DNA from: Blumeriella jaapii
Lineage: Eukaryota; Ascomycota; Leotiomycetes; Helotiales; Drepanopezizaceae
DNA: 64,000 bases
Assembly (NCBI GenBank): GCA_009599575.1
Contig: VWND01000010.1
Span: 248,001 to 312,000, forward strand
Reading direction: 5' to 3'
Below the pieces are notes generated by a model. It was not told where the DNA came from. It ran no database searches and was given only the letters and a program-made list of their open reading frames with translations. Positions 1 to 64,000 of the stretch are shown piece after piece (the stretch's first letter is position 1; each line of letters starts with the position of its first letter). A program made the translations under genes and the position numbers.

Positions 1-915
1 TTTTGACTTGTATCTATCATTTTTCCTTTATTTAATAAACGCTATTTGATTTTTATTTTCCAAACCCCCTCCCCGTATCATGCACCGGTATCATGCACGA
101 TACATGCCTAGGTATGGTTACACACGCGCCAAAAACTCGTTCTTCTGTGTTCACGCCCACTTCTGCTTTCCCACTGTACTGTACTATACTGTACTGGAAG
201 CCATTCACGAGCCTTGATGGGATGCACTAATCTTGCTGTATGCTGTTTTCAGAACGAGGTTAAGCCGGTTGTTTGAAGCAGAAGCAGAAGCAGAAGCAGA
301 AGCAGAAGCAGAAGCAGAAGAAGGAGCAGAAGCAGCAGCAGAAGCGAGAGCAGAAACCCAAGGCAGCAAGTGAGTATCCGCGCTCACCGCATTAGGAACA
401 ACCCACCATTACAGCAAGATCGGCACCAATCCGATACAAAAGGCACTGTAGGTGTCCTTTCGCGTGAAAAGAACCCAACACGCATGCTGGACCCACTTTC
501 TTCCCTTCCCAAGAGAAGGGTGTTTTTATTTGTACAATATTCCGGTTGGCGGGAAAGCCTTACATTACAGGCTCCTCCTTGTTCTCCTTCTACAGTACAG
601 TACAGTACAGTACTATACCCCCTCCTCCTCTACGGAAAATCCAACTGTGCTTACCTACCTATGCATTGCATGTGGCCTGGCACATTCTGTGGGAATAAAA
701 CCTGGACTGCTGTTGAAATATGCTTTTTTCCCTCGACGGCGAGCAACGAATGCGATCGTGGATGTAATTCTGATGAGAAGAGGGATGTAAATCAACATGG
801 ACGAGCAAGCGGATTTAGTGTCTGGCAGAGATCGTATCATTTATCCTCGTTTAGGTTTACTAAGAAGCAAATGGACCTGGTGCAGCAATCAGCGTTGCAT
901 GGTCAGCCTCAACCA
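1..915. other. Gene-free left edge with simple repeats
   Basis: No convincing gene lies here. The plus-strand open frame that begins at 370 is mostly antisense to QTRT2 and has no recognisable domain. The stretch contains short GTAC-rich alternations (TACTGTAC near 174-196 and TACAG repeats near 591-616). Its right part is probably the 3' UTR of the minus-strand QTRT2 gene. Confidence 0.6.
275..346. repeat. GCAGAA hexanucleotide microsatellite
   Basis: About ten near-perfect tandem copies of GCAGAA, degenerating to GCA/GAA triplets at the right end. On the minus strand it gives an artefactual Ser-Ala open frame with no other coding signal. Confidence 0.9.
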
Positions 916-2365
916 TCAGTCGACCATCTCAGCAAACCCCTTGTTCTCCAGCCCGGAAGCCGGTTCCCTGGGCACCGAAGCTCCATCATCCGGACCAACA
1001 CCTCCCAAGTTGCCCCACGCAGGCTTGTTCTTCTTCGCCTGTCCCGGTCCCTCACTCTTAAAATGATATCCTCTCACCCTCGGCCCCTGCCCACTCTTGC
1101 CCGGCAGGTCCGGCTCGTAAGCGCGCGCAAAGTCGGCGCAGTCCGCGTCGAATGTGCCGTTCTGGATACTCTCGCGCACGGCGGCGAAGAACGCCGAGAG
1201 GATGTGGTGGTTGTGGATTTGCAGCAGGACCCAGCCGAGCATCTCTTTGGCCGAGAGCAGGTGCTGCACGTACGCTCTGTGATGGTCGGTGCACGTGTAG
1301 CAGGAACATGAGGGGTCGAGGGGCGTGAGGGATGTCGCGTGGGATACGTGCCACAGGTCGATACCCAGAGGGAGAATCTCAGCGATGCCGTCGAGGGAAG
1401 TGGCGTCGCGTGACGGGCGAGGGAACTGAAAGCTCAAGGCGATTCCAGCATCCGTTGCGAATCCGACGAATGGCACGGTGAAAATGTCCATGCCGTGCGA
1501 GACCTGTCGGAGGATCTGGCGCGGAGATGATGGCTCGTCGAGTGAGAGTCTCGGCAGACGAGCCACGCCTGACGTGGCGGGCATGTCGGGCAAGACATTG
1601 GAATCGTAGAAAGCCAAGCCTGATAGCTCGTGTGCCAGATCGTCCGCGATGCTGTTCACATATTCTGACTGATCTTGAATATCAATTGGGAGTATAGGCG
1701 CGAACACTGCCTGGCCCTCGATCCTTTGCTTGAGAAGCTGCGATAGCCATTCCTGCGTTCGGTCACCCATCTTGAGAAGTCTTTTCGTGCCAGGCTGGGC
1801 CCCGTATGGGACATCAGCCAGGCCTATTGCAACGTCTGGTCGAAGCCTCTCAATGTACGAGATGTAGGTCTGGTTCGACACGACCTGGAATCCCTTGGAG
1901 GTGAAGACAGAGATGGCAGTGTTGCTATTACCAACTGGAGCTAAAACTGCCGGTGTCCGTCGTGGAGCCAGAAGAGTGAATAGATCCCGGGGGAGAGAGG
2001 TGAAGCTATGAAGAGGAGAAGAGCCTGAGGTGTGCAGTATCGGGGGGGTGTCCTCCGTCGCTCTCTCTATGACTGTGATTCTATCAGAACGACGACAGGA
2101 CACGCGACCACGATGGAACAAGCGTACAGTCTTCTAAAGCCATATGAACCCCTCCAAACCGTGTATGGACAGCGAGGACATCTGGTGTGATGTGCGGGAC
2201 GACCCCTCGAGAACCGACAGCAAGAAAGTCCGGCGTGAGGATGTTCTTTCGACCTTGCGAAGAAAGTCTCCCCAGCCTTGGGCCAACCATCATAGGGTCG
2301 ACATGACTTAGGATCTCGAACGTGGGCGCCTTTCCTATCTCCGAGGCTCCATTGAGAGATGGCAT
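916..2365 (-). CDS. QTRT2: Queuine tRNA-ribosyltransferase accessory subunit 2
   Basis: Non-catalytic partner of the eukaryotic tRNA-guanine transglycosylase, which exchanges G34 for queuine in GUN-anticodon tRNAs; the family is often at the mitochondrial outer surface. Two exons (2365-2128 and 2072-916) are joined across a 55-nt intron with donor GTACGC, branch CTGAT and acceptor CAG. Exon lengths sum to 1395 nt, giving 464 aa. The N-terminal exon carries the TGT-type segment with VHMALED at the junction. The zinc site is clear at about residues 335-368: C-x-C-x2-C followed by a histidine cluster (CSCYTC ... HNHH). I see no catalytic-subunit gene nearby. The C-terminal 40 residues are low complexity. 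The start at 2365 is the first in-frame ATG of the conserved segment. Family assignment is firm; the exact N-terminus is less so. Confidence 0.88.
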
Positions 2366-2908
2366 TCTCGGTCTGTATCAAGAGCTCGCGCACGAGAGTT
2401 GATGATGGTAGTTTTGCTGGAAGGTCTGCAGGCCAGCCCCCTCAGAATCGATCGAGATCTTCTGAGACGTTCAGACTCTCTGGACGAGCTTTCATAGACA
2501 TTTCTGTCGAATGAGAGGCAGAGTTGCTGATTTTCTTCTTTCTTGTCGGGAGCCTTGTGTAGAGAAATTCCAAGCGACGGGAAGACAAAAGTTGTTCCGA
2601 GCGCGACGGCGGCTAATAGACGCGCGGCAATCACGCTCGTTTCTCGCTTCGCAGTCTCGGCCATCTCGGCCAGCTTTCATAACAAACTCCCTGTCCGTCA
2701 GGATCGCCCCAATGACTTTTACGTCAACACCCTCGTTTATGTTGACTTCTCCGTGGTATACACCTCCCTAATATCTTGAACAGGCCGCCGAAGCCAAAGA
2801 TTTACTCGCAGTCCCTTGTTCCTCATCATACGAAGACGACCGCGTTCTTGCCTCCGGCCTGCCTGGAACAACACAGGAAGAAGCAGAGCAGTTAGAGCAG
2901 TTCCCGAC
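2366..2908. promoter_or_regulatory. Divergent intergenic region, QTRT2 / LCCL gene
   Basis: A 543-bp head-to-head spacer that must hold both promoters. Short open frames on both strands (for example minus 2664-2335) have no recognisable domain and overlap each other. I see no obvious TATA box or repeat. Confidence 0.5.
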
Positions 2909-4867
2909 ATGGTGCGCCTCAACGACGACGAGGGTAGAGGAGGATATAGACCAGTCGCGGCTGAGGAACATCCTGATGACCCGATCGACGAGTTCACACA
3001 AGCACACAGTCGTACCATTCATATGGGTGACCTCTCCGACGACGACTCTCTTCCAACTCCGCGATTTATGCAAGATCAAAGCTCGTGTCGATACATGGAA
3101 TGGATACCCGTCCCGGTTCGACGTGTGAGCAAGGAAATCGTCCAGTGGGCAAAGGGACCAGATCCGCCGCATATACATACCATTGACACGAAGTTCCCGC
3201 TCGTACAAGAGTTTCCGCTCCGACTTCTAGACCACTACGTACCCAAGAAACGACACAGAATTACACTCTTGATTGCTTTTTACATTACGTGGATCTTGAC
3301 CTTTGCCTTGGTCTTCCGGCAAGGCACCATTGCCACGGAAATCGAGGGATGGGGTTCTCCAATCAATATCGGGTGTGGAAATACGTACTGGGTACCCGGG
3401 AATAGATGTGGATTGAATGGGAACGATTGTCGGCCTTTCAATGGAAGTGGTTTCGCCTTCAGATGTCCGGCGAACTGCGCCAGCGTGAAGGTGCTCAATC
3501 CTCGTGCGGTAGGAGCCCAAGAAATCAACTATCGGCCCATGATAGTCGGGGGACCCTCAGAGGAAGACGAAAGACCAATCTACCGAAGCGACTCCTTCAT
3601 TTGTGGATCAGCTATCCATGCTGGAATAATCGACAACGTCCGGGGAGGCTGCGGAGTGGTCTCCCTCGTAGGAAAGCACAGTAATTACCAGAGCTCGAAA
3701 AAGCATGGCATTGAAAGTATAGCGTTCGACTCGGAGTTTCCATCTTCCTTTGCCTTCCAGTCAGAAACGTCCTGTGAAGCCAAGGATGCACGATGGGGCT
3801 TGCTTTTCGTCTCGCTGACCTTCACAATTCTGCTCTCACTGTTCACAACATCCCCTGCTTTGTTCTTCTTCAGCATCTTCACTGGGGTGTTCTTTCATGT
3901 TGGCCTTGCATCGGATCCTCCGCGCCACTCAACCATAGCAAGCCTGATTTCCAACCTACTCGGGAAATACCTGCCTGCTGCGTTTTGTGCCTTTGTGATA
4001 TATCGCTACATGGGCATCCGAAGGGCGCTCTCTGGACTCACAGCCCAGATCGAAAAGACTGTTCTCTGGTTGGGAGGGCTGTGGTTCGGTGCTCTGACCA
4101 ATTACACCTTGGATTGGATTCCCATCCAGCGTCTCAACGGCCACGATCTCAAGCAGCAGCCCGGTGCTAAACTTGCCCTCGCCCTCATTGTAGCTCTCGT
4201 CGCTTTGATCGTAATCAAGCAAGTGTTCTACTTCCGCCGCGAAGGCCGTCTCATTCGCTACCTGGGCCTCTACGGCATCTTCGTTGGCGCAATCCTCGTC
4301 TCTCTGCTCCTACCGGGACTCAGTCTACGCATCCACCATTACATCCTAGCCCTCCTGCTTTTGCCAGGGACATGTATGCAAACACGCCCTGCACTGCTCT
4401 ACCAGGGCCTGCTCGTCGGTCTCTTCATAAACGGCATCGCGCGCTGGGGCTTCGATGCTGTTCTCCAGACTCCTTTCGATCTGCAGGAGGATGCTCAGCA
4501 TAACTCCAAGCTCCCCATCATCCCACCTCCGAACATCACCCTTGGCGAGGAAATCTCCACCATCTCCTTCTCGTGGTCCACCCCTCCCGAACCTTTCGAT
4601 GGCATCTCAGTGTTGGTTAATGATGTAGAGAGGTTTCGGGGGTATACAGATGAAGGGCTTCCCAGCGATAAGAACTTCGTTTGGGGAAAACAAGGGGACG
4701 AAATGGGTCGGAATGATTATTTCCGGTTTGCGTACATGCAGGGGAGCTTGAGCTGGGATTATACCAAAGCCGGCACCTGGACGAAGGATGGGGGGTGGGT
4801 ACCGATGAAGGCAGGGCCAAGCAGAGTCAAGAGCAGATCGTTAGATGGCGAGGTGTTTGGTGTGTAA
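2909..4867 (+). CDS. LCCL domain-containing multi-pass membrane protein
   Basis: Predicted 652-aa fungal membrane protein of unknown biochemical function. The start at 2909 (context CCGACATGG) is preferred over an upstream in-frame ATG at 2816, whose 31-residue extension is Arg-rich and unlike the family. Residues 1-100 are hydrophilic and acidic. A first membrane segment follows (LLIAFYITWILTFALVF), then a luminal or extracellular LCCL-type region at about residues 140-270 with several cysteines and the hallmark FICGSAIHAGII. About eight more hydrophobic segments follow from about residue 290 to 520. A soluble C-terminal domain (about 540-652) begins near PNITLGEEIS. It is intronless. LCCL domains are named from Limulus factor C, Coch-5b2 and Lgl1, and fungal members are widespread but uncharacterised. 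It is divergent from QTRT2 with no functional link evident. Confidence 0.85.
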   Translation: MVRLNDDEGRGGYRPVAAEEHPDDPIDEFTQAHSRTIHMGDLSDDDSLPTPRFMQDQSSCRYMEWIPVPVRRVSKEIVQWAKGPDPPHIHTIDTKFPLVQEFPLRLLDHYVPKKRHRITLLIAFYITWILTFALVFRQGTIATEIEGWGSPINIGCGNTYWVPGNRCGLNGNDCRPFNGSGFAFRCPANCASVKVLNPRAVGAQEINYRPMIVGGPSEEDERPIYRSDSFICGSAIHAGIIDNVRGGCGVVSLVGKHSNYQSSKKHGIESIAFDSEFPSSFAFQSETSCEAKDARWGLLFVSLTFTILLSLFTTSPALFFFSIFTGVFFHVGLASDPPRHSTIASLISNLLGKYLPAAFCAFVIYRYMGIRRALSGLTAQIEKTVLWLGGLWFGALTNYTLDWIPIQRLNGHDLKQQPGAKLALALIVALVALIVIKQVFYFRREGRLIRYLGLYGIFVGAILVSLLLPGLSLRIHHYILALLLLPGTCMQTRPALLYQGLLVGLFINGIARWGFDAVLQTPFDLQEDAQHNSKLPIIPPPNITLGEEISTISFSWSTPPEPFDGISVLVNDVERFRGYTDEGLPSDKNFVWGKQGDEMGRNDYFRFAYMQGSLSWDYTKAGTWTKDGGWVPMKAGPSRVKSRSLDGEVFGV

Positions 4868-5816
4868 CAGAAGATGGCGTGTCCCCAAAAAGCGCTGCAG
4901 GACAGCGTTTCGAGCGTCTTGTTCAAGAGCGCTTGCCTAATTCCCGTCTATTATAATGTGTAATAGAAGGACTCTTATATCAAGGAAAACTACCAAGTTC
5001 TTTTGGAATTCCTTTGGTCGCCCACGTGCTTCAAGTTGATATTAGTACAAGTAATAACAAGATGAGATAAATATTTACAAATGCATATTTATGTTACATA
5101 TTAACGATAGTCACGTTACTGATAGAAACAAATTCGGTAATAACACATAATATCGTGCCCTTTCCTTATGCTTAAGTTTCCATATGCCCATTGAACAATA
5201 ATCGGACCACGAATGTAGCTGCAAGCCCTCACCCTATCGGCCTCATGATTCTGTACTGTACGATAATTATTTTCATATCAACGGTCTGAATTCATGAGCT
5301 GACGAGGTCTTTGCAAGGATCCACTTGCAGTAGCTCGAGTACGCAAGCTACAAGACCGGGCAAATTTTTTTTTTCTTTTTTTTTTGACAGCTTAAGAACC
5401 CTTTTCGTATCAGACTGATCGCGGCGCTAGGATTGATAACTGCGTCCGCCTTTCAACGCCAGGGAACGAGTCACGTGTCGACTCGTCGATGCTGCGGTGC
5501 TGGTTGAGAAGAGAATGTGAGATAGCTGCAACTTTTTAGCAGATGTGTAGGTAGGTAGGTAGGTATTTTCACGTAGGGACAGGCTTGAGTGTATGTTGTG
5601 GTTGTTGATGTTGTTGATGTTGTTGACGGACGGGACCAGCAGCCTTAATTTTCAGGCTGGCGTACCCGACGTCAACGGCGCTGATCTTGAGGTTTCTATA
5701 TGAGAGAAACACTATACAAGCTTTGTATATCATTTTGCGGAAGCATTGGCGTTTTTGCAACGACTTCAAGAATCACTCCACAGCTTCCAACGTCTTGACA
5801 ACACCTCGCCGACAAG
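4868..5816. other. AT-richer intergenic region
   Basis: No gene seen. It contains a T-rich tract at about 5366-5388, a GGTA tetranucleotide run at 5547-5566 and a TGTTGTTGA-type trinucleotide stretch near 5596-5626. The right end should contain the promoter of the gene starting at 5817. Confidence 0.5.
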
Positions 5817-6833
5817 ATGGCAGGCATCAATGGCTTCGAAACCAACCGGCTGGCAAATCTCACACGGAACGGTGCCCTTCTCGATGCTCTGGGGGTGAAC
5901 CAGCAGGCCAAAATTATACAGGACGAGTCGAAGACAGCAGAGCCCTCGAAGAAAAGACGGAAGATCGAGAAGACGAAAATGGGCATGCCGGCCTCGCGTT
6001 CTTCTGCTCGGATCGCATCTGCGCCTTCGAGACCGACATATGACGAAGACGCGCTTTCCAACGTTCCCACAGGGACCAGAAAGCCTCGTTCTAAAGGGAA
6101 CCAGGTGGGCAGAAGAACTACGAACGGCATCCCGGTGAAGGCGGAGAAGGAAGAGGAGCCGGAAAAACACGAGATGTCTGCGAAAGAGATAGATGAGCTC
6201 CAACAGTCTTGGACCTCGTGGCAGCCAGCAGCTCCGGCCCCAACCCGTGACGAAGCCGGAGTGTTGCATTTCGAGACCCATCCAGACTTCACGCCGAATC
6301 GCACTCCCGAGGAAGTGCTCCGCGAGGGCTGTTTTGGCGGGTCATTCTTTCGGCCCCTCTACTCCAAGAACCTGGCCATCACCGTATCAGGTGATGATCG
6401 GGAGTTGCCCGCGGCGTGGACTGAAGGGCTCGAGGTCGAAACGTACCTCACTTCTCCTAACTACGAGCCAGAAGTGAACAAGTTCAAAGTGGCGTGCGGC
6501 CAGTCGATCGAGGAGTGGGAGTTGGCTGGCTGGATCAACCATGCGTATGATGTGCGAGGCTGGTTCCAGTGGTACTGTCGTTTCTACATGGGGAGGCGAT
6601 GTGAGGATGATGACAGGCAGGTTTCACGGTGGAAGAAGTGCGTCGGTGCAACGGGCAGATGGAGGAGGATGCTGTTGAAGAAGTACGTGAGCGCCGGCGT
6701 CAGGGATGTGTTTGACGATGGGGAAGACGAGGAGCAGGTAGAGGTCAGTCCTGTAATGCATCAGACGTGTCACCATTGGGCGTTCTGTGTCACCCAAGAG
6801 GTTCTGGACGAGTACTGGAAGACAGGCAAATGA
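5817..6833 (+). CDS. Conserved fungal protein, probable nuclear
   Basis: Intronless 338-aa protein; I do not recognise a named domain. Residues 7-26 read FETNRLANLTRNGALLDALG, which resembles the ExxRxxNIxRNxxLLxxLGL motif found near the N-terminus of several fungal chromatin and DNA-associated proteins, including the WD-repeat Cmr1/WDR76 type. A basic stretch (KKRRKIEK, about residues 45-52) looks like a nuclear localisation signal. The C-terminal half is rich in Trp, Tyr, Cys and Arg (for example GWFQWYCRFYMGRRCEDDD, then WKKCVGATGRWRR). It ends with HQTCHHWAF and a VLDEYW motif, which looks like a compact folded domain. Function is not known to me. The start at 5817 follows CAAG and is the first ATG of the frame. 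Confidence 0.75.
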   Translation: MAGINGFETNRLANLTRNGALLDALGVNQQAKIIQDESKTAEPSKKRRKIEKTKMGMPASRSSARIASAPSRPTYDEDALSNVPTGTRKPRSKGNQVGRRTTNGIPVKAEKEEEPEKHEMSAKEIDELQQSWTSWQPAAPAPTRDEAGVLHFETHPDFTPNRTPEEVLREGCFGGSFFRPLYSKNLAITVSGDDRELPAAWTEGLEVETYLTSPNYEPEVNKFKVACGQSIEEWELAGWINHAYDVRGWFQWYCRFYMGRRCEDDDRQVSRWKKCVGATGRWRRMLLKKYVSAGVRDVFDDGEDEEQVEVSPVMHQTCHHWAFCVTQEVLDEYWKTGK

Positions 6834-6836
6834 GCC

Positions 6837-7316
6837 TGGTGGTTGCGGAACCTGTTTGCATATACGCCCAAGCTAGGTTGAAGCATTTGCACGGGTTCGG
6901 CCTCACTTTTCGTAGATCTTGAACCTCGATTGCTTCTACGAAAACAGAAAATCTCAAGATCTAGACTTTTTAATTGAAAAACATATCAGCTTTCAGTAAA
7001 GATTCAAACACGAGGATTGGCGTAAATAGCTTTCGATGCTGGAAAGCAGCTTTTTGTTGTTATCAACGGTTGATATGCCGTACTAATGCCTAAATCCAAT
7101 CGCAATCGTGCTCGTATTAACATTTGGATAATCAATTGGCGATGTGCTCAAATTAATTTTTCAAAAATTTATTTTAATAATCAAGATCGGATTTGCACAA
7201 TCATTCACGAAAGTATTGAACGGTATTTTCTTAAAGCTTATTCATTAAAAGCCAGCGATTAAAAGACCTTTGCTTCGACGACGATCATCTAGCCAGCAAC
7301 TTTCGATCTGAGGGAT
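6837..7316. other. AT-rich convergent 3' spacer
   Basis: About 480 bp between two converging genes, AT-rich around 6950-7260. Nothing coding or clearly repetitive is visible. Confidence 0.5.
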
Positions 7317-9397
7317 CTACTTCTCATCTGCATCTTTCGCGACTTCAGTAGCTTCGGTGGCCTTCTGGGACTTCTCAGACTTCTTCTTCATCTCCTCCTT
7401 TGCTGAAGACGTCTCGCCATTCTCCCCAGCCTCGGCCTCAGATCGTCCATCCTCACTGTCAACTTTCTCTACCTTGATCTTGACCTTGCTTGAATCGGAC
7501 TCCTCATCCTCCTCACTTTCGATCACAAATCTCTTTGCTCTGATCTTGGCGTTGACAGGCTCGGAATCCTCATCATCCTCACTCTCGACCACAACTTTCT
7601 TTGCCTTGGTCTTGACGACGACGGGCTCGGAATCCTCATCCTCGTCACTTACGACCACGACTTTCTTTGCCTTGGTCTTGACGATCACGGGCTCGGAATC
7701 CTCATCCTCCTCACTTTCGACCACAACTTTCTTGACCTTGATCTTGGGCTTGACGGGCTCGGAATCCTCATCCTCCTCACTCTCGACCACGACTTTCTTG
7801 ACCTTGATCTTGGGCTTGACGGGCTCGGAATCCTCATCCTCCTCACTTTCGACCACTCTCTTCCTCTTGTTTCGGGTTCCGCCGGTTTGTGGACGAGGCA
7901 AAACGGTCCCAGCCTTTGCGAAGACACTTGGACCAATCTGCTGCCAAAATTTCTCGTGCGAGATGTATCGGCGGCCTTGAGAATCGAAACGGAAGGGAAG
8001 AGCAGCGTGTCTGCCCTTCGCAGTCAGACCACAGAGCTTTGCCACGTCATCTTTGGTATATGATGCGCCTGGTGCCCAAGCCTTGCTCTCATTCTCGTCT
8101 AAGTAAGTTAGCTATGTTTGCTTATCAACAAGAAGTCTACGAGATCATCGTACCATCGGAACCCATCATAGGTGAATCGACTGCGACCTTTCCTGGCTTA
8201 GACTTTTTTACTATTGAAGAGACAGAGTTAGCCACTTCTGCTTCTCGAAGATAAGTGCGCGAGATCATCGTACCATCCGAACCCTTCATAGGTGAATCGA
8301 CTGCGACCTTTCCTGACCTAAGCTTCTTTGCTATTGAAGAAACAGAGTTAGCCATTCTTGCTTCTCGGAGAGAAATGCTCGAGATCATCGTACCATTGGA
8401 ACCCTTGATAGATGAACCATCGACGGCGACCTTTCCTGACTTGGGAGTCTTTGCTGCTGAAAAGACAGTTAGCAATTTTTGCTTTTCGGAAAGAAATGCG
8501 CGAGATCATCGTACCATCGGAACCCTTGATAGATGAACCCTCGACGGCGACCTTTCCTGACTTGGGAGTCTTTGCTGCTGAAAAGTTAGCCACTATTGCT
8601 TTCTCGGAGAAAAGTGCGCGAGATCATCGTACCATCGGAACCCTTGATAGGTGAATCCTCGACGGCGACCTTTCCTGGCTTAAGCTTCTTTTGCTGCTGA
8701 AAAGTTAGCCACTATTGCTTCTCGGAGAAAAGTGCGCGCGATCATCGTACCATCGGAACCCATCATAGGTGAATCCTCGACGGCGACCTTTCCTGGCTTG
8801 AGCTTCTTTGCTGCTGAAAAGTTAGCCACTATTGCTTCTCGGAGAAAAGTGCGCGCGATCATCGTACCATCGGAACCCATCATAGGTGTATCATTGATGG
8901 CGACCCATCCTGACTTGGAAGTCTTTACTGCTGAAAAGTTAGCCATTCTTGCTTCTCGGAGAGAAGTGCGCGCGATCATCGTACCATCGGAACCCTTGAT
9001 AGGTGTATCATCGACGGCGACCTTTCCTGGCTTGAGCTTCTTTACTGCTGAAGAGTTAGCCACTATTGCTTCTCGGAGAAAAGTGCGCGCGATCATCGTA
9101 CCATCGGAACCCATCATAGGTGAATCATCGGCGGCGACCTTTCCTGGCTTGGGCGTCTTCTCTACTGAAGAGACAGAGTTAGCCACTCTTGCTTCTCCGA
9201 GAGAAGTGCGCGAGATCATCTTACCTGACTCCTTCTTCTCAACCTGCTTCTTCCCGGAGATGCCACCCGATGGAGTCTCTGCTAAGGGGTGGAGTCAGTA
9301 CGTGAGAGCAAGTGACTGCGAAGGAACTTAGCGTACTGTCCTTGGCCAACCAGTCCTCATGTACACCACCAACTGGGGTCCTCTTGGTTCGGACCAT
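7317..9397 (-). CDS. Multi-exon low-complexity protein with nine tandem mini-exons
   Basis: I do not recognise the family. The model has exon 1 (9397-9337), exon 2 (9281-9225), nine tandem mini-exons (9164-9102, 9047-8985, 8930-8868, 8813-8751, 8696-8633, 8577-8515, 8456-8394, 8330-8274, 8210-8154) and a last exon (8098-7317). All eleven introns are 54-63 nt, phase 1, with GTACG or GTAAG donors and GCTAAC-type branch points; the first uses CTGAC. The mini-exons are 63 or 57 nt, so symmetric, except the fifth at 64 nt. Counting it as 63 gives 1455 nt and 484 aa; skipping it gives 463 aa. Each mini-exon encodes a 19-21-residue basic/Ser-Pro peptide containing KPGKVAV...SPMMGSD. The last exon holds a short possibly folded stretch (KLCGLTAKGRH ... 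YISHEKFWQQIG) and then six 22-aa acidic/basic repeats, ending in a Glu/Lys-rich tail. Nuclear localisation is likely from composition only. Transcript data are needed to fix the isoforms. Confidence 0.7.
7471..7866 (-). repeat. 66-bp coding minisatellite, six copies
   Basis: Six tandem 22-codon units in the last exon of the same gene, each alternating an acidic block (ESEEDEDSEP) with a basic block (KPKIKVKK). Copies 1-3 are close; copies 4-6 are increasingly diverged. Acidic Ser-Glu/Asp blocks of this kind are typical casein kinase 2 sites, which is inference. Confidence 0.9.
8099..9224 (-). repeat. Nine-copy tandem exon-plus-intron repeat (~117-120 bp)
   Basis: Each period contains a coding mini-exon followed by a complete intron: donor GTACGATGATC, a CTTCTCGGAGA-like middle, branch GGCTAAC and a pyrimidine-CAG or AATAG acceptor. 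Donor positions recur at 9101, 8984, 8867, 8750, 8632, 8514, 8393, 8273 and 8153. Central units are nearly identical in exon and intron alike, so whole units were duplicated recently. The copies nearest the 3' end of the gene (8330-8154) are shorter and more diverged. Confidence 0.9.
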
Positions 9398-9647
9398 TGT
9401 GTTAGTCTTCGCTCTTGTGCTGGGGGCTGTGGGTTGTGGGTTGTGGGTTGTGGGGTTGTAAGGAAGAAGGTTTCGTGGGGGGGGGAGGACGCCTTTTATG
9501 TGTGAAAACTGGGGTTGTGGGCGCTAGTCTGCGTAACTCATCACGGGGTTTAGCCCTATCTCTTATCTCTATTCGAAAGTTGCTTTCGAATTACTGAAGT
9601 TATTTAATTCGATATAAGGGTGGAGTTCGTCGAAAAAGACTTGATGT

Positions 9648-9903
9648 AAATGGCGGTTCGGCGTTGATGGAATGTCCCATCGATAAGCGAGTTTGTTTAC
9701 TTCGGCTTTGGGCAAGGTTTAGCGAAGCGGGTAACTAGCGTGTTCCGTTTTATGGCTCTGCTTTATCTTTTCTTTCTCGTAAGGCTTTTGTTAAAAATAA
9801 ATCAATAGGATTAATCCAGTGTAGGATTGTGAGAAGAAATTCGTATTAACAACAGTTCAGCGTTAGTAGGATAATTCATCGATAAGCGAGCTTGTTTACT
9901 CGG
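9648..9903. repeat. Pair of RIP-like diverged repeats
   Basis: Segments at about 9648-9707 and 9845-9903 align over about 60 bp around the shared core CATCGATAAGCGAG. Most mismatches are G/A or C/T transitions, as expected of RIP. Confidence 0.6.
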
Positions 9904-12370
9904 GTGTTTAAACGAGGACAATTAAAGCATTACTGTTGCGATCGAGATAGCCGTTAATAATTGTTAAATACTAACACAAAATAACTAGATTTCTTCGGGT
10001 TAGATCGAGATAGCTTATTAATAAAAACCAAACATAAAGTAACAAACCGATATATTCGCTTCAAAGTTTTCAATCTCCAGATTTTTCAAGCAGCTTATAT
10101 GCAAAACGTATAACATTAATCATATTGCACAAGCTATAAATGCAATTAAAACAAATGCATATAAGCCGTCCGAAGTTTATAAAACTTAACGATAACAATT
10201 AAGCTTGTTTGTCTCAAGGCTGACAAATCCGGTTTATCAAAGCAGCTACGTGTGTTTTTCACGCTTGTTGTACACAAATCAGAACACAAAAGTCAATCGA
10301 ACAATAGCATTGTTTACAACAAGTTCCGAGGCTGGTAGCTTCAACGAAACTCTGAGAAAAACAGCTCTGCTTCGCTATGACAATTTCAGCCGCATGGTTG
10401 AAGGCCCTACTGATTTCGCCAGCCGCGCTGTCTGGGTTGGCGTTGGCGGCGACGAGAGTGATCTCTGAAGTTGTGAGAGGAATATGGGAGAGATGGATAG
10501 ATTGTGTTGCTTGTGCCCGTCTTTTGCCGTCCACCTACAATAGTAGTTTGGTTTATCGAAGGGAAGATGCGTATAGAAATGCTAAGTATAGGTAGATGCG
10601 GTTAATCAAAATTAAGAACTGCAGATGTGGTGTTCCATTGTTTATCAGGCGGCGTGCTAATTCACCACCCGCCAATGTTATCGGAACGAACGCCCCTTCT
10701 CCAAGCGTCGTTATTGCTCTCGGTGGCTGTCACGAAAACTGAGAATGCTTGCGACTTTTTTGAAAATTTCGTCTTGTATTTCCATCTAGTATATTGGAAC
10801 GCGAGGTACAGGCATGTGATCGAAGTTCATCCACTTTTTGCTTCTGTTCGTGGCCCCTCCAAGGGCAATCCGGACTAAAGTTTGGGAGAGATCGGTGATG
10901 GTGAACGTCACTTCTTAGCAGGGGTGAAAGCGGAAGCATTTATGACGAGCGTGTTTTCGTAGACAGCCGGTGATGGTGAATGGTCGTCGAGCTCAACAGC
11001 TGGACAAGGCGCTTTTGCTTTCCAGCAGGAGGAGAGGGCTAGGGACTAGCTTCTTTCCTCAGAAACATGAAAACCTTCGAAACTGAATGTTTGGGAGTAT
11101 TCCCCACCATGTGATGTCGACAGTACCTTTTGCGATACATATTGGACTCAAGCATAGTGTTGTCAACGCTTTTAGGGGTGATGTCGGGCATACTGCATCA
11201 CAGAGACTTCGGAAATCCCCGTATCGCAACAATATTAAATCGTAGTACTTAGCTTATTTGGAATTCATCCCAGAACTTACTAACGGTATGGAAACGGCGT
11301 TATAGAACACCGGAGCAGGTCTTTTGGGCACAATAATATCAGAGGTCGAGAAGAAAATCTAAGGGTAAGTTCAAACAGTTGAGAGTCATAGAATTATAAG
11401 AAACGGCTATAAGAAAACATTGAGATGGATTAACCTGACCTAGCTTTAACAAGCTGATTGTAACTATCAGATGTGTGTTTTGTTCCGGTTCTCATATCAT
11501 AAAATGAATGGTCATCAGTAGAATAGCGCAGTCCGGAAAGAGCAGTAGCCAGTAGTAAAGTAAATGATTGAATTGGATAAACCGCTTTCGATGGGATTCT
11601 CACGCATTACAACAACAAAGCTGCTACTCTTTCTGTTCCTCACTATGCTGCGTTATAATGCTCTCAAAGCTATAACATTCCAACCAGAGCTGGGCTCACG
11701 CTTTTAATTCAAGGAACGAGCGAGTTGCTAGAGTCGACAGCAACTTCTGGCCTACAGATTAGCGGCGCGTTTAACCTGCCTCTTCTCCTCGACCCTACGT
11801 AGTCAAGGGAGAGCAGATGCCGCATTCACGATGAACATCGTTGAAGTAGTGGGACTTCTTGCAGAGCATGCTCTCCATCTTTGCCTTTATCTGACGTTGG
11901 GGATCGGGGCAGGTTTGAACTTGTTGTTAACACTCGTAGCCGCACTTTTATCGCTTCCAGATCACGATACATATTTGACTTGTTCTTAACTGGTATTCTT
12001 GATGGTTTCGTACGATTTGGGTCTTGTTATATGCTGAATATACAAGAAAGCCGAAGTATCTTACGTCGAAACAACTCGCGGCTTTTGAATTCTAGAACGT
12101 TTTATCTTAGAACTTAGAATCCCGTAGTCAATGCAAACCATCTACGGAACCTTCCGCTTCTTCTATTCTCTGACATGGCCCCGTATAATTAAAGTCAACG
12201 AGAATTGGAAAGTAGAAATCTCAGCCAACTAAATCAATTATCCGATTTTTCATTTTTACTCACTTCGCAAGCACGTCGCCATCTGTCGTGGCCTGGTGGC
12301 CTCAGGCTATTTATACATATACCAACCACCTTGCAAAGGAGGCATTTTCTTTTTTCCTTCCAGTAGCTTC

Positions 12371-12490
12371 CTAGAAATACATCTTTGTAAGAATCCCCAG
12401 CTTAGCACATCTCCAATGCCCTGCGGAAGGCTTGAGATGGTTGTGCCCTTCCAGACGTTAAACAATATCATCATCATCTAGAAATACATC
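12371..12490 (+). mobile_element. 5'-truncated SINE-like retroelement with 13-bp TSD
   Basis: The segment 12384-12477 matches the 3' two-thirds of the elements at 58143-58310 and 15689-15833 (shared blocks CCCCAGCTTAGCAC and CCAGACGTTAAACAATATC). It ends in an ATC trinucleotide tail. It is flanked by perfect direct repeats CTAGAAATACATC at 12371-12383 and 12478-12490. A 5' truncation with a simple-sequence 3' tail and a target-site duplication is the signature of target-primed reverse transcription by a LINE-type enzyme. Confidence 0.75.
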
Positions 12491-12765
12491 GCCCTTTTCA
12501 GAAAATCACTAGACCCATCCAATCCCAACCGACTCCCCGGGAAAATTCGCGAGCCTTCTGCTCATATACAATTGCTTCCCGACCTGAACACTATTGCCAA
12601 ACGACCCAGGCTCGCTTGTGTCGCCCGCCCTTTTTTCCTTTTCTCCTTCAACTCGCTCAACGAGAGCATCAACGTCCCAACTTGGCCGCTACTTTTTTCG
12701 TTTCCCATCTTCAAATGTATTTAATTAGCCAACGACCGAGCCACAACTTTTATATAATTTCGTAC

Positions 12766-13038
12766 CTAAACACAGCACGATACCCGCTGCGTGCACTTAT
12801 CTCCGAAGCTGTTCTTTTTACACACTTCTTCGTTGGCTGCACTATCATCTTTGGTGTATAGTTGGGCCCCTGGTCTTCGAGGTGACCAAGTTTTGCATAT
12901 GGAGTCATCGCCGCCGCAGAACAGTTTCTTGCCTTGCTGGCAATAGGAGTTTGTACTTGAAAATATAAGAGGACAGCCTTGTGAAGCGGCAAAGCCGGCG
13001 AAAACAAGAGAGACAAGGGCCGCGAATTGGAACTTCAT
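12766..13038 (-). CDS. Small secreted cysteine-rich protein (effector candidate)
   Basis: A single-exon 90-aa protein. Residues 1-20 form a typical signal peptide (MKFQFAALVSLVFAGFAASQ) with probable cleavage after about residue 19-20. The mature 70 residues carry eight cysteines ending in a Cys-Cys pair near the C-terminus (VSCCV). The spacing does not match the hydrophobin pattern, in which two Cys pairs are flanked by single cysteines. There is no other motif. It is the only convincing gene in several kilobases of AT-rich, repeat-bearing DNA, a common location for lineage-specific secreted proteins. Size, signal peptide and even cysteine number support a disulfide-stabilised secreted protein. 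A role in host interaction is inference only. The 3' end was read as uninterrupted; an intron cannot be excluded. Confidence 0.65.
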   Translation of the reverse strand: MKFQFAALVSLVFAGFAASQGCPLIFSSTNSYCQQGKKLFCGGDDSICKTWSPRRPGAQLYTKDDSAANEEVCKKNSFGDKCTQRVSCCV

Positions 13039-13326
13039 ATCGGAAGGACATGCAAAAGTGGATGTTTGTCGATTGAATCGAAACGCTGGGGCACATGTCT
13101 GCTCTTATTTATTTTCAGCTAACGATGGGCTCAGACAAGAATTGAACTTGTGTGTCAACTTCGTGTCATGAATTAATAAAGGAGAGTTTTACTAGTACTA
13201 CCCTCGGTTTCAATCGAAGTAAAATCCTTGCCAGGACCAAAAAGTGTGACAGGGGGGTTTCAACCAATCAAATCAGCGTAGAACTGCTGAAATATTAGAA
13301 CGTCTTTTTATTAGGTTACATACACA

Positions 13327-13694
13327 CTGTAACGGCCCGGCCATTCGGCTGTTCAGCCTTCCGTTACATTTCTAGCTTAGCGCCAGGGCCAGGGGGCTCC
13401 ACAGCGTATATAGTTCGCCCTGAGAGCTTTCTTCCTTTCAGCTCTTTGTCTGTATTTTAAGGGAAATATATGAGGTTCGTCACATTGCCCAATGTATCCA
13501 ATAGAGCAAAAAGTTGCGCACAGATGTCGAACTAAAATTACCTATTCAACTTACGTATAAAGTAAATGTACCGTTGTAATAAAGTAAAAGTATGTCTGTG
13601 TACTGTGTACTTTACACTGTAGAACCCCCTGGCCCTGGCGCTAAGCTAGAAATGTAACGGAAGGCTGAACAGCCGAATGGCCGGGCCGTTACAG
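13327..13694. mobile_element. Terminal-inverted-repeat element (MITE-like)
   Basis: A 368-bp element whose ends are perfect inverted repeats for about 70 bp, beginning CTGTAACGGCCCGGCC, then continuing imperfectly (GCTCC versus GTTCT-type transitions). The interior (about 13404-13621) is AT-rich with no coding capacity. The inverted repeats are GC-rich compared with the surroundings. I could not identify a clear target-site duplication. Alternatives are a foldback element or, because the inner ends read TG...CA, a solo LTR with unusually long inverted ends. Confidence 0.75.
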
Positions 13695-16435
13695 GCAAAA
13701 CTCGTACTTCGTATAGCCCTCGCAACTTTCGCAATCTTTCGGAAACTAAATTTTAAATTCGAAATCTTTAACCTTTTATAGAAGCGGGGTATGCATAATT
13801 CATAACAAGCTCAAAGCTTGAACATAGACTTTCGCTTACTATAGTATGTGTACTGTACGCATACACACTGTCAGGGAACAAGAGGAGCAAAAAGTTCTGT
13901 TGGTGGCTTGTGTTACCTACGAACTCTTAAACTTAAGTATGAGATAAGGAAATTCATTAAACAAAGGCTAAAATCAATTAACTGAGTCGCTAGTATGAAA
14001 CTGTGATACGTTTGGACCCTCAAAACTTAATTTCTGTTAGCTACGTAAAGGCAGACCACCTCTAGGTCGACGACGACCTCGCGGGCTAGACACAATACCT
14101 GTACGCGTTGCCTGATACGAACCTTCGGTTTTTCGATTATAATCATCTTTCTTGTGCGGCCGAAAAATTGTTGTATTCGAAAAGTCTAGAAAGGCAACAT
14201 GAGGCAATCGACACGTGGCGACTTCGAAGAGATTTTCTTTACCGGCGATCCGGGCCTGTCAGGAACCAACATCACGTGTATGAGTCAGGTGATCCGCCAA
14301 GACCCTCTGCCTCCTACCAACCCTCGAATAGTACTCTCTGCGGATAGGCCGTGGGGGCCGGATAGTACTGTGGGGGCTGGAGATGACATTTAGGTAAAAC
14401 ACTCTATGGGAGTGATTGCTAAGGAACCAGTTATTAGGGTTATATTGAGAAGGATTGAAAAGAGGTCGGAATAGGGGCTGGAGAAGCATACTAAATGGGG
14501 TTCGCCTGGTTTCCTGGGAAATACTCTTCTCGAGGGCTCCACCCCTCCTTTTGTACTTATACACGCCTTCTACTAGAGATGTAGAAGGTAGAGATCAGTC
14601 TGACTATCAACCCAACCTTATCTGAGCTCTATTGTCTGAACTAGTGTTTCCCTGCCTTTCAATCCTTACAGGGCCATTTTTACGACTACGTATCTGACGA
14701 CAGCATTTTTGTTGTGAATTCCAGAAGGATTATATTGCAAAGAAAAAACGGAAAATAAGAATCAACTCGAATGTCGACGACCAGTACAGCGCTTTCGAAC
14801 AACCGCTTTTACCGAACACCATCGACTCGACAGTATATTTGACGGAGGGAAAGGTAACGGTGAAACGTGCTGTTACGATCTTGACGTGTGGAGTTGGATT
14901 AAGGTTTGGCCATGGGCCACCAGTCCTGCGCTAGGCCACGCGCTAAGTCACGTAACTCATAAGCGCACCCACTGTTTTTATATTCGCAACCCCGAGCATT
15001 CTTGCTCGGTAGTTGAAGCGTTGAAACTCCTCCTCGAGGGATGCTTGTATTGTCTAGAACTAAGTCTAAGAGAAAGGAAAGAGTACGCTGTGGGTGGGGT
15101 GGTCCGTGCTCTAAAGCGGCCTTAGGTCATCAGGCTATCACATCGGTGTCTTTCTTTCAATCCACATGCCTAGCTTTTGGTCCATATCATTCCGATCACC
15201 CTCAAGCTAGCTGTGACACGTACACAATTGCGTATCAAACAAGAAACGTTCGAACGACAATTCGGCGTCGCCAACTTTCGAAGGTCTGAGAGTGCTTTTA
15301 AAATTTAGAAAAAAATGTAACGACTGCTTTTGGATGATCAGGATGATATGGGCCAAAAGGTACGTAGTACGTTGAATACTAAGGCGAAGAGCTCTATGGT
15401 AAAAGGGAGCTTTGAACTAATATACAGGTTGGTGATGGGGTCCATGCGGATCCATGCGCAAAGCTAAGGCGCAAGGCTAAACCCCAGCTTTGAGGGCCCG
15501 CCAGCCAGCGCCGTAGCAAAAAAGCTGCGATACCGCGGGATTAAAACCCCGGAATATACGTATTCCAAAAGCGTTAATTTGATCGTAGTTTTGTCGTATT
15601 TTAATACGTATATGTTTTACAATTTCCAAAACTATTAAAAGCTATTTCACAAATATTATGAAAAACCATTCCGCTTGTAAGAATAGGGCTCAAATAGCGG
15701 GCCTACTGGCCAAACATTTCTTTTATATAACTGCTTTCTCGAAGGTCTTTTGTGTATTCAAATCCCCAGCTTAGCACGTTTCCAATGCCTGAGGTGGTTA
15801 CACCCCCTCTACACGTTAAATAATGTCATCACCACCCCCCTTTAGATGGCATAACAACGACCTTTATCTGCCTATAGCTGCTTTCATTCTTTCTGTATGT
15901 TTTCGTATCATTCTAGGGGTTTTTGTTTCTAAACCTTTTTACTTTGCCCAAATCACCGGCAGAATTAGGCCTTTTATACCAACAAAGGCTTTGTTTGACA
16001 AAACAAAGGCCTAAAAGCCATTGCATTTTCCACTGCTTCAGAATGACCCAGAACAATGGAACAATGTTTTTAATGGAGACAGATAGATGTTCGCCCTGTT
16101 GCAAAAGAACGAAGACTCAATTGTGAACAACAAAGAAAAAGTTTTTTTCCTGGAAGAGGCTTTATTTAGTGCAAATTGTCGACTCAGCGATGTCGCTGAT
16201 TAGAAATTCTCCACATAGAAGAAGCAGCATGACATGTAATCTAAGTCCCGATGCTAAGCTGCTCATATTGATTTGACTCACTACATGAATCTCAAGTCCT
16301 TTGCACCCATGTTCCGTTCCAAGTTTGCAAATAACCACTTCTGACTCCATCAGTATGCGTTTAGAAACCACAACAAGTTTTCTCTCTTTCTCTCTGCAAA
16401 TCAAGTCTCATTCCGAAACCCATCTTATTCCAAGC
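13695..16435. other. AT-rich gene-poor island, right part
   Basis: No supportable gene. Open frames are short and unlike known proteins. It contains fragments with skewed composition (for example a GC-rich patch at 15440-15545 inside AT-rich DNA), which look like transposon relics, and one SINE-like copy listed separately. A short stretch at 13858-13895 shares AGAGGAGCAAAAAG-like sequence with the interior of the neighbouring inverted-repeat element. Confidence 0.55.
15689..15833 (+). mobile_element. SINE-like retroelement, second copy (no clear TSD)
   Basis: Aligns end to end with the element at 58143: start TCAAATAGCGG, middle TTTTATATAACTGCTTTCTCGA, then CCCCAGCTTAGCACGT and ACGTTAAATAATGTCATCA. 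Transitions and a small deletion distinguish it. The stretch ATTCAAATCC at about 15756-15765 resembles a pol III B box, suggesting tRNA-like ancestry. I do not see a convincing target-site duplication, as expected for an older copy. Confidence 0.65.
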
Positions 16436-16852
16436 CTACCGACCCTCCTTGCCACTCCCCTCCCCGTCCTCGCACCCGTCCATCTCCTTCTTCCTCTCCC
16501 CCTCTTCCTCTCTCCACCCCCTCTCCTCGATGACCCTCTCCCAAAACCCCCCTCTCACAACCCGCCGCTGCACCCGCACCGGCCTCATGATGTCCAGCCC
16601 CTCAAGAGGTGGCCGTTCACGCATCCCAGGGTTCTCCTTCATCTGCGCGGTGCGCCCCGCAAGCCTCTCCGCGAGATCGGCCACACACTCGCGGCAGGTG
16701 ACGGGGATCGCCGCGCACCACTCCTTGGTGGCGTCTTCTTGGTGCTGGGCGACGAGTGTCCAGGGGCAGTGCATGCTAAAGTTGGGGCAGGTTGGGGAGG
16801 GCTGGGGGATGGAGGCGTGGCAGACGGGGCAGATGTGACTTGTGTGGCACAT
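16436..16852 (-). CDS. Small cysteine-rich hypothetical protein
   Basis: A 138-aa frame beginning MCHTSHICPVCHAS. The N-terminal 75 residues hold nine cysteines, including C-P-V-C and C-R-E-C pairs plus several histidines, suggesting a small metal-binding fold. The C-terminal half is strongly charged (Arg/Glu-rich, ending EGSGKEGR). An upstream in-frame ATG at 16996 would add a low-complexity region containing Thr-His repeats and is less likely. It is head to head with another short cysteine-rich frame starting MCEQHW. There is no signal peptide. Function unknown. Composition bias on both strands lowers confidence. Confidence 0.5.
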   Translation of the reverse strand: MCHTSHICPVCHASIPQPSPTCPNFSMHCPWTLVAQHQEDATKEWCAAIPVTCRECVADLAERLAGRTAQMKENPGMRERPPLEGLDIMRPVRVQRRVVRGGFWERVIEERGWREEEGERKKEMDGCEDGEGSGKEGR

Positions 16853-17380
16853 GCTGTCTGCTTGGTGTTTATGTGTGTATGTGTGTGTGTTTTGTAGAAG
16901 TAAGAAGCTTTTTTTACGAGCTCCTGAGCTTTGGCTTTGGTAGGTGTGATGCTGGTGGGCGGGCATGTAGCTAGGTAGGCAAGTATTTTTGTCCAAGGAG
17001 AGCCTGGTAGAGTAATGATATTTATAGAGCGGAAATTAGAAGAACAGTCGCAAGACACTAAGGATGGTTTCTTTGATGATAGCACATCATGGTCTTGTTT
17101 GGAACCTTTCTTTGATTTTCCTGAGAGCCGGGCCGTGCTGTTCCATCGTAGGAGCGGTCCTTCGGTGACAGCAGAACACTGTTGATATCAGCTGTTTGGC
17201 AGCTCGATCTTGCTTTCTTCCAAAAGGAAGCAGGGAAGCAAGGAATACCGTTGTGATATCTCAAAATCTAACCCGCTCAACTATGGCTTCATGGCTCTCC
17301 ATTCTAGCCATGCTAACACTACAGCATTTCCAGCCTCCCACCACACCCCAGCGAAAACCGAATCAACGAAAGTCCAAACC
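16853..17380. promoter_or_regulatory. Divergent spacer between two small Cys-rich genes
   Basis: A 528-bp region with a TGTG-rich microsatellite at about 16869-16892. The reading frame of the right-hand gene stays open back to 17210, so part of this may be coding for a longer N-terminus. Confidence 0.4.
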
Positions 17381-17692
17381 ATGTGTGAGCAGCACTGGAC
17401 CACCTACCTGGGCTGTCCCAACGAGCACAGAAGCAAAGGTCCGTTGAAGACCTGCACAAAGGCAAAGGTATATTTGGTTTCACGCGAGAAGTGCCCCTTA
17501 GCCGAGATCGAGACTGCCTGCGTGGGGGGCAAGTGCCCCAAGTGCAAAAAGGCCGACGAGGAGAAGCAAGGCAAGAGGCGCCCGAAAGCCCCCTCTGGCG
17601 CGTCGGCGAGGGTCGCGGGCATCGAGGGAGCGCGAGGAGGAAGTGACTTCTTCGAGGAGATGGGCTCCGGCTCTGGGGCTCTGGGGTCATGA
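17381..17692 (+). CDS. Small cysteine-rich hypothetical protein
   Basis: A 103-aa frame starting MCEQHWTTYLGCPNEH (context AAACCATGT). It has eight cysteines within about 65 residues, including C-V-G-G-K-C-P-K-C, followed by a Lys/Arg-rich stretch and a Gly/Ser-rich tail. The frame is open upstream to an ATG at 17210, giving 160 aa. I prefer 17381 because the upstream part lacks cysteines and other features. With the divergent 16852 gene it forms a pair of short, intracellular-type cysteine-rich proteins. Function unknown; no signal peptide with the start chosen. Confidence 0.5.
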   Translation: MCEQHWTTYLGCPNEHRSKGPLKTCTKAKVYLVSREKCPLAEIETACVGGKCPKCKKADEEKQGKRRPKAPSGASARVAGIEGARGGSDFFEEMGSGSGALGS

Positions 17693-17929
17693 TGACCTCG
17701 TTCCTCGGGCAAACTTGAGAGGGCAAGAGGAGCGATAAATTGAGAGGATGTTTGTAAGAGGCTTCACATAACGTGAGTCGTGATATCACGGAACTTTCAC
17801 AAACGCAGCGCAGGCAAATCGAAGAGAAAAAACGCCGAGTCCGTCTTTAACGCGCCAGTATATCGTGATAGCTTCCCAGATCTGAAGGTTGTCCAGATAG
17901 ATGCTTAATGAATGAATGGTCTGTGTCTC

Positions 17930-20885
17930 TTAGGTGTAAATCTCATCAGTCAACGCGTTGAGCGAAAGACCCTCTTTAGCGAAGTCCACGCCATCCATAA
18001 ACAACAACGGCATCTCCACCAACGTTCCCTTCACCTGCGCCAGAGCATCCTTCAGTTCTCGCACCCCGCCCGGGAACTCCTCCTTGACCACATGCCCATA
18101 CTCGTATCTCGCCGGCACCTTTTCCTGCTCATCTCCCGTGCTCGGGCTAACGAACAGGTCTTCGTAGTACTCCTTGTAGTCCTCCCAGTTCCGCACGTTA
18201 TCGGCGGGCACGCAGTGGAAGGCTCTGTTGAAGACCCTCGTGTTCACAGCAGCGGTCCCATTCCAAAGCTCGTCGAATGCATCTGACATCACATCGGCGA
18301 CGAGGTTGTCGTCCGGGGAGCCCCAATCGTAAGCATTGGGCTCTTGATCGAGCGGCAGGAAGTTGGCATCCGGTCGGGTAGGGACCTGGTGTGGTAGGAG
18401 ACCGAGGTGCTTTCGGAAGAGCTGACGGCGAAGAGAAGAAGCGAACTTCGAGGCTTGGTATGGCTCGTGGTTCATTGTGGAGGCGACGGGTGTCGAATCT
18501 TCGATGACAACCGCGATTTCAGAGTCGTGATCGCCGAGTTGTGATCTGTCGTTGAGATTTGCGCTGCCGCAAATGACAACTCTGTCATCGGCAATGAGGA
18601 CTTTGGAGTGGATGTACAATTCTACACCATTAGCACGATACACGGAAATGAGGAAGACAATCCTCACCTTCGCTGATGAAAGCATCGAATTCTGCCTCTT
18701 CCGTGCCAGACCACGGGATATCGGTGATAGAGGGGCCATCTTTCATGTAGCATTCGCTGACGGTGTCGTATTGACTTGCGTCGGAAACTTGAGCCCCAGC
18801 ACGTTGGTATTGCTCATACGCGGGATTTGATCGGCCATAGTAAGCACCTGTACCCTCTCCTTCACCATTATAACCTGCGCCGACCATGTCGTCGTGTTCT
18901 TTCCTGGCACCCTCGTAGTCCACACCACTCGCATCTTGAACCTGGCCCATTGACGAGCCCGCGTTGATCCGGTCATAGTTTCTCAAGTTGTAGAATCTAA
19001 TGTATTGCTTTGAGTCTGGGACGCCGGCCTGCTCGATGGCCTCCATGATGCTGTGTCCGCCCCGGCATATGCTCTGATACTGGTACTCCATGATGGCTCT
19101 GGTACCGAGACTGTCGTCCGCACGCAGATCCCCTGCGAATGCTGGGACAGCAGGCATGCAGACGATCACTTTGTACTTCTCCCCATTTTGGTAGGCCCTG
19201 ACAATGCGTTCCACGATAGCCGCGCCGATCTGGTTTTTGACTGGATCTTGTTTATCTCCAGTTGCGGTGATGAAGAATTGGTTCTCAATGTAAACAAAAT
19301 GCTGGCTATGATTGATGATATCGATATAGGCATTTTGGACAGAGTGCTATACTTGTTAATTGGGCTTCTATACTTTATCGAGAGTACACTTACTTCCTTA
19401 GAGACACCGTTACTCCACTCTGCACAACTACGGAGAAGCTGGATCGACATTCCCCCACCGGACTGGTCTTCATCGTAACGTTCGGTATCTCTGCTTCTGA
19501 ATTTGTCCAAGACGTGCTTACTGCCAGGAATATGGAAGTGATGGGCGCGCTCTTCCACGTAGCCACCACGACCACGAGCCGAGTCTTGCTCTCCGTTCGA
19601 TTTACTTCCAGAAACATGAGCCACTGGTTTGCCGTCGGATTGGTAGTAGCCCTCGGGAATCTGTGTAGGGTTGAAGGTCACAGCCGTATATCTTGGATCT
19701 TTGCGCGCACCATACTTCTCCTCAAAGATGAAGTTCCATCTCTGCACGAAATGAGCCTTTAGATCCTCAACAACCGGACCGCGCAGGCAAATTGAGATGT
19801 CCGACCATCCCATGCGGCCATTCTTCGTGCGATCGAGCTTGTTGTGCTCCCAATTCGTGACATCTTCAAAGTCGTAGACACGGGCATTGTTGAAGTCCTG
19901 GCCTGGGAATAGCGCTTTGCTGATGTCGGTGGGGTGAGCATCAGCGAGTGGGTGGGAATTGGTGTCCCAGCGTCCGAAACATAGATCGAGGCCTCCCATG
20001 AACGCTGTGTTCCCATCGACGAGACATAGTTTCTCGTGATGCGCCCAGTAGAGCACGATTTCTTTACTTACGCCGTACAAGACCTTGAACGTCTCTTCTG
20101 GGACGTGGGCAAGCTGAAGGGATTTCTCGGAGAAATTCTGAACGCTTTCCGCTATCTCTGAACGGAAGTCTTCGCCGGTTGGGACATGGTCCGGGTGGCG
20201 GAAGACGGCGATATTGGGGTGGAGCTCGAGTGCCTTCTTGCTATGCTCGGAGCACACTTTCAACTGTTAGTAGGAATTCCTCGCTGGCGGATAGGAGACT
20301 GACATGTCAAGATTGCTGCAACTTCCTTATAAATGATCACGTTGACCTTGACTCCCCTTTCGGCCGCAGCGATCAACATTCGATCGATGCGGTAGTTCTC
20401 ATTCTCGGTTGGGGGGCGCCTAAGATAAAGCTCTTTTCTCGTCAGAATATACTCACTGTCCTTCTAGGGACCACTTACCGGGGCTCAACCACCAGTCCAA
20501 AATCCAAATACTCTCTCTTGCCTCTTCAATCGCGACAGACACGGCCTAGACACAGAGACCCCGTGTAAGCCTAGCCTCTCTTGTATGTCTCAAGGGCAAG
20601 GGAATTACAAGATCAGGCAGGACAAGACTGGAGGAATGGCAAATGATAACAAGTCACAAGTGTACATACCCACATATAGCTGCATCCGTCCACAAACCAC
20701 TTTGCTTCACTGCCGTGTCTGGCTGGAGCAAAACTGCCAAAGCGGTTGAGACTACTGGAGCCATGGGCCTCCGAGCTCACTGCAGCTTCCCCCTTCTCGC
20801 CTTCGTCGGTGGTCTCGTTGATCATCTTCTTGATGTCAGACGTGAAGGTATCGAGAGCGTTCTTAGCGTCTTCGAAGAACGACAT
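17930..20885 (-). CDS. Phospholipase D (PLD1/Spo14 superfamily, short fungal type)
   Basis: Hydrolyses phosphatidylcholine to phosphatidic acid and choline. Six exons: 20885-20670, 20545-20479, 20432-20304, 20256-19394, 19346-18668 and 18621-17930. Lengths sum to 2646 nt, giving 881 aa. Both HKD catalytic motifs are present: HHEKLCLVD with its first histidine near residue 211, and HSKVLIADDR near residue 656, followed by CGSANLNDRS. The conserved blocks WILDWWLSP and FFITATGD are intact. No PX or PH domain is seen at the N-terminus, unlike yeast Spo14 and like the shorter PldA-type enzymes of filamentous fungi. An acidic, Tyr/Gly-rich insertion lies between the two catalytic halves. Intron branch points (CTGACG, GCTAAT) and donors are canonical. 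The start at 20885 gives a charged amphipathic N-terminus. Confidence 0.92.
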
Positions 20886-21262
20886 CGTGGTAGTGGTAGC
20901 GCCGGTTTCTTGACTAGCAAATTCAAGGAAGAATTGATCTTGAATGATGAGAAAAGGAGCACGTGTATATATATGACTGATGGATCTGAACAGATTTTGA
21001 TCTTGGGATGATTCGTGGTCTGTATCAGGTTGAGGTTAACTCGCATCGTTTCGTGACTTGGCGAGAAGTCAATCCATGAATGTGGCTTGACGAACATACA
21101 GAGCAAACCCATTTTCGCACAGCCACGAATGGATGGATTAAGCACGTGCGTGCGAGCCAGCCGAGTGTTGGTAAACAATGATATTCACATGCGTAGTCTC
21201 GTCAAATCGACAGTCGCTCAACAATCTTTTCTAATCAGAAAAAGAACTATCGCGAGACAAGC
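20886..21262. other. Spacer between phospholipase D and DUF6536 gene
   Basis: A 377-bp stretch holding the phospholipase D promoter and the 3' end of the upstream minus-strand gene. Nothing else is recognised. Confidence 0.45.
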
Positions 21263-23581
21263 TCAAGCGTCTCTATGGTTGTCACTCAACATCCCAGCAT
21301 ACGACCGGAAAGTAATTGGCGGACACACATCGCGTCCGCTCAACGAACAATGTCCTACTCCCTGCGAAACACCCACCACCCCCCATCTCACCGGACCCAT
21401 CGAAACTTCACACTCGTCCAAAGACGGGTGACATGCCGCGCTGAGGGCCGCGCTGCAACTCCCCGCGAGAGGCATACTCCCATCATACCTCCGAAACCCG
21501 ATGGCTATCCCAACAGCCAACACTAACCACCCCATCAGTACCAAAAAGAGGAGCGCGATACACGAGAAGCCGCAGGTAAGGATCGAATTTGAGGGATCTA
21601 GAATGCCGTGCTCGTTGAAGACGTCGATCGAGACGAGGAAGAGGCTCTCGGACAAGATCCAGTGCGTGGATACAGAGACCAGCGAGATGGGAATAAGGTA
21701 ATGATAGGGGAGCGAGAGGAAGTAGGTCGAGTGTTGCAACCCCCTAGGTGACGTGACTCTGAGGGCTCTGCTGGTGTGGGCTAGTTCGCTCCATTCTTTG
21801 GAGAAGGAGATGCAAGTGTACATTCTGTTGTAGATCATGTCTGGGTATCATTCTTTAGTACTCGTATGGAGAATTCGACGCAAGATGGGGGGTTTGTACT
21901 TACAGAGAAGCGATAGCATGATTTGAGGGGAATTGGCGATGAGCACGTTTTTCATCAGTCCTGGACTACCGAATTTGGGAGTGCTCCACCGGATCAGCGA
22001 TGCAGAAGTCACGGTACCAAATCCAAGTCTCCACAGGGTCTTCAAGTCGCTCCTGCAAACGATCAGCAATGCCTTGGCCCGGACAGGGGAGAATTCTCAC
22101 GCGGTGGTTGTAAAGTGAATAGCATATCTCAGAGCTACTGAAAGTGCAACAACTGAAATGCCACAACTACGCCAGATCAGTAAATCCTCGAACGCTGGGC
22201 ACGCAGACCTCACTCACATTGCGTTAGAAAGGAACCATCGCTGAAGACCCACGGCTTCGAATCGGAAGTGTTTCTGCGCAACCCAGCGCTTAGGCTCTGC
22301 ACCAGGCCAATCGGTTTCGAAGTCTTTCTTGGTCGCAATACACATTCCAACTGTGTTCAGATCCGGGCTTTCCAACATACTACTCAGCGCATCGCCCATA
22401 GTCACAAACGTCGCCTCTCGACACATGACAATAGTCAGAACCATGCACACCAGCTTCACAGAGTTACACGTCAGGACCGCAATCATGATGGGGACGGCGA
22501 ACTCAAGCCGGCACCGATCTTCCACTTTCTGACTGAGACAGTACTGTACTTCGCGGCCTGCCATCAGGAAGGCCTCGTTCTCGTATAGCGCCACGGAGAT
22601 GGAGCAGTCGAAGTCCTCTATCGGAATCGTCTCTAGCATGTCGCTGGGCGCCTGGGTGGTACCGCAGACCCACGAGTTCTGCGTCTTGTTGTATGTCCAG
22701 TGGAGAACACCAAGAAGGGGATTCTGGGCTTGGCCCGAGACAATGACAAGAGCATGTCTCCTCGAAGATAGATAATCGACACCATACTCTCGTATACAAG
22801 TCTCTGAATCCAACCGGTCGTACTCTGAGCTATTTTGCTGCATCTGCAGAATGGTTGAGCGGTGAAAATCGTCTACATCCCTTGGAATCCAGTCGGATCC
22901 TGTCACAAATTCTTCAGTGACGGCTGCGACAATGTATTCATTCGCAGTGAGGCTCACAAAGATGGCCGAGTTGAACCTGGAAAGGTCAGGCCCCATTGAC
23001 CGATAAACTTTAGCGAGGGCTTACATGAGGTGCAGTGGGATTGAGCTCGCAGCAAGCAAAGCCCACAGAATCAATCGACTTTTCTTGATCTTCGTTAAGT
23101 TCCGAAAACTCTGGATGCCTATGTCCAGCCAAGTGTGGCTCTCATGTGCTCTATCCACCTCTCGTCTGGTTGGCGAACACAGACACTGCATGCAGTAGTT
23201 ACTCGCACCCAGCAGCACTGTACTCATCACATTGATCGCCACATGAACCCATAGTCCGATTCTCTTGATCGAAGGGCAAGTTCCTTTGTGAATGGTCCCG
23301 ATGCCATCAATTAAGCCGAACGTCTTAGATGCCCAGATTGTGATTGCGAGATTCCCTATTAGAGAGAGCGCTACCACTGCGGCGCAATAGATGACGCCTA
23401 GTCTCCAACCTTCGAATTTACCGTGTGTTTCTACACCAGGCTCGAGTGACTCGACAGATGGCTGAGGTGTATTCTGATACAGGTGCTCTTGCTCGCGGAG
23501 CAAGAGATTTTCCGTGCTTATGCACGACTTTGAATGGCGACTGGAAGTAGCAGAGTGTGAGTCCCAGCGGCTTGGCAACAT
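21263..23581 (-). CDS. DUF6536 fungal multi-pass membrane protein
   Basis: Predicted 702 aa from five exons (23581-23025, 22976-22218, 22166-22101, 22052-21904 and 21840-21263; sum 2109 nt). The N-terminal block GWRLGVIYCAAVVALSLIGN begins the DUF6536 region and the first membrane segment. The conserved PLHL-M-FNSAIF block is restored exactly by removing the first intron, and the third exon encodes a hydrophobic helix (ISVVALSVALRYAI). Near the C-terminus, SPRGLQHSTYFLSLPY and the THWILSESLFLV helix are typical of this family, followed by a helix near LLFLVLMGWLVLAVGIAIG. About seven to eight membrane spans in all. The family is common and expanded in filamentous ascomycetes but has no known function. 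An open frame farther upstream (to 24015) lacks family features and was not included. Confidence 0.82.
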
Positions 23582-25375
23582 TCATTAGCAGCTGTAAGCA
23601 TTTTAAAGGATGAGAGGTGATACTCAAGTTCTAAATTGCTGGTCGACGTTTTGTGAACGGCCGTCTGGCTATCTCTAGACAGAGCTAGGAAGGGGGATAG
23701 AAATTCCTTGTTTAGCTCCATGATCTTTTCCAAGCTCTCGGGAAGGCCCTGGGGAAGCTGTGTTGGTCTGTGTAGCTTTTTGAATTTGGTGGATGTTGAA
23801 GTAGCTCGCGTAAGGGCTCTAGTAAAGCATATCGAGCATGAAGCATTTTCGGCGATTGAGCCAACTGTAACCTGTCTCGCGTTACACCAAAGAGCCAGAG
23901 AGGAGTTCATGATCAAAAACTCACTTGGATCTCTGAGTGTCTGGTAGGGCTGCAATGGCGCGCTTGCTGTCACGCTGTCTCTACGCTCGAGATCTCGCCC
24001 ACGGCCGAAAGACAAGCCACAGCCACGACGGAAGAGATGAGAAGTGACGAGGACATATTTGAGACTTTGGACCCCAGCCTGATCATAGCCAGAGTGGTTG
24101 ATGCCATCTCATTCACCCGTCAGAGCCACGATCACAGCCCCCGGAAGATCCCAGAAACGGGAACGCCCTGCATGCGGAGGCGTAATTCTTCCGGAATAGC
24201 GATTGGGCGTAGACTAGGTGTTTGTGATATCTCTTGATACTCAGTTGATACCAAACGCTCAATCATCCTACTTCCCTTCTCAAGAGTCTATATCCAACGA
24301 GAACGGCGTCGTCTGCCATCTGAAGAGGAACACCAAAAGAGCGATCAGAGCCTCAACGAAGACCCGTCCTTGAGATATGCTCAAGACAAGTGTTTTGGAG
24401 GGCTATATTTCTGCGCCCACTATGCAGCAGCGGGCGTTGGTAATCAGGGCGTTCTTGGCTTGCATCAATATTGCGCTGCAGCTTCCATTTTCGCAACCGA
24501 AACCTTGTAAAGCGTTGACTGCCCGACTTTGGCCCTCATCCGAACTCAGTGACATATTGATAAGGTACGGAGACTGAAGAGAGAGCATAGCATCGAATCA
24601 TTATGCTGATAACGTGGATCGGTTAGCCTACGTGACAAGTAAGTGAAGAACAAGTTCCCCCCTTTTACCCGAGTACCTGCTGAGCGAGAAATCATCATGT
24701 CATGGAATGGAAGTCCGCTAATAATCCTGAAACCCCCATACTACACAGAATAGGAAGCAATGCGCTTGAGAACACGTTTTGTAGCAATGACATGGTGAGC
24801 ATGTGTATCTATGGAACTGCTATCAGCCTAAGTCCAAAGCGATACTTCTCAAGCCTGTGGTTAAAAAAGCCGTTACTGCATCGGGAACTATCAAGCTCCT
24901 AGCGTGATCTTTGCATTTTTGCATACCAGCGTCAGGCTTCAAGACAGAAAGAGATAAAAAGAAGGCAGAATCAAAACGGCCTTCCTCAGCTACATGTACA
25001 GAACCTCGAGCGATAGCCGAGAATGAGAACAAATCAATAGACATGAACACCAAGCTTTCTGTGATGCTTGAATACCCAAGAAAAAGGCAAAGCTGCTGTA
25101 GACAGGCATTGGCATTTCTGTAACAAATCCTAGGTCTTGGGTCAAAGGTGGGGATTGATGACACCGTTGGGGATTTATCAGATCAAGCTGTCTGCAAGAC
25201 GAAGAACGCCGGCCGCCTGTACTATACGTAACCTGTTCCCTGCGAGATGATAGATCGCTAAGCACCGCAATCTGCGGGGAAACCTGGCGGTTGAAGGTTC
25301 TCGGCTATCTATAAGTCTCCAGAGCTCTCGATAAACCGACCACCACCTACTCGAGGATAGCCCAACCGTGACAAC
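23582..25375. other. Gene-poor interval
   Basis: About 1.8 kb without a supportable gene. Open frames on both strands are short or overlap and carry no domain. Moderately AT-rich around 24380-25120. The right 150 bp should contain the promoter of the NmrA-like gene. Confidence 0.5.
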
Positions 25376-26429
25376 ATGGGGAAGGCCAACATATTGATGT
25401 TGGGCGGTACGGGGTACATTGGGTCTTATATTCTCGACCAGATCGTCAAAGCCAAAGACGCGTTCGGGAACATTGCCATCTTCACGTCGCCAGGCACGGC
25501 AGCACAGAAGGCGGAGCTGCTGGACAGTCTGCGCGCGAAAGGAGTAGGCGTCATAGTCGGCGATGTCAACAGAGCGGAGGAGCTCCTGAAGGCATTCCAA
25601 GGTCAGCACTCACCAGTACGCCGAGTCTCTGGCAAGATGCCGCTGATGCCATCTGCGCAGGTGTTGATGTGGTCCTCAGCGCCGTTGGCCGAAACGTGAT
25701 CGCGGATCAGATCACGTGGATCAAGCTCGCCGAGCAAGCGCCCACCGTCCAGCGTTTCTTCCCCTCGGAATACGGCACCGACATCGAATATGGCCCCGAG
25801 TCGGCGAGTGAGCCGCCCCACCAGCAGAAGCTGAAGGTCAGGGCCGCGCTGAAGGAGGTCAAGAACCTCGAGTACACCTACGTGGTGACGGGCCCGTACG
25901 CCGACGTGGGTGGCTATCTGGGGACGGCGCCGCACGCGCCGGGGACGGGCAGCTTCAATGTCAGGGAAAAGAAGGCGACTGTCGTGGACGATGGGAAGGG
26001 CAAGGTCAGCTTGACGACGCCAAATGAGTGCGTTCCCACATCCACCGAGCGCGCAGATGGCTGACGGTACGTAGTGTAGGGAGGCTGGTCGTCAAAGCTC
26101 TCTTGCACCCAGAGGTCGCTCGCAATCGCGCCCTTCGCGTCAACTCGTTCACGACCACTCCTTTGGAGATCGTCGCCGAGTTTGAGAAGCAGACGGGTGA
26201 CAAGTGGGCCGTGGAACACACGCCTCTCCAGACGGTCCGAGAGCTGGAGAAGGAGGCCTGGGACAGCGGGAACCCGGCGGCGACGCTCTTCACCCTGAAG
26301 CGCATCTGGGCCTCGGGAGGAACGCTGTACGAGACGCGCGACAACGGCTTGATCGAAGCCGAGGATACCGAGACCTTGGAAGACGCTATCAAAGCCACCG
26401 TTGCTGCTCAGCTATCTGCAAAGCTGTGA
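25376..26429 (+). CDS. NmrA-like / isoflavone reductase-family NAD(P)-binding protein
   Basis: Three exons (25376-25601, 25661-26027 and 26075-26429; sum 948 nt) give 315 aa. The N-terminus has the Rossmann glycine motif [10 protein letters not shown] at about residues 9-18. [12 protein letters not shown] and the PYADVGGY segment are characteristic of isoflavone-reductase-like atypical short-chain dehydrogenases. Intron 1 (59 nt) restores [12 protein letters not shown]. Intron 2 (47 nt, branch GCTGACG) restores [15 protein letters not shown]; an alternative downstream AG would break that conserved block. Members either reduce phenylpropanoid-like substrates or act as redox sensors such as NmrA. 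The sequence alone does not say which. It is expressed away from the neighbouring cyclase gene, with no evidence of a cluster. Confidence 0.85.
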
Positions 26430-27095
26430 TTGCACGTCGATGTAGCTCTTTCTCATCCAAGCAGCCTCTTCCCTTTGCGAATACTTATACATCGAGGTTT
26501 TCCTGAGACAGGTGTACCTCTGCTGGTAAGGTAGGTAGGTAGGTAGTCACGAAATTATTGCTCATTTTCCGTAGCGTCCTCGCTTTCGTGGAGGCGAGAG
26601 TCAGCCAGCCACCCACGCCTTTGAAGAAACTCCTCCTTTCATGAAGTAAGTGATCTGGGACCTGGGACCTGGGTTGTACCTACAGTACTGTGCAGTCTAG
26701 AGCTCAGTTTATCAGGTGATCATCACGGTTACGGTGCCTTACACATCCGTGCTATCCGTGTGTCGTGGTTAAGGGACAGCAGCGACCGAGCTAGCTGATC
26801 GATCGTGGTTGGCACATTGATACATAGGTAGGTACCTAGGTACAGCACCTAGCGTAGCTGTTGAGAAGCAGTGCCCAAATTATCATCAAACGGGGGAATT
26901 GGCATCCGTCGTTTTGTGCACCCTCAACGCGCAAACTCTCGCGTATTCCACTGGCATATTCCGAGCGTGGATATTTGGGAGTAGATTATCATAATTGGAT
27001 ACTACTTACTACCTTATCCGTTGGCCACGCCATTATCATTTGTCTAGAACAAGAAGAGCCTGAGCACCACCCCCAGCTCCCTTCTATTCTAAAAT
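26430..27095. other. Convergent intergenic spacer
   Basis: A 666-bp stretch between converging genes. It contains a GGTA run (about 26530-26547) and CTAG/GTAC-rich palindromic sequence near 26820-26852. No gene. Confidence 0.5.
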
Positions 27096-29482
27096 CTAAA
27101 GCAGCGCGACATCCCCGTACTTCTTCGCATACATGCCTAACGCCTTCATTGGAAAGATGAACTTGTAGTTCGGGTACGAGATCATGCAGCTCTTGTTGAA
27201 GACGCCCTCGATGGCTTCCTGCAGCCACTCGCCATTCGGTTGCTGCCTACTCATGATGAGGCGGAGGCCCTTCTCGATGGGCGCCCGGTCGGGGTACGAG
27301 GCTTCGAGAAGGCCGATGATGGCCCAGGCTGTCATGACGACTTGGGAGCCGGTGTGGTGCTCAACATACGTTGCTGTTTCGCAGGACTATGTCTCGAATC
27401 AGCTCTGACTGAGAGAGAGGGGGGAAAGGGGAACGTTACGCGATAGCATTCCGACCAGCCGCCGTCTTCTCGCTGCTTGGAGATAAGAAAATCGCAACCG
27501 GCGCGGGAATGCGGACTATTCTCATACGTTTCACCGATACTGGCTAAGCTCTCTAGAGCAAACATCGCTGCGTAAGTGAAGCAGATGCCCCAGCTTCCGT
27601 ACCAGCTTCCGTCAGGGTACTGCGCATTTTTGATGTATTGCACTGCTCGTGCTTTGAAAGCCCCGATGTCCTTGGCTCTGTAGTCGGGGTAGTGTTTTGC
27701 GAAGAGCGAGAGGGCTGTGACGACGGCCGTGGTGCATTCCGGGTAATCGTACTCGATCATGATCCGGCCGAAAACCTCGGCTGCATTGAGCATCTCCAGA
27801 TGCTCGGAACCTCGCGTAGGCTCGTATGAAGCACAGCCACCGGAAGCGTTTTGGAAAGTAAGCAAGGTATCGATGGCATCGTATATCCTTTGGTCGTCGA
27901 GAAGCGTAGGGTAACCTGGCGTGCGCTGAAGAAGCAGCACAGCTTTTAAAGCCTCGGATATACAATCACTGACAGCGTAGCCCTGGTCTTTGTTGCTAAA
28001 TCCCCATCCTCCTTTGCGTTGCTGTCTATAGCAGATTGCTTGGTCGTCGACATTCTCACGGAGTTGCTGATCTTCTAGGAATTCAAGTGCCTTAGTGAGC
28101 ATAGGCCTCCATTTTGGATCTTCAGCCAAGCCGGCATCCATCACCGCTTGAACTGCGAACGCAGTATCCCAGCATTGGACCCCATTAGTGCCGTTGACCA
28201 GCATACCCTCCTTGTTCACCCATAAGAAATCGGCCATACGGTCCCGATGGCGCCGTACGGAGTATGCATTTGGGCCTTCTTGAACATAACAAACGATAAA
28301 GTTCATCGGAGCATTGACAGGTGCAAGGTCGGAATAATCTGTATTCTTGTCCTCCATCTGTATCAGCTTCCAGACCCAGTCTTCGGCTTTCTTTGCCAGC
28401 ATGTTCGTCCTAGTGAACGGATTGTGTACATTGACAAGAACCCAGTTGGCTGCCTTCAAAAGCCATGATTTGGGGTGGTAGTTGTCTCTCTCGGCGATTG
28501 TGTCACGGTTGGCCGCCCAATTGATGGACTCGTAGGGCTCCGCAAAGAGCTCCTGTCTGAGCTGCCTTACAAGCTCTGTTTCCGGGCATGTCCAGCGCCT
28601 CGACCAGATGAACGACATGGGAAGGTAGACCATCCGCATATGTATCCACCATCTCCATGGTGCAAACGGGACCCAATCGGGAAGAAGCCAGAACTCAGGC
28701 GGCGCAGGACTGACGATGTCCCAGTGGCAGACTCCAAGTACACTGAGCCAGAACTTCGCCCAGTGAGGGCCGCACTTCGCACCGCCGAGTTTGTGAAGAG
28801 TTCCTCTTGCCCGGATCATGCGCGGGTCTTCCTCGCTCACACCCAAGATACGCAAAGCTGTGTAATTCATCGCACACCCAAATACGGAGCTCTCTCCCTC
28901 GATATGCAGACCCCATCCTCCATCTTCTGGATGTGCCCTGGCGAAGAGATAGTTCTTCATCTCCGTCGCGATGTGATTTGGAATCTCGGTCTCGGTGACA
29001 TACCAGGAGATGACAATACCAGGTAGCAGGAACATCGGCCCGCCATATTCACAGCCCCAATTCCCCGGGGGAAGCTGAAGATGCTGGAAGAAGTCGAGAC
29101 CATTCTTGACCGAGTCCAGGGGAGTTCTTGCAACGGGGAGGTCTGGCAGGTTCTGACCCGATCAGCACAGAGCATCAATGCAAGACCCAGAGTTACCGAC
29201 CATTGGCAATCCCAAGTACCACTTGTCTGCGTCGGATTGGGGCCAGTCCTTTGCCTTGTCGTCGTCTTCGAGATAGTGCCATGTTTGTCTGCCTCCGTCG
29301 TCCAGCAGACGCCATCTCGATTTGTCGGTGGAATCTGATATCGTGGGATGCTTCGCAGACGTCTGCGTGTTCTCCACTGGGTCAATTGGTCGTTCCCCGC
29401 CTCCTGTGGTTTTCACGTTCGTCGTCGCATGCCCGTGGGCGTGTCCATTGCCAGCCTTCACTGGCGTCGTCGCGGATGGCAT
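27096..29482 (-). CDS. ERG7: Oxidosqualene cyclase, probable lanosterol synthase
   Basis: Cyclises 2,3-oxidosqualene, giving lanosterol in the ergosterol pathway, at the ER or lipid droplets. Three exons (29482-29201, 29152-27440 and 27386-27096; sum 2286 nt) give 761 aa. Introns are 48 nt (donor GTCGGT) and 53 nt. The N-terminal block SRWRL...GRQTWHYLE, many QW-type repeats (GGWGLH, GSWYGSWGICF) and the C-terminal HHTGSQVVMTAW block are intact. The catalytic-acid motif, usually VSDCTAE, reads VSDCISE here with Asp near residue 490. The aspartate and cysteine are kept and the next two positions changed. A His-rich linker (GNGHAHGHA) precedes the catalytic domain. Most likely the housekeeping ERG7. 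A paralogue making another triterpene is possible, but no P450 or other tailoring genes adjoin it. Confidence 0.88.
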
Positions 29483-29823
29483 ATCTGCATTGCAAGTTCG
29501 GCCTTCTCGCAATGGCCGTCGTGATAGGACGGGGAGTAATTGTGATTCGAAAGCCAAACAGCAATGTACTTTCGTGCGAGGTTCAGCACCACCTATGTTC
29601 TGTCGGCACGTCCTCAGAGGATGCCGTCGACCATCCCTGGTTCTGTATTACTTAAGCGGCCGGCACTTCTCCACTTCTTCCGTCTCACTGCCCAATGCAT
29701 TTCAACAACACCACGCGGCTCTCCTGCTATGATATCCCATGATATCCCATGATATCCCATGATATCCTGTTACACCAAGTCGTGTGAAAAAACCTCAAGG
29801 TTCTCCATCAGGACTGAGATAAC
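29483..29823. promoter_or_regulatory. Divergent promoter, cyclase / SPO11
   Basis: 341 bp between two head-to-head starts. It contains three and a half perfect copies of the 11-mer ATATCCCATGA at about 29726-29766, just upstream of SPO11. Confidence 0.55.
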
Positions 29824-31292
29824 ATGGACCTCTCCCTCTCCACAACAGGCTACGTGCAAGGCTTGTCAGCCAGGGAAGCAGGAGGTGTATTGCTCTCAAA
29901 CTCACCACAAGAACTTATGAGTAGTCCCGCAGCAGACAATAGCCACGCGAATTCGCAAGTGCCGGCGACTCGAGCGGTCAAGTCCAATCAGCTGGGTTTC
30001 GTGATCTCCAAGATTGAGGACATCTTCGAATCGATCACGGACTGCATCTTGGACGAGAAGAAAGAGCTCGTTATCCATTTGAAGAGTCGGTCTAGGTCCA
30101 AGCCCAGACAAGAAGAAGGAGAAGAAGAAAATGATAAACGCACCAAAGTCGTCTTTCCTAGCAAGAATGCAAAAGAAGCGTGGAAGTTCAGTAAGTCTCG
30201 TCTAGCAGTCTGGCATGGACTACCAAAGTAGCAGCAGTACTGACGGACATAGCTGCCTTATTGAGGATCCTGGAACTGTCTCACGAAGCTCTTGTAACGG
30301 GAATCGTTACAACGAAAAGGTTGAACTGCGCCGCCTCGACAACAGCACCATGGCCCTCGATTCCCTGCCCTGTCGTCTCGTTGCAGCCTCTTCAGTCACG
30401 GCTAACACAAGCTCAGAGACATCTACTACCGAGATCCTGAACTGTTCATGAAGCAAGCGGTAGTCGATCGTTTCGTCGATGACATTGCCTACACATTCGG
30501 CGTCAACAGAGACGCTCTGAACGTGGTTCATCGCCATCTTTCTTCTCTATAATCCTCGTCTCTAATCCCGAAGCAGGTAGCAGCAGCCAAAGGTTTAGTC
30601 GCCGGCTCCTTTCTCATAACGAGGAAGAACGAGTCCACCATTGACCTGACGACGGAGGCGGGAGTGCGCCTCCAATCCACTTTCCACGTCCATGTGCTAA
30701 CACCAACCAGGGCATCCTCATCCCAAACCCAAGCGACATTTTCTCGATACAGTCCCTGGACGTGAAATGGATCCTCGTCATCGAGAAAGAAGCAACCTTC
30801 CGCCTCGTCTCCGCTCGCTACTGGCAATGCTCGCTGGCCGGGAAAGGCATCCTCATCACCGCGAAAGGCTACCCGGACATCCAAACCCGCCAGTTCCTGC
30901 ACCTGCTATCCCGCTCCCACCCTGCCATCCCCATCATGGCACTCGTAGACTTGGACCCCGACGGCATCGGGATCATGGCGACGTACAAGCACGGCTCGCG
31001 CTCCCTGTCCCACGAGCAGGACCTGGCCGTGCCGAGTGTGCGCTGGCTCGGGGTGCGCAGTGGTGATGTCGCTGGTTTGGGAGACCGGGGACTCCTGAGG
31101 CTGTCGGCTCGGGACCGCCGGATCGCGGTCCGGATGTTGGCGAGGGACGAGCTGGACGAGGAGTGGATGAGAGAATTGCGAGCTATGCTGGTGTTGAATG
31201 TCAAGGCTGAGATCCAGATCCTGGGCAGTGGGGAAAGGCTTGGGGAGTGGCTGGATGGGAAATTGGGGAGTGGTGTTTTGGAGGGACCATAG
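29824..31292 (+). CDS. SPO11: Meiotic recombination endonuclease Spo11 (Rec12)
   Basis: Topoisomerase VI-A-like protein that makes meiotic double-strand breaks by a tyrosyl-DNA linkage. Five exons (29824-30190, 30253-30319, 30417-30525, 30577-30663 and 30711-31292; sum 1212 nt) give 403 aa. The winged-helix catalytic motif RDIYYRDPELF places the active tyrosine near residue 149, followed by QAVVDRFVDDIA. The Toprim domain shows VIEKEATF (metal-binding Glu near 235) and LVDLDPDG (Asp 290 and 292), then ITAKGYPD and TYKHGS. Introns have a GTTGAA donor (intron 2) and a GTTCAT donor (intron 3), weaker than usual, which could delay splicing outside meiosis; that is inference. N-terminal 120 residues are poorly conserved. 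Confidence 0.9.
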
Positions 31293-31932
31293 CATGGGAG
31301 CGTCTCTGCTACATGGTGCTTACTAAATGCTCCCCGTGCTCTAATTTAGTGAGCTGCGATCAAAGAGAAACATAGATACATCCTTGTCTTCGTAGTACAA
31401 CGGACGCTTCAGTGTTATAGCTGTTAGTCAGGTACACACGGGACTATTTACCTTGGTTGTTTTCACAATAGATTATCCTGCTATGACAAAACGGTCACTT
31501 ACTGCTCACTTTCGTTTGGACATGCAAACGGAAGGATCTGTAAAAAACTTGGTCATCTACAATCTTTTTCTGTTGCTCACCTACTACACGTTTTACTTAC
31601 ATACCTACCTCTACTTAGGTACAGTACTGTACAGTACTGACTCGGACCAAGTAAGAAGGAGGAGGCCCTAGCTCCAAAGCTTCAAAACTCCACAGCTCCA
31701 TAGCTCAAAGGCTCCACAGCTCCATAGATCCACAGCTCCATAGCTCCATAGCTCCATAGCTCTCGCTCCAGCTCCAAGAAAACCGCGTCGTCAAAGTCAA
31801 CCACCAACATCCCACATCCATCACCCAACGTTCCGCTCTTCTTTCTTTCTTCATCTCTTCTTTCTTCTTCCTTTTCTTTCGCCTTTCGTACCCCCTCACC
31901 CCACTCAAAACGCCGCTTCAACACTGCCACCC
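31293..31932. other. Intergenic with GCTCCATA minisatellite
   Basis: No gene supported. At about 31670-31765 it holds a degenerate AGCTCCATAGCTCCA tandem repeat and near 31619-31640 a TACAGTACTGTACAGTACTG palindromic run. The right end is a CT-rich leader typical of fungal promoters. Confidence 0.55.
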
Positions 31933-32781
31933 ATGCCCTCGCTCTCGCCCTCGCCCTCCTCCTCTCGCCCTCTCCTCTCCCGCCTCCTCCACCCACGCCC
32001 ACGGCCACGCCCACGCCGCTCCTACACCAGCCCTCCCCCTCCCCCTCCCCCACGGCCCTCCCAACCCCACAGCCGCATCGCCCGTCTCCTCGCGCGCCTC
32101 CCGCGTCCCGTGCGGACGTACACGGCGCCCCTCCTGCACGCGCCTGTGTCGCACCTCACCGCCTTCCTCATCCTGCACGAGCTGACGGCCGTGGTGCCGC
32201 TCGTGGGCCTCGCGCTCGCCTTCCACTACACGGACACGCTGCCCCGGGCGGGCGGGCTCTTCGGGGACGGGGACGGGGAGGGCGCGGGGGCGGCGGGGGT
32301 GCTGCAGCAGGGCGTGGAGAGGTTCGGGGCCTATTTCGGGCGGAAGGGCTGGTTTGGCTTTCGCGCCGTTGCTGCTTCTGCTGAGGGCGTGGGCGAGGGG
32401 GAACTGGCATCTGGACAGGCCAAGGGCAGCGCGGTTGGGGACACGATGGCTGCTGCTGCTGCTGAAGGAAAGGGTGCCGTGCTGGTGGAGCGGCGTGCGG
32501 GGGAGAGGCAATGGCAAGCTTCGGAAGAAGGAACTAAGATCCTGATCGAGGTCGCGACGGCGTACGCCATCACGAAGGTGCTGCTGCCGCTGAGGGTGCT
32601 GGGCAGCGTGTGGGCGACGCCGTGGTTTGCGAGGGTGGTTGTGAGGCCGTTTGGGAGGCTGTTTAAGACATCGGGGGCTAGGAGTGGACGAGGAGGAGGA
32701 GGAGGAGGAGGAGGAGGGAGGACTGCGGCTGGGACAGGGGCTACGGGGGGAGGAGTTGCACCTGGTAGGAGGGCTGGATGA
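31933..32781 (+). CDS. FLILHELTA-domain mitochondrial protein (Mrx11-like)
   Basis: Intronless 282-aa frame. Residues 78-86 read FLILHELTA exactly, the sequence that gives the fungal family its Pfam name; yeast YPL041C/Mrx11 is a member, linked to the mitochondrial gene-expression (MIOREX) assembly. A first hydrophobic helix spans about 75-100 (ILHELTAVVPLVGLALAFHY). A second conserved block follows near 200-230 (VATAYAITKVLLPLRV, SVWATPWFARV). The Arg/Ser/Pro-rich N-terminus looks like a mitochondrial presequence. The middle has a Gly/Ala-rich insertion and the C-terminus a Gly run encoded by a GGA microsatellite (about 32690-32724), both probably species-specific. Very GC-rich, so antisense open frames overlap it. 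Function is not established beyond mitochondrial association. Confidence 0.8.
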   Translation: MPSLSPSPSSSRPLLSRLLHPRPRPRPRRSYTSPPPPPPPRPSQPHSRIARLLARLPRPVRTYTAPLLHAPVSHLTAFLILHELTAVVPLVGLALAFHYTDTLPRAGGLFGDGDGEGAGAAGVLQQGVERFGAYFGRKGWFGFRAVAASAEGVGEGELASGQAKGSAVGDTMAAAAAEGKGAVLVERRAGERQWQASEEGTKILIEVATAYAITKVLLPLRVLGSVWATPWFARVVVRPFGRLFKTSGARSGRGGGGGGGGGRTAAGTGATGGGVAPGRRAG

Positions 32782-33382
32782 GGAGGAAGGGCGTGGGTTC
32801 GAGTTCGAGTTCGAGATTGAGATTTTGAGAGAGCGAGTGGGCATACAAGGTCTAAAGAGAAGCGGCGTGGACTATGGAATGATGAAAGGAGTGGGAAAAC
32901 ACAGCCCAGAGTGGAAATTGGGCACCTACAACCGCTGGGAGATAGAGGACATGAAGAGAGGGGGATATGCTGTGTCTACCTGGAGTAGTAGAGGTGTTGA
33001 CTCTTCTAGGTCGCAGTGTAAGCTTGCCAGCTGAGAAGACAAGATTCGGGGTCAAAAACTACAGCGACTCGATGCAGTGTGGCACGCCAGGATGGAAGTG
33101 TCATTTGAAGGTATCCAAGCATGTAATCAAGGCATGTTGCAATCAGTAGCCTCCGGCTGGCTCCTTGGGTTCTCACAGCATATCCCGCACCTCAAGGTCT
33201 CGTACTGTAAATCATATCCATTGATCGTACAACTTTTTTTCTTGGTCGCTTCCACGTCTGTGTATGTGTGCACTATCTATAGGTATTATCTAGCTGAGAC
33301 CGTGTCCGCCATCTTGTCAAGAAAGCCCACATGCACATGTCTCTGAGAACCTGGATGAAAGCTACACGACACACGCACAAAT
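32782..33382. other. Convergent spacer
   Basis: 600 bp between converging genes with short domain-free open frames. Contains a GTTCGAGTTCGAGATTGAG run at 32797-32825. No gene recognised. Confidence 0.5.
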
Positions 33383-34260
33383 CTACTTCTCGTAGACCCA
33401 GTCGTGCTGGGCCGACTTCCACGACTGGACCTCGCCTTCCTTGAACCAGAGCGCGATCTCCTTCTTGGCGTTCTCGACCGAGTCGGAGCCGTGGCAGACG
33501 TTGCGGCCGACGTCGATGGCGAAGTCGCCGCGGATGGTGCCGGGGGCCGAGGCGAGCGGGTTCGTGGCTCCGAGGAGGACTGTAGTTCCTCTTGTTAGTG
33601 ACGAGATCGTGGGTGATGCTGGGAGGCTACGAATGGCGGAGAGGGGCTGGAAGAAAGAACTGAAGATGAAAGAGGACGTACCACGGCCGGTCTTCACGGC
33701 GTCACGGCCTTCCCAAACCATGGCGCAGATTGGGCCGGATCCCATGTCTGTGTTATACTGTCAGTAATTGTGGGAAGGTTTGTGGGAGTGGGAAGGGAAT
33801 GAAGGCGTACACTTGATGAGTCCGGGGAAGAAAGGCTTGGAAGAGAGGTCCTCGTCTGTTCGCACACAACATTAGCAATGGGACGTCGATGGTGGAGGTA
33901 GCAGGCACGTACAGTGTTTCTCGAGGTGCTCTTGGCTGGCAGTCAGCAACTTGATAGCGGCAAGCTTGAATCTGGTAGATGTTAGCCATATCGTACATTT
34001 CGAATCTGCAAGAGGTGGGGGAGGGGGTCAACATACCCACGAGCCTCGAAGCGGGAGATGATGGGGCCAATGAGTCCACGCTGGAGCATTCATCAGTCTT
34101 CATTCGTTGTCATCAGAAAAGGGAGCATAGCTACTACTTACCTGGACGCCATCAGGCTTGATAGCAATGAAGCTATTCCCGTCAGCCACAGGCACCGCCA
34201 GACCAAATAGAGGGGCAGGATCGTAGCAGTCAAGAGCACTCACGTCTGTTCGTTGGACAT
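33383..34260 (-). CDS. NDK1: Nucleoside diphosphate kinase
   Basis: Transfers the gamma phosphate between nucleoside triphosphates and diphosphates through a phosphohistidine. Seven exons (34260-34244, 34172-34142, 34080-34037, 33971-33913, 33855-33811, 33747-33682 and 33579-33383) sum to 459 nt, giving 152 aa, the usual family length. Conserved blocks are [47 protein letters not shown] and the catalytic NVCHGSDS, where His is the phosphoacceptor. Every junction restores the family sequence. The first exon encodes only five full codons (MSNEQ), so the start depends on splicing. High intron density in such a short gene is typical of filamentous fungi. Confidence 0.95.
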
Positions 34261-34648
34261 GGCGGCGGCGTTGAATTGAGCGTATTCTTCTCGTTGGTCT
34301 GTGGATGTGTGCGGAAGAGTTCTTGAGTCTCTTGAAGTATTGCGGATGAAGTTGTTGATGTTGTTGTTCGCTTTGGTTTTCGCTGTAGCTCTGGAGGGGT
34401 AAATCTTGGCAATCCACTTTTCTTGCGGCCTTGTGGGTGAGGCACTCACAGTGTTTCAAATAAGGCCAGCATTCACAGCCATGGACCAGTCTTGAGGCCA
34501 GTTACTGTACCAGGTATCTATCTATTGACTATCTACAGCTCCGCTCAACTCTCACCAGAGACCGAGACGTGACGAGCAGCTGCTTTCTACCCGTTTGCCA
34601 CTTACTACATGTTCTGCGCCAATTGATTGTTGACTGATTTTCCAGACG
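34261..34648. promoter_or_regulatory. Divergent promoter, NDK1 / glucosidase II
   Basis: 388 bp between head-to-head starts. Contains GTTGTTGAT-type repeats at about 34340-34365. No other feature recognised. Confidence 0.5.
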
Positions 34649-37593
34649 ATGGCTCGTTCTTGGGGGCAGTCCATATGGACAGCTCTCCTGGTCCTCGTGT
34701 CAGCATTTTGTCTCTTCACACCAGCTGGTATGCGATTCCTCTTTCCCGAGTACCTAAACACAAATTCTGATTTTTCCCCAGTACCTGTAAAGCATGAGAA
34801 CTTCAAGACCTGCGATCAATCCGGCTTCTGCAAACGCAACAGACAATACGCAGACACGGCATCGAGCCTGGGCCCACAATGGGAGTCTCCATACCGGATC
34901 ACGCCCGAGTCCCTTTCCTGGAAAGAAGGGCAACTCAAGGGCACGATTCTCAAGACGATTGGCGCCAATGGTGAGACGGTCCGGCTACCGCTTACTATCT
35001 CCTTCCTCGAGTCGGGGTCGGCGAGAGTGGTCATTGATGAAGAAAAACGCCAAAAGGGAGAGATCGAGCTACGACACGGCAGCAAGGCGAGAAAGGAGAG
35101 GTATAATGAGGTTGAGTCGTGGACGATTGTCGGCGGACTTGAAACGAGCAAGACGGCTGCAGAGGATCGAGGCGCTGAGAGGACCATTGTGAAGTACGGT
35201 CCTGGCGGAAAATTCGAGGCTATCATCACGTTTGCGCCTTTCGGAATCGACTTCAGGAGGGACGAAGCTACGCAGATCAGGTTCAACGACCGGGGACTGC
35301 TGAACCTGGACCATTGGAGGCCGAAGATCGATAAGCCGGAGCCCGAGAAGAAGGAAGGTGAAGAGGCGCCAGCGGTCCCAGAAGGTGAGGATGAGAGCAC
35401 TTGGTGGGACGAGTCCTTCGGTGGAAACACAGACACCAAGCCCAAGGGTCCTGAAAGTGTGGCGCTCGATATCACATTCCCTGGCTACGAGCATGTTATG
35501 GGCATTCCAGAGCACGCTGGACAATTGTCGTTGAAGGAGACTCGAGGTGGCAGTGGCCCCAGCCACACCGATCCGTACCGTTTGTACAATGCCGATGTCT
35601 TCGAGTACATCATGGATAGTCCAATGACCCTCTACGGGGCCATTCCTTTCATGCATGCGCACAAGAAGGATTCGACCGTCGGTGTGTTCTGGCTGAACGC
35701 TGCTGAGACTTGGGTGGATGTCATCAAGGAAACAGCGGCTCACAACCCATCGAGTCTTGGTATTGGAGCTCGAACAGACACCAAGACTCATTGGTTCTCC
35801 GAGAGTGGTCTTATTGATGTTTTCGTTTTCCTCGGTCCTACTGCGAAGGAGGTGACCAAAGCGTATGGTGAGCTCACGGGGTACACTCAACTCCCACAGG
35901 AATTTTCCCTCGGCTACCACCAATGTCGCTGGAACTACAACAGTGATGAGGATGTGAAGGAAGTTGATCGCAAAATGTCAAAGCACGAGATTCCATATGA
36001 TGTTATCTGGCTTGACATTGAGTACGCCGACGACAAGCAGTACTTTACTTGGGATCCATTGACCTTCCCCAACCCATTGGGCATGCTCCAGCAGCTCGAT
36101 GAATCCCAAAGAAAGCTGGTTGCTATCATCGATCCTCATATCAAAAACAAGCCTGGGTACCACGTGGTTGAGGAGCTCAAGCAGAAGGATCTCGCAGTGC
36201 ACGACAAGGACGGCAAGATCTACGATGGGTGGTGCTGGCCCGGATCTTCGCATTGGGTTGACTGCTTCAACCCAGCTGCAATCGAGTGGTGGACTGGCCT
36301 TTTCAAGTACGATGCATTCAAAGGATCCGCTGCCAACTTGTTCCTCTGGAACGATATGAATGAGCCCTCTGTCTTCAACGGCCCCGAGACTACCATGCCA
36401 AAGGACAATCTTCATCACGGCAACTGGGAGCATCGTGATCTTCACAACCTGAATGGAATGACTTTTCACAACGCCACCTACCAAGCATTGCTTGAGCGCA
36501 AGAAGGGTGAAATTCGCCGCCCGTTCATTCTCACTCGGTCCTACTACGCCGGTTCTCAAAGACTTGGTGCTATGTGGACTGGCGACAACCAGGCTGACTG
36601 GTCCCATCTCGCGGCTGCCTTCCCTATGATTATCAACAATGGAATTGCCGGCTACCCCTTCGCCGGCGCCGATGTTGGAGGTTTCTTCGGTAACCCCGAC
36701 AAGGACCTCTTGACCCGCTGGTATCAATCCGGTGCGTTCTACCCCTTCTTCCGCGGTCACGCGCACATCGACACTCGCCGTCGCGAGCCCTACCTCGCCG
36801 GCGAGCCGTACAAGAGTATCATTACGCAGGCCCTGCGCCTCCGCTATTCTCTCCTCCCAGCCTGGTACACCGCCTTTCACGAGGCCAGCGTAAACGGCAC
36901 TCCTATCCTGCGACCCCATTACTTCGAGTACCCAGCCGACGAGCACGGATTTGCCATCGACGACCAGTTCTTTGTAGGTGACACCGGTCTCCTCGCTAAG
37001 CCCATTGTCACCAAGGACACCGAGACCACCGACATCTATCTCGCGGACAATGAGATCTACTACGACTACTTTACCTACGAGACGTACTCCGGCCGCGGCC
37101 CAACACCTTCGCCGCTCCTCTCGACAAGATCCCCCTGCTAATGCAAGGCGGACATGTCATTCCGCGCAAGGACCGGCCGCGCCGCTCCAGCGGCCTCATG
37201 AAATGGGACCCCTACACGCTCGTCATCGTGCTCTCCAAGGCCGGCGAGGCGACGGGCACCCTGTACGTCGATGATGGCGAGACCTTTGATTACGAGAAGG
37301 GCGCCTTCATCCACCGACACTTCTCCTTCGCAAATGGCGTCTTCGAGAGCACGGACTTCCGCTGCTCGAAGGGCAAGCTGACGGACAAGTACGTCAAGAG
37401 CTTGAAGGCGGTTGGCGTGGACCGCATCATCATCGTGGGCGCGCCGAAGGAGTGGGAGCAGAAGCTGACGGTCAAGGGCTCCAAGGGCGTCGCGGAGCTG
37501 GAGTTCCACGCTGCGGCGGGGAGGAGCGCCGCGTGGGCGGTGATCAAGAGACCGGGTGTGAGCATCGCGGATGATTGGAAGTTTGAGTTCTAG
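34649..37593 (+). CDS. ROT2: Glucosidase II alpha subunit (GH31), frame break near 3' end
   Basis: ER enzyme that trims the two inner alpha-1,3-glucoses from N-glycans and feeds the calnexin cycle. Signal peptide at residues 1-26. A 54-nt intron at 34728-34781 is likely; it is in frame, but removing it gives FTPAVPVKHENFKTC, the conserved mature start. GH31 hallmarks are QCRWNYNSDEDV, VIWLDIEYAD and the nucleophile Asp in WNDMNEPSVF (about residue 551), then MWTGDNQADW and PFAGADVGGFFGNPD. Near 37095-37115 the frame stops making sense (a stop follows at 37139), and the conserved APLDKIPLLMQGGHVIPRKD continues in another frame. Total length is one nucleotide short of a multiple of three. No intron explains this. 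It is a one-base deletion, either an assembly error or a real lesion. The last 150 codons to 37593 are otherwise intact. Confidence 0.88.
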
Positions 37594-38659
<1,066 letters not shown>

Positions 38660-39890
38660 TCACCACTTGTTAGCCTGCATGCCCTCCGGCGGATCCGGCA
38701 CGAACGTCTTGTTCTTGACCTCCGACCACGCCGTCGACAGCGAGGTGCCGTTGCTCTCGACGTAGCTCTTCTGCATCGCGCGCTTCATGTCCGGGTCGGC
38801 GCCCTGGTACAGCTTCTTGAAAAAGCTGTCGACGTCCGCGTCTTCGTCGGCGCCGTCGTCGCCGGTGATCGTGTCCCAGTTCACGGGGCCGTTCTTGGAG
38901 GACGTTGGGTAGGCGGGTGCTTGTTGTGCTTGTGCTTTTGGTTTAGAAGTTTCGTCTGGGGCAGTGGAGAGTGGCTGCTCGTCGGTGCTGGCGGCGCTGG
39001 GCGCGACGGGCTCAGTGCCTTCTAGGGCAGACCATTTCAGGCCTGAGAGGCTCTTGTGCAGAATGATTTCGATCTTGTGGGGGGTAATGCGGAAGCTGCT
39101 TTTTGAGGGGTCGATCTTGGAGAAGAGGGGGTCGAGGGAGTAGTTGTACGAGCTGCTAGTAGTGCCAATCGGGAAACTGATATCGAGCTGGACATTCGTG
39201 AGCAAGGAGCAGGGTGCAAAAGAGCAGGTTGGAACGTACACTGCCTTCTGCAATCTTGACCTCGGCTTTCTCTTTCGGAATGCCCTTCGCAAATACCTCG
39301 ATCGTAATTGTGGCTGTGGATTGGTACCACTCGGTCCTGACCTTCTCTTTGGGAGTCACTGTTTGAGCGGCCGGCGCAGTTGGGGCCTTGTTGACCTTCT
39401 CAACCCCATTCTTCTCCTTCTCCTCTACAGCCTGCTTCTTCCTCGTTGGCTGGCTGAGCTCTTCCACCAAATCCGGAGTCTCCTTCACCGTTGTCTTGCC
39501 GCACTCTGCTTCGTCTCCCCCCGCCTTCTCGTAATCCTGCTTGATCTTGGCCATCCACAGCGTCAGTCCCGGCTCCTTCTCGTTCCTCTTGTGGCACCAG
39601 AAGAGGCAGAGCCGCGCATCGCCGAGTCTGCCCAGCCCGTGGAGCGCGACGGCGCGGCGGAACTGGGAGGTCGCTATCAGATCCCGCTTGCCACGTTTGA
39701 TGCTGGCGAGCACCGCGTTGTCGGCGTCGGCGAGCGCGAGCTCGTGCTGCCCACTGCGATGGTAGGCGATGGAGCGCTGGATGAGCCATAGTGGCGATTG
39801 TGAGGTCTCGAGGGCTGCAGTGTAGTGCTTGATTGCGGTGGGGTAGTTGGAGGCCTTCATGGCGGCCTGGCCTTTGTCTGCTTCGGACAT
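38660..39890 (-). CDS. SGT1: SGT1 co-chaperone (TPR-CS-SGS)
   Basis: Hsp90 co-chaperone and Skp1 adaptor needed for SCF and kinetochore assembly. Two exons (39890-39240 and 39187-38660; sum 1179 nt) give 392 aa. Residues 1-120 form TPR-like helices (KGQAAMKASNYPTAIKHYTAAL). The CS domain begins near residue 190 (EWYQSTATITIEVFAKGI), crosses the 52-nt intron and ends near LHKSLSGLKWSALEG. The C-terminal SGS region carries YPTSSKNGPVNWD, then DSFFKKLYQGADPDMKRAMQKSYVESNGTSLSTAW, the hallmark of the family. Domain order and length are standard. Convergent with ROT2. Confidence 0.94.
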
Positions 39891-41599
39891 TGTCGGTGAG
39901 TTCTCGGGATTTGTCTTGTTCTGGTTCTGAGAGTTGAACGAGATCTACTATCGGTGAGTGTCTGCTTAGATAGGTGAAAGGTGAGGAGGTCGTGGATTCT
40001 GATTGAGGGAAGTTTTGTGGAGGAAAGTTCAAGAAGGCAGGCTGGGAATGATAGAAGGTTCAGCCTCGTCGGTACAGCTTCGGCACCAAAATGTAGTCAT
40101 GATCTAGATATAAAATCCACTTTAACGACTGATGACAACTCCTCGACTCAACTTCATTATTATCTTGCCGCTACATTCTCTGGTTTTGACCATTCTACTT
40201 TCCCGACCTGAACTGTACCTAGAGTTGCATGCTATTTGCTTATGTGGATTTTTTCTCAATGCTTTACTCCAGGTTGGATTAGCGAAGAATTTCGTTCAAT
40301 AGAACCTTTGCAGCGCCTTCTTCTCAAGTGAGATGCTTCCTCTCTATGTTCTTGAGTCTTCTAGCACTATGCCTTCACTTTGAATACTGTCAGATTTCTT
40401 GGAGTATCATTTCATGAAGGATCTGCTTTGCAAGCCGCTTCTATTCGCGCTCTCGGTGCCATCTGGGACTGATGCTGTTCTCCTGTGAAGTTCGAAACGC
40501 TATAGGCTGTACGTACCAACACGCACAGTATAGATGTATAGATGCATGCATACTGGGTGAACTTGTTCTGTTGATTTAATGCTCTTGCGGAATTCAAAAC
40601 TGTTAACATGGCAATTTTGTTTACGCGACAGATACGAGGTAGTCTGGCCAAGACGCATCCTCGCATGTTGAAAGACTCCAAAGACAATGATGCTTAAGTG
40701 CGCTTACTACTGCTAAAGTCATGTATTGGATGCCATGGAGGTAGCTTGCTTTTTGTTAACTGCTAGCAGCAATACTTGGCATGGATAGCCCAACCGAGGA
40801 AGCAGCCAGCCATTTTACCCTCTGGATGGGAGGTCTGGAGCGACGGTCTTTTAAGTGAGTGATGCTCACCACTCATGAAGAATTGGTCTCGCTGGAATTT
40901 TTGAGTAGTTGGTTCAAGTACCTTTTCCCAAAGACATATTTCGTTGAGCCGAATCCGCTAGCTAGTCTAGTGGTGCAACCTCAGCTTTAAAATCAGCCTA
41001 CTCCGAGAGTAGACACGTCACATGGGGGGGGCGTGTCTCGATACCTGAGTATACGCTGTTTTTTGTCTTCCATTCCGCTGGGAAAAAAAAAAATCTTTTT
41101 TTTTTCTTTTTCTTGTTTCTTCTTTTTTTTTTCTTCTTCTTCTCTCTTGTGTTCTTTAATCGATCGTATTTGCACTTTTGTATCTCAGAGGGCCGTTGCA
41201 CTGGAAGAATATGCCGAGAATCTGATCAAGAAATCATTGTATGTTCAATAACGAGCTCCAAAACGAGGAACTTACGCTGTGAAAGTACGGAAAATCGGGC
41301 AGGGAAGCTTGCTCAAATATCATTGGTCTCGATAGGCCCCCGAGGGTGTCCAGACCATGATGAAACTTTGAATGGTACGTGATGCAAATGCAAACGGGTT
41401 GCTTTGAAATGACTCGTGAACGCCGGCAGCCAGCACACCGATACAGGGCCTTGCGAAGACTTTGCGTAACTTTCAAACGGATAGATGCAAAAAGCCGCTC
41501 CTTCCGTTTGCATTCGGGGGTTTGCCCGCCTTTCCTGGACTATATGTTGAGTCCTCGTTCTCCCTCTTCCACTCTCTTACAAGTGTCAATATTTCTAAT
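39891..41599. other. Gene-poor interval, start of second AT-rich island
   Basis: About 1.7 kb with no supportable gene. Contains a T/A-rich homopolymeric stretch at 41080-41150. The left 150 bp should be the SGT1 promoter. Confidence 0.55.
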
Positions 41600-42329
41600 A
41601 TGACACATATGAATTCCGGCTTGTTCTCAAACTTCAGCGACAGCGACCTGCCAACACCGGTAACGACTATAGCTGGCTTCCTTTCTGCATCAAGCGAGAT
41701 GGACGAAAAGATCTCTGATGTCCGGACCGTTGCTGGTCAGCTAATAAACGCTATTCTGATCGTGAAACGCACAGCGAAGAATTTAAACCCTGATGCTCCA
41801 GAGATCGGAGACTTAGTCAGAGTCGATTCTCACTTCGACACTGGCTGCGATATCGAAATTTTGCGTACCGGCCGAAAAACTTCCGTCAGCTGGGACATTT
41901 TCTTCCCGCTGACTCCGAGAGGTACTTGCTCGTGCAGAAAGGGCGATTGCCGCTGCGAGCTTGCGTACCCAAGCACTCATCTGGTACGTTCCTGTTCCGT
42001 GATGAAGTGGATCGTATGGATGAGTTCTGACGGCAAATGTCAAGTTGACCTCCCAAGCCGACATCACCCAAACACCGGCCAAGACCACAAAGCTTCGGAA
42101 CTCTTCCCAAGTATCGGATCCTTCCACCCTAGCTGGGCAAACACCCGGGGCCGTTCTTATCGTTAAACAAATCCCCAAGAACATCCGTGACTGCCAAGAC
42201 TGCAAGGTAGAGATCTGGGACCATGTTAAACTGTTAAACTTTTTCCCCGAGTCACCAAGCATAGTGCATGCGAAGAATCTTAGGACGGGTGCGTTGGGAA
42301 TTTGCTTTGGCGTGCATTCTTTCCCTTGA
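41600..42329 (+). CDS. Hypothetical protein with two diverged internal repeats
   Basis: Not recognised. Two exons (41600-41983 and 42045-42329; sum 669 nt, 222 aa) around a 61-nt intron with donor GTACGT and branch TTCTGACG. Each exon carries one copy of a repeat: GQLINAILIVKRTAKNL in exon 1 and GQTPGAVLIVKQIPKNI in exon 2, then an LRTG motif in both. Copy 1 continues through FFPLTPRGTCSCRKGDCRCE. In copy 2 the frame closes at FP with a TGA, but the equivalent sequence (PLTEKE, then C-F-C and GDCRC) continues in another frame from about 42326 to 42412, so its end looks frameshifted. Located in a gene-poor island. It may be a decaying lineage-specific gene. No signal peptide is obvious with this start. 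Confidence 0.42.
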
Positions 42330-45300
42330 CTGAAAAAGAGGTTTGTTTTTGCCAAGCTTTTAGGGATGGCGACTGCCGATGCGTTTATCTCGACGTTAAG
42401 AAGTCCGATGTAAGTTGAGCAATCTCTCTGCCGTCAGTCGTGGTTTTGGAACTAATTTCGTGAGCAGGAGTCTGTTAAGGACGGGATGAATTGATGCACA
42501 AAAATGGCGAAAGTGCAAGTGCGAAATGTAGGTCAAGAATACATTATGCTGGCTAGGCCTAGCTCTGCACTTTCTAGGAAGGCAGTGATCAAACATTGGA
42601 GGGAAATACACTATCTCAAACAGGACACTTCTCAGTTCTCGGCCCAAAGCTTTAGTCTATTTGTTTCTAGCTAGCCAACGTAAGAGCCGATTTTCCAAAA
42701 ATCAGAATCGTTTTTTGTTTTTAGAGCAATTCGCCTGTGCAAACTTCGTTCCAGCACTTATGTATTGGAAATCATCGCTGTAATATAGTATTTCTCCCTC
42801 TTACAAGAAGAGCTACTTATCTCACTCCGAAAGATTGGCGCCCTGCGCCACTTGCGGGATAGCACAAGCGTGCGAATGAAGAAGAAAAAACGATACCGCG
42901 GTTTTTGCTGTGCTACATACTACCGGTGATTGATGCATAGTGCTTGATAAATCCTTTTTTTCCCCGTAAATCTCAAATACAGCCATGCGCGTCCAACATT
43001 TCAAGATACATATACCATAAAAGCGGACGGACTGTAACGCATAGCATGCTGTAGAACTGTCACTGTAAGCATAACATCCGTGCCTTACCGCCATAACCGA
43101 AAATTTCACATAAGCACTTTTTCTCTAGGTGGAGAGAGACCTTAACGTCTGCCTTTAAAAGCTTAACTCCAGTCAAAGATCGCTCGATTTCATAATAAAT
43201 ACTGAGGCAGGATTGATTTTGCAGCCATGTCGGACAGCGATACAGCATATTCTGCTCAAACGCTAATGTCTCATCGTAAACAAAGCCCCTGGTTAGGGCG
43301 AGTATTAAGCGAGAGCGTACCTCGAGTCCAAGAGAAGACTGGGGTCTGCGCTGCGCTTTCCGTCGATATCAGACGATGCTTACGGGGAGATTGTGAGTAG
43401 ATTATGAAGATAAATGGACGCTGGTATCGATAAGCAAGGCGAAGAGTGGGTAGGTAGGTAGGTAGGTACCTATGTTCAGGACGCTTCAGTCCGTCCGTCC
43501 GTAGAGCAATCGACGTCGTCCCCCGCTGTTGTGGCCTCAGGCGTAAGGCCTAGCTAAGAGCACGAACCCCACTAGTTTGTACTTGAGGTTTTCGGAGGCT
43601 TCAACCCTTCTAGAGGAATTCATCCCCGTTTTCTCGAACTTACTTGACCACTTCTTCTCCCGCTCAACCCGGCTAGCCACCACGTCAGCTGACACATCGA
43701 TTCGCCAGAACGCATCGAGCCTCGCTCCGTAACGAAATGACGGACACCAGATCAAATGGAACCGGACCTTTCCGGGGATCATTGACTCTGAAAGTGTAGC
43801 TAGCTACGCAAAGACAAACAAGTATTGTGCGCGAAGCAGCGAATCTGATTTGGAGCAAGATCAATTTCCGGCTAGGAAACCCGCCCGATGCTGCTTTCGA
43901 GTGGAGGTTTGCTGCTTTTCAAGTACACAACAGGCGACTGGAAGTGCACTTATTTCTCAGCTTTTTCGGCAGAGCTCGCGGCAAGATCGTTGTTGGTGTC
44001 TGATGATAGTAGGCAAGCATGTTCAAGGGATGCTCGAACGTTGAAGTCTCTGCCGGCATCTGAGAAGACGCATTAGGACGTTGCAGTAGCTCGTAGAAAA
44101 CCGTGATACACGCGGGATCAGCTGCTATAGTGCTCCTTGAGCAACGAAGTGATGGTTCCGCATTGAGAGGCGCTGGTACTCGTGCTGCTCTGGGCGGTGA
44201 CAGCAGAAGTGCAGCTACCGCAATAAGAGAGGCTTGGGAGCGCGTGTTAGAGATAGGAGATTGGATGCATAAGGAAACCGTAGATTGACTTAACCAAAAA
44301 ACATACTGAACGGCGAGAGGGCCACAGGTAATCTAGGTCACAAAAGAAGCCTTCGTACTTTATCTACTTGGCAAGCGCGAAAGAGAGCACTCCTCCTATT
44401 CCAGTCACCCGGGGAAGTTACAGCTTTGCCATGCCGACTAATGCAAGGGCAGACTTAGTGTATATGAGAATGGCTTGCAACATACTGGCAATATGAAATA
44501 GTTATATGTAAATTATCCTCGTATCTTAAACTAGAAGAGAAAGTTTTTTTTTCTTTCTATCACTGGAAGGTCTTGGGCTGGGCTTAAGCCTGGAAGTTCC
44601 AGAGCACTAGCTGTGAAAAGAGCAACGTCCAAAGCCAAGGGTACCGTTGGAAAGCCAATGATTCACCGCCTCGCCTCTGCCAGAACCTTTGGCTCGCTTA
44701 GATAGACCGTTTTGGTACTGTTCTAGCTAGGCTTCGAGGTATAAGTAGAAGCCGACCTTCACGTAGAATAACTAGTACAGGCAAAGAAGCTCATTTTGCT
44801 GGAAAAAAGATTGTGCCAAGAAATGCTTTGATCTGTTCCTAAGCAAGTACGCAGAGCAAGCCTAGTCTTTCGGTGTTTGCTTCACACACAAAGAATCAGA
44901 TCGATCAAATATTTGCCAAAGTAGGTACTTGCACTTGCGGAGATGCAGGGGTTATGAAAACAAAGAAAATTGCTGTCATTTCAATATCTACTGTCAGATT
45001 CAATAATTTCTCTATCTACCGGTCTTGATACTTTTACCAGATTCCCCAATCCCCCAGATAGTCAGTATCCAAGCTTGGCATAGGTGAATCGCATCACTTG
45101 TAAGAACTATTTTGTTTAGAGCCGAGCATTATTCACTCCGCCACTTTTGGCAGGGGCGAAGCTAAGGGTCGACGTGTATATAAATATGCGTCGAGAACCA
45201 AGGAAAAGCATGCTCTGGTCTATCTACACAGCAAGTAAGCAGCACAGCAAGATAAGTCTTCTAGTATTTGCTAACCAAAGTGTCAACTATCGGATGTTAG

Positions 45301-46887
45301 GACAGATGCTTATATCTGGAAACAAACAAAAGCATTTTGTAGAACAAAGGTATTGCTGTTACTTCAAATACCACTGTCAAATGCAATTTTTTTTTTTCGC
45401 CAGCCTTAGGAAGTAACGAAATGACCTGATTTACAAACAGCTAGTGTCCAAGCCTGCAAGCGTTGAAAAGTGAAACGCATGATTCAAAGGAACAACAATT
45501 TTCAGAACGAAGCTTCTTTGACTCCGCTACTCCTGGCAGGCGCTAGGCGACGCGTTGACAAATTTATAAATAGGCGTCGATCTTCTGGTGAAAAAAAGAT
45601 GCACCGGCAAGAAGAAAGAAAAGAAGGCGGCAGCAGACAAAAGAAAGGGATGCTTCTATGCTGTATTATTACACAAGAAGCAAGTCAAGCTCCGGCCTCT
45701 TTGCACTTGTTAAAAATTCTAGCATGGCAGACATTAGCTGGGATTTGTGAATTTTGTATAGGCATAACGTATTCAAGACTATTGAAATATAAAGCGACTT
45801 CTATGATTTAAAACACTGCTGTCATTTAAAGTCTTCTATTTTTTACAACCAGTCTTGTCCCAATGAATTTGCCCTTTCTGAGTCATTGATATTCACCGAT
45901 CCTTACCTAAGCTTTGCAAACTCTTCACGTGATGCGTGCATGTACGGCGCAGGTATAAATAAACCTCGACTTCCTAGTATTGAAAACACCAAAGCAAAAG
46001 CAACGGCATCAAGATACCACTAGGAGAACAAAACCTGAAGCTATCACGAAGAATGCAAAACAAGACCTAGTTCTTACGTATTTGAAAACATTTTTGCAAG
46101 CATCACCTGAGATTCAGGCTTCTTTTCATGGATAAACAAAAGTCTGAAACAAAAGCAATTGCTGTCATTTCAACTCCGATTGTCAAAGCACAGAATCTGC
46201 TTTTTTTTTAATATACAATCACTCGGGTGATATTTCAAAAGCAAAGACTTCTTGCTGTCAAAATGCAATACAAATGCCGCTGTCAAATCTATTGCACGTT
46301 GTTACAAACAGCACAAAGTTTTTCTAAACAAGCGTAGGAAAAAGAATTAAGACACTTTGTGAATAACTGTAAACCAAAGAAAACAGAAACAGACACCATA
46401 TTAAAACCTGGCTAAACCGATGTACTATCCAGTGGCTTGCCAAAAAGGGCGAACCTTAGCTAACTCAGCTTACCTCGGCACTGCCTTCTAATGCCTTGTA
46501 CCGTGTCTTGGTTGAAAGAAGGAAATGGAATGCATAGAATTAGAGCAAAGAGGTATCAAGTAGAGCTGCGCACTCGGAAATTTGCACTACCCACGGAATG
46601 TAACGAGAAATAGAAGCAAGGGGGAAAAAGTGCCAACTTTTGCAAGGCCAGAATTTACTCTATTATCAAAACGAGCCTTGTGTGTGTATGTGTGCGAGAC
46701 ATGCAACGCGACGCAAAGCAAGCCCAGATTTCCGCCTCGAACGCCCGTACGAACGTCGGCAGAGTCACGCCACGCCACCCGAAATAGCATGCAAAGTCAT
46801 ACATTGGTATCAATTGATCATCCGCTATCGCCTGTTATTAGCTCGTGTCTCAACGCCCACCTCCCATCGAGTCTACCAGAGAGACAA
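42330..46887. other. Gene-poor AT-rich island
   Basis: About 4.5 kb without a supportable gene apart from the frameshifted tail of the preceding one at 42330-42415. It contains a GGTA run (about 43448-43472) and a GTCC run (43490-43502), plus the diverged ~390-bp tandem array listed separately. Open frames at 45147-45416 and 45470-45811 are parts of successive array copies and not convincing genes. Confidence 0.55.
44720..46295 (+). repeat. Diverged ~390-bp tandem array with TATA-like motif
   Basis: Four decayed copies can be traced by recurring landmarks: a TATAAATA-like block followed by GTCGA or CTCGA (near 44742, 45180, 45562 and 45955) and a block of the form TTGCTGTCATTTCAA...CTGTCAAA (near 44972, 45348, 45813 and 46158, with a fifth partial at 46252). 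Spacing is about 380-440 bp. Copies share only short blocks, so the array is old. Confidence 0.55.
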
Positions 46888-48217
46888 TCAAGTCCACTTC
46901 TGAACCGCAGTTCCGCCTCGCTTGAACTCATCCATCTCCCCTAGAACCAAAGACTTGTCCTTGTGCTCCTTGCTAGGGAACGTAGTAGCCAACACCCATG
47001 CTCTCTCGTTGCCTTCGGGCGCAGCTGCGTTGACGAAGTCGTAGACGTCGCCAATCGTGCTGGTGGTGTTGAATCGGGCAGGGAGTCTGGTGCCGCTTGC
47101 GAGCTGAATGCGGAGAGCGAGCGTTGGCTGGGAAGCATCGATAACAGGCGCAACAGGAGCAGCAGCAGCTGGGGCCGCGGCAGGCTGGGAGGTTGAGGCG
47201 CCAGGGGTGGGACTGCCTAATCTGTGGCCCGATCCGCCAAATGGCTTGTAGACCTTGGGAGGGGGTTTGTAGGCCTCGTCATGCTTGATGAGTTGGACAT
47301 CGACAGGCTGATCAGGGCGGACGCTCATGAGGCGGAGAGGGGCGCGGCCGGTGCGGATCATCTGAAGGTCGCTAGCATTTTGAGGGTCGTCGAATCGGTG
47401 GAGGGGACCATCCTCAACGCTGAATCCGTCCTCCCAGAGGTGAAGAATGCGGGTTTGGGTCTCGCCTACTTCAGGGGCGTGTGGGCTGAGGCCAGGGACA
47501 ACTTGGGAGGGAGTGTCGTCGCCGCCGAGGGTCATGCCGCTGCCACGGAATCGGGATGGGGCAGCTGGAGCCGAGGGTTCGCCTTCTGGTCTGGCTGCGT
47601 TTCTGGTGTGTGTCAGTAGATGCAGTAGAGCCTTTGAGGGTAAACGCACGCTCTGGCCTTCTTGAGAATGTCGCTGACCACCTTTCTGGGATCGTTACGG
47701 TTCGAAGAGGGGTCCTGAACGGCCAAGCCAGACTTCTCTCCTCCCGCAAACAGATCTCTGGGCTCTCCCTCCGGATCAAAGTCCTCCTCATCATCCTCCT
47801 CGTCGTCGTCGTGGCCGTGGCCTAACGATCCCAGTGTGGCGATTCCTCCCTTCTTCTTTGGCTTCGCCGAGCTCGACGACCCGACGGCCGGGATTGATTG
47901 CGGCGCAGGTCTACCATCCAGAGTACGGGGTCCGGTATACTCTTCCTCGGGCTCCGCTTCCGTCATGGTAGCATCCTCGCCTCCTTGGAGTTCATTCTGC
48001 TCGTACCATCCAGTGACTGCATGGTCGAGATCCCAGTCGTACGCGCTGAGACATTTCTCGGCCTGATGGATGGGTTAGCATGAACGTTCAGCTGTAGGCA
48101 TAGATCCTTCATGCGCTTGGGACCTACAGCATCGACGGAGGCATTGGTGATCTGAATGAACTGAGTAATGGCATCGTGGTGCTCTGGTCTGGCGCGCGAG
48201 AGGTCGGCGTCTGCCAT
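46888..48217 (-). CDS. UBX domain protein, Shp1/p47 cofactor of Cdc48
   Basis: Adaptor linking the Cdc48/p97 ATPase to ubiquitinated clients, membrane fusion and PP1 regulation. Three exons (48217-48128, 48062-47650 and 47602-46888; sum 1218 nt) give 405 aa. The N-terminal UBA-like region (AITQFIQITNAS, then AEKCLSAYDWDLDHAV) is split by a 65-nt intron whose removal restores the helix pair. An acidic linker (DDDEEDDEEDFDPEGEPRD) leads to the SEP domain (ILHLWEDGFSVEDGPLHRFDDPQN ... IRTGRAPL) and the linker PFGGSGHRLGSP, typical of p47. The C-terminal UBX domain starts near TLALRIQLASGTRLPARFN and contains TTFPSKE, corresponding to the FPR-type loop. Domain order matches yeast Shp1 and human NSFL1C. 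Confidence 0.92.
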
Positions 48218-48634
48218 GATTGCAGTGCGGGTGGTGGTGGGGGACTGGGTGTTTCTGGAGGTGTTTCTGGAGGTCTTGTCGAAGGAATTGAAGATGGCTT
48301 GTAAGTCGCTCGAAGAATGCACGTCTTTGAAGACCCTTCGACTCGTTTGCTGGATGTTGACAAGAGAAGTTCACGCAGGAGACGAGGCGGCGCAACGGCA
48401 CCCCGCCAAGGCTGGTCGTAGCTCAAGGACGACGGAGCCTCGCCGATCTCATGTCAACGCTTCCGCTTCAGCTTCAGCTTCAGCTTCACCACCAGAATTC
48501 ATTGCCCATCGCCAAACCGCAACACCAACGCCAGCCAATTCTATCCGCCGCATCTTCGTCCTACGGCTACCAGTCTGTCGTTGTCTGCCTCCTGCCTCCT
48601 GCCTCCTGCCTCCTGGGCACGCCCAAAAGCCGCC
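48218..48634. promoter_or_regulatory. Divergent promoter, Shp1-type gene / MIM1
   Basis: 417 bp between head-to-head starts, with a GCTTCA hexamer run at about 48461-48488 and a CTGCCTC heptamer run at about 48588-48615. One MIM1 reading frame is open back to 48451, so part may be coding. Confidence 0.45.
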
Positions 48635-49142
48635 ATGTCGTCCGAAATCCACCCGCTGGCGGAGTCTTCGATGACCATTCCCTCCGACTCGGAGCAGTAC
48701 TCGGCAACGATGATCTCTCCCCATCTCCTCCTTCTTCCTCCGACGCGCCGCCCCTGGTTCTCTACTCACCTCCGACGATGTGGGGCCTGGTTAGAGGCGC
48801 TGCGATCAATCTGCTGCTGCCGTTCATCAACGGGCTCATGCTGGGGTTCGGAGAGCTATTTGCACACGAAGCTGCGTTCAGGCTGGGATGGGGAGGCACC
48901 AAGGTATGGAACTCCATGTCACTACTACGTTGGGCGGGGAAACAGAGCCCGAGATGCGGTAGAGCTCCTCGGAAGCCCCCGTGTTGACACTATTGGGCGC
49001 GGCCCGCTGACATTCTGCCTCTTAGGTATTCCCAGGTGGGAGAGCCAGACATTCGATAGGACCGGGGATTGAGATACGAGACGAGCCAATCGAGAGAAAG
49101 AGGAGGACTGGAGACCTGGATGATCTGGCAAGCTTAGAGTAA
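48635..49142 (+). CDS. MIM1: Mitochondrial outer-membrane import factor Mim1 (Tom13)
   Basis: Subunit of the MIM complex that inserts alpha-helical proteins into the mitochondrial outer membrane. The single membrane helix and signature are exact: INLLLPFINGLMLGFGELFAHE. A 122-nt intron (48904-49025) joins GWGGTKV to the conserved tail (FPGGRARHSIGPGIEIRDEPIERKRR ... DLASLE). The best start is ATG 48635 (context CCGCCATGTC), giving MSSEIHPLAESS, but that frame differs by one nucleotide from the frame of PPLVLYSPPTMWGL. No intron between them is possible. Exon lengths sum to 386 nt, one short of 128 codons plus stop, so a one-base deletion near 48690-48740 is the simplest explanation. Alternatively translation starts at 48451 or 48778 in the second frame. 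Confidence 0.82.
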
Positions 49143-49618
49143 GAAGAGTACCGACCCGGAGGGGAGAGATACCAGATTTGGGTGCACATACGGAGGCGTT
49201 TGGCGTTGTGCCATGCGAGCCTGCGGACTCCAGAGCAGTGATCATGGGAGGCCAGCAGAGAAGGCACATCTATCACCGGACTTCTGCCATAAAGCTTATG
49301 ATGCTTTACTTTGTTACATAGGATGGCCTGCTGGGGCCGTGGGGTTCTGGACGTGGATAACATACCCCAAAAAAGCTACATAGCAGAGAGAGAGAAAGAA
49401 TGAATGAAAGAAAGAAAGAAAGAAAGAAAAAAGAAAGAAAGCATACAAATGACCTGTGACCGATTATACCTATCGCCCCAGCAAAGCGACTGTAAAGGCT
49501 TGTCTGTCGTCGTCGTCTCCGTGTTCCCCTTGCACGCTAGTCCCAGGATTCGCGACAACGCCATGAAAAATATTAAATTCTGCGACATCTGGACCGAAAG
49601 TCAACACCACCGCCGACC
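49143..49618. other. Spacer MIM1 to OXA1 with GAAA microsatellite
   Basis: 476 bp. A GAAA tetranucleotide run lies at about 49395-49440. The right end is the OXA1 promoter. No gene. Confidence 0.6.
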
Positions 49619-51260
49619 ATGATTCCCAGCAGAGGCCTCCGCCTGGCCAGCCATCCAATTGGCCTTGGTCGACGACGTCTAGAGGCCGTGTCTGCCAGAC
49701 ATGTAAGCAAACGCCCTCTCCGGAATCTGGGCCAGGGCTAACATACACTCCATCCAGTTCTCTTCGTTCTCTTCGTCCCCGGTGCCTCACACCACAGCCG
49801 CCAACGGACTGCCCTCGAGGAACCGATTTACCATCCCCCGATCATGTTCCAATCTTCCATTCTCACACACGAATGCTTCCATACGCCGGGCGGGAGCGAT
49901 ACGATATGCATCATCCACAACGCCCGTTGCGACGGTCGTCGCGAATGCCTCCTCTCCACCCGCCAACGAGAGCATTCCCTCCTCTGCTCCTCCGCAAGAA
50001 ATCCCAACCTCCCTCGATGCGATCACCGACCTCTCCTTCGACTCGCTGCACAACATCCCCGAGTCGATCGGCTATCTCCACTCCCTGGGTCTCGACTTCG
50101 GGTACGGCCCAACGTCGTGCATCCAGTTCCTCCTCGAGCATGTCCACGTTTACGCCGGCACGCCGTGGTGGGTGTCCATCTCCATCACCACGATCCTTAT
50201 ACGCGCCGCCTTCGCCAAGTACTTCATCGCGGCCGCCGACAACGCGGCCCGGATCCAGCACATCACGCCGCTCACGGAGCCCATCACGATGAAACTGGCC
50301 GCGGCGACACGGGCGGGTCAGGACGACGTGGCGATGCAGCTGCGCGCCGAGATCCAGCGCATCCATCAACGGGCGGGCATCAAGCTGTGGAAGAGTTTCG
50401 TGCCGGCGCTGCAGATTTTCACCGGCTACGGGACCTTTCGGCTGCTGAGGAGCATGTCGAAGGTACCGGTGCCGGGGCTGGAGACGGGCGGCATCCTGTG
50501 GTTCGACAATCTCGCCGTGCCAGACCCGATGTTCTTGTTGCCGCTTGCTACGTCTGGAGTGTTGCATTGGGTGCTGCGTGTACGTGACTTGTGGTTCCGT
50601 CGTTTTATGCCCTCTCCCCCCCCGGGCCGCAGACACACACATCAAGTGAAGCACTGACGACTGACGGACCGACAGAAAGGAGGTGAGACGGGCGCCATGA
50701 ACCTCAGCCCTGCGATGAAGAAGATCTTTGTCTGGGGTCTTCCCGGCCTGTCCTTCGTCTGCACCTGGTGGCTGCCCGCCGCCGCGCAACTCTCGTTCTT
50801 CATCGCCGGCCTGCTCTCCTTCCTCCAAGCCAGCGCCTTCCGAAGCCCGCGATTCCGCGCCTACTTCCGCATGATGCCCCTGCCCGTCCAAACCGACCCG
50901 TCCACAGTCACACCCCGTTCGTCCTACGCGGGCAACATGCGCGTGCTCGACACGCGGCAGATCAGCGGGCGCTTCGAGGCCGTGAGCCAGGACCCGAGTG
51001 CGAAGAAGAAGGGCTGGTTGGGCGACATCGGGAGCACGTTGAGCGAGGCCATGAAGACGAGCCGGGAGAAGGCGGCGGAGTACACGGAGCGCGGCAAGGC
51101 GAAGCAGGAGAGGGAGGAAAACCTCAAGTACGAGAAGGCCCGGGAGGAGAGGCTCCGGGAGAAGAGTGCCGAGGTGGAGCGGTTGAGGCAGGTTGCCCGG
51201 CTCGAAAGGGCGAGGGCAGCGAGAGAGGCGAAGGTGGCGAAGGCACCACGGAAGCAATGA
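49619..51260 (+). CDS. OXA1: Mitochondrial inner-membrane insertase Oxa1
   Basis: YidC/Oxa1/Alb3-family insertase for mitochondrially encoded inner-membrane proteins. Three exons (49619-49702, 49758-50579 and 50676-51260; sum 1491 nt) give 496 aa. The Arg-rich N-terminus (SRGLRLASHPIGLGRRRLE) is a presequence. The insertase core begins near DFGYGPTSCIQFLLEHVHVY, with WWVSISITTILIR and then the hairpin region ARIQHITPLTEPI. Further helices include LPLATSGVLHWVLR and FVWGLPGLSFVCTWWLP, with the last near AQLSFFIAGLLSFLQ. The C-terminus is a long charged coiled coil (Lys/Glu/Arg-rich from about residue 400), the ribosome-binding tail of Oxa1. Antisense open frames across this GC-rich gene are shadows. 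Confidence 0.93.
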
Positions 51261-52214
51261 GGGGCGAGGGTGTTTGTACAGATTTTGGGAAGGATGTTCA
51301 GGTGTAAGGCTGCTTTCTGGCTCGAGATGTATCATACGGTGTGTGGGTAGGACTGCGCGGGGAAACGCGTCGAGTGGGAGAATGTATGTGTATACACCAT
51401 CTCCAACGAAGAAAGTCACAGCTTTCCTTTCCTTCGCTCGCCATGTCACATCCAGGTACAGTAAGTCATCACAGAACACCAACCTGAGGGAGATGACCCA
51501 GCTAGCTTACGTTGACCAGCAGTGCGAATAAAAAAACACTGCTTCCTCGAACCTGTCCCGAGCAAAGCTGAACGGAAACGGTCTCGATCGTGGAGATATG
51601 ACAGTACAGTACCTGGTTGTACTGTAGGGAGGGGTTTGCTACTCCCGCCACATATACATACTTATAAGATACGTATATACGTACCCACATACGTATATAT
51701 ACAAATATACATACATACATACATGCATACCTACATACATACCTACATACATACCTACATACATACCTACATACATACATACCTACATACATACTAGGTA
51801 CATACATACCTACATGCAAACATACATACATACAAACAGTAAGCACAACCAACCAACCAACCAACCAACACCACTATAGGACGGAGGAAAAGCACACACA
51901 TATATATGGCTGGAAAACACGGTGTGTTACAGGACTGTACTATACATCCATTCACCCATCCATCCATCCATTCATCGATCCATCCATTCATCCATCCATC
52001 CATTCACCCACCACACCACCACCACCACCACCACAGCACAACACAGCAGCAAGCAGCAAGCACCACATCAATGACAGAAGATAAAGAAAGAGAGAGGGAG
52101 GGAGCATCTAAAGCTAAAGCTAAAGCTAATGCCAATGCTTTCCTTTCCTTTCCTTTCCTTTCCTTTCCTTTCCACCAGCAGATCCTCCTCCTCCTTCTCC
52201 TCCGTATCTGTCCA

Positions 52215-52450
52215 TTCCTCTCTTCTCCTCTCCTCTCCTCTCCCTCTCCTCTCCTCCTCCTCTCCTCTCCTCTCCTCTCCTCTCCTCTCCTCTCCTCTCC
52301 TCTCCTCTCCTCTCCTCTCCTCTCCTCTCCTCTCCTCTCCTCTCTCTCTCCTCTCCTCTCCTCTCCTCTCCTCTCCTCTCCTCTCCTCTCTCTCTCCTCT
52401 CCTCTCCTCTCCTCTCCTCTCCTCTCCTCTCCTCTCCTCTTCTCTTCTCT
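52215..52450. repeat. CCTCT pentanucleotide microsatellite
   Basis: About 45 copies of CTCTC/CCTCT with three short CTCTCTCTC interruptions. Pyrimidine-only on the plus strand. Confidence 0.95.
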
Positions 52451-52635
52451 TCTCTTTTTTATTCCCTCCGACTTGGCATTGTACAGTACAATACAGTAGG
52501 ATCTCGGTTGACAACCCGCACGATACATACACATGCAAATATTGTAAGTGTAGGTGTAGTGGTGGTGTTCCTGCAGTACAGACGGCGTGGTGTGGTATGA
52601 TGTGGTATGGTGTGGTGTGTATGCTTCCTTCTTCA

Positions 52636-52848
<213 letters not shown>

Positions 52849-53039
52849 CTACTGTACCATCCACTGTACCATCCACCGTACGGTACGGTACAAACAGTAC
52901 ATACAGTACACACAGTACATACAGTACAAACAGTACAGACAGTACATACAGTACATACAGTACAGAATACATACAGCACAGAAAGTACCTAAGTAGGTAC
53001 ATACCGTCAATAAACAGCACGTTTATCTCAAACACACCC

Positions 53040-53275
53040 AAATTTCCCCCCTACCCCAGTTCCCCCCTCTCCCTCTCTCCCTCCCTCTCCCCTCTCCCTC
53101 CATCTCCCTCTCCCCCCTCCCCCTCTCCCTCCCCCTCCCCTCCTCCTCCCCCCTCCTGTGCAACCTCCTCCTCCTCTCCCCCCCCCCCTCCTCCTCCTCC
53201 CCTCCCCCTCTCCTCCCCCCCCTCCTCCTCCTCCTCCCCTCCTGTGCACCCCCCCCCCCCCCCCCCCCCCCTCCA
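53040..53275. repeat. C-rich polypyrimidine tract
   Basis: About 235 bp that is almost entirely C and T on the plus strand, ending in a run of more than 20 C at about 53248-53270. The minus strand is therefore G/A-only with long G runs. Confidence 0.9.
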
Positions 53276-54043
53276 CCACGAACAAATGAAATGATCCACC
53301 CACCACCACGCTGACATGGATGACCTACCTACCTACAGTACTTCCTTCTGTGCAGAGTAGACGAGCCTCACAGGGTCACAATCTCACAATCTCACAATCT
53401 CACAATCTCAAAATCTCACAGGCAAACGCAAAAGCTCCACAGTTTACATCAATCCCAAACGCGAGAGCGCCTGTCCCTGGCGCCTGCTGCCTCACCGACC
53501 CCACCTGGCCCCCAGAATCACAGACACGGAGTTACGCAGCACGGCACGAAAGAGGAATCGTGTGCGCAAGGAAAGGGAGAGAACGCTCAGATGGTATTTT
53601 GGTTCTTCGCTTTGCATTTCATGGGTCTAGCGGGTTCGTCGTCTATTCTCTGGTCCATATCGCTCGCTTTGCTTGGTCATTTGGTCATCCTTGAGTTCCC
53701 CACGCCACGGCTACCTAGCTTCGAAGAGGGCATTGCCTTTTCGTAACGAGGCCACCCAACTTGTCACGTGTGGGAAGGAAGAAGAAGAAGAAAAAAATGT
53801 AGAAGAAGTGTGGAAGAAAAGAAGAAAAAAAAGAAGTGAAACTAATTCCGTTCCTTCCCAGCAGAAACGAACGCGTGATCGGTTCATACATAAGTCCCTG
53901 GGTGACTGACAAATCGGAGAGGGAGAAAGAACATCAAGAAATCAAATAATAGAGAGCCAAAGCTGCTGCCACGTGCATCCAGTTGCCGTTGCCGTCACCA
54001 CCCAATACATCCTTGAACCAACCCACCAGACCCATGTGTACAC

Positions 54044-56041
54044 TCAAGCGTGGAGGCCGCGGCGGTGCTTGTGGACGTGACGCTTGTAACCACCAGCAGG
54101 GGCTGTTGGAGTGGTGGTCGTGGTCACGGTAACGAAGTCCAAATAATATTGCACAATCTCCACGTAGCCATTGTGCACATTGGTGGCAACCGAATAGGCC
54201 CCAGGGGCTGTCGCGGCGGGCGTCGGGCAGCTGGTCGGCGTGACAGGTGGGGCGGGTGGTGGTGCGGGAACATCCTCCTTTTTGGGAGGAGAAGGTACAT
54301 ACGACGGAGCTGGGACCGGGGCCGGGGCCGGAGCTGGAACTGGAACGGGAGCCGGGGCCGGAGCGGGGGCCGGGGCCGGTGCGGGAGCTGGAGCCGGGGC
54401 CGGAGCAGGAGCAGGAGCAGGAGCGGGAGCGGGAGCGGGAGCGGGAGCAGGAGCCGGAGCCGGAGCCGGAGCGGGAGCGGGAGCCGGAGCAGGAGCAGCA
54501 GGATAAGATGCTGGTTTCGCAGCAGCAGCAGCAGGTCCACTGGCAGGTTCGGGGCCGTACGCAATGGGGTTGTGACCGGGGAGGGCTGAAATGCTGCAAA
54601 GAGTTAGTAAACTGTGAGTTGGCAAAAGGAGGCAGGGAGACGTACCCCTTTTCAACCTCCTCATTTTCGAGTTCCTTCGGAAGTTTGATCTTGCACTCAG
54701 TGGAAGCCGCATCGGATTGGATGTCGAAGATCGGGCAATCCTCGATCCTGCCACTGAGATTGGTACAAGTATCGATGGCCTTCTGGAGGAAATCCGGCTC
54801 CCAACCCATCATGAAATCTGCGTGGTATCCGCAGCCTAAGGCCAGTCAGTGAATGATGATCCAGAAATGGGTCAGGGAGCACGTACCCGTTGGGTCCCCA
54901 TTAGACATGACAAATTCTCCCTTTTTGCCCACGAAAGCGTTGGTGGCCCAAATTGTTTCAAAGAACAATCCAGGGAGACGCACAGGGAAGTCCTTGGGGC
55001 ATTCACCATCCATAACCGTGCTGGGATAGGCGACGTGATCCTTGTTATTCGGCGAGGTAATATCACGGCCGTTCCAGCAAGAGGGAAACATCAACTCGAA
55101 GCGAACACCGTCGGCACAGTTGGCGTCCAGGAAATCCTTGGGGGGCAATGTGTGGCGTGCAAGAGAGCCCTCAGGAGCTCTCTGGTAGTTCAAGCAGTTG
55201 AATCCAACGGCTGCCTGACGGAGAAAGGCTTGATCCTTGTACTGGCCGGTCCACTCGTATTTCGGAGGGAGGGGCTCAGGGTACGAAAAGTTGCGCAGGT
55301 TAGATTCACCAGCGAGCATACCAAAACCAGCGGGGAAAGTTTTGATGTTGTCTCCGTTCTGGAAATAATACCTGTATAACGAATGTTAGCCGAGTTGTGG
55401 AAGAAACGAGAGTTGGAATTTATGATGCACTCCAAATTCTGGAGGATGGGTAGGGGCCCACAGGAGAATATCGAAATGATCTTAATATGCTGGTTGCAAA
55501 AAAGAAATGACGAGAATGATGTGAAGCGCGTAAAAAGCGAGGATGTGGCCAGGGCATTTACTTACACAAGCATGCCACCAGTCTGGCCAACCAAGGTGAA
55601 AGTGCCATCCTCGCCTTTGAAATATACTGAAGGATGCCAGTAGACAGATTTGTCTTGCGTTACTTGGCAACTGGTACAGTCACCATTCATCAGGTCATCA
55701 TAAGTCGAGCTAATGCCAAAGCCTGGGATCAAAGTCAGCGTGCCGTCGGTTTCGTTTTGAAGCGCTGAACACCAGTCGCGAGCCAGCGCAAGCCCAGGAT
55801 TCCAGCACAAAGAGACAGCACATGGAAGAGAGCGGGCGCGCGTGCAGGAAAGACAAGACATACCAGAAGAGCCATGGATAGAATGGGCATGCGCAGCGAC
55901 TGCATTTGGGTTGACCAAAGGATCAATCCGAGCAACACCAGTTCGGCCACGACAGGGCATGCGCCAGAAAGCGTTCGTAGAGCCCAGGAGACCAGCGAAA
56001 AGCGTGGCCTTTATCGCGGCGGGGAAAGACGGGTAGAACAT
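54044..56041 (-). CDS. DUF1996 secreted protein with Pro-Ala-rich tail
   Basis: Five exons (56041-55864, 55722-55566, 55371-54887, 54835-54646 and 54593-54044; sum 1560 nt) give 519 aa. Signal peptide at residues 1-24 (FPAAIKATLFAGLLGSTNA). The DUF1996 domain follows: FWRMPCRGRTGVARIDPLVNP, HAHSIHGSSGFG, YWHPSVYFKG, YYFQNGD, then the cysteine-containing core (GVRFELMFPSCWNGRD, DHVAYPS, CPKDFPVRLPGLFFE) and GDPTGCGYHADFMMGWEPDFLQKAI. Every junction restores these blocks. After about residue 340 the protein becomes a long Pro-Ala(-Val) repeat encoded by a GC-rich minisatellite (54300-54500), then a short Thr/Pro stretch and a His/Arg-rich end (KRHVHKHRRGLHA). DUF1996 proteins are secreted or cell-surface in fungi, with unknown chemistry. 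The Pro-Ala region probably acts as a wall-spanning spacer, which is inference. Confidence 0.88.
54300..54500 (-). repeat. Coding Pro-Ala minisatellite in DUF1996 gene
   Basis: Degenerate GGAGCC/GGGGCC/GGAGCA hexamers giving about 30 Pro-Ala dipeptides on the minus strand. The opposite strand reads as Gly-Ala repeats and is a shadow frame. Confidence 0.9.
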
Positions 56042-59000
56042 TCTCACGGTGTAACGGGTATCGATTGAAAGAATGTACAACGAAGAGAAGCCGTCGTCGG
56101 GGTGGAGAATCGTATGCGGTCGATGTAAAAGATGTGTGTGGTTGTGGTAAAGAGCGAAAGTCGAATTTGTCGTGAGGTGACAACGACAAGATTTGCTAGC
56201 GTGGTGTGGCTACTTGACCGGTGCCCACAGGATATTTTCCAACAAGTTTCTCAGCCTCAATCCTCCCGGCGAGACGATTTCCCACAGCGACACAGGTAAA
56301 TGGTTCCTGTGCAACTATTCACCGCCGTGCCAAAAAACCCTGCAGATTCCTGACGATGGAAGCCAGTGTGTCCTTCCTTGAAGACGGTTCGGGTTCTCTC
56401 GTCCCGACTGCGGCTCGTGTTGGAATCGGCCGCTGATGCAGTGTTGCGCTGACCGTCGTCCAGATCTCTTTTCGTCTGCGGAGCAGATGCGTTTCCTCCT
56501 TGGATCCAGTGGCTGAAATAAACAACCACGTCGTTTCGAAACTTAAGAACCACGCTCGGTGTTAAAGGAGTGTGGTTGGCGGGATCTGCGCACAGGAAGG
56601 GAGCGTGAGGAGCCAGAAGCAAAAGAGTGTGGAAGCCAACGTCGCAACGGTAAGGTGGGAGAAGGGAAGAGGAAAAGAAGCAGGAGAGAAGGTGAAGGGA
56701 AAATGCGCCATTTGTCTTGTACCTGCCAAGCGTCCGCCCACCTCTCTCTCTCTCTCTCCCTCTCTCTCCCTCTCTCTCTCTCTCTACTATTCCTGGACCA
56801 TCCTTGACCCTGACCATGTCGCTGCCATGCGAGAAATTGGAGTGCCGGCGCCCGTTCCTCGTCAAACGTCACGGTGCGAGCCAATGATAGGCGGCTAAAT
56901 CTGATCCACCGGGCCATCAGGACGAATAGGGGCGGATCCCCAGCCTCCTTCCGCCCATTCGGCCCAGGGGCCCATGACGGGCTTGCTCGCGTGTCGGAGA
57001 TGCAGCGCTCCAGTCATGTACCGTGTTCTCTGCAGTCATTTCCCAGATGCTCTTGAATACGAATCCGTCCGCCCTTCGTCGCTGGGCTGTGCAGTGCTCG
57101 GTGGGCGTGGGATCCCGCGGCCCTTCCTGCTCCTTCAGTGCTTTTCCTTCAGGACGTGGATGAGCTGGTTGCGAGCGTCCTCCGCCAGCGCCGTGCAGAT
57201 CTGAGTGGCATTCCGGGAGGCGTTGTTGGCTGAACCCCCTCCTCATTGGGCGTCAAGGTGAAACGATCCCCAGGAGCGAACGTTGGCACGGCCCCGTCCT
57301 GCACTGTAAGGGCTGGACATCGGGCCACTATGCTGCATCCAGCAGCGTGCGCTGCTCAGGGGCGGCACAGCAGTGAGGGGCGAGGATTGGCTAAAACTTA
57401 GATCTGGATGCTATTTCCCCTCCCGATCTGTCAAGTGTGTCATTCATTACTGTACGGAGCGACGACGTGAGGAAGCAGCGGCGCCCCCAAGGAGATCGAT
57501 CATCGTCTGGGTGATGCGAGTGGGAGCAGAGCGCAGAGGCTGCCGCTCTGGCGCGGGCGCTGCAGGTATTTCTACCGTACGGCGGCGACCTTGGGATGCG
57601 CATCCTGCGACGCTGGAAATAGCTTTCCCGCGCGACCTCTTGGCTCTGCGCTCCTTCGAAGGCGTTTGCGGGTGTTGGTGTGCTGTTCTGTCAGCCGATG
57701 TGTGTATCGTGGTGTGACCGTCGGCGCATTAACGTGTGGTCGTTGCCACTATCGTATCTGTGGGGGATTCCCTGTCGTGTCGGTGGGTTGGAAACGTCCC
57801 ATGTGGACGACGATCCACGGGTCCCTGGACCAGAGTTTGGCAAACATGAAAAGCTGCAGCAGCTTGATTACGCGTGAATCTCGGGTTCATTTCGATTCAT
57901 TTCAAATCATTTTGGATGAGAAAGATGCCAGGGAGGAGAGAGGGTGAGGGAGAGAGGGAGAGAGAGAGGGAGAGAGACGAAGAGAAGAGGTCGACATCAG
58001 ACGGCGGAGTCACGTGTTGCACAGAACAGAACAGTCTTGTCGGAGCGGGGAAGGAGCCATGTTCTGAGGCCGAGAAGCTGAAGAAGGAAGGGGGAAGAGG
58101 GAAGAGGGAAGAGGTTTCTTTGTCATTCATTGGGTCCAACTCTCAAATAGCGGACCTTTTGTCACACATTTCTTTTATATAACTGCTTTCTCGAGGGTCT
58201 CTTGTATGTAAAAATCCCCAGCTTAGCACGTCTCCAATGCCCTGCGGGAGGCTTGAGGTTGCGCAGTTTCACTGCCCCCTCCAGACGTTAAACAATATCA
58301 TCATCATCATCATTGGGTCCAACTCCAGTATCTATGATGCGACGACACTATGATGCGACGACATGCAGAACACCGTCCGGCCTGTGGAACCCCACGAGGC
58401 CATGGCCGCACGCCGGCCTGCCGACGTTGCCGACGTGAAAGCTCGACCCGGCCGCGAGAGGTCCAAAGAAGCAGCTCCGGCGACCCTCCCTATCTCTGGT
58501 GCAAACCTACGAACGGAAGGTCGGGGCAGTACTGAGTAATGCTTATTGAACCCTCGGCAGAACAAGCAGATGGTCCCGCTTTCGCTCCTCGTGTACCGAA
58601 ACTTTGGAACGTGGCCCACGGAAGAAACAAGGCCCGCGGAAGAAACAATGAGCCATCTGTCCCGTACGAGTCAGAAGCTTCCTCCGTAGGGACGGTGTGC
58701 AGGTACAGGACATGTTCTTTCTGTACACACAGTAACACAGTAACATGGCGGCCTGGGGACAGATGCCAGCCCAGACTTTCGATGCAACATCTCAATCTCC
58801 CAATCTCAAGCTCATTTCCAATCACCACCGACCATGACTACTGACTGCTCTGCGTTGCACGGTACATACATAACATACTGTCCTGCCCTGCCCTGTCCTG
58901 TACCATACCTAGTGCCTACAGTAATACGAACCCTCAACTGTTCCAACTGCAAAAGCCTTCTTTCACCACCCCGAAAAAGCTTCGTTGCTCACGGGAAAAG

Positions 59001-60453
59001 GTTGGAAAAGCCCAAAACAAGCAATCGTTACGAAGTGGCTTTTAGGGGACAAAAAATCTATCGACGATATCGAGTCTTAGCCTGATCGACTGGTGTTTGG
59101 GAACGAGAGGAAAAAACGGAAAAGACGTTGGAAGATGCTAGAGAATGCGTTACTCGGTAGCTCGACAATCGGGAAACGGCGGTGCAACGCTTCCGAGTAA
59201 ACACCGCTCGCTAGCTATCCCCGGTCCGAAGACGCGGTCTTTCTCGACGAAGCAAACAAGGAAAGAAAATGATTGCCCCATTCGTGCGAACAGAACAAAG
59301 CATAAGGCGGCAGGCATGTCGGTGCATAAGACATACAGTGCATGCAAAAATCCATGTGCGCTTTGGCGTGCTTGTAAAATGTTTTAAAAGTAAGGTACTG
59401 TACAGTAGTGTAGAAGAGCTGCGATACTGCAGAATTGGAACCCGGAGGCTATAAAGACCAGTGTTAGAACCGATTTTTTTAATCGACATCTCTACTGGCT
59501 TGACACGTGTAGAATTTGTACTTGCATCTTCTACTTAGCACGTTTCCGTACCCTCTGGGATGTCCTCGGATTGTAGCGATGGCAAGCTGCTATGCGACTT
59601 CTACCGTACTGTACTGTACTGTACATACTGGAGGTACTGTAAGTACTTGTGGGGAAAAGCTCGGAATCCTGACTAATCATTCAACCACCTTCGTTCGTCC
59701 ACCCATACTTCCTGTCCTTCTTTTCACTTGCACTTTCACTTTTACTTTCGCTCACTTTCGCTTTCACTTTCACTATTACTCGGTACTGGCCCCGCTCTCA
59801 CTCTCTTCATAGCAAACATAGTAGAAAAGCAGTTTGGTATATATATAAACACGCCCTTACAATCCTCCAAAGACACAGAGTTGCACCCAAAGAGTAAAAA
59901 ACCAACAGCGCCTTGAACAGATAAACAACACATTCAGAGTACCATATATCCTCTGTCATCATCATCCATAAAGAGTCATTCGATCAAATTTCATTACTGT
60001 ATCTCAAAGCCAGCCAGCTAGGTATGCCCAACCACGGGCACACGAAACAAGTGATCTAATCCACACGCTCGAAATGCAAATGTAACAGCGATGTCAGCAA
60101 GCATCATCTCAGCAACGAGCCCCCAAATTTCCAGCTCGGGTATCAAAATGAACCTTGAACTTCCTCGATTCCATCCCAAGCAAATCGTGTGGTCGTGCAG
60201 CCCCGCCCGCTAATAACAGCTACCACCAAATGATGAAACTGAGACCTCGAGTCTCTCGTGCGTATCTTCGTGAAGGGCCAAACTTGCAGCACAAGTCCGT
60301 GTTAGGAGAAAGCCAGGTGCTTCTTCCAGGCCGCAAATCCAACTCTCGAGGTTGGAATCTTTGATGAAACTGAGTGCGCCCAACTAGCACAACTGCAGCG
60401 CGATCCACGTCTTTTCAACCTATCCCTGCGCGAAGAAAAAACGTCCTTGGGTA
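56042..60453. other. Long gene-poor interval
   Basis: About 4.4 kb with no supportable gene. Contains CT/GA microsatellites (about 56744-56785 and 57940-57985), many short low-complexity open frames and one SINE-like element listed separately. The left 300 bp is the DUF1996 promoter. A block at 59533-59546 shares CTTAGCACGTTTCC with the SINE-like family and may be a relic. Sequence near 59604-59650 has TACTGTAC repeats, followed by a TTTCACTTTCACTTT run at about 59728-59775. Confidence 0.55.
58128..58325 (+). mobile_element. SINE-like retroelement with 16-bp TSD (longest copy)
   Basis: A 168-bp element (58143-58310) flanked by perfect direct repeats TCATTGGGTCCAACTC (58127-58142 and 58310-58325, with the tail overlapping by the first base). 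It begins TCAAATAGCGG and contains CCCCAGCTTAGCACGTCTCC and CCAGACGTTAAACAATATC. It ends in four to five ATC repeats. It has no coding capacity. Target duplication plus a trinucleotide tail argues for retroposition by a LINE in trans. It is homologous to the copies at 12384 and 15689. Confidence 0.8.
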
Positions 60454-61545
60454 CTAGCCGTCTTCAGAGATTGATCTTACAACTGATAAAGGCCTAGCAC
60501 TGGGCCGGGAATTTAGCCCGGAATTCAGCCTGGGATGTGCATCCGAGGGTGGTTCATGTAGCGATTTTCGCTGCTTCGGGTCCGCGTTTTTCTTAATAAT
60601 GCCTTTCAGTTTACTCGGTCGCCGCGGATGCGGGGAGGCAGTAGGGACATCCGTAGAAGAGGGGAGCTGAAACTCGTCGTCCATGTTGCTGCGAGAAAAA
60701 CTTTTCGACGAGCGGTGCGCGCGCAGCGGGGCAAACGCCGGTTTAGGGAATGCGAGGCGTCTGGGACTAGAACATGTCATACTCCTAGTGGAGTATGGGC
60801 GGTTCGGCCTCTCATTTTGGCGGTGAGGAAACAGGCTTTCGAGAATCGAGAGTGTATCTCTTGAGTTTCTTCTTTTGTGTTTCCGCGGCTCGAATAGGGG
60901 GAGTCCGGGGGAGGATGGGGTGATGATGGGGCGTTGATTCCGCTTGTGTCTAATGCGCCGGCAGAAATAGATGGTAAGAAGGGCCGCAACCGCAAGGACG
61001 GAGGCCAGAATGCAGCTGATGATAACGTATACCCCGGACGACGCCTTGCCAGGTTTTTCTGCTAGTCCTTGACCTGCGGTGTTTCTGCCACTGGAGCCGA
61101 AGGAGGCAGAGCTCTGGGAGGTTTCGGTGGTCGAACTTGATGACGCGAATGGTAAGATTGCGCTCAGAATGAGTAGGGAGACATTTGAGATCAATGAAGA
61201 AGAGGTCGGGAAGCCGGTGATGCGAAAGCTCGCCGTTTGACTCGTCGCCGTGAGAAGAGGGCTGGCGCTGTTTTGGACTGAAGGATAGGCTGTGGTTTGT
61301 AGGGCCTCTAAAGTCGACGTTGACAGACTCGAATCTGCAGACTGTCTAGGGGCTCCCCTTTGAACAGTTGAGACTTTTACAGTACTCGCTGTCGAAGACT
61401 CGTAGATCATTGAGCCGGCAAAAGGACGCGTGGAGATTCTAGATGAACTGAAATTTGCTGGGGCTTCGCGGGTTAACCATGGTTGATATGAAATTGAAAG
61501 GCTCCAAAAGACGCATGGACGACTAGCAAGCCTGATCAACAGCAC
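60454..61545 (-). CDS. Single-pass Ser/Thr-rich membrane protein, hypothetical
   Basis: A 363-aa frame of unknown family. The first 170 residues are very rich in Ser and Thr (likely O-mannosylated) and include a hydrophobic stretch (SLLILSAILPFA, about 123-134). One strong membrane helix follows (VYVIISCILASVLAVAALLTIYFC, about 173-196) and then a basic stop-transfer stretch (RRIRHKRNQR). The cytoplasmic tail of about 160 residues is basic and Ser/Pro/Arg-rich, with several RRxS-like phosphorylation sites and RRPSKLKGIIKK. This layout resembles fungal wall-stress sensors of the Mid2/Wsc type, but there is no WSC or SKG6 motif I can name. The N-terminus is uncertain: the listed start lacks a clear signal peptide, so an upstream exon may be missing. 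Confidence 0.6.
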   Translation of the reverse strand: MLLIRLASRPCVFWSLSISYQPWLTREAPANFSSSRISTRPFAGSMIYESSTASTVKVSTVQRGAPRQSADSSLSTSTLEALQTTAYPSVQNSASPLLTATSQTASFRITGFPTSSSLISNVSLLILSAILPFASSSSTTETSQSSASFGSSGRNTAGQGLAEKPGKASSGVYVIISCILASVLAVAALLTIYFCRRIRHKRNQRPIITPSSPGLPLFEPRKHKRRNSRDTLSILESLFPHRQNERPNRPYSTRSMTCSSPRRLAFPKPAFAPLRAHRSSKSFSRSNMDDEFQLPSSTDVPTASPHPRRPSKLKGIIKKNADPKQRKSLHEPPSDAHPRLNSGLNSRPSARPLSVVRSISEDG

Positions 61546-62691
61546 AGCTTATCAAGAGCGGGCTTCATAAGGCACGGACAAGTGGTGTTGAAGAAACGGT
61601 CCACAACATGGCCTCTCTGCCCGGGTATGTGAAATTATGGAGGAGGCAGAGTAATGCGAGGCACCACGAATCGCGGGGTAGCTGGTGGGCGAGCGATGCA
61701 TGAATGTTTCTGTAGGCTTGTGCTACGTTGTCTGAGAGCTGTAGAATAGAAATAAAGCACGCACGATCTCATTATCTATGGGTAGATACAAACGACCATG
61801 CGACGAAAAAGAGGTATGTCCGAGAGGCCACTCGGTCAAATGGACAGGCAGCGAAAGCAACAACGAAAGCCGCTCCTGGAAGAAATGCTACGCAAAGTAC
61901 AGAGAAAGTAACAAAAAAAATGTACTTAAAAAATGAAGATGGACTGCTGATCCGGGTGTTCGAGAATCGAGACGATGCATTCGATATCTCCGGTGCACGT
62001 TCCTCCGTCCGCCCCCTACTGGTGACGTCCGTGAAAGGGTGTGTATATCTGTGCGATATGTTTGGAGCGTTCACTTTTGGGCCGCTAACAGAAGAGATGG
62101 TTCCAAGTTCCGCTCGGGCTATCGCAAATGGCGGGAGTGTGCAACTTTGATCTTTTCTTCACGTCGTCGTGCAGCGTCTTCGTCTCTTCCATTCCTGGGC
62201 ACCACAGGAGCACCCGAGCAAGCAGGTGGCACTTCCGACTCCCGGTCGTGGGCTGGCCATGACGACGAAAAGAAATGACCGACACTGAGCGCCATGCGCA
62301 TGGTGGTTGGCTGGGTGGAGGAACGGTGTCGAGGCGAGGATGTAGTGGAGAGAAGTTGGAAGCAGACGATCAGAGAACGAGTCTGGAACGGAACGGAGAG
62401 ACTGATTCTCCGTGTGGCTGAACGGGCGGTGGCTGCGCGGTGGCTGCATGCCCGGCCTTGGTGATGACGAAAAGCGGCATGAGCACGTGAGCGAGCAGGA
62501 CGACACTATCTATTGTTCCTGACCACCACAACCACAACCACAACCACAACCACAATCACAATCACACAACCCCCTCACACCTCGCCGTCGCCTACCCCCG
62601 CGCCTCTCTCGACAGCTTCATCTTTGCATTCTCCCAGAATCCTATCCGAACATCTTATTAAATCGACTGCGCGCACCGAGACCGTGCCACC
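61546..62691. other. Intergenic region
   Basis: About 1.15 kb. An open plus-strand frame at 61728-62150 (140 aa) has no recognisable domain and overlaps antisense frames, so it is not called. A CAACCA/CAATCA run lies at about 62526-62570, just upstream of the PAF-AH-like gene. Confidence 0.5.
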
Positions 62692-64000
62692 ATGATTTCC
62701 TACTTGTCTCGTTTAAGTCCGGTTCCGAGATTTCCAGAGTACACCGGTCCGTACAAAGTCGGCACAATCGATGTGGAGATTCCAGTCGCAGAGCTAGAAT
62801 CTCCCAGTCCGGCACCCGAAGAACGCATCCCGACGGTCCAGTACCGCATCTTTTACCCCTGCGAGCCGGACGCCAAGGGAGCTGGAAAGTCCGTCAATTG
62901 GCTCCCAAATCCACAGCAAGGCTACGTCTCAGCATACACGCGCTTTCTCGGCGCGGGACCTGTGCTGGCAGAGGTCATCGTGAGTTGGTTGGTTGTTGTA
63001 CTTTGCTGGAACCGTCATTCGCTGATCCGAGTAGATACTTCCCCCGTCTCCTTTACTACATCTCCATTCCCGTCCGGAAAAACGCGCCTCTCCTCCCGCC
63101 CACGACGGCAAACAAGAGATGGCCGGTTCTGGTCTTCTCTCATGGATTGGGAGGGTCTCGTAACGCATACTCGCACCTCGTAGGCTCAATAGCAAGCCAC
63201 GGCATGGTTGTCATAGCCCCGGAGCACCGTGATGGCTCCACCCCTATATCTTACATTCGCGACGTGCCCTCTGACAACACTGTATCCGAGAAGACCTCAG
63301 CGAAGAAGACCAGATTTGCCGTAGACTACGTGAAGCTCACGCATACCCCTGGCCCAGAGGTCGAGGCAGGCCGCAACAGGCAATTACGAGTGCGATTATG
63401 GGAGTTGGGCGTGGTTCACGACAGCATTCTAAAGCTCGACCTGGGCACCAAACTCTCTAACCTCAATACGTCTTCCACGTCCCTTGCACCCTTTAAGGGG
63501 ACAATGGATGTCCACACGGCAGGGAAGATAACTTTTGCTGGGCACTCCTTTGGTGCGGCAACAGTAGCCCAATTCGTAAAATCCACATTCTACTCCCCGC
63601 GTAACGCATCAGCGCCCAAGTCCTACACCCCCCTCTTCACACCTTCCTGTCGCTCCTCCATCGTCTCACAAATAACGCCCCAAACGCCGCTCATCCTGCT
63701 CGACGTGTGGTGTCTCCCCCTCCGTGCCGAATCGACACGCTGGCTCTGGAACCTCCCGTTTCCATGCTATTCCGAAGGAGGACCGGGAGGAGCAGCGCTT
63801 CTGGCAGTCGAGTCCCAAGCATTCTTCAAATGGCGCACTCACTTGAAAGCCACCAAACGCCTCCTTTCATCCAATCCCAGCTCGGACGTTCATAAGCACA
63901 AGGGCAAACCCTTCTCGGCGCCGAACTTTTTCTACGCCGATACCTCGGCGCACCTATCACAGTCTGACTTTGGCGTGCTCTTTCCCTGGGTCACGAAGCG
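62692..64000 (+). CDS. PAF-acetylhydrolase-like lipase, cut by window end
   Basis: Platelet-activating-factor acetylhydrolase-type (group VII/VIII-like) phospholipase; acts on short or oxidised acyl chains of phospholipids. Exon 1 runs from ATG 62692 to about 62979 (TGPYKVGTIDVEIPV ... TRFLGAGPVLAEVI). Exon 2 starts near 63039-63041 (YFPRLLYYISIPVRKNAP) and stays open to the window edge. The oxyanion-loop block FSHGLGGSRNAYSH, APEHRDGS, the nucleophile motif FAGHSFGAATV, a likely catalytic Asp in LILLDVWCLPL, and a His in SAHLSQSDFG are all present. The obvious GTGAGT donor and GTAG acceptor do not join the two exons in frame; the junction is off by one nucleotide, so either splicing differs or there is an indel. 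The C-terminus lies beyond 64000. Confidence 0.82.

Follow-up and report, generated by a model that had tools for sequence, protein, structure and literature searches.

Nine tandem intron–exon cassettes in a predicted gene of a Helotiales-type ascomycete

We identified, on the minus strand of a 64,000-nt window (the whole stretch of DNA analysed), a predicted gene with an ATG at 9397 and a stop codon ending at 7317, in which nine cassettes, each consisting of one intron and one mini-exon and measuring 117–123 bp, follow one another in the interval bounded by a donor at 9224 and by the last exon, which starts at 8098. We favour, with moderate confidence, the reading that a founder segment was duplicated to nine copies, that cassettes exchanged sequence, and that the introns would be spliced out singly from the transcript of a gene without detected relatives. 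The neighbouring gene (5817–6830) encodes a protein 75% identical to a protein of Drepanopeziza brunnea (Helotiales, Leotiomycetes) and 67–71% identical to proteins of Cadophora, Diplocarpon, Rhynchosporium and Oculimacula; judged from these protein matches, the host is a Helotiales-type ascomycete. Genome searches covered 47.4 Mb in 91 contigs.

Gene model and splice signals

A preliminary description of this DNA had proposed nine exon-plus-intron cassettes in tandem at 8099..9224. The present analysis bears out the array itself: TRF reports an array at 8140–9225 with a period of 117, 9.1 copies and a score of 1310, far above chance, ten donor-like sites can be aligned along the minus strand, and the ends 8099 and 9224 coincide with the outer intron ends of our gene model. 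The six-copy minisatellite placed in the last exon by the same description is recovered by TRF with a unit of 66 bp. The features of the model are as follows.

9337–9397, minus strand: exon 1, 61 nt, ATG at 9397 (gene model)
9282–9336, minus strand: intron 1, 55 nt, GTACGC...TTAG, without similarity to the array introns (gene model, comparison)
9225–9281, minus strand: exon 2, 57 nt (gene model)
9102–9224, minus strand: cassette 1, intron 9224–9165 (60 nt, donor GTAAGATG), mini-exon 9164–9102 (63 nt)
8985–9101, minus strand: cassette 2, intron 9101–9048 (54 nt), mini-exon 9047–8985 (63 nt)
8868–8984, minus strand: cassette 3, intron 8984–8931 (54 nt), mini-exon 8930–8868 (63 nt)
8751–8867, minus strand: cassette 4, intron 8867–8814 (54 nt), mini-exon 8813–8751 (63 nt)
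8633–8750, minus strand: cassette 5, intron 8750–8697 (54 nt), mini-exon 8696–8633 (64 nt, frame-breaking)
8515–8632, minus strand: cassette 6, intron 8632–8578 (55 nt), mini-exon 8577–8515 (63 nt)
8394–8514, minus strand: cassette 7, intron 8514–8457 (58 nt), mini-exon 8456–8394 (63 nt)
8274–8393, minus strand: cassette 8, intron 8393–8331 (63 nt), mini-exon 8330–8274 (57 nt)
8154–8273, minus strand: cassette 9, intron 8273–8211 (63 nt), mini-exon 8210–8154 (57 nt)
8099–8153, minus strand: last intron, 55 nt, diverged homologue of the cassette introns, with three in-frame stops
7317–8098, minus strand: last exon, 782 nt, with the stop codon
7460–7856, minus strand: six copies of an intron-free 66-bp repeat unit (22 residues), within the last exon (TRF)

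On the minus strand, the ten donor-like sites, GTA(C/A)GATGATC, lie at 9224, 9101, 8984, 8867, 8750, 8632, 8514, 8393, 8273 and 8153; the first has the sequence given above and the remaining nine read GTACGATG. Cassettes start with GTACGATGATC, except for cassette 1, which starts with GTAAGATGATC. GCTAAC follows every donor, the first AG is found 8–17 nt past the branch A, and seven of the nine cassettes carry tandem NAGNAG acceptors. The donor, branch point and acceptor previously proposed for every unit are present in sequence, whereas the accompanying mini-exon length of 57–63 nt applies to eight of the nine cassettes: taking the first AG after the branch point as acceptor, the lengths are, in order, 63, 63, 63, 63, 64, 63, 63, 57 and 57 nt.

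The open frame of the last exon spans 264 codons and contains a single ATG, near the frame end, and must be joined by splicing across intron 8153–8099. The last exon lies behind a stop-bearing intron with a cassette donor, so a real gene must use this type of site in at least one place. Exon-plus-intron cassettes are the best gene model, with the use of the individual splice sites predicted.

Just ahead of the ATG, in what is presumably the 5′ leader, TRF finds a 7-bp repeat (GGGTTGT) in five copies at 9424–9459. An A+T-rich interval upstream of the gene (9560–10350) contains the phrase CGATAAGCGAG(T/C)TTGTTTAC twice (9681 and 9880) and might be a decayed repeat. At 52183–53243, the window holds ~1 kb of dense simple repeats (TCCTC, TACTGGACT and CCCTCT arrays; TRF).

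Reading frame, coding character and donor strength

The mini-exons had been described as symmetric throughout, with any donor–acceptor pair keeping the frame. Neither generalization survives: eight of the nine are symmetric, the fifth (8696–8633, 64 nt) shifts the frame to a stop, and a protein that includes cassette 5 terminates at AKEA-stop, so that the nine do not constitute freely combinable cassette exons. We enumerated the inclusion patterns and found 256 of 512 open, all of them without cassette 5 and encoding 299 to 463 residues, and none of the 256 patterns with cassette 5; isoforms that keep every mini-exon are open in 0 of 1024 cases over all combinations of intron retention. The intron needed to skip cassette 5 measures 173 nt. 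Seven of the ten array introns are multiples of three in length and stop-free in the entering frame, and much of the array is therefore also readable unspliced; in Yarrowia, such introns are under-represented, according to an excerpt of PMC2911113. When cassette 5 is skipped and each of the eight other introns may be either retained or removed, 64 of 256 patterns are open, corresponding to every combination of the six remaining introns of this type. Free donor-to-acceptor choice, likewise part of the earlier proposal, is unlikely because splice variation in fungi is dominated by retained introns and cassette exons are rare (PMC2397502, in excerpt); for Sclerotinia sclerotiorum, also of the Helotiales, the excerpt counts 9 cassette exons, while retained introns number 210 or 419 depending on which of two ways of counting is used. 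Differences in protein length, if they occur, would be attributable to strain-to-strain changes in copy number or to in-frame retention of introns more probably than to the choice of splice sites.

Cassettes 5 and 6 each have their extra base in an A-run, and that of cassette 5 may be an assembly error. A wider assembly artefact, in which the copy number is wrong or a base error sits in the A-run of cassette 5, draws on the general observation that tandem arrays assemble badly (PMC6868369, in excerpt). We give it a very small chance: a base error would cure the problem of cassette 5 and no other, and because a mean difference of 0.11 in introns and 0.15 in exons separates the nine units, the array is not one pile of reads copied over.

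The same sequence could in principle be read without splicing, as a coding minisatellite whose units have 39 residues and in which the putative introns are ordinary coding sequence. Units 2–4 measure exactly 117 bp (39 codons), the seven stop-free introns do not interrupt such a frame, two open frames on the minus strand (204 and 122 codons) cross the array, and the donor hexamer is weak. Against this, cassettes 5–7 measure 118, 118 and 121 bp and break the frame (two of these three length changes lie within introns), so that the units are not multiples of three throughout and do not form one open frame; and the three stops of the last intron leave the last exon reachable only by splicing. Mean codon scores are +0.12 for the mini-exons, +0.13 for exons 1 and 2 and +0.20 for the last exon, compared with −0.09 when six 3n introns are read through; windows of 20 codons score +0.15 when drawn from long ORFs and −0.07 when random and stop-free, with all these values within ~1 s.d. 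of the random windows (s.d. 0.24 for 20 codons) and the nine copies not independent. The mini-exons score close to long ORFs and the read-through codons like random sequence, and pN/pS in the read-through frame is 4.7. Owing to the non-independence of the copies and the wide spread of random windows, the codon evidence for the spliced reading is weak; taken together with the frame, we regard the unspliced minisatellite as distinctly unlikely. A plus-strand frame at 8684–9331, open for 215 codons through about five cassettes, was considered as a gene and rejected, its codon score being near zero.

We determined donor strength from genomic counts of donor hexamers at intron spacing. GTACGA gave 98 matches, 15 inside the array and 83 outside; the latter compare with 68 at far spacing (1.2-fold), and the backward-pattern control gave 212 against the 98 forward matches, i.e., no excess. 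GTAAGT, by comparison, gave 359 matches at intron spacing versus 78 at far spacing (4.6-fold) and 144 in the backward control. The local count of GTACGA is small (2 upstream versus 4 in the control). The cassette donor GTACGA is a weak donor in this genome, which counts against efficient splicing, and retention of introns is linked to weak splice sites (PMC2397502, in excerpt).

Weak donors also bear on a further alternative, in which the array is spliced in a gene that is decaying or non-functional and is a mutational by-product without a selected role. The frame-breaking cassette 5 and the lack of a homologue in our searches are consistent with decay, as is the mini-exon pN/pS, which is 1.20 in the coding frame and 0.66 and 1.61 in the two wrong frames, and from which purifying selection on the mini-exon peptide is not visible. 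The 178 mini-exon codons outside cassette 5 nonetheless contain no stop in the coding frame, although the copies share ancestry, and the 782-nt last exon is open with coding-like codon use. Approximately 4.5% of single changes of cassette 4 create a stop. The last-exon repeats have a pN/pS of 0.69 in frame, a value equalled in one wrong frame (with 14 stops) and thus non-discriminating. We consider decay rather unlikely.

Cassette history and searches beyond the array

Adjacent copies share intron and exon sequence alike, as is expected of tandem multiplication. The mean difference among the nine aligned cassettes is 0.108 for introns and 0.151 for mini-exons, a contrast that is not significant (permutation p = 0.13); within introns, the mean pairwise difference rises from the donor (0.02) through the branch–acceptor stretch (0.11) to the intron core (0.13). 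We compared the last intron (8153–8099) with cassette introns 1, 4, 8 and 9, and in each case 0 of 500 shuffles aligned as well; the donor start and CTAAC are kept. On this comparison with four of the nine, the last intron is a diverged homologue of the cassette introns, and intron 1 is not.

The cassettes are mosaics. The four-gamete test is failed by 82 of 153 pairs of informative columns, intron and exon distances are barely correlated (r = 0.20, p = 0.19), and cassette 6 combines the intron type of cassettes 4–5 with the exon type of cassette 7. Distance along the array shows a weak relation to intron distance (r = 0.36, p = 0.03) and none that is significant to exon distance (r = 0.12, p = 0.26). 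Short exchanges between cassettes would explain the conflict between intron and exon histories, to which recurrent mutation could add.

An origin of the mini-exons from exon 2 or from the start of the last exon was discarded, with no similarity in the three mini-exons tried. One of 12 comparisons between mini-exons and other exons looked strong (p = 0.002), and a codon-permutation test of mini-exon against last-exon repeat gave p = 0.04 for DNA and 0.09 for protein; kinship between the mini-exon peptide and the 22-residue repeat is possible but unproven. The six acidic/basic units of that repeat (7460–7856) are free of indels.

Searches of the genome with the unit (10 matches) and the intron (6 matches) hit the array and no other place in the 47.4 Mb. 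For arrays of the same kind, we surveyed three branch motifs in a row at three spacings: 16 matches at 101–131 bp, 8 of them in this array (backward control 34), 8 at 132–162 bp (control 22) and 11 at 70–100 bp (control 96), with no excess over the control at any of the three. All three surveys also matched a repeat-like stretch with several ACTAAC motifs at G000:C17:523354-523822. Introner-like elements inserted repeatedly into one gene would likewise give near-identical introns in a fungus, but the intervening exons have been copied too, and all genomic matches of the unit and of the intron fall within the array; the probability of this origin is close to nil.

Protein searches with the 463-residue spliced model without cassette 5 covered the 7990 candidates with the most shared words, a large part of which are probably low-complexity, and returned no match at E ≤ 0.001; residues 202–278 gave 21 candidates and none at E ≤ 1. 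In Pfam, the first 214 residues have a single, sub-threshold match (E = 0.3); the last exon has no match there, and no PDB relative of it was found. AlphaFold on the last exon alone yields a mean pLDDT of 40.7 and is uninformative. Judged by its composition, with K/P/S/D-rich mini-exon units followed by acidic/basic last-exon repeats, the protein is probably disordered and possibly nuclear.

Proposed mechanism and relation to known systems

We propose that unequal crossing-over or slippage multiplied a pre-existing segment, made up of a short intron and a mini-exon, into nine tandem copies, that the array would have grown by unequal exchange, and that later exchange took place between cassettes. 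The spliceosome most likely excises each 54–63-nt intron separately, by intron definition, and the ordinary product would be a chain of ~20-residue K/P/S/D-rich units followed by the last exon with its six 22-residue repeats. Repeat number and protein length would change mainly by gain or loss of whole cassettes at the DNA level; as each intron moves with its exon, the frame is kept. Variation in splicing should chiefly take the form of retention, with the local frame kept open for seven of the ten introns. As for cassette 5, which breaks the frame as assembled, either it is skipped, there is a fault in this copy or in its sequence, or gene function is being lost. In a more elaborate version of this scheme, which we regard as highly unlikely, the array is a three-state repeat: each cassette is (i) spliced in (~20 residues), (ii) skipped or (iii) intron-retaining (18–21 additional in-frame residues, e.g., GTMIARTFLREAIVANFS). 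The weak GTACGA donors and tandem NAGNAG acceptors would then grade retention, splicing efficiency would set how long a disordered protein is and what it is composed of, with no nonsense-mediated decay being triggered, and cassette 5 would be a poison unit that switches the transcript off.

Internal gene duplication that multiplies a pre-existing intron is documented for Arabidopsis TCH3 and by Gao & Lynch 2009, both as cited in PMC4974935. As in those cases, going by that citation, a whole intron and its adjoining exon have been copied in tandem within one gene; unlike them, the present array consists of nine ~117-bp micro-cassettes in an ascomycete, with 54–63-nt introns that are mostly readable in frame and one cassette that breaks it. 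The array would in principle belong with this class, as an extreme form of it. Tandem repeats giving rise to introns are described for fission yeast in an excerpt of PMC3629103. A new fungal intron made of 24-nt repeat units with cryptic splice sites, as excerpted, shares the link between tandem repeat and intron; here, in contrast, every unit contains a complete intron and the intron and exon sequences are unrelated. The latter point also separates the array from the Rogers model (as given in PMC4974935), in which duplication of an exonic segment gives rise to an intron: cassette 4, the one cassette compared, shows no similarity between its intron and its exon (p = 0.78). Introner-like elements, as portrayed in an excerpt of PMC4457414, share the near-identical introns in a fungus but are spread over many unrelated genes, whereas no copies of the present intron were found outside this gene. 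Among the accessible portions of open-access articles retrieved with a limited set of terms, we found no fungal gene with an intron in every tandem-repeat unit.

Expansion of units likewise lengthens the repeat protein in intragenic coding minisatellites, such as the gene's own 66-bp last-exon repeat, but the array unit contains an intron, and mini-exon and last-exon units are doubtfully alike. Fibrillar collagen genes contain many small, symmetric, frame-neutral exons, each with its own intron. The array resembles them in its many small, mostly frame-neutral exons with individual introns and differs in that introns and exons are near-identical between units and the introns are very short.

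The locus offers a natural and compact test of the spliceosome, which is thought to pair sites across short introns and is here confronted with ten closely similar neighbouring introns. It would also test whether a repeat protein can, by virtue of the intron carried in each unit, change its length while the frame is kept. Finally, the seven stop-free 3n introns, which descend from one founder and represent one event, make the link between intron retention and decay directly testable.
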